Notes under the pieces: model-generated
The model's database searches: none
What the model saw: only the letters and a program-made list of their open reading frames with translations
What the model was told of the DNA's origin: nothing
Assembly: GCA_029862125.1 (NCBI GenBank)
Contig: JAOTXY010000006.1
Span: 1-64,000 of the forward strand
Source: Gammaproteobacteria bacterium
Lineage (GTDB): Bacteria > Pseudomonadota > Gammaproteobacteria > GCA-001735895
Reading direction: 5' to 3'
Length of the DNA stretch: 64,000 nucleotides
Program-made: the position numbers and the translations under genes
In this document: positions 1 to 64,000 of the stretch, in pieces
Position numbering within the stretch: the first letter of the stretch is position 1
How the letters are laid out: each line of letters starts with the position of its first letter

Positions 1-533
1 ATAGCCGGTTGATAAAAAGCCGGGTTCGCCATCGCATTCATCCAGCGAGTGTAGTAGGCGGGATCCGCCATCTGCATCATCGGCTGGTACATCGCGGGAT
101 TCATTGGCGCCATCATCCAGGACATGACCATGTTGGGATTCATGAAATGACCCATGGCCCGGCTCATTTTATTGAAGTCAGTCATGCCGCTCATCCAGGT
201 ATCCCACATCACCGGTTCGGTGGCGCACTTGGTCATGACATGAATCGTGCGCGGGTCGTTAACCACTGTCATCAATTGCATGAATTTGGCAGGATCCGCC
301 ATGGTTTCAGCCATCACTTCCATATCGGTGAATGCCTTAAGTTGGGGTTTAATCGCATCAAATTGTGAGCTGTCTGTCGCCGCACATTCTCCGTAATACT
401 GCTTGGCTAGCTCGAACTTGTGCTCGGTAGCGTCCCCCTGTTCTTCGTTAGCAAGAGATACTGAGCCGCCAATGGCGAGGCCCAGTGATAATAAAGTTGC
501 CGCAACTGCGGTAGTGAGTCGTCTTGTAATCAT
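1..533 (-). CDS. Secreted Met/Pro/Tyr-rich hypothetical protein (3' end truncated by window edge)
   Basis: Minus-strand reading from ATG at 533 is open to the window edge: MITRRLTTAVAATLLSLGLAIGGSVSLANEEQGDATEHKFELAKQYYGECAA...MNPNMVMSWMMAPMNPAMYQPMMQMADPAYYTRWMNAMANPAFYQPA; N-terminal signal peptide. Absent from the ORF track because no stop lies in the window. Confidence 0.7.
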   Translation of the reverse strand, partial: MITRRLTTAVAATLLSLGLAIGGSVSLANEEQGDATEHKFELAKQYYGECAATDSSQFDAIKPQLKAFTDMEVMAETMADPAKFMQLMTVVNDPRTIHVMTKCATEPVMWDTWMSGMTDFNKMSRAMGHFMNPNMVMSWMMAPMNPAMYQPMMQMADPAYYTRWMNAMANPAFYQPA

Positions 534-798
534 GCTTTCAGCCCTCTGGTTATCCTCAAAAATAAAATCAGTTCGAGCATTATATTAATATTATCTAATA
601 TACTAATATTCCATCGGGGATATAAGTTCTGCGCATTGGGGTAAAGGATAATACTTATGGATACTCAACATCCCCCCCTGAGCGCGAAAAACACGGGCGA
701 GGCCAGGCCCGCTTTCTGTTAACATGGCACCCATGACGCAGGATGCGTCGTGCAGGCAGGCGTATATGTCTGGATTAACCCCTGGAAAGGATTCTGTT

Positions 799-2304
799 AT
801 GTCATTGACCCAACTCAAAACCCGCGCCCAACTGGGCATTCATGCGCCCGAAGTTCGCGTTGAAGTACATATTTCAAACGGCCTGCCCGCTTTTACCGTG
901 GTCGGGCTGCCTGAAACCGCGGTGCGCGAGGCGCGCGACCGGGTGCGTTCGGCAATACTCAACTCCGGATTTGAGTTTCCGGCGCGGCGCATCACGGTCA
1001 ACCTGGCGCCGGCCGATTTGCCTAAGGAAGGCGGCCGTTACGATTTGCCGATCGCTCTTGGCATTCTGTCAGCTTCAGAACAGATCGAGGCATCAGGCCT
1101 CGCGGATAACGTCTGTTTCGGTGAACTGGCGTTAAGCGGCGAGTGTTGCAGAATCGAAGGCTTGCTGCCGGCGTTGATTGCGAGCAAAAAAGCCCGTCAA
1201 GGCGCTATCATTCCCAGTCAAAATCGCACCGAAGCCATGCTGCTGCAAGACCTGCCGATTCAGCTGGCAACCTCGTTAGCCGAAATATGCAGCAGTCTCA
1301 ATGGCGGTAAAGCGCTGCCCATGCTTGATCCCATGCTTCCGCAACACAGCCCCGACCCGACCACGGACCTTGCCGAAGTCTATGGACAATACCGGGCTAA
1401 GCGTGCACTCGAGATTGCCGCCGCCGGTGGTCATCATATGCTGATGATGGGGCCACCCGGTACCGGCAAAAGCATGCTGGCGCAACGACTGAACTCCATT
1501 TTGCCACTCATGAGTGAAGATGAGGCAATGAGCAGCGCCAGCATTCGTTCGGTTTGCCAAATGCCGGTTAATCCGGACAACTGGCTGCAGCGTCCGTTCC
1601 AGTCTCCACATCACACGGTATCGGGTATCGCGCTGGTGGGTGGTGGCAGAAATCCGAAACCTGGAGAGATTTCGCTGGCGCATAACGGGGTACTCTTTCT
1701 CGATGAGTTAGCCGAATTCAATCGCGCTGCGATCGAGGTCTTGCGCGAACCCCTTGAAACCGGGCGTATTCATATTTCACGGGCCTCCGGCAAAGCTGTA
1801 TTCCCGGCACAGTTCCAGTTGATCGCGGCGATGAATCCCTGCCCCGGGGGCTGCGATTCGATTAAGAGCTGTGATTGCTCACCGCAACAGCTGAGTCGGT
1901 ATCGAAACAAGTTGTCTGCACCGCTGCTTGATCGTATCGACATCCAGATCGAACTGGGTCGACTCGAACACCGGCAACTGATTATCGAGAAGCAAAAAGC
2001 GACGCAAACCAGCAGCGAAGTTCGACAACGAGTCTGCAACGCTCGCAAGCTTCAACTCACGCGCCAGGGCTGCGTTAACACACGCCTTGGGCATAGCGAT
2101 CTGGACGAAATTTGTGGATTGAGCCAAAAGCTTCAGCAAACCCTGATAAACGGGATCGAAAAACTTCGCTTGAGTACCCGCAGTTATCACAAGTTGCTCA
2201 AGCTAGCCCGTACCATAGCGGATCTGGCGGCTGCAGAAGCTGTCAACGAAACGCATATTGCGGAGGCTATTTCCTATCGCCGCCAGGATAGACGGCAGGC
2301 ATAA
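799..2304 (+). CDS. comM: YifB/ComM family Mg-chelatase-like AAA+ ATPase
   Basis: MSLTQLKTRAQLGIHAPEVRVEVHISNGLPAFTVVGLPETAVREARDRVRSAI; Walker A GPPGTGKSMLAQRL; internal ATG at 799 preferred over 724. Confidence 0.92.
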   Translation: MSLTQLKTRAQLGIHAPEVRVEVHISNGLPAFTVVGLPETAVREARDRVRSAILNSGFEFPARRITVNLAPADLPKEGGRYDLPIALGILSASEQIEASGLADNVCFGELALSGECCRIEGLLPALIASKKARQGAIIPSQNRTEAMLLQDLPIQLATSLAEICSSLNGGKALPMLDPMLPQHSPDPTTDLAEVYGQYRAKRALEIAAAGGHHMLMMGPPGTGKSMLAQRLNSILPLMSEDEAMSSASIRSVCQMPVNPDNWLQRPFQSPHHTVSGIALVGGGRNPKPGEISLAHNGVLFLDELAEFNRAAIEVLREPLETGRIHISRASGKAVFPAQFQLIAAMNPCPGGCDSIKSCDCSPQQLSRYRNKLSAPLLDRIDIQIELGRLEHRQLIIEKQKATQTSSEVRQRVCNARKLQLTRQGCVNTRLGHSDLDEICGLSQKLQQTLINGIEKLRLSTRSYHKLLKLARTIADLAAAEAVNETHIAEAISYRRQDRRQA

Positions 2305-2327
2305 AAAAAGCGGAGACTGTCTCCGCT
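2302..2327 (-). terminator. Rho-independent terminator for the minus-strand cytochrome gene
   Basis: AGCGGAGA-ctg-TCTCCGCT stem; the A-run on + strand reads as a T-run on the minus transcript. Confidence 0.6.
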
Positions 2328-2352
2328 CTGTTTGCATGCCTGATTTATTACT

Positions 2353-2826
2353 TCATTTGGATTCAGACAGAATGTACTCGACAGTGGCGCGAATCTGGTC
2401 ATCATTAAACTGTGACCCTCCACGTGGCGGCATAGCGCCTATACCATTGATTGCGGAGGTCACCAGCGAATCGAGACCCTTTGCAAGACGCGCTTTCCAC
2501 GCCGCCGCATCTCCAATTTTCGGAGCACCCGCGGCTCCGGTTGAATGGCAGGCCAGGCAGGCTCCCTGGTAAAGTTGACCAGGAGACTGGCCCGCGGTAT
2601 CAGCGGCGGCCGACGCGACGGTCATACTGGAGCGCATCTCGTCAAGGGAAATAACCGGTTGCAACCTCATTGCTATATCTTCCATGGTATCGACCGATTC
2701 GACAACCACTTCATCATTACCGTGAGGCCCAATCACAACCTCCCCGAGAATAATTGCGATCAGCAATAAACCGCCGAGAACGGTTATATTATGTGGCGAA
2801 AAGGTTTCGGCTTGAGCTTCACTCAC
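2353..2826 (-). CDS. Membrane-anchored class I c-type cytochrome (c5-like)
   Basis: Single TM near N-terminus, heme motif CLACHSTGAAGAPKIGD, MPPRGG distal Met region. Confidence 0.88.
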   Translation of the reverse strand: MSEAQAETFSPHNITVLGGLLLIAIILGEVVIGPHGNDEVVVESVDTMEDIAMRLQPVISLDEMRSSMTVASAAADTAGQSPGQLYQGACLACHSTGAAGAPKIGDAAAWKARLAKGLDSLVTSAINGIGAMPPRGGSQFNDDQIRATVEYILSESK

Positions 2827-2981
2827 GAGTTGTCTCCAGCAAATGGACGGGTTCAGAAACGCTGGGCATTATCGTCGAAAAACTGGCAATTCGCAAAAAT
2901 TATTTGGCGAGCCTGTTTAAACTGGCGCCCTATGGTTTACAATCACGGCCCAGTCACACCGGGACTTGCAGGAAATAAGAT

Positions 2982-3058
2982 GCGCTCGTAGCTCAGATGG
3001 ATAGAGTGTTGGCCTCCGAAGCCAAAGGTCGTGGGTTCGATTCCCGCCGAGCGCGCCA
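2982..3058 (+). tRNA. tRNA-Arg (anticodon CCG), encoded CCA
   Basis: GCGCTCG acceptor pairs CGAGCGC; anticodon arm TTGGC-CTCCGAA-GCCAA; TGGGTTCGATTCCCG T-arm; ends GCCA. Confidence 0.95.
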
Positions 3059-3133
3059 TTTCTCCCCCAATTTTGGGGCGTATATTTGACTTCTAACCTC
3101 TGAACGTACCCGGCCTTTGGAAGTATTTGATAG

Positions 3134-3277
3134 TTTTTTGGCTTTTGAGCGTCACGAGCGCAGCATAGGCGCGATAAAAAATTCGAGAGGAAGCGCAGTT
3201 TAGATAAACCTAAATGAGCATTCCGAAAGGATTTTTTATCGCGCCTATGCAAGCGCAGTAGCTCAAAAGGCAAAAAA
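3134..3277. repeat. Imperfect inverted-repeat (MITE/REP-like) element downstream of tRNA-Arg
   Basis: ttttttggcttttgagc...gcataggcgcgataaaaaat pairs with attttttatcgcgcctatgc...gctcaaaaggcaaaaaa; internal hairpin TTTAG-ataaac-CTAAA. Confidence 0.75.
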
Positions 3278-3278
3278 A

Positions 3279-3303
3279 AACCCACCCCTTTTTGGGGTGG
3301 GTT
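3279..3303. terminator. Hairpin terminator-like structure
   Basis: aacccacccctttttggggtgggtt perfect stem preceded by an A-run. Confidence 0.6.
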
Positions 3304-3459
3304 AAATATCAGTCAAAACCTGAGGAGGAGGAGGGGGTTTTAACTTTCTGCCCGTGAAGCGTGAATGCCCCACTGGCAATGATGCAATAATATTGGCGAA
3401 ACTGTTACAATAACAGTTACAATTTTTCTAAAATTCTTACAATACAGTTGGTCATCAAC

Positions 3460-4899
3460 ATGACAGTTTTGCGTGCGGAAACCTTTAAATACGATCAAGT
3501 ATCACGTTACATCACCGAGTTAATCGAGAAGGGAGAGCTCAAACCCGGCGATAAAGCGCCATCACTGCGCAAACTCAGCAAACAACTCGGGGTCAGCATT
3601 GCCACGATCACCCAGTCCTATGTCAATCTCGAGGACCAGGGAGTATTGAGCGCAAAACCGCAATCCGGTTTTTACGTCAACACCCTCGACAGTCAGATTA
3701 ACGATATCGCCAAGTCTGCGACCACGCCACGCCAGGCCCGTCGGGTACGTTTTGGTGAACTCTTCGAAGAGGTGTTTCGCAATGCGAACAATCCGCGCAT
3801 AACGCCCTTCGGCACCTCGAATCCTTCGATGGACTTCATGCCGGTCAAGTCGCTGACCCGGGCAACACGCAGCATTATCAGCCGTTACCCACAAAAAAGT
3901 ATGGATTACCTGTTCCCGCCCGGAGACCGAAAATTGCGCGAACAGATCGCACAGCAATATGCCCAGACCCACACTCGAATCAGCGCGGACGATGTCATTA
4001 TTACCTCTGGCGCCACCGAGGCTCTTTCGATTAGCCTGCGCACCGTCGCCAAGCGCGGTGACATCATCGCGGTCGAGTCCCCCACTTATTTTGCGGTGCT
4101 GCGCATGATTGAACAAATGGGGATGCTGGCCGTCGAAATTGAAACAGATCCCGTTACCGGTTTAAACCTGGAAGCACTGGAAGAAGCCTTCGATACCATG
4201 GACATCAAGGCAGTCATGGCATCACCCAATACCAGCAACCCACTGGGCTGCCAGATGCCGGAAGAGAACAAGCGCGAACTGGTAAATTTACTGGCCGAAC
4301 GCGATATTCCATTAATCGAGGACGACGTTTACGGCAGCGTTTATTTTGGCGATAAACCGCCCCGCCCCGCTAAATCCTATGACCTCAATAATATCGTGCT
4401 GAGTTGTTCATCCTTTTCCAAAACCCTGGCTCCGGGTCATCGCGTCGGCTGGGTAATACCAGGTCGTTACTACAAAAAATTTTTACAATATAAGCAGGCC
4501 TGGTCCTCGGCTACCTCTTCGATCAATCAGCTCGCGCTGGCCGAATTTCTAAGCAGTGGGCAATACGACAGGCACCTGGTACGACTGCGCATTGCGATGC
4601 GCGAACAGGTCGAACGAGGTCGCTTTATGATCTCTAAGAATTTCCCCGAAGGCACGCGCATTTCACATCCGCACGGTGGCAACGTGCTGTGGGTGGAAAT
4701 GCCGAGCGGTTGCGACAGCATCGATATATTTAATCGCGCGCTCGAGCACAATATCGCGATAACCCCGGGAATCCTGTTTTCGGCAACCCGTGGCTTCCGC
4801 AACCACCTGCGTATTAATTGCGGTTCTCCGTGGAACCAGGCCAACGAAAATGCGCTCAAGACGCTGGGGCAGATCGTGTGCAGTTGTGGTAACGGCTAG
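3460..4899 (+). CDS. MocR-type GntR regulator / PLP-dependent aminotransferase fusion
   Basis: N-terminal wHTH (GDKAPSLRKLSKQLGVSIATITQSYVNLEDQG) and aminotransferase domain (SSFSKTLAPGHRVGW Lys motif). Confidence 0.9.
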   Translation: MTVLRAETFKYDQVSRYITELIEKGELKPGDKAPSLRKLSKQLGVSIATITQSYVNLEDQGVLSAKPQSGFYVNTLDSQINDIAKSATTPRQARRVRFGELFEEVFRNANNPRITPFGTSNPSMDFMPVKSLTRATRSIISRYPQKSMDYLFPPGDRKLREQIAQQYAQTHTRISADDVIITSGATEALSISLRTVAKRGDIIAVESPTYFAVLRMIEQMGMLAVEIETDPVTGLNLEALEEAFDTMDIKAVMASPNTSNPLGCQMPEENKRELVNLLAERDIPLIEDDVYGSVYFGDKPPRPAKSYDLNNIVLSCSSFSKTLAPGHRVGWVIPGRYYKKFLQYKQAWSSATSSINQLALAEFLSSGQYDRHLVRLRIAMREQVERGRFMISKNFPEGTRISHPHGGNVLWVEMPSGCDSIDIFNRALEHNIAITPGILFSATRGFRNHLRINCGSPWNQANENALKTLGQIVCSCGNG

Positions 4900-6755
4900 T
4901 TAGCCTGTTGCTCTATCGACTCGCTTAAGCGTAACCAGTCCTCTTCAGCCTGGTCCAGCAGTTTCCGGTTTTCTGCCTGTTGCGCCAGGTTTGCATTCAA
5001 CTGTTCACGATTCTCGGCATCATAGATTGAATTGTCTGCGAGTTTCTGTTCGAGGCTTTCCTGCAGAGCATGTAGTTTTGCAAGTTTTTTTTCGATCTTG
5101 TTAAGCTGGTTCAACTGAAATTTTTGCTGACGGCGACTTTGCGGCGGACTAGCAACTGCAGATACTGTTGAATTTTCGCCACGCGCTTTGCGCTGTGCAA
5201 GCCATGACGGATAGTAATCAAGATCCTGTTCGAAATGTTGCAACATCCCGTTATCCACCAACCAAAGGTCATCGCAAACACTACGCAACAGGTGTCGATC
5301 GTGCGATACCAGGATGACGCTGCCATCAAAACCCTGTAAAGCCTGGTTCAATGCCAGGCGCATTTCCAGGTCCAGGTGATTGGTTGGTTCGTCCAGCAAC
5401 AGTAAATTGGGACGTCTCCAGATCAGCAACGCCAAAACCAGCCTCGCTTTTTGACCGCCGGAGAAAGTTTTGACAGCCTGCAACACCTTGTCGCCGCGAA
5501 AATTAAATCCCCCGAGGTAAGACCGGATTTCACGCTCGCTCAGTTTCGGATCCATTCGCTGCATCGTCAACAGGGCGTGAGCCTCGAGATCAAGCTGTTC
5601 AACCTGGTGTTGCGCAAAATATCCAACATTCAAATCCTTTGCGCGTGTCATGTCCCCCTCGAAGGGCTGTAATTCGTTTGCCAGCAGTTTTATAAATGTC
5701 GATTTGCCCGCCCCGTTCAGGCCAAGCAACCCGATACGCTCGCCCGGAATCAACGAAAACTCGATATTCTCAAGCACGGTTTTATCTTCATAGCCGGTTG
5801 AAACTCGATCCAGCTTCAACAGTGAAGTCGGCATTGCCCTGGGGGAGCGAAACTCGAAATGAAAGGGTGAGTCGATATGCGCGGGTGCAATAATCTGCAT
5901 TTTTTCGAGGGCCTTAATGCGACTTTGAGCCTGCCTGGCCTTGGTCGCCTTGGCGCGGAAGCGATCGATGTAGTGTTGCATGTGCGCGATGCTTTGTTGC
6001 TGCTTTTGATGGGCCGCCTGCTGCTGCGCGAGACGTTCAGCGCGTTGCATTTCAAACGCTGTGTAATTGCCGCGATACAGGTCGATATGCTGACTCTCGA
6101 TATGGGCCACGGTGGTAACGACAGCGTCCAGAAAATCACGGTCATGCGAAATCAACAACAGGGTACCCTGGTATCGCTTCAACCACTGTTCAAGCCAGAT
6201 CACCGCATCAAGGTCGAGGTGGTTGGTGGGTTCATCGAGCAACAACAGATCGGAACGGCACATCAATGCACGCGCCAGGTTGAGACGCATGATCCAGCCC
6301 CCAGAGAAACTATTGAGCGGTCGTCGAATTTCGGCCTCGCTAAAACCGAGTCCTGCAAGCAACCGTGCCGCACGACTGGTCGCCTGGTAACCGTCGATTT
6401 CCTGCAGCCGTTCATGGCAGCTCGCAATCGACAACGCATCCGTTTTAGTCTCGGCTTCGGCGAGCCTGGTTTCAACCTGTCTTAACTCTTCATCACCATC
6501 GATGACATATTCAAGGGCAATACGCTCACTTAGCTGGGCTTCCTGATCTACCGAGGCTACCGCCCAGTCTTGCGGTATCGTAAATTGACCCTGGTCGGAC
6601 GACAGTTCACCGCGAATTAACGCAAATAACGAAGACTTGCCACAACCGTTAGCACCGGTGATGCCGAGCTTTTGTCCCGGGTATATTTTAAAGTCGGCCG
6701 CTTCGAATAGCAGAGTAGTAGAACGTCGCAACGAGAGGTCTGAAAAACTAAGCAT
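4896..6755 (-). CDS. ABC-F family ATPase (YheS/Uup-like)
   Basis: Two Walker A (GANGCGKSSLF, GLNGAGKSTFI), two LLLLDEPTNHLDL motifs, no TM; internal ATG at 6755 (MLSFSDLSLRRSTTLLF). Confidence 0.93.
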   Translation of the reverse strand: MLSFSDLSLRRSTTLLFEAADFKIYPGQKLGITGANGCGKSSLFALIRGELSSDQGQFTIPQDWAVASVDQEAQLSERIALEYVIDGDEELRQVETRLAEAETKTDALSIASCHERLQEIDGYQATSRAARLLAGLGFSEAEIRRPLNSFSGGWIMRLNLARALMCRSDLLLLDEPTNHLDLDAVIWLEQWLKRYQGTLLLISHDRDFLDAVVTTVAHIESQHIDLYRGNYTAFEMQRAERLAQQQAAHQKQQQSIAHMQHYIDRFRAKATKARQAQSRIKALEKMQIIAPAHIDSPFHFEFRSPRAMPTSLLKLDRVSTGYEDKTVLENIEFSLIPGERIGLLGLNGAGKSTFIKLLANELQPFEGDMTRAKDLNVGYFAQHQVEQLDLEAHALLTMQRMDPKLSEREIRSYLGGFNFRGDKVLQAVKTFSGGQKARLVLALLIWRRPNLLLLDEPTNHLDLEMRLALNQALQGFDGSVILVSHDRHLLRSVCDDLWLVDNGMLQHFEQDLDYYPSWLAQRKARGENSTVSAVASPPQSRRQQKFQLNQLNKIEKKLAKLHALQESLEQKLADNSIYDAENREQLNANLAQQAENRKLLDQAEEDWLRLSESIEQQAN

Positions 6756-6871
6756 TGAAAGTCTCTCGATGCAGAGGTTGTTGAGCGTCAAAACTCACAG
6801 GTTAGTTCCCTTTTTCAAAATGGGGTAAGATACCACCCTGGGCCCCAGGAAGTTAACTCGAGATAAGAAAA

Positions 6872-7585
6872 ATGAATCTAGAAAAATACTACACCCTGGA
6901 TGGTTCCAAACTCTCGTTTAGCCGACAGCAAGCCAGCGATTTCGCGAAATCGGTGGCCGGTGATTTTAATCCGATTCACGATGTCGATTCAAAACGATTC
7001 TGCGTGCCTGGCGATTTGCTATTCTCGATCATCATCCATCACTACGGCCTGCGTCAAACCATGGGCATTTCGTTCTCGGGCATGGTAGGCGATGACACCA
7101 CCCTGATTCTGCCCGAGGTAGACGCCCGTGAAATATCGATTTACGACGAGCATGATAAAAAATACCTCGACCTTTCAACTAACGGCGAACACAGTCACAA
7201 CCCTGTTCTTATCGAGTCATTAACGCGCAACTATGTGGAATTTTCGGGCGAAACCTTTCCGCTTGTACTGGTACCCCTGATGAAACAAAACAATGTCATG
7301 ATTAATCCCGAAAGACCATTGGTAATCTATGACCATATGCGTATTTCGCTGGACAGGCTCGACATCGATTCGGTAAACCTCTCGTTGAGCGACAATATTT
7401 TCCGGCTTTACGGCAAACGTGGCGATGTCGCTCTCAACTACGACTTGAGCTGCAACGGAGAACTGGTGGGCAAAGGCCAGAAGAAGATGGTGTTAAGCGG
7501 TTTGCGCGAGTACGACCAGGCCAGCATCGACGAGTTGATCGCAACTTACAGCGGGCGAAAAAGCCGTTACTCCGACAGCGATTAA
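6872..7585 (+). CDS. DUF3581 family protein
   Basis: MNLEKYYTLDGSKLSFSRQQASDFAKSVAGDFNPIHDVDSKRFCVPGDLLF, hotdog-like N-terminus typical of this conserved gammaproteobacterial family. Confidence 0.7.
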   Translation: MNLEKYYTLDGSKLSFSRQQASDFAKSVAGDFNPIHDVDSKRFCVPGDLLFSIIIHHYGLRQTMGISFSGMVGDDTTLILPEVDAREISIYDEHDKKYLDLSTNGEHSHNPVLIESLTRNYVEFSGETFPLVLVPLMKQNNVMINPERPLVIYDHMRISLDRLDIDSVNLSLSDNIFRLYGKRGDVALNYDLSCNGELVGKGQKKMVLSGLREYDQASIDELIATYSGRKSRYSDSD

Positions 7586-8223
7586 TAACGGCGCGCGAAA
7601 GTCAGATAGCCCCCGGACTGCCCCCCGGATTGAAACACGATACGGATGAAAGCCGTCGGCTCGGTGTAATAGTCGAAGCGGATACCGTGGCTTACCGGAT
7701 CATCCATTTCAAAAAATTCGGTACCGTTATCATCGCTGATATCTCCATCGATATCGTAATAGGCTGCAAACGGAGTAATCCCGAAATTGCCAAAACGCAG
7801 GCTCACGTCGATCTGAAAACTGGCTTCATTCCAGTCTATATCAGCCCGATCGTCTTCTCTATTGTCGCGACCGTCGTTGTAACTGTAATTGAATAAACCA
7901 TGCAGTGAGATGCGTTCACTGATGCGAATTTCCTGGCGCAGGTAAATCTGCAAATACTCCCCGTCAAATTTTCTGGTATCCGTGCTGCTATCGCCAACAA
8001 CGCGCATATCAAGGTAACCGATGCCCCCGCCGACGCTTAATCCGGTTGCAGTTTCTTCCTCAATTTGAAAGGCGATACTGTTGATCTGGGCTTCGCGCAC
8101 ACCGCTGTCAAATTTCCAGTCCGCATCGACGTTGGCAAGTTCTAGCGTAACACCGGTCCAATCAGCCTGCGCCAGGCCGGCATACAAGAAAAGTATTACC
8201 AGTAACTTAAAACGCACCAACAA
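7582..8223 (-). CDS. Putative outer-membrane beta-barrel protein
   Basis: Signal peptide (MLVRFKLLVILFLYAGLAQA) and alternating amphipathic strands; 4-nt convergent overlap with upstream gene. Confidence 0.55.
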   Translation of the reverse strand: MLVRFKLLVILFLYAGLAQADWTGVTLELANVDADWKFDSGVREAQINSIAFQIEEETATGLSVGGGIGYLDMRVVGDSSTDTRKFDGEYLQIYLRQEIRISERISLHGLFNYSYNDGRDNREDDRADIDWNEASFQIDVSLRFGNFGITPFAAYYDIDGDISDDNGTEFFEMDDPVSHGIRFDYYTEPTAFIRIVFQSGGQSGGYLTFARRY

Positions 8224-8253
8224 TAACCTGCATTCCTTTTAATCCACAGGTCA

Positions 8254-9015
8254 TTATAGAACACCAATTCGTCGCAATTGGGCTTCGTCACTGATTCGTT
8301 CACACTCGCTGAGAATCCAGGTTGCCACCTCGTTAATAATGTCCTCGGGTTTCTTGTCCTGTGGATCGATCGGCTTGCCGATAACGACTCGAATGGTACC
8401 GGGCCACTTGATCCAGCTATGTCGTGGCCAGAATTCACCGGCATTGTGCGCAATCGGCAGTACCGAGTACCCGGTGCGTTGGGAAACAATGGCACCACCA
8501 ATCTTGAACGGTTTCTTTTGTTTCGGTAAAACTCGCGTGCCCTCGGGAAACAGCATCAGGATTCTTCCCTGGTCCATGTGGAATTGGCTCTCCGTGATCA
8601 GCTGGTTGATAGCCTTGCGACCGGTACCCCGATTCAGGGCAATTGCATCCATCGCTTTCAATGCCCAACCAAAAAAGGGAATCCAGGTCAGTTCGCGCTT
8701 GACCACCCAGATCATCGGACGAAAAAAACCCTGTATCGCGATCGTTTCCCAGGTTGAACTATGTTTGCTCATTACGATAAAGCCATGATCAGGAATATTT
8801 TCAAGCCCCTCAACCGAATACTTGAGTCCACAGATAATTCGCAAGCACCAGAGTGAGTAACTGATCCAGAACCTGACGATCCCCATCAGAAAATTCAGTG
8901 GCATAAAAAACGTCAGCGAAACCAGGCAGGCTAAGAGCAGCAGGACCGGCAGAAAGAGTATCCAGAATATGGTTGAGCGTATTCCCAACCAGATTTTATA
9001 GAGTGGACTGACCAC
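8254..9015 (-). CDS. plsC: 1-acyl-sn-glycerol-3-phosphate acyltransferase
   Basis: SKHSSTWET (HX4D-like variant) and FPEGTR motifs; N-terminal TM. Confidence 0.88.
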   Translation of the reverse strand: MVSPLYKIWLGIRSTIFWILFLPVLLLLACLVSLTFFMPLNFLMGIVRFWISYSLWCLRIICGLKYSVEGLENIPDHGFIVMSKHSSTWETIAIQGFFRPMIWVVKRELTWIPFFGWALKAMDAIALNRGTGRKAINQLITESQFHMDQGRILMLFPEGTRVLPKQKKPFKIGGAIVSQRTGYSVLPIAHNAGEFWPRHSWIKWPGTIRVVIGKPIDPQDKKPEDIINEVATWILSECERISDEAQLRRIGVL

Positions 9016-9024
9016 GGCCGGAAT

Positions 9025-9567
9025 CTATTTGCGGCGCAGAGTGTGGCGCACGAAGTGGGCCAGGTCATCGTAAACCGGAACATCCAGTACTTCGGGAAAG
9101 TTCTGCATCACGTACTCTCCCTTTCCGGTGCGAACCAGAATCGGTTTCGCGTTGGCCATCTTCGCTGCCTGAATATCGCTGATATCGTCCCCTACGACTG
9201 CTGTTTGCTTGAGATCGATTTTGAACTGACTGGCAATCTGAAACAATAGGCCCGGTTTGGGTTTACGGCATACACAATTCGCTTCGGGACCGTGCGTACA
9301 ATAAAAAATACCGTCGACGCTGGCGCCTCGATTTTCAAGCAGGCGCTGCATCTTTGCGTGTGTTTCCAACAATTCTTCCTCGCTATAAAGACCTCGCGAA
9401 ATGCCCGAATGGTTGGATGCAATGGTGACCAGGTAACCTGCTTTTTTGAGCCGATTGATCGCCTCGATGCTGCCGGGTATAGGATCCCAGCCATCGACAG
9501 TGGTGATGTCATCATCCGGCAGGTGGTTGATGACGCCGTCTCTGTCAAGGATTACCATTTTGGCCAA
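9025..9567 (-). CDS. gmhB: D-glycero-beta-D-manno-heptose 1,7-bisphosphate 7-phosphatase
   Basis: HAD motif MVILDRDGVIN, THGPEANCVCRKPKPGL zinc motif, GDDISDIQAA. Confidence 0.9.
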   Translation of the reverse strand: MAKMVILDRDGVINHLPDDDITTVDGWDPIPGSIEAINRLKKAGYLVTIASNHSGISRGLYSEEELLETHAKMQRLLENRGASVDGIFYCTHGPEANCVCRKPKPGLLFQIASQFKIDLKQTAVVGDDISDIQAAKMANAKPILVRTGKGEYVMQNFPEVLDVPVYDDLAHFVRHTLRRK

Positions 9568-9594
9568 TCGAGTCTCCTGTCTGATGATCGAGTC

Positions 9595-11661
9595 TCAGGA
9601 TTTTATCCGTGAGAAATCAGCGACCAGGCGGAAACTTTGCAACAGTTGATCGAGCAGTGCAAGCCGGTTGTCTTGCAAAGCCGCGTCATCAACCATCACC
9701 ATTACTTCGTCAAAGAAGGTATCAACCGCGGGTCGAAGTTCGGCAAGCTGTTCCAGCCCCTTTAAGTAGGCTCCACCGGAAACCTGTTTTGCAACCCCTG
9801 CTTTAAGCGCCTGAAGTTGCTTGAAAAGCTGTTTTTCTGCTTTCTCCTGCAATAACCCGGTATCGACGTCGGTCTCCACATGTTCCTGTTTTTTAAGAAT
9901 ATTACTGATTCGTTTATTCGCTGCCGCGAGCGCAGAAGCTGCTTCGTGACTTTGAAACTCCTGTACCGCCCGGATGCGTAAATCGCAGTCATAGAGCATA
10001 CCAGGACGGCTATAGGCAACCGCGTCAACGACATCGAAATCTATACCCTGTTCCTGGTAATAGGCGCGTTGGCGGTCAAACACGTATTCGATCACTTCTG
10101 CAATTGCCGCCTTTGCATCTACCTGTCTGAAATAACCATCGGCAGCAACCTGGCATAGATCGGCCAGGTCCAGGGGCAACTGGTTTTCGACGATGATACG
10201 CAACACCCCCAGCGCTGCACGGCGCAGCGCAAAGGGGTCCTTATCGCCACCAGGTTTTTCGCCAATCGCAAAAATTCCGACCAGACTATCGAGACGGTCG
10301 GCCAATGCGACCGCCTGTGCAATCGGGTCTTGCGGCACGCGGTCGCCTGCATGCCTGGGCCAGTAGTGCTGCTCGATCGCATCACATACCGACTGTTCTT
10401 CCTGCTGATGTTGCGCATAGTAACGTCCCATGACACCTTGCAGTTTCGGGAACTCACCCACCATATCACTCATCAAGTCCGCCTTGCTGAGATCCGCGGC
10501 ACGACGTACCAGGTCCTGGTCGACATCGGAAAAACTCGCGATGTACTTGGCAAGTCGGATAATTCGATTGGTCTTGTCCCCGAGGCTACCGAGCTTATCC
10601 TGGAAAACAACGCTATCGAGACGGATTCGCATCAGGTCGAGTCCCTGTTTCTGATCCTGGGCAAAGAAGAACCCGGCATCGGCAAAGCGCGGACGGATAA
10701 CACGTTCATTACCACTGACAACCACTTCGGGTTTACGGCTATCTATGTTGGAGATCGCGATGAAATGCGGCAACAACTCGCCTTTAGCGTCAAACAGCGC
10801 GAAGTACTTCTGGTTTTCCTGCATCGTGGAAACCAGCACTTCCACCGGAAGTTCAAGAAATTCGGCGTCAAATTCGCCGCAGACTGAAACCGGGTACTCG
10901 ACCAGTGCGGTGACTTCGTCGAGCAGCGCGTCGTCAATTTTTACCATGCCACCAAGTTTTGCAGCGGCTTTTTCAACCTGCTCGCGAATCATCTCTCGGC
11001 GTTGATTGAAGCTGGCGATAACCAACCCCCGGGAAATCAGTGTCTCTTCGTATTCTGAAGCGGAGGGTATTTCAAGTGCCAAAGGTGCGTGGAAACGATG
11101 CCCGAAACTGCGATTGCCAGAACGCAGACCGAAGATCTCCGCATCGACAACCTCGCTGCCGACCATCAGCACCAGCCACTTAACCGGCCGCACAAAAACA
11201 TCGCTGCGATCTCCCCAACGCATGCGTTTCGGAATTGGCAGACTGGATAGTGCGCCTGCCACCAGCTCCGGTATTAACTGGTCCAGGCTTCGTCCGGCCT
11301 GCTTATCGCAAAAGTACAGCCAACTGCCCTTTTCGGTCTGGCGACGCTCGAGCTTGTCAATATCGACACCACATGATGCAGCGAACCCGAGCGCTGCACG
11401 TGATGGATTTCCGTCGGCATCAAACGCCGCGTCAAGCGCCGGGCCGCGCTTTTCTATCAACTGCTCGGCCTGCTGCAAAGGGGTATCCCTTAACAACATT
11501 GCCAATCGTCGAGGGGTGGCAAACACTTCGACAGAATCCGGGGCAAGGTTATGCTCGGCTAAAGACTGCGTTACCAGGGAAGCAAAATTTTGTGCCAGCG
11601 ACTGCAGCACCCGCGGCGGTAATTCCTCGGTACCGATTTCGATCAGGCAGTCACTACTCAT
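9595..11661 (-). CDS. glyS: Glycyl-tRNA synthetase beta subunit
   Basis: [21 protein letters not shown]-terminus; full-length GlyS. Confidence 0.96.
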
Positions 11662-12577
11662 CAGCAACGTCCTTTTTAATCAGGGGAAACCCAAGTGCCG
11701 CGCGTGATTCATAGTAGCACTCGGCAACGCTACGCGACAGGCCGCGTACCCGCAGAATAAAACGTTGCCGTTCAGTCACCGAAATCGCATGTCGGGCATC
11801 GAGCAGATTAAAAGCATGCGAAGCTTTCATGACCTGCTCGTAAGCAGGCAGTGGCAGTTTTTTCTCGACCAGCAGTTGGCTTTGTTTTTCGCAAACATCA
11901 AACCAGTGAAACAGTGCATCGGTATCGGCAAGCTCGAAATTATAGGTCGATTGCTCAACTTCGTTTTGATGATAAATATCGCCGTAGGTCACTACCCCCT
12001 GTGGCCCTCGACCCCAAACCAGGTCGAAAATACTGTCGACACCCTGCAGGTACATCGCCAGTCGCTCGATACCGTAGGTGATTTCACCTGATACCGGCTG
12101 ACACTCCAGTCCACCGACCTGTTGAAAATAAGTGAACTGGCTGACTTCCATGCCGTTCAACCAGATTTCCCAGCCCAGCCCCCAGGCGCCGAGTGTCGGT
12201 GACTCCCAGTCGTCCTCGACGAAGCGAATATCATGCACCAATGGTTCGAAGCCAAGCGCCTCGAGCGAACCAAGGTACAGTTCCTGAAAATTGTCCGGCG
12301 AAGGTTTCAACAATACCTGGAACTGGAAATAATGCTGCAACCGGTTGGGATTTTCGCCATAACGCCCATCGGTCGGTCGACGGCTCGGCTGCACGTAAGC
12401 GGCACGCCAGGGCTCCGGGCCGATTGCACGTATAAAGGTTGCCGGATGGAAGGTACCGGCGCCGACCTCCATATCCAGGGGCTGCAAAATCACACAGCCC
12501 TGCTCGGACCAGTAATTTTGCAAGGTCTGGATCAGGCCCTGGAAGCTACTCAATTCGGTCGCTGGCAACTCGCTCAT
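11654..12577 (-). CDS. glyQ: Glycyl-tRNA synthetase alpha subunit
   Basis: [38 protein letters not shown]; overlaps glyS. Confidence 0.97.
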
Positions 12578-12670
12578 TTAATTCACTGGTCAAAAGTGCA
12601 TGATTATAACTAACTGGCGTTTTTTACTCATTCATTTTCCTATCTTATTGTGTTGTGTTTTGAAGCGACT

Positions 12671-13204
12671 ATGATACTGCACATGCAGAACATCATCGGC
12701 CAGTGGCTGCTTAGCCTCAAGCATTACATATTGATGTGCCTGCTGCTTTCCAGCCCCGAACGCCTGCCTTACAATCCATATTGTGTCGCCCTTAGCGTAT
12801 TCGCTTATTTTCTGATCGGAATGTTGCTGATCGATGAACAACGCAGCTACGCAGTGGTATGTGCACAGATATTCCTGGAACTCGGGATGCTGGGCCTGAT
12901 CGCTTACTGGGGATTGCGCTGGAAAAAATCGCTCGAACGATTGCTGCAAACCTTTTCGGCCCTGGTCGGCGTCAACGTGATTATTACCCTGGTCACGATC
13001 CCGATCTATCGCAGCGTGACGAATAATGAAACCAGTATAGAGAATGTTCTGATCTACGTGACCCTGGCCATCCTGATCTGGAACCTGGCGGTTTTGTCGT
13101 TGATCTTTAAGCGCGCTTTTTCAATCTCTACCCATCTTTCAGCTATGATATCTTTTAATTATTTCGTGCTTTATCAATTCGTAGTGATCTGGTTCGCCTG
13201 GTGA
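12671..13204 (+). CDS. Hypothetical integral membrane protein (four predicted TM helices)
   Basis: Hydrophobic segments throughout; overlaps mpl start. Confidence 0.6.
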   Translation: MILHMQNIIGQWLLSLKHYILMCLLLSSPERLPYNPYCVALSVFAYFLIGMLLIDEQRSYAVVCAQIFLELGMLGLIAYWGLRWKKSLERLLQTFSALVGVNVIITLVTIPIYRSVTNNETSIENVLIYVTLAILIWNLAVLSLIFKRAFSISTHLSAMISFNYFVLYQFVVIWFAW

Positions 13205-14538
13205 AGATTTATATTCTTGGTATTTGCGGTACCTTCATGGCCGGCATAGCTCAAATAGCGCGTGAGCTTGGTTGTGAAGTAGCAGGTTCCGATGCCAACG
13301 TTTACCCCCCGATGAGCACCCAACTGGAGCAAGCCGGAATCGAGCTAGATCATGGCTACGACGCCGATGCCTTACCTGAGGACTGTGACGTTTTTATCGT
13401 CGGCAATGCTGTTACGCGCGGCAATCCTCAATTCGAAGCCATACTCGAGCGTGGATTGCGCTATACATCGGGTCCTCAATGGCTTTACGAAGCGGTACTG
13501 CAAAAGCGCTGGGTACTGGCGGTTGCCGGGACGCATGGCAAGACTACGGCCAGCAGCATGCTCGCCTGGATACTCGATGATGCCGGGCTAGATCCGGGCT
13601 ACCTGATCGGTGGTATCTGCCAGAATTTTTCGCAATCGGCAAAACTCGGTAGCGATCCATTCTTCGTGATCGAGGCTGATGAATACGACTCGGCGCTGTT
13701 CGATAAGCGCTCCAAGTTCATTCACTACCACCCGCGCACGCTGATTTTGAACAATCTCGAATTCGACCACGCCGATATCTTTGAAGACCTGGCCGCGATT
13801 AAGCGACAGTTTCACCACCTGGTGCGAACCCTGCCCGGGAGCGCTCTGGTTATCGTCAATCACGATGATGAAGCGTTACGAGATGTCCTGGCGATGGGTT
13901 GCTGGAGCCAGCAATCGAATTTCTCCAGCGTCGATCCGAATGCTGATTTTTTTCTCGATAAGGAAAACACACTGCACCAGGGCCCAAACAGCCATGCGCT
14001 GGAACTATCCCAACAGGGGCAGTTCAACGCAGCAAACGCAAGCGCAGCAATTATCGCCGCTCGTCATGCCGGGGTAAGCATCGAAGTTTCGCTCGACGCC
14101 ATGCGCCGGTTCGCCGGGGTTAAACGTCGCCAGGAAGTGATCGCCGAAATTAACGGCGTCACAATCGTCGATGACTTTGCCCATCACCCGACCGCAATCG
14201 CGTTAACCCTGGAGGCACTGAAAGGAGCCACTGCCGGCCGCCTGATCGGTGTGCTGGATATACGTTCCAATACCATGAAAATGGGCACGCATGGGAACGA
14301 ACTTGGTCAATCATTCGCCGCGGCTGACCTGATTTTGTTATGCGAAAACCCTGATTTAAATTGGGATATCGCGAAAATTGCAGAAACTGCATCTACAATA
14401 GTAGAAGTTAAAAACGATACACAACAGATTATCGACTACCTGCTGCAAAATTGTGAGCAGGGAGATCAAATCGTTATTATGAGCAATGGCGGTTTTGATA
14501 ATATTCATCAACGTCTTATTCAAGCGCTGCAAAACTAG
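13201..14538 (+). CDS. mpl: UDP-N-acetylmuramate:L-alanyl-gamma-D-glutamyl-meso-diaminopimelate ligase
   Basis: MKIYILGICGTFMAGIAQIARELGCEVAGSDANVYPPMSTQLE; GTHGKTTASSM ATP motif. Confidence 0.95.
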   Translation: MKIYILGICGTFMAGIAQIARELGCEVAGSDANVYPPMSTQLEQAGIELDHGYDADALPEDCDVFIVGNAVTRGNPQFEAILERGLRYTSGPQWLYEAVLQKRWVLAVAGTHGKTTASSMLAWILDDAGLDPGYLIGGICQNFSQSAKLGSDPFFVIEADEYDSALFDKRSKFIHYHPRTLILNNLEFDHADIFEDLAAIKRQFHHLVRTLPGSALVIVNHDDEALRDVLAMGCWSQQSNFSSVDPNADFFLDKENTLHQGPNSHALELSQQGQFNAANASAAIIAARHAGVSIEVSLDAMRRFAGVKRRQEVIAEINGVTIVDDFAHHPTAIALTLEALKGATAGRLIGVLDIRSNTMKMGTHGNELGQSFAAADLILLCENPDLNWDIAKIAETASTIVEVKNDTQQIIDYLLQNCEQGDQIVIMSNGGFDNIHQRLIQALQN

Positions 14539-14547
14539 AAATCGGGT

Positions 14548-15858
14548 ATGTCCGACAAATCACAAAGACCGACAAAGATCGCCAAGTATGAAGTTAAACG
14601 CCGCATCGGACGTGGTTCCATGGGTGTCGTTTACGAGGCTTTCGATCCTTTCGTTCAGCGCACTGTCGCGATCAAGGTCGCGCATTCGGCTGCAGATATG
14701 GATACCGCAACCAAGCAAAAATTACGCGAAGGTTTTTTTGCCGAGGTCTATAGCGCGGGGCGTATGCATCATCCCTCAGTGGTTAGCGTATACGATGCCG
14801 GGCAGGAAGAAGATCTCAATTACATCGTCATGGAATTCGTCGACGGTGTGACCTTGCAGGAATACGTTGCCGGGAATAGAGTCCTCACTCCCAACCAGGT
14901 TGTCGATGTCATCTATCAATGCGCCAAGGGCCTCGATTACGTACATCGTGAAGGCATTATCCATCGCGATCTGAAACCGGGTAACATCATGCTGAGTAAC
15001 GATGGCGAAGTGAAAATCATGGATTTCAGTATTGCCCATGTCGATGTCGGTTTCGAGGGCCATGACACCGAGGTGCAGGGATCACCGATGTATATGCCTC
15101 CAGAACAATTATCCGAAGAAAAACGCCTGGTGGCACAATCAGATATTTACTCACTCGGTGCGGTGATGTACGCGTTGCTGGCGAAAAAAGCACCCTACAA
15201 GGCAGGCAGCCTGGAGTCCCTGATATACAAAATCAGTAACCTGGATCCCGATCCGGTCATGGAGATCAATCCCGAGGTGCCGCAGCACATCGCCGATATT
15301 GTCGAGAAATCGATGCAGAAAATTATCTATGATCGATATGAAACAGCCTATCAGCTGGCGACGGACCTGAGCAATTCCTTCGGCCGCTTACGCGGCGTCG
15401 GTGAGCGTATCGACATGCAGGAGAAATGGAAGACGCTGCGCTATCTCGCATTCTTCAAGGATTTCAGTGACGAACAAATTACCGAGGTTGTCAACGCCAG
15501 CGAATGGACCGAGTTCAAGAAGGGAGAGGTTATTGTGACCGAGGGCGAACAGGAAACGGCGTTTTACATCATTGCCAAGGGTGGTGTAGAAGTCGTCAAG
15601 AATGAAAAGGTCGTTGGCATGATGAAACAGGGTGACTGTTTTGGCGAAATCGCTTTTCTCACGCGTCAGCCTCGCAACGCTACTATCGTGGCACGTACCG
15701 AAGTCTCACTGATGCGGGTGAGCACATCGTTAATGGAACAGGCTTCTACAGAAACCCAATTGCGCTATTATCGCATCTTTCTCGAAAACCTGATTGCGCG
15801 ACTTTCCCAGGCCACCGATAAACTGGTTGAAGCAGAAATAGCCATAACCGAGCCATGA
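14548..15858 (+). CDS. Serine/threonine protein kinase with C-terminal cyclic-nucleotide-binding domain
   Basis: GRGSMGVVYEAFD, VAIKV, IIHRDLKPGNIM, DFSIAH kinase motifs; C-terminal GDCFGEIAFLTRQPRNATIVARTEVSLMRV cNMP-binding cassette; no TM. Confidence 0.9.
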   Translation: MSDKSQRPTKIAKYEVKRRIGRGSMGVVYEAFDPFVQRTVAIKVAHSAADMDTATKQKLREGFFAEVYSAGRMHHPSVVSVYDAGQEEDLNYIVMEFVDGVTLQEYVAGNRVLTPNQVVDVIYQCAKGLDYVHREGIIHRDLKPGNIMLSNDGEVKIMDFSIAHVDVGFEGHDTEVQGSPMYMPPEQLSEEKRLVAQSDIYSLGAVMYALLAKKAPYKAGSLESLIYKISNLDPDPVMEINPEVPQHIADIVEKSMQKIIYDRYETAYQLATDLSNSFGRLRGVGERIDMQEKWKTLRYLAFFKDFSDEQITEVVNASEWTEFKKGEVIVTEGEQETAFYIIAKGGVEVVKNEKVVGMMKQGDCFGEIAFLTRQPRNATIVARTEVSLMRVSTSLMEQASTETQLRYYRIFLENLIARLSQATDKLVEAEIAITEP

Positions 15859-16460
15859 CCCCAACAACAATTACTCTGGCGATGACTGGAGCCTCAGGCG
15901 CCGAATACACACTGCGCCTGTTTGATTGCTGCCTGCAAAATAACATCAAGGTTCAGTTTATTACCTCACAGCCTGGTCAGATCGTACTGGGCATGGAAAC
16001 CGAGTTGAAATTATCTGGGTCACCTCAGAAAATGCAGCAAAAGCTCGCTGAATATTTCGACGCCGATCCAGCCCTGATAAGTGTTTACTCAAAAGACCAG
16101 TGGACCGCGCCACCGGCAAGCGGGTCCTCGGTCGCCGACGCAATGGTAGTATGCCCATGCAGCATGGGTAGCCTTGCATCAATTGCCGTTGGCAGCAGCG
16201 AAAACCTGATTCATCGCGCCGCCGATGTGACCATCAAGGAACGTCGAACCTTGATCCTGGTGCCGCGGGAAACCCCCTTCTCCAGTATTCATCTCGAGAA
16301 CATGCTCAAACTGTCACGCCTCGGGGTAGTGATACTGCCGCCCAATCCCGGGTTTTACCACGGTGCCAGTTCTGTTGCCGAGCTGGTAGATTTTATAGTC
16401 GCACGCATTCTCGACCAGCTTGGTATTGATAATGACCTGTCCCCGCGTTGGGGGGAATGA
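15855..16460 (+). CDS. ubiX: Flavin prenyltransferase UbiX
   Basis: AMTGASGAEYTLRL, CPCSMGSLASIAVGSSENLIHRAADVTIKERR; ATGA overlap with kinase. Confidence 0.93.
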   Translation: MTPTTITLAMTGASGAEYTLRLFDCCLQNNIKVQFITSQPGQIVLGMETELKLSGSPQKMQQKLAEYFDADPALISVYSKDQWTAPPASGSSVADAMVVCPCSMGSLASIAVGSSENLIHRAADVTIKERRTLILVPRETPFSSIHLENMLKLSRLGVVILPPNPGFYHGASSVAELVDFIVARILDQLGIDNDLSPRWGE

Positions 16461-16485
16461 ACAGGCGCTGAAGCAATGACCAACC

Positions 16486-17085
16486 ATGGCTGAAATTCCT
16501 CTGTTCCCGCTGAAAACCGTTTTGCTGCCCGGCAATACGCTGGAACTTAAAGTTTTCGAAACTCGCTACCTCGACATGATCGCTACCTGCATGCGCGAGA
16601 ACAGTCCGTTTGGCGTGGTATTGATTCACCAGGGAGATGAAACTGCAATCGATACAGATATCTACTCGATCGGGACAACCGCCGCCATCAATGACTGGGA
16701 GAATCGGGCTGATGGTCTGTTAGGGATCACCGCCCTGGGTGTCGAGCGTTTTGAGATATTGTCAACCCATACCCAAGACGACGGCCTGACGTTTGCGGAC
16801 ACTAAAATCCTGGATGAAGATAGTACCCATGAAATGCCTGAACAATTTGCCTATATGCTGGAGCTTCTCGACCATGTGAGTGCCCACGAGGGTCGAATTC
16901 GTGATGACGACCAGGGCTTTTGTGCAATTCTCTACCAGCTGATTTACCTGCTACCGCTGGAGACAGCACTGAAACAGCGCCTGCTCGAAATCCCCGACTG
17001 TAATGATCGCGCGCTGATTCTGCATGCCGAGCTGATTCGGCTCGGAGTGATTCAATACATCAAACCCGAATCTACCCAGCTTTAA
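16486..17085 (+). CDS. LON N-terminal (substrate-binding) domain protein
   Basis: IPLFPLKTVLLPGNTLELKVFETRYLDMIATCMRENSPFGVVLI. Confidence 0.88.
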   Translation: MAEIPLFPLKTVLLPGNTLELKVFETRYLDMIATCMRENSPFGVVLIHQGDETAIDTDIYSIGTTAAINDWENRADGLLGITALGVERFEILSTHTQDDGLTFADTKILDEDSTHEMPEQFAYMLELLDHVSAHEGRIRDDDQGFCAILYQLIYLLPLETALKQRLLEIPDCNDRALILHAELIRLGVIQYIKPESTQL

Positions 17086-17154
17086 GCCCGGGGGTTCCAA
17101 TTCGTCGCAAGCGGGCATAGACTCCTTCTGCCTAGTCTAAAGGAGACAGCTGCA

Positions 17155-17718
17155 ATGAAAAGACTCGTATTTGCAACATGGCTTTGCCTGTTTTGCCCCT
17201 TAGCTCAGGCGGCTGAACTCTCCGGTGTTTTCGTCGCTGATGAAATCAAAACTGGCGATGGCCAGTCCCTGGTCCTTAACGGCATGGGTTTGCGTGAAAA
17301 ATTATGGGTAGACGTTTACGTGGGCTCGCTTTACCTGCCGAGCAAGTCCGGCGATGTCGCTGAAATTCTGTCAAAACCGGGGCCTTGGCGGGTGCAACTT
17401 GATTTTGTCTACAAGGAAGTCTCTCAAGAGAAACTTCTAAAAGGTTGGCGTGAGGGTTTCGAGAAAAATCAGGATTCCGAAACCTTGAAACAACTTCAGT
17501 CACGCATTGATGAATTCTACGCTTACTTTGATACCAACGCCGTCAAAAAAGATCAGTACATTTTCGACTATTTACCTGCACAGGGAACCCGGATCAGCAA
17601 GAACCAGCAGCAACTGGGCTTGATCCCGGGTGAGGATTTCAGGAACGCTTTACTTGAAATCTGGCTCGGTAATTATCCTGCGGATAAGAAGCTGAAAAAA
17701 GGCATGCTCGGGCTCTAA
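17155..17718 (+). CDS. Chalcone isomerase-like periplasmic protein
   Basis: Signal peptide; LVLNGMGLREKLWVDVYVGSLYLP, GEDFRNALLEIWLGNYPADKKLKKGMLG. Confidence 0.85.
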   Translation: MKRLVFATWLCLFCPLAQAAELSGVFVADEIKTGDGQSLVLNGMGLREKLWVDVYVGSLYLPSKSGDVAEILSKPGPWRVQLDFVYKEVSQEKLLKGWREGFEKNQDSETLKQLQSRIDEFYAYFDTNAVKKDQYIFDYLPAQGTRISKNQQQLGLIPGEDFRNALLEIWLGNYPADKKLKKGMLGL

Positions 17719-17734
17719 GAATCGTCTTTGCTGT

Positions 17735-19015
17735 TTAGAGTTCGGCGAAAGTGGCGGCGGCGGCCTCGATGGTCTGTTCGATCTCCGCTGCACCGTGCAT
17801 CGCACTGACGAATCCCGCTTCGTAAGCAGACGGCGCCAGGTAAATACCGCGCGCCAGCATGCCATGGAAGAATTTTTTGAAGAGCTCGGTATCGCAAGCG
17901 CTCACCTGGCTAAATCTCGTCACTTCCGGCTGATCGGTAAAAAACAGGCCGAACATTGCGCCTACCTGGTTGGCGCGCAAGGCGATACCATTGGCTTCGG
18001 CCGCCCCCAAAATACCATTCACCAGTTGCCCGGTTCGTTGCGCCAGGTCTTCGAAAAATCCCGGGCGCGATATGATTTCGAGATTTTTTAACCCGGCCGC
18101 CATCGCCACCGGGTTACCTGACAGAGTGCCCGCCTGGTAAACAGGCCCCAGCGGCGCAATATGGCTCATGATTTCATGCTTGCCGCCAAAAGCACCGACC
18201 GGCATCCCGGCGCCGATGACTTTACCAAGCGTGGTTAAATCAGGAACGATATCATAGCGTTCCTGGGCACCCCCGAGTCCAACCCGAAAACCGGTCATGA
18301 CTTCATCGAAGATCAGTACGCTCGATGATTCATCGCAACATTCCCGCAGCGTCTGTAAAAAGCCCGCGGCCGGTGGCACACAGTTCATATTGCCGGCTAC
18401 GGGTTCAACAATCACGCAGGCAATTTCAGCACCGATCTCGGTAAACACCTGCTTAACCTGGTCGGCATTGTTGTATTCGAGCGTGACGGTATGATCGGCA
18501 AGCACGGACGGAACTCCGGGTGAGCTCGGCACTCCCAGCGTCAAGGCACCCGAACCTGCCTTGATCAACAGGGAATCCGCATGCCCGTGGTAGCAACCCT
18601 CGAACTTGATGATCTTGTCACGCCCGGTGTATCCACGCGCGAGACGGATCGCACTCATGGTTGCTTCCGTACCCGAACAGGTCATACGCACCAGGTCGAT
18701 GTTTGACATCAATTCACAGATGCGCTGCGCCAGCTGTACCTCGAGCGGCGACGGTGCGCCAAAACTCAAACCTTTGTGCACGGTCTCGCTAACGGCAGCG
18801 ATGATTTCGGGATGCGCATGACCGCATATCATCGGTCCCCAGGAGCCAACATAGTCGATATAACGCCTACCATCGACGTCAACCAGGTAGGCACCCTCGG
18901 CATGATCGATAAACGGTGGCGTACCTCCAACCGCGGCAAATGCGCGCACCGGTGAATTAACCCCGCCTGGGATTACTTTTACAGCCTGTTCAAACAGTTT
19001 TTCGGAGTGATTCAT
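17735..19015 (-). CDS. hemL: Glutamate-1-semialdehyde 2,1-aminomutase
   Basis: [26 protein letters not shown] Lys motif [18 protein letters not shown]. Confidence 0.97.
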
Positions 19016-19059
19016 GGCTTTTCAAACGAAACTAAACGGTACCCACATCATACAATAAA

Positions 19060-20616
19060 CTAGCCGGGACGATCGCGGATTTCGAAACGCCGTGCCGCTA
19101 TCAGAATCAGCAACAATGCCGGAATGCCAAGAATTGCAGTGACCAGGAAGAAGCTGGGGTACCCGATCGCATCGACCATCGATCCCGAGTACCCGCCCAA
19201 TACCTTTGGAATCAGGGTCATCAACGAGGTAAAGATAGCGAACTGCATCGCGGTGAAGGAGACATTGGTCAGGCTCGACAGGAAGGCGACGAACGCAGCG
19301 CTCGCAATGCCCGCCGACAGGTTATCGGCAGAGATTACGACGTAAAGCCAGAACATATCGTAGCCGATGCTTGCCAGCAGCATGAACAGCAAATTGGTCG
19401 CGGCCGCGAGCACCGCGCCCAACAGCAGGACACGCATCACGCCGAAACGAAGCGCGAGCAATCCCCCGAGGAAACCGCCGGCGATAGTCATCAACAAGCC
19501 GAAGGTTTTGACCACGCTGGCAATTTCGGTTTTGCTGAAACCGAGATCCTGGTAGAAGACGTTTGAAATAACTCCAAGAACGATATCGGAAATTCGATAA
19601 AGTCCGATCAATGCGAGCAATATCCAGGCCAGTGACCAGCCGTAACGACTGAAGAAATCACGAATCGGCATCAGGTAGGTACGCTCCACCATCGCATAAC
19701 CGACAATGCCGGATTTGACCAGCACTAATGCCAGCAGCCACATAACCAGCAATGCCAGCGCAAGACGCAGGGATTCCACCAACAGCGCGGCCAGGAACGG
19801 GTTGGCAAGGACCGCACCCAGAGATGACTTGACACTACCGGCAATATCCCCCGAAAAAAAGAAAACACCGACGAATCCCCCTATCGCGACCACGAACATC
19901 AGTAAAAATTGTAAATAGTCCTGATTGGTACCAGCAACACTGTCTCTCTCTGCTCTTTGCGGTTCATCGATTACCAGTGTGGTGGCGACACCTATCAGCA
20001 TCGCAAGTGCCATTGCGCAGTAGGTCCACTGCCATGCCTGGTAGTCATAGGCTTCGCCACTGGTGCCAAACCAGTCGGCGAGGTATAGCGAGCCTGCACC
20101 CGCTACCAGCATACCGATACGATAACCAGCGATATAGGTTGCAGACATCATTGCCTGTAATTCAACTTCGGCCGATTCGATACGATAGGCATCGATGACG
20201 ATATCCTGGGTTGCCGAGGAGAAACCGAGTAAAATCGCGGCCAGCGCCATCAGGGTCAAACTCGATTGATTCGCCGCGGGGTCAATCGATGCCATGGCAA
20301 GGATTGCAACAATGATCGCGAATTGCGCAGTCAATATCCAGGCGCGCCGGCGACCGAGCATCCGGGTCAACCAGGGCAAGGGTAATTGATCAACCAGGGG
20401 CGCCCACACGAATTTGAACGAATAGCCAAGCGCGGCCCAGCTGAAATAAGTCACCGCGGCACGTTCAGCCCCGGCTTCACGCAGCCACAGGCTCAGTGAT
20501 GAGAAGATAAGCAACAGCGGGATGCCGGCTGAAAAACCGAGGAATAGCATCGTCACCACACGTCGATGAAAAAATAACCTGAGCGTGGAAACGGATTGCA
20601 GATTGCTCTGCTGCAC
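19060..20616 (-). CDS. AmpG-like MFS permease
   Basis: GFSAGIPLLLIFSSLSLWLREAG; about 12-14 hydrophobic segments; SSATQDIVIDAYRIE motif. Confidence 0.85.
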   Translation of the reverse strand: MQQSNLQSVSTLRLFFHRRVVTMLFLGFSAGIPLLLIFSSLSLWLREAGAERAAVTYFSWAALGYSFKFVWAPLVDQLPLPWLTRMLGRRRAWILTAQFAIIVAILAMASIDPAANQSSLTLMALAAILLGFSSATQDIVIDAYRIESAEVELQAMMSATYIAGYRIGMLVAGAGSLYLADWFGTSGEAYDYQAWQWTYCAMALAMLIGVATTLVIDEPQRAERDSVAGTNQDYLQFLLMFVVAIGGFVGVFFFSGDIAGSVKSSLGAVLANPFLAALLVESLRLALALLVMWLLALVLVKSGIVGYAMVERTYLMPIRDFFSRYGWSLAWILLALIGLYRISDIVLGVISNVFYQDLGFSKTEIASVVKTFGLLMTIAGGFLGGLLALRFGVMRVLLLGAVLAAATNLLFMLLASIGYDMFWLYVVISADNLSAGIASAAFVAFLSSLTNVSFTAMQFAIFTSLMTLIPKVLGGYSGSMVDAIGYPSFFLVTAILGIPALLLILIAARRFEIRDRPG

Positions 20617-21395
20617 TAGACTGCGGGCTCCAGGTCATAGTCCATAATTAACGGCGCATGATCGGAAAAGCGCTGATCTTTATAAATCCTTGCCCGCCGA
20701 ATTCGGTCTTTCAATCCGGGTGTGACTATCTGGTAATCGATACGCCAGCCGACGTTCTTGTCCCAGGACTGTCCCCGGTTCGACCACCAGGTGTATTGTT
20801 CGTCGCGGTTATCGACAACGCGAAACGCGTCAATATAACCCACGCGTTCGAATAAATCGGTCAGCCAGGCACGTTCCTCGGGTAGGAACCCGGAGTTTTT
20901 CTGGTTGGAGCGCCAGTTTCTTAAATCGATATTCTGATGCGCAATATTCCAGTCACCACAGATGATGAATTCACGGCGTTTACGTCGCAGCGATTGCAGA
21001 TGTAGCATAAAACTTTCAAGAAACCGCCACTTGGATTCCTGGCGGTGATCACCTGACGAGCCCGACGGCGCGTAGAGTGAAATGATCGACAGGTTGCGGT
21101 AGCGATATTCGAGGTAACGCCCCTCGTTATCGAACTCGGATTCGCCATAACCGCGAATCACCTGCAACGGCCGCTCCCTGCTGTAAATCGCCGTTCCGGA
21201 GTAGCCTTTTTTCAATGCATCGTAGTAGCTACAGTAATAATTACGGGGATGAAATATCGGCTGCTCCAGCTGCTCGGTATGCGCCTTGGTTTCCTGTACA
21301 CAAATGAAGTCCGCACGCTGACGGGGTAGCCAGTCGAAAAAGCCCTTGCGCGCCGCTGCACGAATACCGTTGGTGTTTACTGAGATCACGCGCAT
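20616..21395 (-). CDS. xthA: Exodeoxyribonuclease III
   Basis: MRVISVNTNGIRAAARKGFFDWLPRQRADFICVQETKA; SDHAPLIMDY C-terminus. Confidence 0.93.
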   Translation of the reverse strand: MRVISVNTNGIRAAARKGFFDWLPRQRADFICVQETKAHTEQLEQPIFHPRNYYCSYYDALKKGYSGTAIYSRERPLQVIRGYGESEFDNEGRYLEYRYRNLSIISLYAPSGSSGDHRQESKWRFLESFMLHLQSLRRKRREFIICGDWNIAHQNIDLRNWRSNQKNSGFLPEERAWLTDLFERVGYIDAFRVVDNRDEQYTWWSNRGQSWDKNVGWRIDYQIVTPGLKDRIRRARIYKDQRFSDHAPLIMDYDLEPAV

Positions 21396-21454
21396 CTGAA
21401 ACTGCTACCAATATTCAATTCTGGCGATATGATACATGACTTAAGATATCCGAC

Positions 21455-21723
21455 TAGGGCCTGTTAACACTAATCCAATGGGCTCTGTTGCGTCTGAAAA
21501 AGCGCCAATTGAGGCGCGAGAAGCGTAGTTTGGTCATTCCAAATGAGCGACGAGCAACGAAAAGTGGCGCTTTTTCAGGCGCAACCCTTCGGGCTGGGGT
21601 TATTTTTTCACCCAGCGGCGTTATCATTCGCTCATGTAGAGTGACTACATCACGCTCATTCTGCCTTGCTGGATGAAAAAATAGTCCCAGCAGAGCCCAT
21701 TGAATTAGTGTTAACAGGCCCTA
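21455..21723. mobile_element. MITE-like non-coding element, 33-bp terminal inverted repeats, two internal hairpins
   Basis: Left TIR tagggcctgttaacactaatccaatgggctctg (21455-21487) vs right cagagcccattgaattagtgttaacaggcccta (21691-21723), 32/33 complementary; inner stems 21489-21507/21565-21583 and 21593-21616/21668-21691. Confidence 0.85.
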
Positions 21724-21734
21724 ACGATTCGCCC

Positions 21735-22373
21735 ATGCAAGCTTACCAATCCCGTTTCGTCGACTACTGCCTGCAGCGCGGCGCCCTCAGCTTTGGCGAA
21801 TTCACGCTCAAATCCGGTCGCGTCAGTCCTTACTTTTTCAACGCCGGGATTTTTAATCGTGGCGCCGATCTCGCGGCACTTGCCGGATTCTATGCCGATG
21901 CGATTCAGCACAGCAAAATTGATTTCGACCTGCTGTTCGGCCCTGCTTACAAAGGTATACCCCTGGCCGCGATTACCGCGAGCGCATTGTACCAACAACA
22001 TCAACGCGACATTCCCTACGCGTTTAACCGCAAGGAAGCCAAAGATCACGGTGAAGGAGGAAATACAGTGGGCGCCGAAATCACGGGTCGGGTGATGATT
22101 ATCGACGATGTCATCACCGCCGGAACCGCAATTCGGGAATCAATCGAGTTAATCGAAACGCTCGGTGCCGAGGTTTGTGCCGTCATGATTGCACTTGACC
22201 GACAGGAAAAAGGTTCGAGAGATCTCTCGGCAATCCAGGAACTGGAGCAACAGGGATTAAGCGTCATCTCGATCATAAAACTCGACCATATCCTCGAATA
22301 TTTGCAAACCAGTGGGGATAGCAAACATCAGGCAACCATTGAAGCTTACCGGGCCGAGTACGGAATCGACTGA
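21735..22373 (+). CDS. pyrE: Orotate phosphoribosyltransferase
   Basis: [44 protein letters not shown] motif [13 protein letters not shown]; the upstream in-frame extension in the ORF track derives from the MITE-like element. Confidence 0.95.
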
Positions 22374-22431
22374 ACTCAGGTCGATCGATGCAGTCTACAT
22401 TAGGTTCTTACGATATAATAACAGGTGCACC

Positions 22432-23193
22432 ATGCTTCGAGTCTTAATGCTCACCAGCCTGATCTCGCTTTCTGCTTACGCTGGCGAGCCTATTGAAATC
22501 AGCAGCGGAGACAGGCAAACCGCCGTCGTCGAACTCTACACCTCGGAAGGCTGCTCCAGCTGTCCACCAGCCGATCGCTGGTTGTCGCGACTTGTCGATA
22601 CACCCAAAGATGAGCTTAACGTGCTCGCACTTGCGTTTCATGTTGATTACTGGGATTACCTGGGCTGGAAGGATCGCTTTTCCAGCGCAGAATATACCCG
22701 CCGTCAACGCCACCTGGGCGCTAATAATCAGCAACGCACAATCTATACCCCCGAGTTCTTTGTCAACGGCATGGAAGCTCGCGGCGCCGGTAAAATTCTC
22801 GACAAAATCCAGCAGGCCAACCAGCGAAAAGCGCCACTCGAGCTTAAACTTACCGTTTCCAGGGATGAGACCGGACTCCTGCTTGAGCTTCATTCCCCTG
22901 GAGACCGAAGCACGGTCGGGCAAATTCATCACCGTTACCTGGTCTATGAAAATGACCTGTCGACCGATGTAAAACGCGGCGAAAATTCGGGTGAAACACT
23001 GAATCATCAGCAAGTGGTGCGCTACATGAGCCAGGCGCAGAACTTACAGCAAAACAATCAGCACCGTATCGCGATAGAACCCGACTGGAATCCACAGAAT
23101 ATAGGAGTTGCGGTGCTGGTAACCTCGCCCGGAGAGAGGGATTACTTACAGGCATTGCATACCTCGGTAGCGAGTTTGATGGGACAACCATAG
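22432..23193 (+). CDS. DUF1223 thioredoxin-like secreted protein
   Basis: Signal peptide; VVELYTSEGCSSCPPADRWLSRL; ATG at 22432 preferred. Confidence 0.87.
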   Translation: MLRVLMLTSLISLSAYAGEPIEISSGDRQTAVVELYTSEGCSSCPPADRWLSRLVDTPKDELNVLALAFHVDYWDYLGWKDRFSSAEYTRRQRHLGANNQQRTIYTPEFFVNGMEARGAGKILDKIQQANQRKAPLELKLTVSRDETGLLLELHSPGDRSTVGQIHHRYLVYENDLSTDVKRGENSGETLNHQQVVRYMSQAQNLQQNNQHRIAIEPDWNPQNIGVAVLVTSPGERDYLQALHTSVASLMGQP

Positions 23194-23282
23194 TTGTCAA
23201 ATTAATGGCAAATCACCATAAATAAACTATTATGCGTGTTAGGATCTGAATGACCTGAAGTGGTCAGGAATCAAATAACATC

Positions 23283-23957
23283 TTGCGCGCTGTAAGCAAT
23301 CACCTGAAACCCCGCTTAACATTATTGCCAGTTTTACTGCTGGCTTCGATTCTGTTTGCTTTCTCCAAGCACGCGGGTGCAGGCGCACTGTATAAGTGGG
23401 TCGACGAAAACGGACAGATTCGTTACAGCGACCGGCTACCCGCGAAACAGGTCAAAAAGAAACACCAGCAGCTAAATTCGCAGGGTGTAGTCCTGTCGAC
23501 CAAGGAAGCAGCCAAGAGCGATGAAGAGCTAGCGGTGGAGGCTGAAGCCAAGCGCAAACTGGAGGAACAAGAGGCCAAGGAAGCGAAGCTCAAGGAGATT
23601 CAGTATCAAAAAGACCAGGTGCTGCTGCTGACCTTTAGTTCCGAAGAAGAACTCGGCCTGGCGCGCGACGATCGTCTCGAAGTGCTCGATTCGGTGATCA
23701 CTCTAATCAATAAAAGCATTGCTGCCACACAGCAACAGCTGCAGCAATTAATGACCAGCGCAGATGAAATTTACCTTTCCAAGGGCAAGGAAGTTCCTGG
23801 TGGTCTTGCCCAGAAAATAGAGCACTTCACCGGTAAACTAGAGAGCCGCTATGCCCAACTGGAATTGAAGATGGAGAAGAAAGATCAAATTAACGAGCAG
23901 TACGCGCTGGACCTGGCGCGTTACCGGGAACTTACCGCCGAGAAATCCAAGGACTGA
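23283..23957 (+). CDS. DUF4124-domain protein with coiled-coil
   Basis: GALYKWVDENGQIRYSDRLPAKQVKK after N-terminal hydrophobic segment. Confidence 0.8.
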   Translation: MRAVSNHLKPRLTLLPVLLLASILFAFSKHAGAGALYKWVDENGQIRYSDRLPAKQVKKKHQQLNSQGVVLSTKEAAKSDEELAVEAEAKRKLEEQEAKEAKLKEIQYQKDQVLLLTFSSEEELGLARDDRLEVLDSVITLINKSIAATQQQLQQLMTSADEIYLSKGKEVPGGLAQKIEHFTGKLESRYAQLELKMEKKDQINEQYALDLARYRELTAEKSKD

Positions 23958-23963
23958 ACGTCT

Positions 23964-24860
<897 letters not shown>

Positions 24861-26066
24861 TTAGGAACGGGCGCAAGTATAGCGCTCGACAATCAAATCG
24901 ATAAGTTGTTTTGCGATAGCGAGTTTGTTATCCCGTTCGATGCTGCGGTGACCGTCACGCCAGAAGACTTCAAGCTGGTTAGTGTCGGTTTCGAACCCGC
25001 TATCGGCATTACCAACCGGGTTCGCCGCGATCATATCGAGATTCTTTTGCTCAAGCTTGGCAAGCGCATACTTTTCAAGATTCTGCGTCTCGGCGGCGAA
25101 TCCAACACAAAACGGTTTGTCTTCGAGTGCGCTAACGGCAGCCAGGATATCGACATTCAAGATCAAGGGCAGCGACATCGAATTTTCGGATTTTTTGAGC
25201 TTGTGGGTCGCCACCTGGTCAACCCGGTAATCGGACACCGCGGCACAGCCGATAAAAATATCGCTGTGCGCTACCTGTTGCATCACCGCTTCATACATTT
25301 GCTGGGCCGACTCCACCGCTACCAGTTTCGCGCCCGGTGGCGCTATCAAAGACACAGGACCACTTACCAGGGTCACCCTGGCCCCCGCCTGCAACGCTGC
25401 CTCGGCAAGCGCGTAGCCCATCTTGCCCGAACTCCGATTGCTGATATAACGCACCGGATCGATCGCCTCTCGAGTGGGGCCGGCAGTCAACAACAGCTCG
25501 ACCCCGTCAAGCTTGCCAGGAACGAATTGCAGCGCGACATTAGCCAGTAATTGTTCGGCTTCGAGCATGCGCCCAGGACCGAAATCCCCACAGGCCTGAT
25601 CACCTTCGGCCGGTCCCCAGATCCGTACGTTGCGCGCAGCCAGTTGTTTCAGATTTTCCTGCGTTGCGGAATTGGCAAACATTTGCTGGTTCATCGCGGG
25701 TGCCACGGCGACCGGGCGCTTGCTCGCGAGACACAAGGTCAGTAAGAGATTGTCGGCATATCCCGCATTCATCTTGCCCAGGAAATCAGCCGACGCCGGC
25801 GCCACCAACAACAGGTCACACCAGCGTGCAAGCTCGATATGATCCATCGCCGAGTCTGCTTCGGCATCGAACAAATCAACGTATACCCGGTGACCGCTCA
25901 GCGCCTGGTAAGTCAGCGGTTGCACAAATTCCTGCGCCGATGGTGTCATCACGACGCGCACCTCGGCACCTGCCTTTATCAACAGGCGCACCAGTTCGGC
26001 GGATTTGTAGGCGGCAATGCCGCCGGTAATTCCGAGCAGTATTTTCTTGTTGCCGAGCGCTTGCAT
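24861..26066 (-). CDS. coaBC: Bifunctional phosphopantothenoylcysteine decarboxylase / phosphopantothenate-cysteine ligase
   Basis: KKILLGITGGIAAYKSAELVRLL; APAMNQQMF; TAGPTREAIDPVRYISNRSSGKMGYALA. Confidence 0.96.
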   Translation of the reverse strand: MQALGNKKILLGITGGIAAYKSAELVRLLIKAGAEVRVVMTPSAQEFVQPLTYQALSGHRVYVDLFDAEADSAMDHIELARWCDLLLVAPASADFLGKMNAGYADNLLLTLCLASKRPVAVAPAMNQQMFANSATQENLKQLAARNVRIWGPAEGDQACGDFGPGRMLEAEQLLANVALQFVPGKLDGVELLLTAGPTREAIDPVRYISNRSSGKMGYALAEAALQAGARVTLVSGPVSLIAPPGAKLVAVESAQQMYEAVMQQVAHSDIFIGCAAVSDYRVDQVATHKLKKSENSMSLPLILNVDILAAVSALEDKPFCVGFAAETQNLEKYALAKLEQKNLDMIAANPVGNADSGFETDTNQLEVFWRDGHRSIERDNKLAIAKQLIDLIVERYTCARS

Positions 26067-26110
26067 TTACTCTATTTTAGCGGCTGAGGACAACAGGTAA
26101 AGGAATACCC

Positions 26111-26782
26111 ATGACTATCTCTCAATGGCCCAGTGCCGAAAAACCCCGCGAAAAACTGGTTAACCGGGGCGCAAATGCGCTCTCGGACGCTGAACTACTG
26201 GCAATTTTGCTACGCACCGGGGTGTCCGGCAGTACCGCGGTCGACCTCGCACGACAACTATTACTCGATTACGGCTCGATACGAGCTGTCCTCGATGCCG
26301 ACACAAAAAGTTTCTGCAGTCGCAAAGGGCTGGGCCTGGCCAAGTTCGTGCAACTGCAGGCCGCGCTCGAAATCGCACGCCGCCATTTATCGGAAGAACT
26401 CGAATACGGAAACTGCCTGACCCGTTCGGAGCAAACCCGGAATTACCTGCGTGCGCGGTTACGCGATTATAAATACGAGGTCTTTGCCTGCCTGATGCTC
26501 GACAATCGCAACCGGGTAATCGCGTTTCGGGAATTGTTTCGCGGAACCATAGACGGAGCCTCGGTTTATCCACGAGAAGTGGTCAAACAGGCGCTTGCCG
26601 ATAACGCGGCGGCGGTAATACTCGCGCATAACCATCCCTCGGGCGTCTGCGAACCGAGTCAGGCGGATATCCGTATCACCGAGCGTCTGCAAAAAGCGTT
26701 AGGCCTGGTCGATATTCGCGTGCTGGATCACGTCATTGTCGGCGACAGAATTAACTGCCTTTCCGAACAAGGTCTGATTTAA
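26111..26782 (+). CDS. radC: RadC family JAMM/MPN protein
   Basis: [50 protein letters not shown] motif. Confidence 0.95.
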
Positions 26783-28985
26783 CCGAAGTCTCGAACCAGG
26801 CGGCGACCTGTCGCTCCTCGAGTGGGTGACTAATGTAATATCCCTGCACATGATCGCAACGCATTTTAGTCAGCAATTCACACACCGCCAGCGTTTCCAC
26901 ACCCTCGGCGACAACCTCTAAATCCAGCGTATGAGCAAGCTCGATTGTCGCCTTCACAATCAACTGGTCGTCCGGATTAGTGGCAATATCGCGCACAAAA
27001 GACTGATCGATCTTGAGCTTTTCGACAGGCAGTTCCTTGAGATAGGTTAATGAAGCCTGCCCGGTACCGAAGTCATCGATCGAAAGCGACAAGCCCATCA
27101 TCCCGAGATGCGACAATACCTCGACCACCTCTCCCGGATCCTGCATGATCTGCCCTTCCGTTATTTCAATTACGATCTGAGCGGGTTCGACCTGGTATTG
27201 GGTTAAGTAGGTTTCGATGCGTTCTGGCAAGCGGCGATCATGCAAGTCAATCATCGACAAATTAATACCTATGGACAGGCCATCAAGGCTGGATTCGCTG
27301 ATAAATCGGCAGGCAGACTCGATAATCCAGTTTGTCAGTGGCATTATCAAATGGTTTTGTTCCGCCAGGCGAATCGTACGCCCAATGGAAAAATCATGCT
27401 TGCCCGGGTCTTTCCAACGCAACAGCGCCTCAAGGTAAATTGTTTCGTAGCTTTCCAGGTCGACAACCGGTTGATAAACGAGCTTTAACTCATCGTTATC
27501 CAGCGCACGACGCAAGGCCTGTATCATCGTAAATCCTGAAGTATCGATAGCCTCGTCGGGATCCTTGAAAAACTGCATGGGCCAGTCGCTATTTTCAGCA
27601 TCGACCAGGGCAGCACTGGCATTCTGGTAAAGGATATCCGCATCAACAGCATCATCAGGATAAATCGCAATGCCGAAAAAAGCCCTCAATTCAAATTCAC
27701 GTCCGTAAATCTGGTATTGTCGAACGATAGACAGGTAAATTTTCTCGACCAGGGTATTCAACTGATCGCGTTGTTGTACTTCAAGCAATATCGCGAACAG
27801 GTTTCTTTCAAAACGCGCAACCTGGTCACTCTCACGCAAAGACTCTCGCAGGCCCCTGGCAACCTGCCGCAGCAGCGCATCGACAATATACTGGCCTCGA
27901 TGCTGCGCAAACTCGTCAAGCCCGACAATCTCGATCATGACCAGCGCATAGCGACGTCCACTGCGTTTCCCTTCCAGTATCGCCTGCGCCAGACGGTCTT
28001 CAAAAATGACGCGGTTATTGAGTCGTGTCACCGGGTCCCGCTTGGCCATTTTTTGCAACACGTTGAAATCTTCGATCATCACCTCCAGGCCGGTCCTGAC
28101 TCCGCCCGGCCCATCGGTAGCACTGTCCTGCTGGCTTTTTGCCGCAACGTGCATTTTCCGGGCGAGCTCGTGTAAAGGTTTGATTAAATTGAAATGTAAC
28201 AATGTCAGAACCAGCAGGGCAGCGCATACCAACACCACCAGTACAATCGCTGCCTGGCGTTTGAAAAGATCCCAGAAAGACAGCGTTTGCAGCTTGAGGT
28301 GCAGTTGACCGGGCACGACGCTATCCATCCCGATCGGAATTGTAATAGGGCGACTGGCTTCGCCATCGGCGCTGAACTCCTGGTATTGAATACCCTGTTC
28401 GGTATCGGTAGCACGCTGTAAATCGCGTCCTGACAAGCTCGAAAACTCGTTCAGGAAATCGAAATAATCCATGCTTACCAGCAGCACCACCGGGTTACCC
28501 TCGGCCGCAACAGGGCCGGCAATTTCAAGCAGTGCCTTATCATCGATACGACAACTCGTAATCTGTGGTACCAGAAAATTATCGAAATTATCCCGGTGCA
28601 TTTGTCCTGGCTGCAGACAGCCCGGTTTGTTGGATCTCGAGACAGGGCGGCCCTCCTGGTCGAAATGCACCCGGTTCACGGCCCAGATATTGGGATTACG
28701 CTGGTAATAGCTCCACAGAAAAGACTGGAAGGTCTGGGTATCGGCGGATGACTCCGCCAGCGTACCGAGCAGATAGTATTGGGACTGCAGCCAGAGATGC
28801 TGTTTCTGCTGCAGCTGTAACACCTGCGCATGAAGGTTTTGCTGCAGCGTTACCGAATTCTGTTGGCTCTGGCGGTCGACCAGGATCAGCAACGAAACAC
28901 ACCACAGTGCAAACATCAGCAGGGTCAGGGCCGCCACCAGTAGCACACTGAATGACGAAATATTGAGTTTCTTGGATTGGGACAC
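26751..28985 (-). CDS. Membrane GGDEF/EAL protein with degenerate GGDEF and intact EAL
   Basis: Two TM segments; [13 protein letters not shown] in place of Rx[42 protein letters not shown]. Confidence 0.9.
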
Positions 28986-28988
28986 GGC

Positions 28989-29855
28989 TTACTCGATATT
29001 CTGCACTTGTTCACGCATTTGTTCGATCAGGACCTTGAGATCAACTGCTTGCTGCGTGGTAATGCTGTCCTGCGACTTCGACCCCAACGTATTGGCCTCT
29101 CGATTGAGTTCCTGCATCAGGAAATCCAGTCTTCTACCTACCGCTTCGTCACGATCCAGAACATTCAACACCTCGACTACATGAGTATCGAGTCGGTCGA
29201 GCTCTTCTTCAACATCGAGTTTCTGCGCCAGCATAACCAGCTCCTGTTCGAGTCGATCTTCATTTGCGTTCTCGCGCCACTGTTTCAATTTTTCATCGAG
29301 ACTGGTTTCCCATTTCTTGCGCAGCGCGGCCATCATTTCGGGTCGATGTTTACGCACTTCGCCCACGATCTCGCTGATCTGTGCACAACGGCTTCGTATT
29401 AACTCATCGAGCGCCTTACCTTCCGTCTCGCGACCTTGCTGTAATTGCTTCAGCGCAGACTCGAGACAGGAAATCGCCAGTTCATTGAACGAGGCCAGGT
29501 CCCGCTCGGTCTCGGCGATGACCCCGGGCCAGCTTAAAATATCGGCAACCGATAGCTTGCTGCCCTCGTGCACGATATTCAGAATCTGCTGCTCTACATT
29601 ACGCAAACTCAACACGATATCCTCGTTCAGGCTTATATCGCGCTGATGTTTCTGATCGAGCTTGTAGCGCAAACCCAGATCAACCTTGCCACGGGTCAGG
29701 TACTTTGCCAGTAGCTTGCGGATCTCGGGCTCCAGGTGCCTGAAATCCTCGGGTACCTTGATACCAGGCTCGAGGTAGCGATGATTAACCGAGCGCAGCT
29801 CCCAGGTAATCGATCCGGCTTTATTGGTTTCCTCTACCCGGGCAAAACCGGTCAT
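28989..29855 (-). CDS. YicC family endoribonuclease
   Basis: [40 protein letters not shown]-terminal [32 protein letters not shown]. Confidence 0.93.
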
Positions 29856-30013
29856 GCTTCTTATCACAATGCGAGTCTCTGTGTCTTTGCAACCGGCATC
29901 ATAGCCTATTTTCACTATTCGCTATAACACGCATATCACATCTGGAGTTAAATGTTGCGGACGGCTACAACCTCGATGAGTATAATTGCCGCTCTTTTTA
30001 TGGAGACGAAATA

Positions 30014-30721
30014 ATGCGACCCAGTTCCCGCGCGGCGGATGAGCTAAGACCTGTCAAGATTACGCAAAACTATATTAAACACGCCGATGGTTCAGTGTTG
30101 ATCGAGTTTGGTGACACCCGCGTCATCTGCACCGCATCGATAGACAACTCGGTACCCGGATTTTTACGCGGTAAAGGGAAAGGCTGGGTTACTGCCGAAT
30201 ATGGCATGCTGCCGAGATCGACCGGAAGCCGCATGCGGCGCGAGGCAAGTTCAGGCCGCCAGGGCGGACGCACCATGGAAATTCAGCGCCTGATAGGACG
30301 TGCGTTACGCGCCAGCATCAATACTGAAAAACTGGGTGAACGAACCATCACTATAGATTGTGACGTCATCCAGGCCGATGGCGGCACTCGCACCGCCTCC
30401 ATTTCGGGCGCCTGGGTTGCACTTTCGGATGCGATCCAGAAATTGCTGGAGTCGGGCGACCTTCAACACAACCCGATCGAATGCCAGGTAGCTGCTATTT
30501 CGGTCGGTATCTACGAGGGTGAAGCAGTGCTCGATCTCGACTATGCCGAGGACTCGAACGCAGAGACCGATATGAATGTCGTCATGAACAACCAGGGTGG
30601 ATTCATCGAGGTCCAGGGCACTGCCGAAACGGCCGCTTTTTCAGACCAGGAATTGAGCAGCATGCTCGAGCTGGCGCGCGTTGGCATAAACCGTATTTTC
30701 AATTTTCAGTTGAACGCGTGA
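30014..30721 (+). CDS. rph: Ribonuclease PH
   Basis: [42 protein letters not shown]. Confidence 0.96.
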
Positions 30722-31317
30722 AACGACTGGTACTGGCATCCGGAAATCCCGGCAAGCTGCAGGAGTTGTCCGCGATTCTGGATGATCTTGGCTACGAACT
30801 GCACCCACAATCCGAATTCGACGTGTCGGAGGTTGCAGAAACCGGAACCACGTTTGTCGAAAATGCGATTATCAAGGCACGTCATGCCGCCGAGCACACC
30901 GGCTTACCCGCGTTGGCAGATGACTCCGGTATAGAAGTCGATGCGCTCGATGGTGCGCCCGGTGTTTACAGTGCGCGCTTTTCCGGACCCGGCGCCGACG
31001 ACACGGCGAACAATGCCCTGCTGGTGGAAAAACTACGCGACGTACCGCCGATGGAACGCAGCGCACGTTATCGCGCAGTAATCATTTTGATGCGCCACGC
31101 CGCAGACCCGTCACCGCTGATCTGCGAAGGCAGCTGGGAGGGCGTGATCCAGCTTGAACCGGCGGGTAACGGTGGCTTCGGATACGATCCTTATTTTTAT
31201 TTAACCGACCGGGAATGCACCAGCGCCCAATTGACTGCCGCCGAAAAGAACCGGCTCAGCCATCGCGGCAAAGCACTCGCGGAATTGAAACGCAAGCTGT
31301 TAGAGCAAGGTGTTTAG
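30718..31317 (+). CDS. rdgB: RdgB/HAM1 non-canonical purine NTP pyrophosphatase
   Basis: [48 protein letters not shown] overlap with rph. Confidence 0.95.
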
Positions 31318-32515
31318 CAGCAACCCACCGCTGGGTCTTTATATCCACCTGCCCTGGTGTGAAAAGAAATGTCCCTATTGCGACTTTAATTCCCACCAGG
31401 CGGATTCAATCCCCGAACAGGCCTATGTCGAAGCCTTACTCAACGACCTCGAACAGGACCTGCCACTAATCTGGGGACGCAAAATAGAATCCATCTTTAT
31501 CGGCGGGGGTACACCCTCGCTATTTTCAGCCGCCGCGATCGAAGCGCTGTTTTCAGGTTTGCGTGCACTGCTGAATTTCGCACCCGCAATCGAAATTACA
31601 ATGGAGTCGAATCCGGGTAGCGCCGACGCGGAAAACTATCGGGGCTACCGCGAGACCGGTATTAACCGCCTCTCTATCGGGATTCAAAGTTTCAACGATC
31701 AAAACCTGCAAGTGCTCGGGCGGGTTCACAACAGCACCGACGCGCTGCGCGCATTTGCTATCGCGCGCGAGGCAGGATTCGATAATATCAACCTGGACCT
31801 GATGTTTGGACTACCTGCACAAAGCATCGAAGCGGCGGGCGACGACCTGGCGCAGGCGATCGACCTTGGGCCTGAACATATTTCTCACTATCAATTGACA
31901 CTCGAACCCAACACGCTGTTTCACCACCAACCCCCTTCGAATATGCCAGACAGTGACCTGTGCTGGGAACAGCAAACTGCCTGCCAGGCATTACTTGAAA
32001 AACACGCTTACCGGCAATATGAAGTCTCGGCCTACAGCCTCGAGAAAAGGGAGTCCGGGCACAATATGAACTACTGGCAGTTTGGAGATTACCTTGGCAT
32101 CGGTGCCGGTGCCCACGGCAAGATTACGTTAGCTGGCGACAACCGGGTGATTCGCCGGGTGCGACAACGCCAGCCCCGGGCCTACCTCGAGCATGGCGGC
32201 CGCAACACGATCACCAGTGAAACCACGCTCAGCGAGGATGATCTGCGTTTCGAATTCATGCTGAACGCATTGCGGCTCAAACACGGCTTTCAAACCCGTT
32301 TATTTCACGACAATACCGGATTATCGCTAAATTCGCTGCTGCCAGGGCTGGAACTGGCGCGTGACAAGGGTTTGATCGATTTCAATCACGAAAAAATCGC
32401 CCCCTCCCGGCTTGGATTTTGTCATTTAAATGACCTGCAGGTCGTATTCCTACAGCAACAAACAGCAAAAAGTAAGCCATTCTTCGACTCCACCGAGGGA
32501 ATTATTCACAACTGA
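31310..32515 (+). CDS. hemW: Radical SAM HemW-like protein
   Basis: LGLYIHLPWCEKKCPYCDFNSH CxxxCxxC; FIGGGTPSLF; GTG start overlapping rdgB. Confidence 0.94.
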   Translation: MFSSNPPLGLYIHLPWCEKKCPYCDFNSHQADSIPEQAYVEALLNDLEQDLPLIWGRKIESIFIGGGTPSLFSAAAIEALFSGLRALLNFAPAIEITMESNPGSADAENYRGYRETGINRLSIGIQSFNDQNLQVLGRVHNSTDALRAFAIAREAGFDNINLDLMFGLPAQSIEAAGDDLAQAIDLGPEHISHYQLTLEPNTLFHHQPPSNMPDSDLCWEQQTACQALLEKHAYRQYEVSAYSLEKRESGHNMNYWQFGDYLGIGAGAHGKITLAGDNRVIRRVRQRQPRAYLEHGGRNTITSETTLSEDDLRFEFMLNALRLKHGFQTRLFHDNTGLSLNSLLPGLELARDKGLIDFNHEKIAPSRLGFCHLNDLQVVFLQQQTAKSKPFFDSTEGIIHN

Positions 32516-32677
32516 AATATCAACACGAAAAATGTCAAGCGTTTTTTTAAATTTTTCGTTGGGTTATACTCAGGTTTTGTAAGCGGTTGATTTTTATATA
32601 GTTTATAAGTTGGTTAAAAAATGACTAATCTAACAAAAACCCAGGGTTTGCGAGGCTTTGACAATCCCTGAACATAG

Positions 32678-32712
32678 TTATACACAAAGTTATCCACAGT
32701 TTTTGTGGATAA
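32678..32712. promoter_or_regulatory. Cluster of three DnaA-box-like 9-mers in an AT-rich intergenic region
   Basis: TTATACACA (32678-32686), TTATCCACA (32690-32698), TGTGGATAA (32704-32712, reverse TTATCCACA), with AT-rich DNA on both sides. Confidence 0.6.
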
Positions 32713-32888
32713 AATCAGTGCTGGCAGTCGGCTCAAGGTTTTATAAATTTTTAGTTATAAAACACTTTAAGTTTCGCGCCTAAGTCAGGACCAATAAGAG
32801 CCGGTAAGGTCCAGAAAACACTTGCACTTTTGCCACTAAACGGTCAAAATCCCCGCCCTTTAGCGTCAGCATAGATAGCAACATCAAC

Positions 32889-33131
32889 ATGAAGCAAAAT
32901 ATCCACCCCGAGTATAGAGACGTCGTATTCCAGGACATTTCGTCTGATTTTGCGATCCTGACCAGGTCCACTGTCCCCACCAGGGAAACCATCAAGTGGG
33001 AAGACGGTAATGAGTATCCATTACTGAAACTTGAAATTTCGAGCCAGTCGCACCCGTTTTACACCGGTAAGCAGCACATTCTGCAAACCGCGAAACAGGT
33101 CGACAAGTTCCGTCAACGCTACGGCAAGTAG
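32889..33131 (+). CDS. rpmE2: 50S ribosomal protein L31 type B
   Basis: [28 protein letters not shown]...[29 protein letters not shown]; no CxxC zinc ligands. Confidence 0.95.
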
Positions 33132-33153
33132 GCGCGAGTATCGATTTCGAAGA

Positions 33154-33177
33154 GGGTGCCCCGGCACCCTTTTTTTT
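33154..33177 (+). terminator. Rho-independent terminator after rpmE2
   Basis: GGGTGCC-cc-GGCACCC followed by 8 T. Confidence 0.88.
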
Positions 33178-33215
33178 GTCTTGAATAAAGCGCACCAGCA
33201 CCCAATAATTCACAC

Positions 33216-34661
33216 ATGAAATTTTTTTATTTCCTGATACTTGTATTGAGTCTTGGGCTCAGCGCCTGCGCGATCAATCCGGTAACCGGCGAGCGCGATT
33301 TCACGATCGTGTCAGAAGCCGAGGAGATCGAGCAGGGACGTCGCTATCATAAAGAGATCATTGCCAGTTACGGCGTTTATGACGATCCCGCGTTACAGCA
33401 ATATGTGAATCGCATCGGCCAGGAGCTGGCGGCAAAGAGCCATCGCGCGCACCTTAAGTTTACCTTCACGGTACTGGATTCCCCGGATATCAACGCGTTT
33501 GCCTTACCCGGAGGCTATATCTACATCACGCGAGGTATCATGGCCTACTTCAATTCCGAGGCTGAACTCGCCGGGGTACTGGGACATGAAATCGGTCATG
33601 TTACTGCGCGCCACTCGGTGCGCCAGCAAGCCGGGCAGTTTGCTTCGAACCTGCTCAGTGTATTAATCACCGCGACTACCGGCCAGCAGGAACTGGGGAA
33701 TCTCAGTCAACAACTCAGTACCGGCCTGATTCGCGGCTACGGCCGAGACCACGAGCTCGAAGCCGACCGCCTGGGTGCCGAGTATCTGCATACAGCCGGT
33801 TACGATCCGGAAAACATGCTCGAAGTCATCGGCGTACTCAAGGACCAGGAAGTCTATGAAAAGGCCCTGGCGGCAAAGGAAAAACGTCCAGCCAATATTT
33901 ATCATGGTGTTTTCTCGACCCATCCGCGCAACGATGATCGACTGAAAACCGTGGTGCGTGCCGCGAAAAAACTATCCGCCAGAACATATCGTGACGACAA
34001 CCAGGCGGGCTACGAGGGTATGATCGATGGCATGGCCTGGGGTTCCAGCCTCAAGCAGGGCATCGTCGCCAACAACCGTTTTTCACATCCACAACTCGCT
34101 ATTGGCCTGCAGCTGCCGAAAGGCTGGAAAGTCAACAATAATCCGCAGTTTCTGCAAGCCAGGAATTCGAAGACCGGAGCGCTGGTCCAGATCGGAGTCA
34201 CGTCACTAAAAAAGGATGAATCACTGGAGGGGCTGTTAAAACGCTTGACTAAAAGTAAAAAATTGAAGGTTAGCAAGAAAGGCTACGGTGTTACCGCAAA
34301 CACCCAGGCCAAGCCGAGCGGTGGCGACGCTCAACCGGCCCGCATTAGCGCTATCAAGCTCGACAACTCTCAGGCCCTGACCCTATTCGGTACTTCCACC
34401 AAGGATCACTTTTCCAACACCGACAAACAACTACTCAACATCAATCAAAGCTTTCGCCGTCTGGACCAGGCACAAATCGATGCGATCAAGGCACCCCAGC
34501 TTAAAGTAGTCAAACGCAATGTTCAGAGTTTTGAAGAGCTGGCCAGGCAAAGTGCGCTCGAGTACGAGGCGGTAAACACTTTGCGTCTGCTCAACCGTGC
34601 CTTTCCCAGCGGAAATATCACAGCACTTGATAAGGTTAAAACCATAACGCTTGATGACTAG
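33216..34661 (+). CDS. M48 family metalloprotease, lipoprotein
   Basis: Lipobox LSACA; HEIGHVTARH zinc motif; ELEADRLGAEYL. Confidence 0.9.
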   Translation: MKFFYFLILVLSLGLSACAINPVTGERDFTIVSEAEEIEQGRRYHKEIIASYGVYDDPALQQYVNRIGQELAAKSHRAHLKFTFTVLDSPDINAFALPGGYIYITRGIMAYFNSEAELAGVLGHEIGHVTARHSVRQQAGQFASNLLSVLITATTGQQELGNLSQQLSTGLIRGYGRDHELEADRLGAEYLHTAGYDPENMLEVIGVLKDQEVYEKALAAKEKRPANIYHGVFSTHPRNDDRLKTVVRAAKKLSARTYRDDNQAGYEGMIDGMAWGSSLKQGIVANNRFSHPQLAIGLQLPKGWKVNNNPQFLQARNSKTGALVQIGVTSLKKDESLEGLLKRLTKSKKLKVSKKGYGVTANTQAKPSGGDAQPARISAIKLDNSQALTLFGTSTKDHFSNTDKQLLNINQSFRRLDQAQIDAIKAPQLKVVKRNVQSFEELARQSALEYEAVNTLRLLNRAFPSGNITALDKVKTITLDD

Positions 34662-35487
34662 ACATCGCCTCGCAATATTGCTGGGATGTGCCTTGTTTAT
34701 CTGCACCTCTGCCGCCTCCGCAACAGTGGACGCGGTATGTAAAAAGATCTCCGACAAACTGGCCAGCGTGAGTTTCGAGGAATGTTCAGTTCTCGAGATG
34801 ACAGCGAGCGGCCACAGTTCGGTGAACGGGGTGCCGTTGCTGATCAAAGAATACCCACCGCTGAAGCAACGCAAGTCCAGGGGACGAATTCTTCTCGTTG
34901 GCGGCACTCACGGAGATGAACTCGCCGCGATCAGCATCGTGTTTAAATGGATGCACACTTTAGAGAAGCATCATTCTGGGCTTTTTCACTGGCGCATCAA
35001 TCCGCTGATGAATCCTGACGGCGCGTTACAGCGGAAGCATCAACGCACCAATGCCAATGGTGTGGATTTAAACCGTAATTTCTCTACTCCCGATAGCAAA
35101 AATGGTGCAGCACTCGACTACTGGAAAGTCAAAACCTATGAGAACAAGCGACGCTATCCCGGACCCTATCCACTGAGTGAGCCGGAAACCAACTGGCTGC
35201 ACCAGGAAATTGAACAATTCAAGCCGGATGTTGTAATCGCGGTGCACGCACCCTACTCGCTGGTTGATTACGATGCACCCAGTCGAAAAAATGCACCCAG
35301 GCGTATCGGGCACCTATACAAGAACCTGATGGGAACCTACCCCGGATCACTCGGCAACTACGCCGGGATTCATCTTGGCGTTCCGGTGATAACACTGGAA
35401 TTACCGCATGCCGGCATTATGCCGACCAGGCGCCAAATCAGTCGCCTGTGGACTGACCTGGTGCGCTGGCTGGTACGCAATATCTGA
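34651..35487 (+). CDS. M14-like zinc carboxypeptidase (murein peptide amidase MpaA-like)
   Basis: GGTHGDELAAISI (HxxE), NPDGALQRKHQRTNANGVDLNRNF, VITLELPHAG. Confidence 0.8.
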   Translation: MMTRHRLAILLGCALFICTSAASATVDAVCKKISDKLASVSFEECSVLEMTASGHSSVNGVPLLIKEYPPLKQRKSRGRILLVGGTHGDELAAISIVFKWMHTLEKHHSGLFHWRINPLMNPDGALQRKHQRTNANGVDLNRNFSTPDSKNGAALDYWKVKTYENKRRYPGPYPLSEPETNWLHQEIEQFKPDVVIAVHAPYSLVDYDAPSRKNAPRRIGHLYKNLMGTYPGSLGNYAGIHLGVPVITLELPHAGIMPTRRQISRLWTDLVRWLVRNI

Positions 35488-35584
35488 CATCTAGCTATTC
35501 TCTAGAATAAAAGGCAGCTCCATGCGCGGATCGGGCGGAGTTATTCCGATACATCGGGTCGTCGCAAAAGCTCGAATTTTATAA

Positions 35585-36693
<1,109 letters not shown>

Positions 36694-36694
<1 letters not shown>

Positions 36695-37530
36695 TGTCAT
36701 CGACCGATCATGTCGATCGCTACGCCGTGGTGGGTAACCCGGTCGCACACAGCCTGTCGCCCCAAATCCATACCAGCTTTGCGCAGCAGACTGGACAGGC
36801 CCTCAGCTACCAGGCGATCGAACTTCCACTCACCTCGTTTGAAACCGGAATACGTGATCTTCAGCAACAGGGATTCAGCGGCGTCAACGTAACGGTCCCA
36901 TTCAAACGCGAAGCCTGGGAGCTGTGCAACCACAAAAGCAGGGCCGCGCAAGATGCTGGCGCGGTGAACACCCTGACCTTTCAGCCCGATGATGACATCG
37001 ACGGAAACAATACTGACGGTGTCGGCCTGGTTCGGGACCTGGTCGATAATTTAGAGATCGCAATCGATAATCGCAGCATTCTTGTGCTCGGCGCCGGTGG
37101 CGCGGTGCGCGGCGTTCTCGGTCCGATCCTGGCACAATCGCCCGCGAGTCTCACCATTGCAAACCGCACCCTGGAGAAGGCAACCGAACTGGTACGGGAT
37201 TTCGGTGCACAGGGCAATCTCGAGGCCGTTGCCTACGATGCGCTCGGAGCCGAAAAGTTTGACCTGATTATTAACGGTACCGCCGCCGGACTCAGCAACG
37301 AAGTCCCGCCGCTACCAGATACCGTAATAGGCGCCAATTCGATCTGCTATGACATGATGTACAGCGTCAGCACTGCAACCGCATTTGTTGACTGGGCATA
37401 CTCTCACGGCGCAGCAAAAGCTTTCGACGGAATCGGTATGCTGGTGGAGCAAGCTGCAGAAGCTTTTGTATTGTGGCGTACCGTGCGCCCGGACACCGCT
37501 GAAGTCATTCGTTCACTGGGTCGATTATGA
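36694..37530 (+). CDS. aroE: Shikimate dehydrogenase
   Basis: YAVVGNPVAHSLSPQIHTSFAQQTGQ; GVNVTVPFKREAW; LGAGGAVRGVL. Confidence 0.95.
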
Positions 37531-39443
37531 ACGAATCCATCATCGAATATTTTCCAGAATCCGAGGTATTGACCGACGTTAAATCGGAACAGGTCCGAAT
37601 TATCTTCGCGTCTACGCCAACCTCGCTGTTTACGATACTGTTGAGCAGCTTTATTCTCTCGGCAGTACTTTGGGAGGTTATTGAGCCAGCGACGATTATC
37701 ACCTGGTTTTGCCTAACCAACCTGCTGTCAGCGATACGTCTATTCCTGTACTACCAGTTCAGGAAACTGCCATTTGAAAGCCTGGTCAGCGATATCTGGC
37801 AGCAAAGGGCTATCACCACCAGCATCGCATCCGGGATAACCTGGGGCGCCGGTGGTATTTTACTTTTTTCCGAGCAAAGCATGGTCCACCAGGTTTTCCT
37901 GGCGTTCATGATCGGCGGCATATGTGCCGGGGCGATTACCACGCTTTCGGCGATCACGGCCGCGGTTCGCGGTTTCGTGTTCGTTGCGCTCATCCCGGTT
38001 ATTATAAAATTCAACCTCGTCGAAAGCGCGATCAGCCTGGAAATGACGATCATGTCGATCCTGTTTATGGTCATGATCCTGGTTTCGGCACAGCGTTTGA
38101 ATCGGACTATTCTGGAATCACTGGAAGGACGTCGCCAGCGCGAGATGGCCGAGCGCACGATACGTCGGCAGGCGCACTTCGACGAACTCACCAATCTTCC
38201 CAATCGACGGCTGTTCCTGAATAACCTGCGCCAGGAAATGGCCAAGGCCGATCGGCATCGCCGTTTTGGTGCGGTGTTTTTCATCGACCTGGATCGCTTC
38301 AAGTCGGTCAATGATTCGCTGGGTCATGCCGTGGGTGATGAATTACTGGTCGAGGTGGCGCAGAAAATTGCCGAACGACTACGCAAGGAAGACAGTATTG
38401 CAAGACTTGGCGGCGATGAATTTGTTGTACTCCTACCGGAAGTCGGGGACGACCAGGATGCAGCCGGCAACCATGCCTCCACGATCGCGGACGAAATGCG
38501 AACGCTGTTTGTGAAACCGTTCATGATCCAGGACAACGAAATACATTTAACCATTAGTATCGGTATCGCTTTGTTTCCGACCAATGTGTCGGCCGAAGAC
38601 CTGCTCAAGTATGCCGATGTCGCGATGTACCGGGCAAAGAGTGACGGCCGCGATAGCGTAAGACTGTTTTCGGAGGAAATGCAGGAGGCAGTCAATCAGC
38701 AACGGATCATCGAGAAGGGATTGCGACAGGCGCTCGCAAACAACGAGTTTGAACTTTACTTTCAGGGGCAATACGACGATGACCACCACCTGGTGGGAGC
38801 CGAGACCCTGCTGCGCTGGAATCACCCCGACCAGGGCGTCGTCGCACCCGGGGTTTTTATCGATATTGCCGAGCAAACCGGTCTGATCGTTCCGATCGGG
38901 GACTGGGTTTTGCGATCTGCCTGCGAGCATTTGTCGAGACTTGACGCCGACCTTGTACTGGCGGTGAATGTGAGCCCCAGGCAGTTCAGCGACGCTAATT
39001 TTGTCGAAAGCCTTAAACAGGTGTTGCTCGAGACTGACGCCAGTCCCAAAAGACTTAAGCTCGAAATTACCGAGAACCTGGCGATGGCAAATATCGCACA
39101 CACCATCGTAACCATGAATCGGCTGAAGCGTCTGGGAATCAGCTTTTCTATCGATGACTTTGGCACCGGTTATTCTTCGCTGAACTATTTAAATCGACTG
39201 CCGGTGGACGAACTGAAAATCGACCAGACGTTTGTCAGAAACGTTTCAAACTTGCCTGATCATGCGATCATCGTTGATACCATAATCGTGATGGCGCAAC
39301 AGCTGAACCTCAAAATCGTAGCCGAAGGTATTGAAACCGTGGAAGAGCTCGATTACCTGAAATCCCACCAGTGTAAATACTTTCAGGGTTACTTCTTTGC
39401 GAGGCCGGTGCCGTTTGACCAGTTTTCCAGGTCGATCGTTTAA
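37527..39443 (+). CDS. Membrane GGDEF/EAL protein with canonical GGDEF and ETL variant
   Basis: Hydrophobic N-terminal region; [56 protein letters not shown]. Confidence 0.92.
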   Translation: MNESIIEYFPESEVLTDVKSEQVRIIFASTPTSLFTILLSSFILSAVLWEVIEPATIITWFCLTNLLSAIRLFLYYQFRKLPFESLVSDIWQQRAITTSIASGITWGAGGILLFSEQSMVHQVFLAFMIGGICAGAITTLSAITAAVRGFVFVALIPVIIKFNLVESAISLEMTIMSILFMVMILVSAQRLNRTILESLEGRRQREMAERTIRRQAHFDELTNLPNRRLFLNNLRQEMAKADRHRRFGAVFFIDLDRFKSVNDSLGHAVGDELLVEVAQKIAERLRKEDSIARLGGDEFVVLLPEVGDDQDAAGNHASTIADEMRTLFVKPFMIQDNEIHLTISIGIALFPTNVSAEDLLKYADVAMYRAKSDGRDSVRLFSEEMQEAVNQQRIIEKGLRQALANNEFELYFQGQYDDDHHLVGAETLLRWNHPDQGVVAPGVFIDIAEQTGLIVPIGDWVLRSACEHLSRLDADLVLAVNVSPRQFSDANFVESLKQVLLETDASPKRLKLEITENLAMANIAHTIVTMNRLKRLGISFSIDDFGTGYSSLNYLNRLPVDELKIDQTFVRNVSNLPDHAIIVDTIIVMAQQLNLKIVAEGIETVEELDYLKSHQCKYFQGYFFARPVPFDQFSRSIV

Positions 39444-39473
39444 CCGCCTACAGCTAATCTATCTGGATAAAAC

Positions 39474-41885
39474 TCAAGCACGCATCCTGGCACCAGCCGG
39501 ATCGTAGAGCTCCTCGTCGACGATCCTGGCAGCATACATTTCACCGTTAATCTCGACTTCAAACGTGGTGCCGCCTTGCGCAAGATCGCTGGGTACGTAA
39601 CCCAGCGCCATCGATTGCTGCACGTGGTGCGCATATCCGCCCGAGGTGACGTAGCCCACGCATTCGCCGTCCTTGAGGATTGCTTCGTCCAGGGTGACGT
39701 CGATGTCGTCGGTGTCGATGGTCATCGTCACCAGCTTGATCGTGGGGCCGGCGTCGCGTTCTTTTTGCGCGGCATCTTTTCCGATGAAGTCCTTGTCCCA
39801 GTTGATGAACACGTCGAGGCCCGATTGTGCGGCGGTGAAATCCGGGCGGAATTCGAGGGTCCACGCGCCCCAGTTCTTTTCCAGACGCAGACTCATCAGC
39901 GCGCGCAGGCCGTAGTGGGTAAGGCCAAGGCCTTCGCCGTTGGCGAGGATTTCTTCGTAGAGTTTCAATTGATATTCCGGCTCGACGTAGATTTCGTAAC
40001 CGAGTTCGCCGGAGAACGACAGCCTTGTGAGGATCGCCGGCACGGTGCCAACGAAAGTTCTTCGGATATCGCGGAATTTGAGTGCATCGCCGGAAACGTC
40101 GTCGCGCGTGATGCGGGACAGCAGTTCGCGTGCATTCGGGCCCGACAGGCCGATGCCGTGGTAGCGGCGCGATTCGTTGGCGTAACGGATGTCGTAACCG
40201 TCCATGTGGCTTTCGAACCAACGACGGTGCATTTCCTGCGCGGCGCCGGAGCCGAAGATCATGAAATCGTCATCTTTGAGGCAGGCGATGGTGAGATCGC
40301 CGTAGAGCTTGCCCTTGTGGGTCAGCATCGGGGAAAGGTTAATTCTGCCCGGCTGCGGCACGCGGCCTGCCATGACGTGGTCGAGGAACTTACGTGCATC
40401 CGGCCCCCTGATCGAGTGTTTGGCGAAGTTGGCGATCTCGGTGATGCCGACCGCTTCGCGGACCGCCTTGCATTCGCGCGCGACATAGTCGTGTGCGCGT
40501 GAGCGGGCGAAGGTCGGTTCCTCGTGCGCGTCTTCCGGGCCGTCGGCATACCACAACGCTGCCTCGAGGCCGAAGCCATCGCCCCAGACGGCGCCGAGTT
40601 GCGTCAGCCGGTCATACAACGCGGTCGTGCGCATGCGCCGGCCTTTGGGCAGGGTTTCGTTGGGGAAGGTCATGACGAAACGGCGCTCGTAGTTTTCGCT
40701 CGACTTGATCGTTCCGTAATCGGGCGAGGCATAATCGCCGAAGCGCGCGATGTCCATCGCCCAGACGTCAATTTCGGGTTCACCGTCAATCATCCATTCG
40801 GCGAGGCACTTGCCGACGCCGCCGGCCTGGCAGAAGCCGGCCATGACGCCGACCGCGGCCCAGTAGTTCTTCATGCCGGGCACCGGGCCGATCATCGGGT
40901 TGCCGTCGGGGCCAAAAGTAAACGGGCCGTTGATCATATCCTTGATGCCGGCCTCGGCAAGCGCCGGGATGCGCTCGAAACCGAGCTCGAGGCGTTCGGC
41001 GATGTGGTCGAGCTGCGGCTCGAGCAGTTCGTGGCCGAAATCATTGGGCGTGCCGCGGACCATCCACGGCGTCGCCTTGGGTTCATAAGTGCCGAGCAGC
41101 ATGCCCTGGCCTTCCTGGCGGAAGTAGATGTTGCCCTCGTAGTCGATGCCGGCCGGCAGGCGCTCTTCGCGCTCTGCAATTGCGGGGATGGTCTCGGTGA
41201 TCAGGTAATGGTGCTCCATCGGCTGCACCGGCAGGTTGAGGCCGGATAGGTGCCCTACTTCGCGCGCCCACAGGCCGCCGGCGTTGACGATGTGCTCGGC
41301 GTGGATGGTGCCTTCTTTGGTGACCACGTCCCAGCTGCCGTCGGCGCGCTGGTTGGTTTCGATGACCTGCGCGTGCGTGTGGTAGCTGCCGCCGAGTTTT
41401 TTCGCGGCCTTGGCGTAAGCGTAGGTGACACCGGAAGGGTCGATGTCGCCGTCGAGCGGATCCCACAGGGCCGCCAGGTAACGGCTCGGGTCGATCAGCG
41501 GGTGCCGGTCGGCGAGCTCCTTCATGGAGATGAATTCCTGGTCGAGACCCATGTAGCGCGCCTTCGAGCGCTCGCGTTTGAGGTAGTCGTACCAGGTCTG
41601 GTTCGACGCCACGTAGAAACCGCCGGTCTGGTGGTGGCCGACCGATTGGCCGGAGAGTTTCTCGAGCTCGGGGTAGAGTTCGATGGTGTAACCCTGCAGG
41701 CGCGAGATGTTCGGGTCCGAGCTGATCGTGTGGATCTGGCCCGCGGCGTGCCACGACGAGCCGGAGGTGAGTTCGTTGCGTTCGAGCAGCACGCAGTCTT
41801 TCCAGCCGTGCTTAACCAGGTGGAACAGGATTGAGCAGCCGACTACGCCGCCGCCGATGATTACTACTCTTGCTTGTGATTCCAT
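39474..41885 (-). CDS. FAD-dependent oxidoreductase + GcvT-domain protein (dimethylglycine/sarcosine dehydrogenase-like)
   Basis: VVIIGGGVVGCSILFHLVKHGWKDCVLLERNELTSGSSWHAAGQ; C-terminal GcvT/aminomethyltransferase domain (FSGELGYEIYVEPEY; MSLRLEKNWGAW). Confidence 0.9.
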   Translation of the reverse strand: MESQARVVIIGGGVVGCSILFHLVKHGWKDCVLLERNELTSGSSWHAAGQIHTISSDPNISRLQGYTIELYPELEKLSGQSVGHHQTGGFYVASNQTWYDYLKRERSKARYMGLDQEFISMKELADRHPLIDPSRYLAALWDPLDGDIDPSGVTYAYAKAAKKLGGSYHTHAQVIETNQRADGSWDVVTKEGTIHAEHIVNAGGLWAREVGHLSGLNLPVQPMEHHYLITETIPAIAEREERLPAGIDYEGNIYFRQEGQGMLLGTYEPKATPWMVRGTPNDFGHELLEPQLDHIAERLELGFERIPALAEAGIKDMINGPFTFGPDGNPMIGPVPGMKNYWAAVGVMAGFCQAGGVGKCLAEWMIDGEPEIDVWAMDIARFGDYASPDYGTIKSSENYERRFVMTFPNETLPKGRRMRTTALYDRLTQLGAVWGDGFGLEAALWYADGPEDAHEEPTFARSRAHDYVARECKAVREAVGITEIANFAKHSIRGPDARKFLDHVMAGRVPQPGRINLSPMLTHKGKLYGDLTIACLKDDDFMIFGSGAAQEMHRRWFESHMDGYDIRYANESRRYHGIGLSGPNARELLSRITRDDVSGDALKFRDIRRTFVGTVPAILTRLSFSGELGYEIYVEPEYQLKLYEEILANGEGLGLTHYGLRALMSLRLEKNWGAWTLEFRPDFTAAQSGLDVFINWDKDFIGKDAAQKERDAGPTIKLVTMTIDTDDIDVTLDEAILKDGECVGYVTSGGYAHHVQQSMALGYVPSDLAQGGTTFEVEINGEMYAARIVDEELYDPAGARMRA

Positions 41886-41916
41886 CGATTACCTCTTTTC
41901 AATCTTGTTTTGCTGG

Positions 41917-41939
41917 ATCCCGCGATCAAGTCGCGGGAT
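41917..41939. repeat. Short palindromic repeat
   Basis: ATCCCGCGA-tcaag-TCGCGGGAT, 9-bp perfect stem, within tggatcccgcgatcaagtcgcgggatgaca. Confidence 0.65.
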
Positions 41940-41945
41940 GACAAA

Positions 41946-43490
41946 TCAGTACCAGGCGTCCGGTATTTCTGCTTTGCGTTTTTCGATATAGGCGCGCAGC
42001 TCTTCGTCTTTGGACTCGTCGAGGGGCGGGGCCTCGTAGTCTTTCAGGAGCTGGTTCCAGCGGTCGTAGGCGCGTCGCGCCATGTCTTTGCTGCCCTGCT
42101 CTTCCCAGCTTTCGACGTTTTCGCTGTCGGAGAGCTTGGCGTCGTAGTAGGCGGTTTCGTAGTTGGCCATGGTGTGGCTGCAGCCGAGGAAGTGGCCAGA
42201 GGGCTCTACTTCCGAATAGGCGTCGCGCGCGAGTGCGTTGTCGTCTAGCGGCAGGCCGCCGAGCATGACCTGGTAGGCGCCGAGTCGGTCGGCGTCGATG
42301 ACAAGTTTTTCGTAACCGGTGCAGAGGCCGCCTTCTAGCCAGCCGGCGGCGTGCAGCACGAAGTTGGCGCCGCCGAGCGCGGTCGACATCATCGAGTCGG
42401 CGCTTTCGGCCGCGGCCTGCGCGTCGGGCAGTTTGGATGCGGTCAGCGAACCGCCGCAGCGTAATGGCACACCCAGCCTGCGCGCGAGCTGGCCGATGAC
42501 GAGGTTCGAGATCACCGGTTCGGGCATACCGAAGGTCGGGGCGCCGCTCTTGAGGCTCATCGACGACAGGAAATTACCGAGTACGAACGGTGCGCCCTTG
42601 CGCACGAGTTGGGTGAAGGCGCCGACCATCATCGCCTCGGCGAAGGCTTGTGCGATCGATGCCGCCGTCGTGACCGGGCCCATCGCGCCGCCGAGAATAA
42701 ACGGTGCCGCCACGAGCCCCTGGTTGGCACCGCAGTAAACCTGCGCGGCCTCGGTAACGACCTTGTCGACCAGCAGCGGCGAATTGGTGTTGACGTTGCC
42801 CATGATGACGCAGTTTTCTTCCATGAAGTCCGCACCGTGGAGAATGCGCGCCATGTCGACACAATCCTGGGCGCGCGATTTTTCGGTGATCGCGCCGAGG
42901 TGCGGCTTGTCGTGGTTCTTCATGTGCAGGTAGACCATGTCGAGGTGACGTTTCGACACCGGCAGGTCGCAGGGTTCGACGATGACCAGGCTGCCGTGGT
43001 GCAGGCTCGGCAGCATGTGGACGAGCTTGGACAGCTTGTCGAGGTCATCGATCGCACCATAGCGCCGCCCACCCTCGAGGTCGCGCACGAACGGCGGGCC
43101 GTAGACTGGCGCGAACACCTGGTTTGTGCCGCCGATGCGCACGCTCTTTTCAGGGTTGCGAGCGTGCTGGGTAAATTCGCTGGGTGCGGTCTGGCACAGT
43201 TCGCGTGCAACACCCTTGTCGAGCCGCACCCGGGTATCCTTGACGTCGGCACCGGCTGCTTTCCAGATTTTGAGCGCTTTCGGGTCGTCGCGGAATTCGA
43301 GACCGATTTCCTGGATGATCCAGTCGGCCTGTTCCTCGAGTTTGACCAGGCCTTCTTCACCGAGGAATTCGTAAAACGGAATTTGTCTCTTGATAAAAGC
43401 CGGGGCCACGCTTTGCTGGCGTTCGCGTGTGCGGCCACCGCGACGTCGGCCCGTGGAACGCGCTGCTTTCGTTTTTGCTATGTCGCTCAC
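41946..43490 (-). CDS. MttB-family (COG5598) methyltransferase, non-pyrrolysine
   Basis: KRQIPFYEFLGEEGLVKLEEQADWIIQEIGLEFRDDPKALKIWKAAG; continuous ORF with no in-frame amber. Confidence 0.88.
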   Translation of the reverse strand: MSDIAKTKAARSTGRRRGGRTRERQQSVAPAFIKRQIPFYEFLGEEGLVKLEEQADWIIQEIGLEFRDDPKALKIWKAAGADVKDTRVRLDKGVARELCQTAPSEFTQHARNPEKSVRIGGTNQVFAPVYGPPFVRDLEGGRRYGAIDDLDKLSKLVHMLPSLHHGSLVIVEPCDLPVSKRHLDMVYLHMKNHDKPHLGAITEKSRAQDCVDMARILHGADFMEENCVIMGNVNTNSPLLVDKVVTEAAQVYCGANQGLVAAPFILGGAMGPVTTAASIAQAFAEAMMVGAFTQLVRKGAPFVLGNFLSSMSLKSGAPTFGMPEPVISNLVIGQLARRLGVPLRCGGSLTASKLPDAQAAAESADSMMSTALGGANFVLHAAGWLEGGLCTGYEKLVIDADRLGAYQVMLGGLPLDDNALARDAYSEVEPSGHFLGCSHTMANYETAYYDAKLSDSENVESWEEQGSKDMARRAYDRWNQLLKDYEAPPLDESKDEELRAYIEKRKAEIPDAWY

Positions 43491-43674
43491 GACTGGCTCC
43501 CGTTTTCAGGACCGGCATTATACCAACCAGTTTATCCGCCTTGCGACCGAATTCTAAACCTGGCCAGTATTATAATCGCGCATGTACCTGCCTTCTTTTC
43601 TGCTAGAAGCTGTTGGACTTATCGTGGGTTCGAGCAGTTATAATACGCATATCGAATATTTTGGGTAAACTTCA

Positions 43675-45285
43675 ATGCGAAACCATCAGCTCCCCGGCCG
43701 CTCGGTCGTTATGTCAACCGAGGCGATGGCCGCCACCAGCCAGCCGATGGCGACCGAAGCTGCGTTGCAGGTGATGCGTGACGGTGGCAATGCACTCGAT
43801 GCCGCGATTGCGGCGAGCGCGGTGCTGTCGGTGGTCGAATCCTACTCAACCGGCATCGGCGGAGATTGCTTCATCCTCTACCACGAGGCAGCAACGGATA
43901 AACTGCACGCGCTCAACGGCAGCGGACGGGCCCCGGCCGCCGCCACTGCAGCAGCGATTCGGGCCCGGGGATTCGATACCATGCCAAAACAGGGCATCCT
44001 CTCGGTCACCGTACCCGGTGCTATCGATGCCTGGCAGCAGGCAAATCAGAGGCTCGGCAAGCTCGATTTCGCATCCCTGCTGCAGCCCGCGATCCACTAT
44101 GCCGAACTGGGTTACGCGGTTACACCGGTCATCGCCCACAACTGGAAAGCCGACAAACACCCCAGCGGAAACAACCTGGCATTGCTCGCTGCGACGCCTG
44201 AGGCCAGCGCGGCTTACCTGGTTGACGGCAAGCCCCCCGCCGCCGGCACGATTCATCGGCAACCCGACCTTGCACGCAGCTTGCGCACCATCGCCAGCCA
44301 GGGTCGGGATGGTTTTTACCAGGGTGAAATTGCGGCCGAGATCGTGCGCTTCAGCGATACCCATGACGGCTTGTTCAGCCTTGAAGATTTCGCCAATCAC
44401 GAATCCGAATGGGTCGAGCCCATCAGCAGCAACTACCGTGGTTACGACGTGTTCGAAATTCCACCCAATGCCCAGGGCATCACTACCCTGATGGCGCTCA
44501 ATATCCTCGCGCAGACCGATGTCTCGAAACTGCCGCACCTGGGTGCGGACCATGTCCAGTTGTTGAGCGAGGCGTTTGCCCTGGCCATGGCCGAGCGCGA
44601 TCGTTTCATCGGGGATCCTGCATTTAACGAGCTGCCGGTTGCCCGGTTACTGTCGAATGAATTCGCCCAGGCTCAGTATGCACGTATCAATATGAGCAAG
44701 GCACTCTGCCACCCGGTCGAGTCTGCGCTACCGACTCACCGCGATACGGTTTACCTCAGCGTGGTCGACAAGGATCGCAACGCCTGTTCGTTCATCAACA
44801 GCGTGTTTTCTTCGTGGGGCAGCGGCCTCGTGGCTGGCTCAACCGGCATCAACCTGCAAAACCGGGGTTCCGCATTTAGTCTCGACGAAGGTCATTTCAA
44901 CCAGATCGAGCCGGGTAAGCGACCCCTGCATACCATCATTCCCGCCATGGTCTACCGCGAGGGGAAACCGGTGCTCTGCTTCGGCGTCATGGGAGGCCAG
45001 TACCAGGCGATGGGACAGGCCTATGTTTTATCCAACTGGATCGACTACGGCATGGATATCCAACAGGCACTGGACGCGGCGCGATTCTTCCTTTACGCAG
45101 GCGTGCTTGAAGTTGAAACAGGCGTACCCGAAAGCACTCGAGCCGGGTTATCGGCGCGTGGACATAACGTGGTTGCGGCCGAGTCACCCTGGGGTGGTGG
45201 GCAGGCCATCGTCATCGACTGGGAAAACGGCGTGTTACACGGTGGCTCCGAACCACGCAAGGATGGCCACGCCGCGGGCTTTTAA
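43675..45285 (+). CDS. ggt: Gamma-glutamyltransferase family protein
   Basis: MATEAALQVMRDGGNALDAAIAASAVLSVVESYSTGIGGDCF; THRDTVYLSVVDKDRNACSFINSVF catalytic Thr motif. Confidence 0.92.
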   Translation: MRNHQLPGRSVVMSTEAMAATSQPMATEAALQVMRDGGNALDAAIAASAVLSVVESYSTGIGGDCFILYHEAATDKLHALNGSGRAPAAATAAAIRARGFDTMPKQGILSVTVPGAIDAWQQANQRLGKLDFASLLQPAIHYAELGYAVTPVIAHNWKADKHPSGNNLALLAATPEASAAYLVDGKPPAAGTIHRQPDLARSLRTIASQGRDGFYQGEIAAEIVRFSDTHDGLFSLEDFANHESEWVEPISSNYRGYDVFEIPPNAQGITTLMALNILAQTDVSKLPHLGADHVQLLSEAFALAMAERDRFIGDPAFNELPVARLLSNEFAQAQYARINMSKALCHPVESALPTHRDTVYLSVVDKDRNACSFINSVFSSWGSGLVAGSTGINLQNRGSAFSLDEGHFNQIEPGKRPLHTIIPAMVYREGKPVLCFGVMGGQYQAMGQAYVLSNWIDYGMDIQQALDAARFFLYAGVLEVETGVPESTRAGLSARGHNVVAAESPWGGGQAIVIDWENGVLHGGSEPRKDGHAAGF

Positions 45286-45454
45286 GGGCTACCGGGACTT
45301 AGCTGACAACCCCCAGGTACCGCATGGTTCACCTGCGACAGGATACAAACCCGAAAATCATTCCTTTTAGAACTGGTTTCGATATTTGTGATGCAATTCC
45401 TAATCCTGGTTAATAAATACTTTAAGATGGTTTTTTTACCCGAAATTGATCCAG

Positions 45455-45685
45455 ATGTTTGATTTGTTTTCCAGGCAGCGTAGAGAGCAAAAACGTAACG
45501 ATGCTCACGAAAAAGAGTTAAAGAAATCTCTCGCAAGTAAAGTAGCGCACTATAAAAAACACGTTGAGCCAGCCGACGATGATTTCACCGAGGTCGCTGT
45601 AAACGGTAAAAAAGTTCGCGTCGCCAAAGAACAGATAACAATAAATGGTATTTGGTCGCAGCAAAATGCCGAGCCGTCAAAGTGA
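45455..45685 (+). CDS. Hypothetical small charged protein
   Basis: ATG ORF with biased, lysine-rich composition; no family recognised. Confidence 0.4.
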   Translation: MFDLFSRQRREQKRNDAHEKELKKSLASKVAHYKKHVEPADDDFTEVAVNGKKVRVAKEQITINGIWSQQNAEPSK

Positions 45686-45932
45686 TCTATTCAGTCATAG
45701 TCATCAAATTTCTCTAATTATTACCCGACCTTTCTACCTGCGATCCCGGGTTTTGCGCTTAATACCTCTATTGCCCCCATAACCGGCACTGCTTCCAGTT
45801 CTACGGTGTCAAAGAACGGAAATCTTAATTGTCCGAATCTGTTCAGAATGTGACGAGAATCCAGCAAAAACTTATAACTATCCTAGACTCTATAAAGATT
45901 CACCAGACTGATACCCAAAAACCAAAGTAAAT

Positions 45933-46181
45933 ATGAGCATGGACAGAGCGGATTCTAGCGGTGAACCCGTAGATGGCACCGAAATCGACACTGATGAAGA
46001 CGAGATAACGCAGTCGATAACCAAGCTGCGCATCGAAGTAGATCGAATCGAATCGACTACCGGACCTTCAAAGCGCACCCACTGTATGCGCACTGAAATC
46101 GAAAGACTTGAGAGTCAGTTAGCTTATTCCGAGAATCAGGCTCAAGATGGCACGGGCCAGGTTTCTCAAGACACTCCCTGA
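45933..46181 (+). CDS. Hypothetical small acidic protein
   Basis: MSMDRADSSGEPVDGTEIDTDEDEITQSITKLRIEVDRIES; coiled-coil-like. Confidence 0.4.
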   Translation: MSMDRADSSGEPVDGTEIDTDEDEITQSITKLRIEVDRIESTTGPSKRTHCMRTEIERLESQLAYSENQAQDGTGQVSQDTP

Positions 46182-46307
46182 GAACAACCAGCGGCAATTG
46201 TTCGGCGCGACTCAAGCGCCTTGTTCTCCGCCTAACAGACACCTGATTTCATAACACCAGGGACCGGGGTCGGACAACAATCGAAACTCAATAACGCGGA
46301 ATGCAGG

Positions 46308-46706
46308 TTATCCGTTCGTGGACCAAAGCATGGAAGCGGCTTGGTCGATCTTGCGTCCAAATTCCAGTCGTCGCAGGCCCGCGGGAATATGAGTGAACAC
46401 CGGGAAAATTGCCCAGAAGAAAAGCAGCCCCATTAGAATGTAGCGGTAGCCATCCAGCAAACCTGGATCACTTTTGCCGAAGATTTCCCTGGTGTCATTG
46501 CGGTAGGCATAGCCATTGAATTTTCCAGAACGTCCTTCGTCTTCACCGGCAACGACGACATAATCGCCGTTTCTCAGCACCCAGGGTTGCCCGAGGTTAA
46601 GATCGATAATGTTGTTCGAGCCCTGAATTTCAAATTGGACATTACGGACGTCAATCGCCCTGTAGGCTCGAACTGTACCTTCGATTTTGCGCAACATACT
46701 AGTCAT
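46308..46706 (-). CDS. Hypothetical membrane-anchored protein
   Basis: Single TM (YILMGLLFFWAIFPVF), N-terminal soluble beta-rich domain. Confidence 0.5.
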   Translation of the reverse strand: MTSMLRKIEGTVRAYRAIDVRNVQFEIQGSNNIIDLNLGQPWVLRNGDYVVVAGEDEGRSGKFNGYAYRNDTREIFGKSDPGLLDGYRYILMGLLFFWAIFPVFTHIPAGLRRLEFGRKIDQAASMLWSTNG

Positions 46707-47173
46707 TCCAGATGAAAGTTTTCATGCCCTACTACGCCCATAAAAGAAACCAATCTATCCTTTTTTGCGGTGCAGCATTATCGACAATTAATAGCAGCTT
46801 TCAACAGGTTTTTTTGAATAATTCGATGGTTGATAATTTGTTCTCATTCGGTACAGGTTGTTACTACCAGTTCTCACTCCAGGGCAGACGCTAAAAAGCC
46901 CTGCCCATTATTCAGGGAACGGTCACTTGCAGACAGCGGTACCACGGATTTCATCAATCTTTGTCATTCGCACCAATTCATACGCTGATCACTTCATAAA
47001 TCCATTTGACACCTGATCGGGATCACAAAGTAATGCTTTATTGAGCGGCCGTATCGAATATCTGACCCTTTGGTACCGCCAAATAAAACTTTTTCAATAT
47101 TAGTTGCTATATGCAACTTAAAATCTAAGATTTGTGAACCTTACGAATAACAACTTAACTTGGGGATCAAATA

Positions 47174-47617
47174 ATGAATGCGATATCAAAAGGATTACTG
47201 GTCATATTCGCGCTAACAAGCTCAATTGCGAGCGCTGATTTTTTAGGTGAAGCCGATGATAGCTATCTCGGTGTTCAAATGACGATGCCACTCGATTCGA
47301 AACCCATGGGCATTTTTTCAGGCCGCAATCAATATAATTACCTGCTGATCGAGCAGAAAGATGGCATCAAGGAGGGCATAGCACTAACTCATGATAGCGG
47401 CGGAAATAAAACCCTGAACTACCTGAGGCCGTCTGCCACATTCGATATTATCGATAGCAGATTTCCGGAATATGCAGTACCCATTTTAAGACTCGATGGT
47501 GAAGTCAGTACCAGTAATAATCCGACAAATTATGCAGCGGCAGGATTAGTGGCACTGGTGGTCGTTGGCATAATCGCTAAACGCGATCTTGAAAAAGACT
47601 GGAAAGTGGCAGATTAA
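47174..47617 (+). CDS. Hypothetical secreted/membrane protein
   Basis: Signal peptide MNAISKGLLVIFALTSSIASA and C-terminal TM AAAGLVALVVVGIIA. Confidence 0.55.
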   Translation: MNAISKGLLVIFALTSSIASADFLGEADDSYLGVQMTMPLDSKPMGIFSGRNQYNYLLIEQKDGIKEGIALTHDSGGNKTLNYLRPSATFDIIDSRFPEYAVPILRLDGEVSTSNNPTNYAAAGLVALVVVGIIAKRDLEKDWKVAD

Positions 47618-47818
47618 GCCAGGATTTATCTCAAGCTTACTCTCCCGTGTCCTACAATCGCTTGTTAGCCATTGGATTATGCCAGGCGACTGAAGACCAA
47701 CATTAATAATTCAGCGAGTGGTTTACCTTGACCAAGACTACTTAAGGATGTTTTATTAACTATAAAATTCACCCTGATAAACAATATATAAGCCCTTGAA
47801 CTTTAAAAAGATATTGCA

Positions 47819-49663
47819 TTGATTTCAGCGATTGCCCCTGCTAGCGCGCTTTTAGTTACCTTAATCTGTGGAATTTTATTTCAAGGGGGGACACTATTCT
47901 GGTTTGGGCCAGCCGCTGCCAGCTCAATCTTACTATGTATTTTTTACCTGCATAAAAGCTTTAACAAACCAATTCGTTTACCTGAATCAACGCTTGTTAT
48001 ATTACTCATTTTCTTTACAGGTTGGTGCTTCCTCACTGTTTTCTGGAGCGAGATTCCTGCTACAAGCCTAATACAGGCCATTGCTATCGGCGCCGCCATC
48101 ACTGGTTTTTATTGTTATTTTGTTATTTCGAATACCGCTTTATCCTGGCAACATATATTTGAAACCGTTATCGCAACGGGCCTCATTCTTGTTGCTGTTA
48201 GTCTCGCCCAGTTACTCAGTGGTATAGGCAGGCCCAATTCGCTATTTATTAACCCTAATACCTTTTCGGCATATTTAAATCTTATCATCCTACCAACAGC
48301 TGGTTATTTTCTAATATCAACAAAACCAGCAAAAAGTAAATTCCTGGCAGTCTCAATTTTGTTGCTGGTTTACAGCCAGGCTGTGACTGGAAGTCGGGGC
48401 GCTTCTCTAGGGCAATACATAGGCTTAGCGATGATTTATTTCATTGGGCGCGGCGAGATAAATACAGTAAAGCTAAAGCAATTCCTGGCCACGTACTTAT
48501 CTGCTTTATTACTAGCTTACTTAACGACTAGTAGTTCGAGTAGTGCGAGTCGGCTTATTTCTCAGCAAACGTTAAGCGGCAGCAATGTTAGATGGGATAT
48601 CTGGCAAGGCTCTATCAATCTTCTGAGTGATATACCGTGGTATGGCAGTGGTGTTGGAACTTACTGGCTACTCTACCCACGCTACCGGCTCTTCAGCGAT
48701 CCAGCCGGGGGACAAAACCCGCATAATGATTACATTCAGTACCTGATAGAAGCGGGCATTCCTGGATTAGCGTTATTAGTCCTGTTGATGGGATTTATTG
48801 CCTATTCGTGGTGGAAATATATTTCTAATCGCAATAATGAATCTGTCAAAAGAATCGAAGCCACAGCCTTGATGGCGGGAATCACTGCGATTGGATTTCA
48901 CTCTTTATTTACCTTTAACCTCGGCCATTTTTCTATACTTTTTCTCATAGGACTGTTACTTGGTCGCTTTCTTTTTATCGTTGGGCAAACAAAATCGATA
49001 ATTTTTCTTAACCAGTTATCAATTAGAAAGTCGGTTTTTAGCCTGACCCTGGCCAGTGCCACAATCATCCTGCTAAGCTACTTCACGCTTACCAGCACAT
49101 CTGTTTTATTTCTCTCCAAGGCTAGAACCGCCTATTCAGAAGGCAACATGATTCAGGCTGATAAATTTAATGCTATCTCCTTAAGCCTTTACCCTTACAA
49201 CGACAGAGCGCATCTGCTGTATGCATTAATCTATAAAAGTATCATTAAAAACATCGCAGAATTGCCTGAAGAAAAGCGCCTTCAATTCTATAACCAGGCA
49301 ATAGAACATATTAAAGAAGCTCGAAAGTTAAACCCACTCAGGCCCAATAGTTATTTTATACAGGCTCAATTAATAGAAGAAACTTCAGACATAGCTGGAT
49401 CCAATTGGCGTATGGAAGCATTACATTGGTATCAACAAAGCCTGAAAGCGGATCCAAGGTTCATACTGGCAATTAAAGGGCTTGCAAATTTCTATCTCAC
49501 TCAAAATGACATAGAACGGGCCTCTAATACAGTTTATCTTGCCCTGCGATACCAGTACCCTGGTGACAAAGAGACATTAGAATTCTATCAATTTGCCGGA
49601 TTAGTTTTGCAACAATCTGGCAATAAAATACATATGAAATTACTGAAAGATAAATTGCAATAA
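47819..49663 (+). CDS. O-antigen ligase/polymerase (Wzy_C)-like protein with C-terminal helical repeats
   Basis: Multiple TM helices, WSEIPATS, SRGASLGQYIGLAM, GSGVGTYWLLYPRYR...NPHNDYIQYLIEAGIPGL motif; TPR-like C-terminus; TTG start uncertain. Confidence 0.85.
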   Translation: MISAIAPASALLVTLICGILFQGGTLFWFGPAAASSILLCIFYLHKSFNKPIRLPESTLVILLIFFTGWCFLTVFWSEIPATSLIQAIAIGAAITGFYCYFVISNTALSWQHIFETVIATGLILVAVSLAQLLSGIGRPNSLFINPNTFSAYLNLIILPTAGYFLISTKPAKSKFLAVSILLLVYSQAVTGSRGASLGQYIGLAMIYFIGRGEINTVKLKQFLATYLSALLLAYLTTSSSSSASRLISQQTLSGSNVRWDIWQGSINLLSDIPWYGSGVGTYWLLYPRYRLFSDPAGGQNPHNDYIQYLIEAGIPGLALLVLLMGFIAYSWWKYISNRNNESVKRIEATALMAGITAIGFHSLFTFNLGHFSILFLIGLLLGRFLFIVGQTKSIIFLNQLSIRKSVFSLTLASATIILLSYFTLTSTSVLFLSKARTAYSEGNMIQADKFNAISLSLYPYNDRAHLLYALIYKSIIKNIAELPEEKRLQFYNQAIEHIKEARKLNPLRPNSYFIQAQLIEETSDIAGSNWRMEALHWYQQSLKADPRFILAIKGLANFYLTQNDIERASNTVYLALRYQYPGDKETLEFYQFAGLVLQQSGNKIHMKLLKDKLQ

Positions 49664-49816
49664 TTACCCTAAAAAAGAAATAGCGCTATTAAATATACAC
49701 AAGCTGACTAGTGTCACCTGGCAAATTGAATCGATATTAATACGGATCTCGTAATCACAATACAACGGGATTATTGTTTAAGACGACCCAACCAGACCTC
49801 GACTCACCGAGTCCAA

Positions 49817-51985
49817 CTAGTTGCCGAGCGCCGCCTTGAGTTCGCGACGTCGGGCATGCAGCACCGGTTCGGTATAGCCGTTGGAGACCTCGCGACCCTT
49901 GAATACAAGCTCCAGCGCGGCCTGAAACGCGATACTCTTATTAAAATCAGGCGCCATGTTGCGATACAACGGATCGCTCGAATTTTGCCGATCAACGATT
50001 TCAGCCATTTTTTCAAATACGCTTCTGACCTGGTCCGCATCGGTGATGCCATGATGTAACCAGTTGGCAATATGCTGACTCGAAATACGCAGGGTTGCCC
50101 GGTCTTCCATCAGGTCTGTATCGCCAATATCGGGCACCTTGGAACAACCGACACCCTGGTCGATCCAGCGCACCACGTATCCCAAAATCCCCTGGGCATT
50201 GTTCTCCAGCTCCATCATGAGTTCACTCTGCTTGACCTTGCGCTCGCCCAACAGCGGAATGGTCAAAATGTCATCCAGACTGGCACGCGCACATTGCGCC
50301 AGGTGCAGCTGGCGAGCCGCTACGTTAACGTGATGGTAGTGCATCGCATGCAGGCAGGCGGCAAGCGGGGAAGGTACCCAGGCGGTATTGGCACCGGCAC
50401 GCGGGTGCGCAATTTTCTGCTGCATCATCGCACGCATATTTTCGGGCGCCGCCCACATGCCCTTGCCGATCTGCGCATGCCCCGGCAACCCGGCATCGAG
50501 CCCCACGTCAACGTTCCAGTCCTCGTAGGCCAGCAGCCAGGTGGACGTTTTGATTTCGTTCTTGGGGATCATTGCACCGGCTTCCATGCTGGTATGAATT
50601 TCATCACCGGTGCGATCGAGAAAACCGGTATTGATAAAAATCACGCGCTCACTTGCGGCACGAATGCATTCCTTGAGATTTACCGTGGTGCGACGCTCTT
50701 CATCCATGATGCCTATTTTTAAAGTCCGGGGATCTAGCCCCAGCGCTTGCTCCACCATTTCAAACAGCTTGATCGAAGCTTCGACTTCTTCGGGACCATG
50801 GAATTTGGGCTTTACGACATAAACACTGCCCTTGCGACTGTTTTTAAACTGCCCGTTACCGAGCAGATCATGTTTTGCAGCGAGCGTTGTGACCATTGCA
50901 TCGACAAAGGTTTCCGGAATTTCCTCGCCATTGCAGGTTACCGCATCGGTATACATGTGAGGGCCGACATGGCGCACCAGCATCAGGCTGCGGCCAGGCA
51001 AGGTAAAGGTAGAACCATCGGGGCCAACGTATTCGGGATCCGGATTGAGGCTGCGATCGATGACTTCCCTGGCGCGTTCGACTTTGGCGGTGAGATCACC
51101 TTTCATCAAGCCGAACCAGTTGCTGTAAACCCGGACCTTGTCCTCGGCGTCGACCGCCGACACCGAATCCTCACAATCCATGATCGTTGTAATCGCAGAT
51201 TCAAGGTTGATGTCATAGATGTTTGCGAGATCACCCTGCCCAATGAAATAGCCTTCGCCAATCAACAATTCGATATGCAGGTCATTGTGGCGTAATAGCA
51301 CTGCGCTCGGCTGCTCGGGATCGCCGCGGTAGCCGACGAAACATTCGCGCCAGCCTAACTCGGTTTCCTTGCCGTCACCCATGACCACGATCAATTTCCC
51401 CGACACGACCTTGTATCGCACCGCGTAAGCATGACTGCCGATCGCGAGCGGTACCGCCTGATCAAGAAAGTCGCGCGCGTAACGGATGACCTGCTGACCT
51501 CTAACCGGGTTGTACTTTGCTGTCTTCTTGCAACCCTCGACCTCGAGGATGATATCGGTGCCGTAAAGTGCGTCGTAGAGACTGTACCAACGAGCGTTGG
51601 CTGCATTTAACGCATAGCGCGCATTGTCGACCGGCACCACCAGCTGGGGCCCGGCAATCACCGCGATCTCGTCATCGACGTTGTCGGTTGTTACCTTGAA
51701 AGGATCTGGCTCGGGAACCAGGTAACCGATCTCCTGCAGGAAAGCCTGGTACTGATCACGCTGCACGGGTCCGGGATTCGCCTTGTGCCAGTCATCGATC
51801 TGCGTTTGCAACTGGTCTCGTTGCTGCAGTAGGTCCGAGTTCTGCGGACCCAGTTGGTCCACGATCTGGGCCAGGGATTGCCAGAATGACGGGATCTCAA
51901 CTCCCGTGCCTGCCGAGATTTCCTCGACCAGGTCGTACAATGCGCGGTCTACGCTGAGACCGCTGATATCTACGCGATCACTCAT
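49817..51985 (-). CDS. glcB: Malate synthase G
   Basis: [60 protein letters not shown]. Confidence 0.97.
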
Positions 51986-52206
51986 AAAAATGTCCCTAGA
52001 TCTTGTTACTAAAACCACCTAACGGCGCCGAATAGCCGAGTATATATAGCTTGTGCGACAAAACTAGGACCTGATCGGTAATATTGGAAATTTATATGCA
52101 CAACTTTAGACGGACCACTTTGCAAATAGCACCTCAAGCCTGAATTAGGATAAAATTCAATCTACTGCCTGCAGGCTCAAATCTCCAGAAAATTTAAGGA
52201 AACCCT

Positions 52207-53214
52207 ATGAAAGCAATTACGTTGCGCGATTTTGGCGGCCCCGAAATGATGCAATTAAGCGAGGTTGAAAAGCCCTCGCCCGATGACGGTCAGATACTGG
52301 TCAAGGTTATGAATTCGTCGGTGAATCGTCCCGATATCATCCAGCGCGAGGGCAACTACCCGCCCCCGCCCGGGGATTCTGAAATTCTTGGACTCGAGGT
52401 TGCCGGTGTCGTTGAATCAAGTGGCAATAAAACCAACCGTTTTAAACCCGGCGAGCGCGTGGTAGCGCTGGTTGGTGGCGGTGGCTATGCCGAGTTTGCG
52501 CTGGCACGTGAAGATCACGCGATGTCGATTCCGGAATCGGTCAGCTTCGAACAGGCCGCCTGTATCTGCGAAACCTATATCACTGCATATTTAAACTTGT
52601 TCATGCTCGGCGAGGTGCTGGGTAAACAGTCGGTTTTGATTCATGGCGGTGGCGGTGGCGTTGCGACGGCAGCGATTCAACTGTGCAAGGCGTTAACCCC
52701 TGAAACCGAGGTTATTGTCACGGCGTCGAGCGCAAAACTTGAACGGGTTGCGCAGCAAGGTGCCGACCATGTCATCGATTATCGTGAACAGGACTTTGCC
52801 GAGGAGATTAAAGGTATCACCGCGGGGCGCGGAGTCGATGTCATTCTCGATCACATCGGCGCAAAGTACCTGCAACCGAACATGAAATCCCTCGCGCTTG
52901 CCGGCACCTTGATGTTGATCGGCGTCATGGGGGGTATCAAGGCCGAGTTGAATCTCGCTACCATGATGGTCAAGCGACAGCGCATCATCGGTTCAGTGCT
53001 GCGCTCTCGGCCAGTCGCTGAAAAGGCTGCGATCATTAGTCAGTTCGAATCGAGCGTGATGCCACTTTTCGCAGCGGGTAAAATCGAACCCCTGGTCGAT
53101 GCCAGCTTTTCGCTCAAGGATGCCGCCGAAGCGCACAGGCTAATGGAACAGGGTGGCCATTTCGGCAAGATCATCCTGTCCAACCAGGCTAGTGGTCGAA
53201 CAACTAAGGATTGA
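52207..53214 (+). CDS. NAD(P)H quinone oxidoreductase (PIG3/Qor-like MDR)
   Basis: MKAITLRDFGGPEMMQLSEVEKPSPDDGQILVKV; GGGGGVATAAIQL; last codons (SGRTTKD*) fall inside the left TIR of the 53191 element. Confidence 0.92.
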   Translation: MKAITLRDFGGPEMMQLSEVEKPSPDDGQILVKVMNSSVNRPDIIQREGNYPPPPGDSEILGLEVAGVVESSGNKTNRFKPGERVVALVGGGGYAEFALAREDHAMSIPESVSFEQAACICETYITAYLNLFMLGEVLGKQSVLIHGGGGGVATAAIQLCKALTPETEVIVTASSAKLERVAQQGADHVIDYREQDFAEEIKGITAGRGVDVILDHIGAKYLQPNMKSLALAGTLMLIGVMGGIKAELNLATMMVKRQRIIGSVLRSRPVAEKAAIISQFESSVMPLFAAGKIEPLVDASFSLKDAAEAHRLMEQGGHFGKIILSNQASGRTTKD

Positions 53215-53471
53215 TGGTTACAGAGCGCCTCAATTGACCTGGAACAAGTGGTGCGGCATCCCGACGCAGTCCGCAGGGAATGGCTTGCCCTTTTCAAGGG
53301 CTGCAACGCGGTGCCAGGTCAACTGGGGTGCTCCCTCCGGGCGAGACGTGAAGCGGTCATTCGCTTTGTTGCGCCTTTTGGTAAGGGCTGGGCCATTGCC
53401 TGCAAGGCGCGTCGCGCGACTAACCGCTTCACGCCTCGCTGTATCCATCAATCCTTAGTTGTTCGACCACT
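53191..53471. mobile_element. MITE-like non-coding element, 33-bp terminal inverted repeats, two internal hairpins
   Basis: Left TIR agtggtcgaacaactaaggattgatggttacag (53191-53223) vs right ctgtatccatcaatccttagttgttcgaccact (53439-53471), 32/33 complementary; possible GCT direct repeat at both flanks; inner stems 53234-53242/53314-53322 and 53341-53357/53423-53439. Confidence 0.85.
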
Positions 53472-53472
53472 G

Positions 53473-56214
53473 CTAGGCCGCTTCGAGTTTTATCGCGCAG
53501 AACTTGAATTCCGGGATCTTGCCGAACGGATCGAGCGCCTCGTTGGTCAACAGGTTGGCCGCCGCCTCGTGGTAGCAGAACGGAATAAAGACCTCACCCT
53601 GCTTTAATGCCCCGTCAGGTCGCGCAAAGGCACGTATCTCGCCGCGGCGTGACCTGGCAATAATTTCAGCACCGGGCTCGACTCCTAGGCCGTCCAGATC
53701 CCGTCCGTTGACGTAGATAACCGGTACCGGTTCGATCGCATCGAGTATTGCCGCACGTCGCGTCATAGAACCGGTATGCCAATGTTCAAGCTGTCGCCCG
53801 GTAATTAGAATCAGTGGGAATTCCTCATCGGGCTGCTCGTCCGCCGGGATCGACTTTGCAGCGACCAGTTTCGCCCTGCCGTCACCGGTCGGGAAGTCGT
53901 CGATGAAGACAACACTCTGGCCCGGATCACTCTCATCGGCACAGGGGTAGGTCACCGACGACGCCTGGTTCAGTCGTTCCCAGGTAATTCCGGTAATACT
54001 CGGCATCGCCTGGCGCATTTCGTCATAGACCTCGGAAACATGGCTGTAGTTCCAGTCGAGGCCAATGCCCTTGCCGATATCACGAATAATCCATAAATCC
54101 TGACGCGCTTCACCGGGTAACGGCACCGCGGCACGCCCGAGTTGCACCCGACGATCGGTGTTCGATACCGTACCGTCTTTTTCGGCCCAGCCCGACGCCG
54201 GTAGCACGACATCGGCAAAAGCCGTGGTCTCGGTGAGGAACATATCCTGCACCACGAGGTGATCCAGTGCCGCCAGCGCTGCACGGGCATGGTTCAGATT
54301 CGGATCGGACATGGCGGGGTTTTCACCCATGATATACATTCCCTTGATCTGACCTTCGAGCACCGCGTGCATGATTTCAACCACCGTCAAACCCGGCTTG
54401 TCATCGAGTTCCGCGTTCCAGTAGTTTGCAAACCATGCGTGAGCGTCTGGATTGTCGACCCGTTGATAATCCGGGAACACCATCGGGATCAGACCCGCAT
54501 CCGATGCACCCTGAACGTTATTCTGTCCGCGCAGTGGGTGCAAACCGGTGCCGGGACGGCCAATCTGGCCGGTAATCATCGACAGCGCAATCAGGCAGCG
54601 CGAATTATCGGTGCCGTGAATATGTTGCGAAATACCCATCCCCCAGAAAATCATTGATCCTTTCGAGGTCGCAAACAGGCGTGCAACTTCGCGCAAAGTA
54701 TCGGCATCAATACCGGTCACCGCGGCCATTTTTTCAGGGCTGTAATCGGCGACATTAGCCTTCAGCGCTTCATAGTCCGTGGTGCGCTCATTGATGAAAT
54801 TATCGTCGGTCAGACCCTCTTCGATGATGACGTGCAGCATCGAGTTCAACAATGACACGTCGGTCGAAGCGTTGAATTGCAGGTGATGGGTGGCGTGACG
54901 CGAGATCTGGGTTTTACGCGGATCCAGCAGAATCAACTTCTTGCCGTCGCGAATTGCATTTTTCATAAAGGTTGCCGCGACCGGGTGATTGGTCGTCGGA
55001 TTCGAACCGATGACCATGAATACCTCGGCGTGTTTGACGTCCTCAACCTGGTTCGAAACCGCGCCGGAACCGATACCTTCCAGCAACGCAGCGACACTCG
55101 AGGCATGGCACAGGCGGGTACAGTGATCGACGTTGTTGGTGCCGAAACCGACACGCACCAGTTTCTGGAACAGGTAAGCCTCTTCGTTCGAACCCTTGGC
55201 CGAGCCGAAACCGGCGAGCCCGGAGCTGCCGAGTTCATCTTTGATCTGTTTCAATCCACCCGCGGCAAGTTGCATTGCCTCATCCCAGCTTGCTTCGCGG
55301 AACATCGTCGATGGATCGGCAGGGTCGAAGTGCTCATTAAGACCCTTGGGCACGCCTTCCCTGCGGATTAACGGCTTCAGCAGGCGCTGGGGATGGTTGA
55401 CATAGTCAAAACCGTAGCGGCCCTTAACACACAAGCGACTGAAGTTCGCAGGCCCGTCGCGCCCTTCGACACGTACGATGGTATCGTCTTTAACATGGTA
55501 AGTGAGTAAACAACCAACACCGCAGTAAGGGCATACCGAGTCAATCTTTTGATCGGCTTCCACCAGGTGGGCACCGCCGGCATTGCTGAGCGCACCGGTC
55601 GGGCAGGCGGCGACACATTCACCGCAGGCGACGCAGGTCGACTCGCCCATCGGATCACCGATATCGAATACGATTTCGGCATGATGCCCGCGACGGGCCA
55701 GACCGATGACATCGTTGACCTGGGTTTCGCGGCAGGCGCGCAGGCAGCGCGTGCACTGGATACAGGCATCGAGGTTAACCGCGATTGCCGGATGCGACAG
55801 GTCAGCCTTTGGTTGATGCCGGGGTTTGAATCTTGGTTTGCCGACTTCGAGTTTATCGGCCCAGTAGGTTAATTCATTGTCGAGCGTGTAGGACTGCTCA
55901 GGCATATCTGACAGCAACAACTCAAGTACCAGCTTTTGCGACTTCTGCGAGCGCTCATTGTCCGAGTTAACGATCATGCCCGGGGTCGGGTTTCGACAGC
56001 AGCTTGGCGCAAGCACGCGCTCGCCATCGATCTCGACCATGCAGGCGCGGCAATTACCGTCGGCGCGCAGTCCGTCGGTATAACACAGATGCGGGATCTC
56101 GGTACCGGTACGCTGTGCCGCCTGCAGGATGGTCTCGCCAGGCAAGGCCTCGACCGAATTACCGTTGAGCGTGAATTCGATGGTTTCGAAGATTGAATCG
56201 GGATTTGCCGCCAT
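53473..56214 (-). CDS. NAD-dependent formate dehydrogenase alpha subunit (molybdopterin, Cys-type)
   Basis: N-terminal 2Fe-2S/NuoG-like Cys clusters (CIQCTRCLRACRETQ, CVACGECVAACPTGAL), CPYCGVGC, NVDHCTRLCHASSVAAL active-site Cys. Confidence 0.94.
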   Translation of the reverse strand: MAANPDSIFETIEFTLNGNSVEALPGETILQAAQRTGTEIPHLCYTDGLRADGNCRACMVEIDGERVLAPSCCRNPTPGMIVNSDNERSQKSQKLVLELLLSDMPEQSYTLDNELTYWADKLEVGKPRFKPRHQPKADLSHPAIAVNLDACIQCTRCLRACRETQVNDVIGLARRGHHAEIVFDIGDPMGESTCVACGECVAACPTGALSNAGGAHLVEADQKIDSVCPYCGVGCLLTYHVKDDTIVRVEGRDGPANFSRLCVKGRYGFDYVNHPQRLLKPLIRREGVPKGLNEHFDPADPSTMFREASWDEAMQLAAGGLKQIKDELGSSGLAGFGSAKGSNEEAYLFQKLVRVGFGTNNVDHCTRLCHASSVAALLEGIGSGAVSNQVEDVKHAEVFMVIGSNPTTNHPVAATFMKNAIRDGKKLILLDPRKTQISRHATHHLQFNASTDVSLLNSMLHVIIEEGLTDDNFINERTTDYEALKANVADYSPEKMAAVTGIDADTLREVARLFATSKGSMIFWGMGISQHIHGTDNSRCLIALSMITGQIGRPGTGLHPLRGQNNVQGASDAGLIPMVFPDYQRVDNPDAHAWFANYWNAELDDKPGLTVVEIMHAVLEGQIKGMYIMGENPAMSDPNLNHARAALAALDHLVVQDMFLTETTAFADVVLPASGWAEKDGTVSNTDRRVQLGRAAVPLPGEARQDLWIIRDIGKGIGLDWNYSHVSEVYDEMRQAMPSITGITWERLNQASSVTYPCADESDPGQSVVFIDDFPTGDGRAKLVAAKSIPADEQPDEEFPLILITGRQLEHWHTGSMTRRAAILDAIEPVPVIYVNGRDLDGLGVEPGAEIIARSRRGEIRAFARPDGALKQGEVFIPFCYHEAAANLLTNEALDPFGKIPEFKFCAIKLEAA

Positions 56215-57926
56215 TATTGATTCTCCTCGATGCCAAGTTCATGCGGAAAATATCTAATCACGGACAGGATCGGGTTCGGTGCCGCCTGCCCGAGGCCACA
56301 GATCGAGGCGTCGATCATGACCGTCGACAAATCGTTCAATTGCTCGACATCCCAGTCGCCGGTCTCCATGATGCTGACCGCTTTTTCGCAACCAACCCGG
56401 CACGGTGTGCACTGGCCACAGGATTCGTGTGCGAAGAACTTGAGCGAGTTCAACGCCGCCTGTTTGGCACTGTCCTGGTCCGATAGCACCACGACCGCCG
56501 CGGAACCGATAAAACAGCCGTATTCCTGCAGCGTATCAAAATCGAGCGGAATATCGTTCAGGCTGGCCGGCAAAATGCCGCCCGATGCGCCGCCCGGGAA
56601 ATAACCGTATAACTGGTGACCATCGAGCATGCCGCCGCAGTATTCGTCGATCAATTCCTTGATCGTGATACCTGCGGGCGCGAGATGCACGCCAGGCTTG
56701 TTGACGCGACCCGACACCGAGAAACTGCGCACGCCCTTGCGACCGTTGCGGCCTTGTGCATCGAACCATTCAGAACCCTTTTCGATTACGTCACGTATCC
56801 AGAACAGCGATTCACAGTTGTGCTCAAGCGTTGGACGACCGAACAGGCCGACCTCGGCGACGTAAGGCGGGCGCAGTCGCGGCATCCCGCGTTTGCCTTC
56901 GATCGACTCGATCATCGCGGATTCTTCACCGCAGATGTAGGCACCGGCACCACGGCGAATTTCTATGTGCGGTAACTGGTAACCTGATTTGTTAACCAGG
57001 TCCGCGACTGCCTGCTTGAGGTTCTGGATTACCGATGGATACTCATCGCGAATGTAGATATAACACTTGTCAATTCCGATCACAGCGGCCGCAATCAGCA
57101 TGCCTTCAAGAAAGCGATGCGGATCGGAAAGCATGTAGAAGCGGTCCTTAAAAGTACCGGGCTCGCCTTCATCGATATTGATCGCGCACAGGCGCGGCGC
57201 GGGTTGATCGCGCAGGATGCGCCACTTGCGCCCGACCGGAAAGCCAGCTCCACCAAGGCCACGCAATTGCGTTCCTTCGAGTGCCTCGATAATGCTATCT
57301 CCGCTGATGTCGCCAGCGAGCAAACTGTCATACAACTGGTATCCACCACCTGCACGGTATGCATCGAAATCGATGCTGTCATCCGGCATCGGTTGAACAG
57401 TGTTACCCGCGTCGACCACCGATTTGACTGCTTCGGCTGTCGCGACCTCGACCGTGCACTGGCCAACCACCGCAACCGGTGCCTTATCACAGCGCCCGAC
57501 ACAGGGAACGCGTTGCACGCGCACACCTTCACCCAGCGAGGATTCAAGTGCGCCAATAAGCTCTTCGCTACCGGCCATTTCACAACTGACCGAATCACAG
57601 ACACGAACAGTGAGTGCTGGTGGTGCAACATCATCTTCCCGGATCACGTCGAAATGGTGGTAAAAACTAGCAACCTCATAAACCTCGGTCATAGCAAGGC
57701 GCATTTCGTGGGCCAGCGCGGTAAGATGTGCGGCCGACAAGTGCCCATGCTTGTCCTGGATCTTATGCAGATGCTCGATCAACAGGTCGGGAGCGCGCGA
57801 TTCTTCACCGAGCAGGCTTTGGATTTCGAGCAGCGCGTTAAGGTCAACCACCCTGCCCTTGGTCTTGCCCCGGCGGCGTTGCTTGCGATTGTCGACCGCG
57901 TCGGAATTGAGCTCAGGTTGCGACAT
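56214..57926 (-). CDS. Formate dehydrogenase beta subunit, NuoE-NuoF fusion (NAD/FMN)
   Basis: N-terminal NuoE-like (VRVCDSVSCEMAGSEEL, CVGRCDKAP) and NuoF-like (GLGGAGFPVGRKWR, GAYICGEESAMIESIEGKRG, CGQCTPCRVGCEK) domains. Confidence 0.93.
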   Translation of the reverse strand: MSQPELNSDAVDNRKQRRRGKTKGRVVDLNALLEIQSLLGEESRAPDLLIEHLHKIQDKHGHLSAAHLTALAHEMRLAMTEVYEVASFYHHFDVIREDDVAPPALTVRVCDSVSCEMAGSEELIGALESSLGEGVRVQRVPCVGRCDKAPVAVVGQCTVEVATAEAVKSVVDAGNTVQPMPDDSIDFDAYRAGGGYQLYDSLLAGDISGDSIIEALEGTQLRGLGGAGFPVGRKWRILRDQPAPRLCAINIDEGEPGTFKDRFYMLSDPHRFLEGMLIAAAVIGIDKCYIYIRDEYPSVIQNLKQAVADLVNKSGYQLPHIEIRRGAGAYICGEESAMIESIEGKRGMPRLRPPYVAEVGLFGRPTLEHNCESLFWIRDVIEKGSEWFDAQGRNGRKGVRSFSVSGRVNKPGVHLAPAGITIKELIDEYCGGMLDGHQLYGYFPGGASGGILPASLNDIPLDFDTLQEYGCFIGSAAVVVLSDQDSAKQAALNSLKFFAHESCGQCTPCRVGCEKAVSIMETGDWDVEQLNDLSTVMIDASICGLGQAAPNPILSVIRYFPHELGIEENQ

Positions 57927-57963
57927 ATAAATTTTCTCGAGTTAGGGTGTGCTTAAAAAGTAT

Positions 57964-57984
57964 CCCCGCTCTTAACGAGCGGGG
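57964..57984 (-). terminator. Putative terminator downstream of the USP gene
   Basis: CCCCGCTC-ttaac-GAGCGGGG; followed on minus strand by atactttttaa. Confidence 0.55.
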
Positions 57985-58041
57985 CAAAGTTTAACCCAAG
58001 GAGGAGCTAGCTAAAACATGTGATTACGCCACAATAGAACA

Positions 58042-58893
58042 TCAATGCGCCATTACGGTAATTATATTGGTATTACTCAAAAGGTGGCTGGTGACCCCAC
58101 CAAACAGGCGCTGCCGGGTGCGGGTATGGGTAAAACCGCCGACCACCAGGAATTCGGCGCCGATATCAGCGCAGGTCGCGAGCATTTTTTTGCCGACATT
58201 GCCACCACGGCCACTGAGCACCTGGTAGTCGACTTTACAGCCATGCCGCTTGAGGTAATCGATGACTTCGCCGACAGCGGGCTCACGTTTTTTCGATACC
58301 AGTACCGTCACTTTTTTCATTTGGGTCAACCAGGGCAAGGTCATGCAAATCGCACGGCTCGCCTCGACACTGTCGTTCCAGCCAATCGCGGCATGATCGG
58401 CACGATGTGCCCTCCACTCCGGCGGCACAATCAGCACCGGTCGTCCAGAATGCAGCATCAACGACTCATGTAATTCACCGACACCGGGTCCACCGATGCG
58501 ATGGGTCGGCCGTGACATCGCGACGACGTCCACCAGCCGGGATTCCTTGCCGAGCAAAGTTTCTGCATCGCCTTCGAGCACGTGCAGCGAGGCAGTAACC
58601 TCATTAGAACCTGATGGCTTGCGGGTAATCTTGACTCCGCCCTGTTTGCAGAAGGCGTTAAACTGAGTACGTACTGTGTCAACCGTCGAATCGACCGCCT
58701 TTTTGCTCATTCTGGCGAATTCTTCGCGGTAATTTTTAGGTATACCACCGAACATGTATGGTTCGCTGGCGCGTTCACGCACGTGTACAACCTTGATATG
58801 CGAATTGAATCGTTTCGAGATGACCAGCGCCGTGTCGAGCACTTCCGAGCTGCGTTCTGTTCCATCTACAGGTACCAGGATAATCTTGATCAT
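58042..58893 (-). CDS. Universal stress protein (UspA family, two tandem-like halves)
   Basis: IILVPVDGTERSSEVLDTALVISKRF; GGFTHTRTRQRLFGGVTSHLLSNTN ATP-binding motif. Confidence 0.85.
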   Translation of the reverse strand: MIKIILVPVDGTERSSEVLDTALVISKRFNSHIKVVHVRERASEPYMFGGIPKNYREEFARMSKKAVDSTVDTVRTQFNAFCKQGGVKITRKPSGSNEVTASLHVLEGDAETLLGKESRLVDVVAMSRPTHRIGGPGVGELHESLMLHSGRPVLIVPPEWRAHRADHAAIGWNDSVEASRAICMTLPWLTQMKKVTVLVSKKREPAVGEVIDYLKRHGCKVDYQVLSGRGGNVGKKMLATCADIGAEFLVVGGFTHTRTRQRLFGGVTSHLLSNTNIITVMAH

Positions 58894-59011
58894 TTACCTC
58901 AACCTCTCGTTAAAACCAACCCTGAACAGTGGGGCTTTGTCGATATGAATATTGACAGCAACGGTCAGTTGACTCCAGCTGCAAAAAGTAAGTGTGACGG
59001 ACGCTTTCAAT

Positions 59012-59926
59012 TTAACTACCCAGCCTCGCTCCTGTTGCAAGCCCCATTTCGGCCGCATACTCTGTGGCGGTCATTTTACCGGCATCGGCACGCACTTTGA
59101 TTATCCGAATGGCACCGTCTGCAGTCGCAACCACGAGGCCGCTATCATCAATCGAAACAATGCAGCCGGGTTCACCACTAGCATCTGCCTTGCGGCTGTC
59201 GAAAACTTTGACCTCGCTGCCATTTAAAGTAGTCCAGGCGCCAGGTTGGGGATTAGCTCCCCGAATCAGATTATAAATTTCATCGGTAGCCTTGCTCCAG
59301 TCGATCTGCACATCTTCCTTGCGACACCAGCCTTCGTAGCTACCGGCATCGGGATCCTGAACATCGCGCGGCGCAGTGCCGTCACGCACCAGTTCGATCG
59401 ACTCGAGCATGGCGTCAACACCGAGTGGGTACAGCTTGTCAAAGTATATCGATCCGAGCGTATCATCGGGACCAATATCGACTTCTTTTTGTAGCAGAAT
59501 CGGTCCGGTATCCAGACCATTGTCCGGCCAGAAGATCGACAGACCCGTTTTTTGCTTGCCCATGATAATCGGCCAGTTGATCGAGCTCGGTCCTTTATGC
59601 CAGGGCAGCAGAGACGGGTGGTACTGAATCGAGCCATGTTTTGGCACATTGAGCGCTTCTTCCGGCACGAATAATAATACATAGGCCATCACGCACAGAT
59701 CCGCATCATGGCTGGCCAGTTGCTCCCAGACTTCGGGATTCTTATAAGATTCCGGTTGATAAACGGGCAAATCCCGCTGCAGCGCAAATTCCTTGAGCGG
59801 ATCCAGCGGTCGACCTTCCTTGTCGGGGGCGCTATAAACCGCGACCACCTCGTCCACTCCTTTATCCAGAATGGCTTCGAGTACCGATTTGCCATACGCC
59901 TGTTGGCCATGAACGATTAATCTCAT
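59012..59926 (-). CDS. Formyltransferase-family protein, similar to the hydrolase domain of 10-formyl-THF dehydrogenase (ALDH1L)
   Basis: HGSIQYHPSLLPWHKGPSSINWPIIMGKQKTGLSIFWPDNGLDTGPILLQKEVDIGPDDT; C-terminal Formyl_trans_C-like domain. Confidence 0.85.
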   Translation of the reverse strand: MRLIVHGQQAYGKSVLEAILDKGVDEVVAVYSAPDKEGRPLDPLKEFALQRDLPVYQPESYKNPEVWEQLASHDADLCVMAYVLLFVPEEALNVPKHGSIQYHPSLLPWHKGPSSINWPIIMGKQKTGLSIFWPDNGLDTGPILLQKEVDIGPDDTLGSIYFDKLYPLGVDAMLESIELVRDGTAPRDVQDPDAGSYEGWCRKEDVQIDWSKATDEIYNLIRGANPQPGAWTTLNGSEVKVFDSRKADASGEPGCIVSIDDSGLVVATADGAIRIIKVRADAGKMTATEYAAEMGLATGARLGS

Positions 59927-59975
59927 GTTTGTCTCCGTATTACTCCAAACCATACGAGCCGCTCGGGGACCATAT

Positions 59976-61226
59976 TTATACTGCCCCGGCTTCTTTCAGG
60001 GAGGCAATTTCCTCCGCGCTATAACCGAGAACATCACCTAGAATTTCTTCGGAGTGTTCTCCCAGCAGCGGCGAGCGTTCCACCACCACATCGTTATCGG
60101 ACAACTTGACCGGGCAGCCAACACTTAGATAGGGTCCGCGTTCCGGGTGGTCCACCTCGACGATGGTACCGGTTTCGCGTAACGACGGTTCCTCGGCGAG
60201 TTCTTTCATCGACAGGATCGGTCCGACTGGAATATCGAGCGGATTACAGATCTCCATGACTTCATACTTGGTTTTAGTCATGGTCCACTCCTCGATCGCG
60301 CCGAAGATTTCATTCAGATGCGGCAAGCGCGCTGGCGGGGTTGCATAGTCCGAGTGTTCCTTCCATTCCGGTTTACCGATCACATCGCAAATTCTCTGCC
60401 ATACCGCTGCCTGGGTAATGAAATAGGTATACGCATCGGGATCGGTTTCCCAGCCCTTGCATTTGAGGATGCGTCCTGGCTGGCCACCCCCCGAATCGTT
60501 GCCGGCGCGGGGCGTAGCTTCACCGAACTCGACGCCTTCACCATACTGCGAGTATTCAGTAAGTGGTCCGGCTTTAAGACGCTGCTGATCGCGCAGTTTA
60601 ACCCGGCACAGGTTCAATACACCATCCTGCATCGGCGCCAGTACGCGCTGACCGCGGCCGCTTTTTTCGCGATGCAACAAGGCCGCGCAAATACCAAAGG
60701 CCAGGTGCAGCCCGGTGCCGGAATCGCCGATCTGGGCGCCGGTAACCAAAGGCAGACCATCGCGAAAACCCGTTGTAGAAGCCGAGCCACCCGCACACTG
60801 CGCAACATTTTCATAAACTTTGCAATCCTCGTAAGGTCCGGGACCGAAACCCTTCACCGAGGCCATGATCATGCGTGGATTCAGTTCCTGGATACGCTCC
60901 CAGCTGAAGCCCATTCGATCAAGTGCTCCCGGTGCAAAATTTTCCACCAGCACGTCGCAGGTCTTGACCAGTCGCTCCAATACTTCCTTGCCGCTTTCGG
61001 TCTTGGAATTTAGCGTCAGCGAGCGCTTATTGTGATTCAGCATGGTGAAGTAAAGGCTGTCCGCACCTTCAACATCCACCAGTTGCTTGCGCGTTGCATC
61101 ACCGACACCGGGACGTTCCACCTTGATCACATCAGCACCCATCCACGCGAGCAGCTGGGTGCAAGTGGGGCCAGACTGGACGTGGGTGAAATCCAGAATT
61201 TTGATATGGTCTAGAGCCTTAGACAT
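59976..61226 (-). CDS. Class III (CaiB/BaiF, formyl-CoA transferase-like) CoA-transferase
   Basis: [72 protein letters not shown]. Confidence 0.9.
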
Positions 61227-61303
61227 TATTTACCTCTAATTAACGTTCAATTTTCAAATCTATCATCATTGCAAGGTCCGAAGGGCCTTTAGGCCCAGTG
61301 GGT

Positions 61304-61330
61304 CGAAGCAATCTTTTGGAGATTGCTTCG
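61304..61330. repeat. Perfect 11-bp stem-loop (REP-like) at the 3' end of the TPP-lyase gene
   Basis: CGAAGCAATCT-tttgg-AGATTGCTTCG immediately adjacent to the stop codon (61331). Confidence 0.7.
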
Positions 61331-63091
61331 TCACTTGTACATGGTTTGTGCTTTGGTGCCCGGCGCGTATTCGTTAGGGTCAACCCAGACGTTTACGACC
61401 GCACACTTACCCGTCTTCGCAATCGCTTCACGTGCTCGTTGCATCGCCGGCTGAATTTCTTTCGCTTCATGCACTTCTTCGCCGTAACCCCCGATCATTT
61501 CACCGAACTTGGAGAAAGGCACATCACCGAGTTTGTTACCAATGTCACCGCGATCCTGCCCGTACTTAGCGAGCTGGCCATAGCGAATCTGGTTCATTGC
61601 CGAGTTGTTGCCGATCACTGCCAGGTACGGAGCACCGAAGCGTTGCGCAGTTTCCATGTCGAAGGAAGTCATGCCGAAGGCGCCGTCACCGTAGAGACAA
61701 ACCACTTCCTTGTTTGGATGCGCAAGTTTGGCCGCCATCGAGAAGCCGGTGCCGACACCAAGTGAACCCAATGCACCCGGGTCCATCCACTGGCCAGGAT
61801 TGCGCGGACGTACCGCCTGTGCCGAAATGGTAACAATGTCTCCACCGTCGCCGATATAAATTGTGTCTTCTCCAAGGAACTCGTTAATTTCGTAGGCGAG
61901 ACGATAAGGGTGGATCGGATTCTGATCGGTGGTAAACATCGGCATCAGTTTTTCCAGCTTGGTGGCTTCGATGTCGCGCAGCTCGGCCATCCATTGCTGG
62001 CGTTCCTGTTTGGCACCGTCATCGATACGACCCGATGCAGCCTGCTCGACCGCGGCCAGTATTGAACCGGGATCGCCGGCGAGGCCAAGGCTGATATCAC
62101 GGTTTTTACCGACTGTGGCATAGTTTTGATCGATCTGTATCAGGGTCGCATCCTTGGAGATTCGCTTGCCGTAACCCATGCGAAAATCGAAGGGGGTACC
62201 GACGATCAGGATGACATCCGCATTCTTGAACGCATCGCTACGCGTGCGATCGAAGTGGTGCGGGTCGCCCTGCGGCAACATGCCACGGCTGGCACCATTC
62301 ATATAGGCCGGAATATCGAGCGCACGCACGAAACTGATCGCAGCATCCTGGCCCTGTGATGCCCAGACCTGCTGTCCTAGTAATACCGCTGGACGCTTCG
62401 CTTTAACCAGGATATCGGCGAGTTTTTCAATGTCTGCCGGATCACCGATGGAATTGACCGAAGCTCTATATGAGCCTGGTTCGGGAATAACCGCAGTTTC
62501 AATCGGAATCTCACGATCCAGAATATCCCTCGGAATTTCCAGGTATGAAGGTCCGTAAGCGCCGTTGAAACATTCGCGCGCCGCCATCGATACCATGTCG
62601 GCAACACGCTCGGTTGAAAATACACCTGAAGCGAACTTGGTAATCGGCGTCATCATGTCGACATGCGGCAAGTCTTGCAGCGAACCCATCTTGTGCTGGG
62701 TCAGCGAGCTTTGCCCGCCGATATGCAATATCGGGCTTTCCGAGCGAAAAGCGGTAGCGACCCCGGTAACCGCGTTGGTGCAGCCCGGGCCAGCGGTGGT
62801 CACAACACAACCCAGCTTGCCGGTTTGACGTGCATATCCATCAGCGGCGTGCGCAGCAGTTTGCTCGTGGCGCACATCGACAATGCGAATGCCTTCATCG
62901 AGACAACCATCGTAAATATCGATGATATGACCCCCACATAGCGTGAATATGGTATCGACGCCCTCGGCCTTGAGGGCCTTGGCCACCAAATGACCACCGG
63001 ATATAACCGATCCATCCTTGGTTTTTGCCTTCAGGGTGTCCGTGGCGGTATCCGATAGCGGTGGTTTTTCAGCTACAGTTGACATTTCCAT
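61331..63091 (-). CDS. Thiamine-diphosphate enzyme, 2-hydroxyacyl-CoA lyase / oxalyl-CoA decarboxylase-like
   Basis: RHEQTAAHAADGYARQTGKLGCVVTTAGPG; MGSLQDLPHVDMMTPITKFA; TPP motif GDGAFGMTSFDMETAQRFGAPYLAVIGNN; C-terminal TKAQTMYK. Confidence 0.82.
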   Translation of the reverse strand: MEMSTVAEKPPLSDTATDTLKAKTKDGSVISGGHLVAKALKAEGVDTIFTLCGGHIIDIYDGCLDEGIRIVDVRHEQTAAHAADGYARQTGKLGCVVTTAGPGCTNAVTGVATAFRSESPILHIGGQSSLTQHKMGSLQDLPHVDMMTPITKFASGVFSTERVADMVSMAARECFNGAYGPSYLEIPRDILDREIPIETAVIPEPGSYRASVNSIGDPADIEKLADILVKAKRPAVLLGQQVWASQGQDAAISFVRALDIPAYMNGASRGMLPQGDPHHFDRTRSDAFKNADVILIVGTPFDFRMGYGKRISKDATLIQIDQNYATVGKNRDISLGLAGDPGSILAAVEQAASGRIDDGAKQERQQWMAELRDIEATKLEKLMPMFTTDQNPIHPYRLAYEINEFLGEDTIYIGDGGDIVTISAQAVRPRNPGQWMDPGALGSLGVGTGFSMAAKLAHPNKEVVCLYGDGAFGMTSFDMETAQRFGAPYLAVIGNNSAMNQIRYGQLAKYGQDRGDIGNKLGDVPFSKFGEMIGGYGEEVHEAKEIQPAMQRAREAIAKTGKCAVVNVWVDPNEYAPGTKAQTMYK

Positions 63092-63185
63092 CTACCTCTC
63101 TGATTTAATAAGCCGGCCCGGAAATCGTGGGAGCCTGGCTTTGGTTTGTTACTTGAGCCAGTTTCAATTGGCTCAGCTGATCGCG

Positions 63186-63869
63186 TTAATCCAGGTAATC
63201 GACATAACGCTCAATATGTTTCGCCAGTTCAAGTGCGTGGTCCCTGACCAGTTGCTCGGCATGGTAGGCATCCCGCTCTTCAATCGCCTCGATGATACGG
63301 GTGTGGTCCATAATCGATTGCGCAATCCGATCACGATCCTTAATAGTGCTGGCGCGAATGGCGCGCATGTGAAAAAAAAGTTGATCCGCCATCTGGGTAA
63401 TCAACTCGGAATGACTCAGTTTTATAATCGTCTGATGAAACTCGATGTTGGTATCCGAGTATTCATCGATATGCGCACGGGCATCTTCGCCATCAAATGA
63501 CGTGAAATTCTTGCGCAGCTGGGCAATTTCTTCATCGCTGGCACGGCTGGTCGCGAGGCGCGCAGCCATGCTTTCGAGCGCGGCCCAGACATCGACTATA
63601 TCGAGTATTTCCTCCTTGTTCTTGCGTACTATAAAGGCCCCACGACGCGCAATATTCTCGACAATCCCTTCCTGTTCGAGCCGCGAAATCGCTTCGCGTA
63701 CCGGGGTGCGGCTAACTCCCAGCTGTTCCCCAAGGGCACGCTCATCGAGCCTGATCGGATCCTTGCTGGAGTAAATGTCCATGTGTCCGATCAATTCGCG
63801 CAAGGCTTCATAGACTCGCGTCTTGAGTCCCTTGGATTGCTCGAGGGGAACAATGTCACTTAAAATCAT
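63186..63869 (-). CDS. GntR family regulator (FadR-type, FCD domain)
   Basis: LDERALGEQLGVSRTPVREAISRLEQEGIVENIARRGAFIV; C-terminal FCD helices. Confidence 0.93.
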   Translation of the reverse strand: MILSDIVPLEQSKGLKTRVYEALRELIGHMDIYSSKDPIRLDERALGEQLGVSRTPVREAISRLEQEGIVENIARRGAFIVRKNKEEILDIVDVWAALESMAARLATSRASDEEIAQLRKNFTSFDGEDARAHIDEYSDTNIEFHQTIIKLSHSELITQMADQLFFHMRAIRASTIKDRDRIAQSIMDHTRIIEAIEERDAYHAEQLVRDHALELAKHIERYVDYLD

Positions 63870-63917
63870 TGTGACGCCCAGTTGAATGTTAAATAGCTAG
63901 ACATAACCCTTAACCGC

Positions 63918-64000
63918 CTATTCCGCCTGCGGCTGTGGCTTGCGAATCCTGTCATAAACCTTCTTGAACAATGGCAGGAACAGCAGGATCAAGGCCGCAA
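63918..64000 (-). CDS. C-terminus of a membrane protein, possibly a transporter permease (truncated at window edge)
   Basis: Minus-strand reading ...AALILLFLPLFKKVYDRIRKPQPQAE*; hydrophobic helix followed by basic tail. Confidence 0.45.
   Translation of the reverse strand, partial: AALILLFLPLFKKVYDRIRKPQPQAE

Follow-up and report, generated by a model that had tools for sequence, protein, structure and literature searches.

The closest described relatives of the element presented here are insertion sequences (IS) of the IS427 group, IS5 family (NF033580, transpos_IS5_3; e.g. ISPsp10 and IS1248), which share with it a terminal inverted repeat (TIR) of 18–20 bp, the duplication of TA and the Y-TA-R target. 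The marks of this group include two overlapping ORFs, a length of 830–865 bp and a 2-bp duplication, as in an IS trapped in Paracoccus (PMC3281130), and for ISPsp10 it is TA that is duplicated on insertion (PMC4133298). Unlike these IS, our element has no transposase gene, an interior that does not match them and an outer stem of 33 bp. Being short, flanked by TIRs and devoid of an ORF of its own, it belongs to the non-autonomous transposable elements known as MITEs.

Several other short bacterial repeats are comparable. Correia elements (CREE/NEMIS) also carry TA at both ends, often lie upstream of genes and form a stable stem-loop, but according to the literature they have other ends, another host range (Neisseria) and a different internal layout. 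ERIC (IRU) sequences are likewise short, intergenic and palindromic, placed at TA in many genera and lacking their own transposase; however, they are about 127 bp long and form one imperfect palindrome, whereas the MITE has about 265 bp, two inverted modules and the ends of an IS group, and the two sequences appear unrelated when compared by eye. Hairpins of Correia and ERIC elements have been reported to be processed by RNase III or to act as terminators within transcripts. The CIR repeats of Caulobacter and Brucella, built of two long arms and a linker (PMC2229807), recall the paired modules of our element, but they are described without terminal repeats and with a GANTC motif, while our element has an outer stem that closes both arms. 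The RUP of Streptococcus pneumoniae is, as here, a MITE tied to an IS by its ends and TA target, although the IS is IS630-Spn1 and the length 107 bp. Finally, the Tn3-derived miniature elements (TIMEs) include MITEs of a 260-bp class in which parts of the core are conserved and the transcript can fold, but they have Tn3-type ends, a 5–6 bp duplication and usually a single copy (PMC4133298). Against this background the block preceding pyrE is a relic MITE of the IS427 type and belongs to a widespread family whose conserved double-hairpin core is unusual. Elements of this kind are known, while the layout and breadth of the family appear to be undescribed in searchable papers: our literature search, with most subscription journals outside its reach, found no paper on such a family, its core or its ends.

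An inverted-repeat block in front of pyrE

The window, i.e. the whole analysed stretch of 64,000 nucleotides (genome G000), contains a 269-bp block at 21455–21723, with TA at both outer ends, placed between a divergent gene, which we take to encode an xthA-like exodeoxyribonuclease, and pyrE. The only tRNA gene in the window is that of tRNA-Arg (ccg), at 2982–3058. The features of the locus are as follows.

20616–21395, minus strand: exodeoxyribonuclease gene, divergent, upstream host gene (ORF list)
21428–21433, plus strand: TATGAT, candidate native −10 box of pyrE, upstream of the element (consensus only; kept in relatives)
21455–21456, no strand: left TA of the target-site duplication (G019/G020 have the empty site CGAC-TA-ATAAG, the window CGAC-TA-element-TA-ACGA)
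21455–21474, plus strand: left IS427-like end, TAGGGCCTGTTAACACTAAT (matches both ends of the G165 IS at 19/20)
21455–21487, plus strand: outer stem, left arm, 33 nt (32/33 with 21691–21723; covarying pairs in the family)
21487–21585, plus strand: module 1 (arms 21487–21510/21562–21585, loop 21511–21561)
21529–21543, plus strand: inner hairpin of module 1, TTTGG-TCATT-CCAAA, within the 51-nt loop
21585–21593, plus strand: mini-hairpin CCC-TTC-GGG between the modules (fold; family alignment)
21593–21691, minus strand: module 2, the module inverted (arms 21593–21616/21668–21691, loop 21617–21667)
21635–21649, minus strand: inner hairpin of module 2, TGTAG-AGTGA-CTACA, within the module 2 loop
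21691–21723, plus strand: outer stem, right arm (pairs with 21455–21487)
21704–21723, minus strand: right IS427-like end, the left end repeated in inverted orientation (comparison with IS ends)
21722–21723, no strand: right TA of the target-site duplication (G019/G020 comparison; TA on both sides in 56/65 copies with GGGYCTGT ends)
21735–22373, plus strand: pyrE (orotate phosphoribosyltransferase), downstream host gene (ORF list; pyrE matches in the genus)

The initial annotation had described 33-bp TIRs (32/33 complementary), terminal TA and two inner stem-loops ending 11 bp before the pyrE ATG, and all of these are present. The two stem-loops proved to be of equal geometry, each with 24-nt arms and a 51-nt loop: the first stem, originally given 19-nt arms (21489–21507/21565–21583, 18/19 paired), lengthens to 24 nt, and the second has 21/24 positions paired. 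A single stem-loop module, present twice in opposite orientations, makes up the interior of the element. Module 1 of the window scores 103 bits (E 2e-19) with our covariance model R1, and in several genomes (e.g. G211, G318, G284 and G375) the module-1 model also matches the adjoining module 2 on the opposite strand. The proposed folding of both nucleic acids was carried out, giving −151.9 kcal/mol (z −16.2) for RNA and −88.1 kcal/mol (z −15.6) for DNA, with 0 of 200 shuffles folding as well; for a sequence of this composition such a fold is far more stable than chance would give.

The TATGAT box is kept in relatives both with and without the element, and if it serves as the −10 box the element would lie in the 5' leader of pyrE. 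The suggestion that the element itself carries promoter or RBS function did not hold, as the scan of 21300–21800 yielded no sigma-70-like promoter passing its rule and the conserved box lies upstream of the element. A stable structure of about 270 nt between the promoter-like box and the start codon may lower or modulate pyrE expression. The predicted false N-terminal extension is real: the mechanical ORF 21666–22373, with a TTG start, reaches back into the element, and the insertion explains both this extension and the long pyrE leader.

Insertion and decay at the pyrE locus

A pyrE match was obtained in 29 of the 31 genomes of the genus, and in most of the genus the element is absent from this gene. 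The comparison of relatives for empty sites, also proposed earlier, provided them in G019 and G020, where CGAC/CAAC-TA-ATAA contains a single TA; since TA is duplicated in the window, the element at pyrE is an insertion. Genome G008 has the same element in the same place, 97% identical, while G030 and G006 (loci L031 and L033) retain as a scar only the outermost 20 bp at the right end. In the flank tree G030 groups with G000 and G006 falls outside G008, which places an identical scar in two non-sister lineages. It could have arisen by deletion, twice independently, at a 2-bp GA microhomology, by recombination, or as an assembly artefact at the palindrome. Another locus shared by G006 (L009) and G008 (L025) retains a solo left end only, 23 bp in the former and 29 bp in the latter, which suggests that the element commonly decays to solo ends. 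Most of the unpaired TIRs in G050, G058, G060 and G064 represent solo ends or decayed MITEs.

A cis-regulatory RNA leader of pyrE, an attenuator or riboswitch that merely resembles a transposon, would account for the position between a conserved promoter-like box and the ATG, for the very stable fold and for the terminator-like sites, of which 21300–21800 contains two, one per strand. As the origin of the element it is nevertheless already contradicted by the empty sites, and its absence from pyrE in most of the genus, the copies at unrelated loci in other genomes, the lack of any Rfam 15 match up to E 5 in 21300–21900 and the lack of an excess of G-T pairing make it extremely improbable. The identification as a MITE stands on the copies elsewhere, the empty sites at orthologous pyrE loci and a plausible source of transposase.

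Dispersed copies, conserved core and covarying stems

The window genome has a single copy of the element, but the search for further copies called for by the initial annotation detected many, in relatives as well as in distant genomes. In Candidatus Thiodiazotropha endolucinida 145 and 140 TIR-end matches correspond to about 140 pairs, and in G252 the 52 and 48 matches correspond to about 50 copies. Family members are about 265 bp long and dispersed at unrelated loci. The loop-core pattern, scanned over named genomes, gave at least 119 stretches; among the matches listed most are from Gammaproteobacteria (Thiodiazotropha, Thiohalobacter, Pseudomonas, Azotobacter, Alcanivorax, Nevskia, Porticoccus and others), besides a few from Zetaproteobacteria and one from a contig that carries the label Rhodothermales. 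In that last contig (JANQSQ010000111.1, L089) the core sits at the extreme end of 1.7 kb, and contamination or transfer may be responsible. The one-module covariance model matched 60 of 369 gammaproteobacterial genomes, representing 51 of 270 genera, so the family is found in about one in six Gammaproteobacteria sampled. No match was found in phages, and the core pattern had none in 5,426 E. coli genomes. A covariance model and a name for this repeat, common in Gammaproteobacteria and without a description in the literature searched, should be of use to genome annotators.

The loop core is kept in 28 of 31 aligned copies, a figure that is partly a sampling effect, as both the pattern and the model were built on the module-1 core; module 2 and the stems are less subject to this bias. 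One copy (L183, G050, C37 135783–136217) harbours another hairpin-rich repeat inside the loop of module 1.

Complementarity of the stems is maintained through sequence change. Across the 31 aligned copies both partners have changed at least once in 60 of the 75 predicted pairs, and in 28 copies below 80% identity Watson-Crick pairs make up 90% of cells, compared with 61% when partners are shuffled among copies. At 69 of 84 base pairs at least two Watson-Crick types occur among 42 copies that are less than 85% identical, and all four types are used across genera. The same 42 copies contain 92 G-T and 78 A-C cells, one fixed G-T pair set aside. Selection on RNA of one strand is expected to raise G-T well above A-C; since G-T is hardly commoner, the constraint appears to act on DNA rather than RNA. 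This conclusion is moderately supported, because a weaker test, on a larger, redundant set of 91 copies, shows a clearer surplus of G-T over A-C. Most probably complementarity is kept because the element needs folded DNA (hairpin or cruciform) for its transposition or survival.

Two other explanations of the maintained arms were considered. Were the family kept for an RNA function, as hairpins processed by RNase III or terminating transcripts, with transposition secondary, one could understand the conserved loop sequences, the terminator-like hairpins in both directions and the restriction of copies to intergenic positions: 0 of 63 copies lie inside ORFs of at least 100 aa, compared with 622 of 1260 random placements (49%). 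The G-T test would moreover be blurred if both strands were used equally as RNA. On the other hand, the near parity of G-T and A-C cells in diverged copies, the lack of preference among tandem, convergent and divergent gaps and the recurrent loss at pyrE speak against such a function, and we regard it as quite unlikely. The second explanation is an ordinary MITE in which template switching between arms, and not selection, restores complementarity. Such quasipalindrome correction occurs in bacteria, and arms that are near perfect even in single copies would agree with it. We nevertheless judge it unlikely, since the loops are conserved though unpaired in the stem, the arm separation of 51 or 187 nt is far for this correction, and all four pair types occur across genera.

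IS427-type ends and candidate transposases

The single-contig genome G165 contains five copies of an 811–812 bp IS with 20-bp ends TAGGGCGTGTTAACACTAAT, identical to the end of the window MITE at 19 of 20 positions. Its two ORFs match DUF4096 (PF13340) and DDE_Tnp_1 (PF01609), and both match NCBIfam NF033580, IS5 family, each alone slightly below the model cut-off. Related IS are found on plasmids; that on an Enterobacter cloacae plasmid has ends TAGGGCCTGTTAACACTA, both of which agree with the window MITE over its first 18 bases (18/18). The target is also shared: among 56 MITE copies with intact ends Y precedes the left TA in 52 and R follows the right TA in 53, and the IS likewise inserts at TA. 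Judging by these sequences, an IS427-group transposase presumably moves the MITE in trans. When the MITE interior was compared with seven IS sequences only the ends aligned, save for one 26-bp match at E 0.88, and this comparison did not support derivation of the interior from an IS by deletion.

Searches with generic family models found no NF033580 match in the window genome, which like G008 and G006 is incomplete, and no convincing IS427 transposase in Thiodiazotropha (about 140 copies), Thiohalobacter, G252 or G050. As neither a second copy nor an IS427-type transposase was found in the window genome, the window copy is probably immobile. No genome was found in which IS and MITEs share exactly the same 20-bp end, the G165 IS being one base off. 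Longer TIR-flanked intervals at loci from Thiodiazotropha and others hold ordinary genes and no transposase, and the TIR pairs of G056, G211 and G409 are all MITE-sized, with no IS found. Other candidate sources were rejected: an IS5_3 element of G056 has ends unlike the MITEs of that genome, and neither IS630 (PF13358) nor DDE_Tnp_1_2 (PF13586) gave useful matches in high-copy genomes.

Mobilization by a different transposase, e.g. of the IS630/Tc1-like type, which is TA-specific too, would reduce the IS427 end match to convergence. The TA duplication alone would fit IS630 as well, and several high-copy genomes provided no IS427 partner. Given the 18–20 bp end match combined with the Y-TA-R target, and no DDE_3 match in G057 or G058, we consider it very unlikely. 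It is highly probable that the window element is a decayed-lineage copy of a MITE with IS427-type ends, presumably mobilized in trans, inserted at pyrE and with an interior most likely kept for DNA folding. In the proposed course of events an IS427-group transposase acting in trans would have cut or copied the element by its 18–20 bp ends, insertion at a CTAA target in the pyrE leader would have taken place in the common ancestor of G000, G030, G008 and G006, and a folded DNA form would be needed at some step of transposition or element survival.

The two-module core is combined with ends of at least three kinds, GGGCCTGTTNACAC, AGAGCCTGTCTGTGAATAA and AGGAAACACTGATCTATTC, the second in G056 and the third in Abyssibacter. 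Genome G391 has an IS with an IS5-family transposase (NF033581) and ends similar at 18 of 22 positions to the Abyssibacter MITE ends AGGAAACACTGATCTATTC; in the MITE-bearing genomes themselves no IS with AGAGCCTGTCTGTGAATAA or AGGAAACACTGATCTATTC ends was found, and exchange of ends is accordingly treated as hypothetical. MITEs are usually defined by their ends, with the inside drifting, whereas here the inside is kept over 51 of the 270 sampled genera and the ends differ. One tentative, rather doubtful possibility is that the core, rather than the ends, persists as the selfish unit, having swapped the ends of different IS5-type transposases, with the conserved loops as a folded-DNA signal across Gammaproteobacteria. 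A conserved core with differing ends makes a role of its own for the MITE core in transposition testable.

Genome G165 also contains other short elements (L245–L247, L255) whose ends resemble GGGCCTGTTAACACCA and whose interior is unrelated (CGCGGCCTGGAGGCCGCTCCTAC). At 560311–560332 (L252) of the same genome lies a 22-bp perfect palindrome, TAGGGCCTGTTAACAGGCCCTA, which is two ends joined with nothing between them.

Follow-up and report, generated by a model that had tools for sequence, protein, structure and literature searches.

The 279-bp block between two converging genes in the window (the whole 64,000-nucleotide stretch of DNA analysed here) is best explained as a non-autonomous MITE of the IS630/Tc1-mariner type, with IS630-type ends and a core made of an inverted hairpin pair that is tolerated at gene ends; we give this reading a probability of roughly 0.85. 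The core, rather than being a remnant of a transposase gene, consists of a single ~97-nt hairpin module present twice in inverted orientation, with a CCCTNCGGG linker in between. The features discussed below are these:

21455–21723: second member of the superfamily, TIR family TAGGGCCTGTTAACA; hairpins at 21488–21584 (+) and 21594–21690 (−)
52207–53214, +: quinone-oxidoreductase-like gene; its last residues and stop come from the element
53190–53191: left target TA, inside CTAG 53189–53192 (from the sequence and family flank statistics)
53191–53223, +: left terminal inverted repeat, left strand of the outer stem
53192–53470: mobile element proper (GTGG...CCAC), placed from the repeats and the family boundaries GTG...CAC flanked by TA
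53223–53333, +: hairpin H1, module sense on the + strand; arms 53223–53245 and 53311–53333; match to covariance model R1 at 53260–53311 (+, E 9e-9)
53333–53341: central linker CCCTCCGGG, of C-UNCG-G type, reading C-GNA-G on the opposite strand
53341–53439, −: hairpin H2, same module sense on the − strand; arms 53341–53364 and 53416–53439; match to R1 at 53342–53438 (−, E 2e-15)
53439–53471, −: right terminal inverted repeat, right strand of the outer stem
53471–53472: TG where the right TA is expected (from the sequence and family flank statistics)
53473–56214, −: converging formate dehydrogenase gene; its TAG stop adjoins the right end of the element

Geometry of the element

The terminal repeats, 33 nt each and 215 nt apart, are 97% complementary (32 of 33 positions), exactly as the first-pass annotation had described them. 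The two inner hairpins that it reported are also present, but their arms are longer than the 9 bp and 17 nt it gave: 23 nt (83%) in H1 and 24 nt (88%) in H2. The conserved loop of H1 reads AATGGC..CCCTT..CAAG..CTGCAACGC, and this hairpin is longer by an insertion of 15 nt that most relatives lack. A 27-mer of the terminal repeat occurs in the window just at the two repeats themselves, where shuffled sequences lead us to expect none. As a single strand the block folds far below its shuffles, with z-scores of −12.3 as DNA and −12.0 as RNA. Small open reading frames cross the element but do not indicate a gene.

Across the family, 62 of 104 copies have a TA next to each of their GTG...CAC ends. 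Because this is the family target and the right-hand copy reads TG here, the element is best placed at 53192–53470, and the TG is probably a decayed target duplication. The GCT repeat that had been noted at the flanks of a 281-bp block exists (53188–53190 and 53472–53474) and offers an alternative reading of the target duplication, one that departs from the family-wide TA pattern.

The same annotation held that the window contains two MITE-like elements of unrelated sequence but the same architecture. The architecture is indeed shared, since the hairpins of the element at 21455–21723 likewise run + and then −. The sequences are related: both of its hairpins match the covariance model of the family hairpin of 53192–53470 (E 6e-10 and 9e-7). 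With both hairpins matched in the same arrangement, it belongs to the same superfamily with other ends. Our comparisons of IS630 ends did not turn up a parent insertion sequence for these ends.

A replacement tail and empty sites

The oxidoreductase reading frame ends in SNQASGRTTKD*, and its last codons lie inside the left repeat as had been proposed; on the other side, the formate dehydrogenase stop (53473–53475) does lie 1 bp past the right repeat. In relatives without an element at this junction the oxidoreductase ends in SNQD* or SNQE*. Two other species of the same genus have the junction without the element. In G020 it reads 'CAGGATTAGCTAAGC', with just ATTAGC separating both genes, and in G008 the 3′ end of the gene is 96% identical and the protein ends in SNQE*. 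Since the element is absent at the junction in both, with G008 reading SNQE*, SGRTTKD is a replacement tail, and the suggested comparisons with homologues and with empty sites both bear this out. The flanks of the window copy read TA/TG, and the G020 empty site is so strongly diverged that it allows no clean comparison.

Copies and spread of the family

The repeat recurs elsewhere in the same genome, in one full copy that is 88% identical and in four divergent copies that keep the geometry. The element is thus MITE-like in the sense first proposed: short, non-coding, bounded by terminal repeats, multi-copy and with empty sites. Matches occur in 18 of the 57 genomes searched (its own included), with many copies in G021, G003, G012 and G026. 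In the Thiodiazotropha genome G057 we counted 61 + 68 end repeats in pairs mostly exactly 264 bp apart, a regularity that suggests a recent burst. A second Thiodiazotropha genome (G076) lacks one element that G057 has, and the end of another element occupies that site too.

A degenerate form of the loop motif finds at least 118 stretches in named genomes; the matches listed include Thiodiazotropha, Sedimenticola, Pseudomonas, Stutzerimonas, Microbulbifer, Burkholderiales, Malonomonas and others. Where these listed stretches are uncut by a contig or locus end, they mostly have terminal repeats of 30–36 bp and span near 268 bp. The hairpin covariance model matches in 110 of 369 gammaproteobacterial genomes (88 of 271 genera) and, in a phylum-level sample, in families of another class as well. 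Which hairpin type is combined with which outer stem varies (for example in L041 and L042), so the element is modular.

Against Rfam, the window gives only a tRNA (2982–3055) above the gathering score and the relatives give nothing; a search at E ≤ 10 gives chance matches only. The element was not matched in the plasmid and phage collections, nor the loop motif in viral contigs. In the papers searched on MITEs, hairpins and IS630 we found no account of the twin-hairpin architecture, and the family is apparently undescribed so far and widespread in bacteria.

Target site and probable IS630 parentage

Among the 62 copies with TA on both sides, C precedes in 50 and G follows in 45, and many other copies are one transition away. 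A TA duplicated inside CTAG is the pattern of IS630 (Tc1/mariner): in ISY100, a member of this family, the TA target is duplicated and the terminal repeats are the transposase sites (PMC2170065), and a CTAG preference of IS630 is attributed there to Tenzen and Ohtsubo (1991).

Two IS630 loci have ends resembling those of the MITEs. At L221, in Thiodiazotropha G057, an intact 362-aa transposase (NF033545, E 4e-77) lies between CTAGTGTGGCGTAACGAATAAA ends that are identical at 26 and 28 of 35 positions to the MITE ends of G057 itself, which are of another TIR family than the window's. At L222, in G003 of the window's own genus, an IS630-like copy has 35-bp ends, of which the right is 25/35 and the left 22/35 identical to the window's left repeat (53189–53223), a level reached by at most two in about 20,000 shuffles; its transposase reading frame is broken into pieces. 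The hairpin module is missing from the IS630 copies. No IS630 transposase (PF13358) turned up in the window's own genome, nor in G021 with its roughly 50 end repeats, and no transposase was seen within a few hundred bases on each side of isolated end repeats in G021, G018, G003 and G026. Other parents were considered and set aside: the PF01609 transposases of G000, G021, G003 and G057, as would suit an IS5-type parent, lack matching ends, and the IS630 loci of G029 have different ends.

Judged from these sequence comparisons, the window element is probably an IS630-type MITE moved by an IS630-type transposase. It has the features of that class, save for the target duplication, which is probably decayed in the window copy itself. 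With the L222 frame in pieces and no IS630 gene found in the same genome, we infer rather than observe both the transposition of this particular copy and the cognate IS630 transposase as its mover. The outer stem of 33–35 bp would be the double-stranded end that an IS630-family transposase recognises in trans, cutting the element and pasting it into the TA within CTAG, and an intact IS630 parent in this genus would be expected to carry GTGGTCGAAC ends. Having landed between two converging stops, the window copy would have given the oxidoreductase its new tail.

Elements or IS630 copies also lie in or beside the CTAG that ends an earlier element, at L185 (6980–7489), L040 (1770–2274) and L222 (80–1490); these tandem arrays use one common CTAG.

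Strand-specific wobble in the hairpins

The alignment of 45 elements yields 96 pairs, and in 82 of them both sides have changed in a compensatory way. The outer arms have a complementarity of 0.95 and, between different elements, an identity of only 0.41. The arms diverge across genera while the loops and the orientation of the module are strongly conserved. The loop leaves an AA unpaired within an otherwise paired stem, and the module occurs once per strand, placed sense inward in 35 clear cases with one exception: L023 (1336–1600) is the sole element with both hairpins sense on one strand, one of them apparently inverted in place. Short inserts, either REP-like (e.g. CCAAAGCACTCGCTGCGCTCGCGGGG) or of AAAAGTAGGCGC type, occupy hairpin loops at L045 (1698–2051), L016, L037 and L039, and at L045 both loops hold them.

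In a helix that exists only as double-stranded DNA, G·T and A·C intermediates should be equally frequent on either strand, whereas a helix maintained through the folding of one strand should favour G·T on that strand. Read on one strand of 60 non-redundant elements, the outer stem has 38 G·T to 40 A·C, the 5′ hairpin (H1) 57 to 10 and the 3′ hairpin (H2) 8 to 51; counted by hairpin, the strand-specific wobble is in sense in 54 versus 7. An initial tally from the alignment of 45 sequences agreed for the outer stem and H1 and was weaker for H2. As the element sequences are related to one another, p-values for these counts are merely indicative. The outer stem thus behaves as double-stranded transposase sites do, and the hairpins as a folded strand. 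Selection for single-stranded folding seems to act on either hairpin only where that hairpin is located 5′, which suggests that on each strand the 5′ hairpin is functional. RNA is the simplest candidate for that strand, given the many copies at gene ends; taken by itself, we rate an RNA role of the hairpins at about even odds.

A plain IS630 MITE with a functionless core would account for the IS630-matching ends and for the strand-neutral wobble of the outer stem. Its inner arms could be kept complementary by cruciform repair or template switching, or its extruded hairpins could draw the ends close to each other for transposition. Such a core does not explain why loops and module orientation are conserved across genera despite the divergence of the arms, and a double-strand process does not predict strand-specific wobble, which makes this alternative rather unlikely in our judgement. 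The hairpins could also act as single-stranded DNA, for instance on the lagging-strand template, where a host or transposon protein would recognise them. The conserved loop with its unpaired AA and the single module per strand suit this proposal, as does the linker, C-GNA-G being very stable as a DNA mini-hairpin too. However, IS630-type transposition needs just double-stranded ends and a transposase (ISY100, PMC2170065), and no HUH or other single-strand enzyme is linked to the element; we consider action as single-stranded DNA improbable.

Gene ends and the terminator question

Where long open reading frames run into an element, the TAG of the element lies in their frame in 36 of 52 cases (expectation 1/3, p 1.5e-7), an excess to be expected if CTAG at stop codons is a tolerated target. 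Since a CTAG frequently contains the TAG stop codon of a gene, insertions at gene ends would be tolerated. By rough ORF-based calls, the neighbours of 84 callable sites are co-directional in 52 (about 62%), divergent in 17 and convergent in 15. Convergence is therefore no rule, and a strong terminator would often do harm.

It had been suggested that the element could act as a bidirectional terminator. An intrinsic (Rho-independent) terminator is a GC-rich hairpin followed by a U-tract; the window element contains none, and the single such site found (53092–53105) lies in the gene, leaving the suggestion unproven. More broadly, a stationary bidirectional terminator or other structured RNA gene, kept at the junction without any transposon, would fit the position exactly between converging genes, the very stable fold and the strand-specific wobble of the hairpins. 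It is very hard to reconcile with relatives that have the junction without the element, copies at unrelated loci, ends that match IS630, the missing U-tract and the predominance of co-directional over convergent sites, and we think it highly unlikely.

Under the preferred reading as an IS630-type MITE, the hairpin would fold within the RNA of read-through transcripts and shield, process or halt them at gene ends, and this action would make insertions tolerable. With one sense hairpin coming first on each strand, it would work in either orientation. That the module represents a new structured RNA class, carried as an inverted pair on IS630-type transposons, acting at gene ends and aiding their spread at stop codons, is a tentative proposal to which we assign somewhat less than even odds.

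Two further settings may be recorded here. At L018 (1441–1710 in G030:C16) and L017 (G008:C96), an insertion common to two species fills nearly the whole gap between two co-directional genes, by eye presumably pilT and pilU; its left end supplies the TAG stop codon, and its right end, CTAGGAGAAGCACC, places an AGGAG resembling a Shine-Dalgarno sequence directly ahead of the ATG. In the Pseudomonas-type loci L104 (4431–4694), L140 (4651–4915) and L165 (6089–6353), one element with identical flanks is an old shared insertion; it has GGGGTGTGTCATC ends and no TA flanks, and so represents another end family.

Comparison with known mobile repeats

Bacterial MITEs as reviewed in PMC2229807 are shorter than 200 bp and fold as single stem-loops, except CIR. 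RUP of Streptococcus pneumoniae, a MITE of IS630-Spn1, is like our family in being non-coding and multi-copy, in sharing terminal repeats with IS630 and in its TA targets. At 107 bp, with 9-bp paired ends, it lacks conserved inner hairpins (PMC2229807), whereas our family measures 264–281 bp, with a fixed linker between two ~97-nt hairpins that show covariation. Correia/NEMIS and ERIC/IRU, for which Neisseria and enterobacteria are the known hosts, are TA-flanked mobile repeats too, and their folding transcripts can affect neighbouring mRNA; they are single long stem-loops of 107–155 bp and 127 bp, respectively, without an inverted module pair (PMC2229807). CIR of Caulobacter and Brucella has two hairpin arms and a linker but neither terminal inverted repeats nor a proven target duplication (PMC2229807), while the arms of our family are enclosed by IS630 ends; identity with CIR was rejected on the terminal repeats present here and a loop consensus without GANTC. 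MITEPsy1 of Pseudomonas syringae, also a bacterial MITE, inserts after CTAG/YTAA, but is 100 bp long with 18-bp ends, a 4-bp duplication and an IS5-like parent, and no twin hairpins are described for it (PMC3189936). IS630 and ISY100 share the duplicated TA target and the terminal repeats that serve as transposase sites (PMC2170065); they are autonomous, encode their transposase and lack the hairpins.

A REP/REPIN-type element mobilised by a REP-associated tyrosine transposase (RAYT) would likewise show an inverted hairpin pair dispersed in intergenic sites, but 264–281 bp against units of about 20–40 nt, long terminal repeats matching IS630 ends, TA flanks and no GTAG/GGAG foot leave it next to no credit. 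Identity with REPIN/BIME was set aside on the same differences in unit size and ends, REP units carrying a tetranucleotide tag. Judged against the literature and libraries searched, what is new is the inverted pair of covarying hairpin modules enclosed by IS630-type ends.

Biological meaning

The module occurs in about 30% of the sampled gammaproteobacterial species, often in many copies, and yet has no Rfam match. In this family one conserved folded core is combined with transposon ends that vary from lineage to lineage, and the wobble, being strand-specific, provides an argument, from sequence only, that the core of a MITE is selected as a folded single strand. If the module is indeed a structured RNA, one functional hairpin would meet every transcript, whichever direction it enters from. 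The family offers a clean and testable example of mobile elements that come to be tolerated at the ends of genes and that add new tails to proteins.
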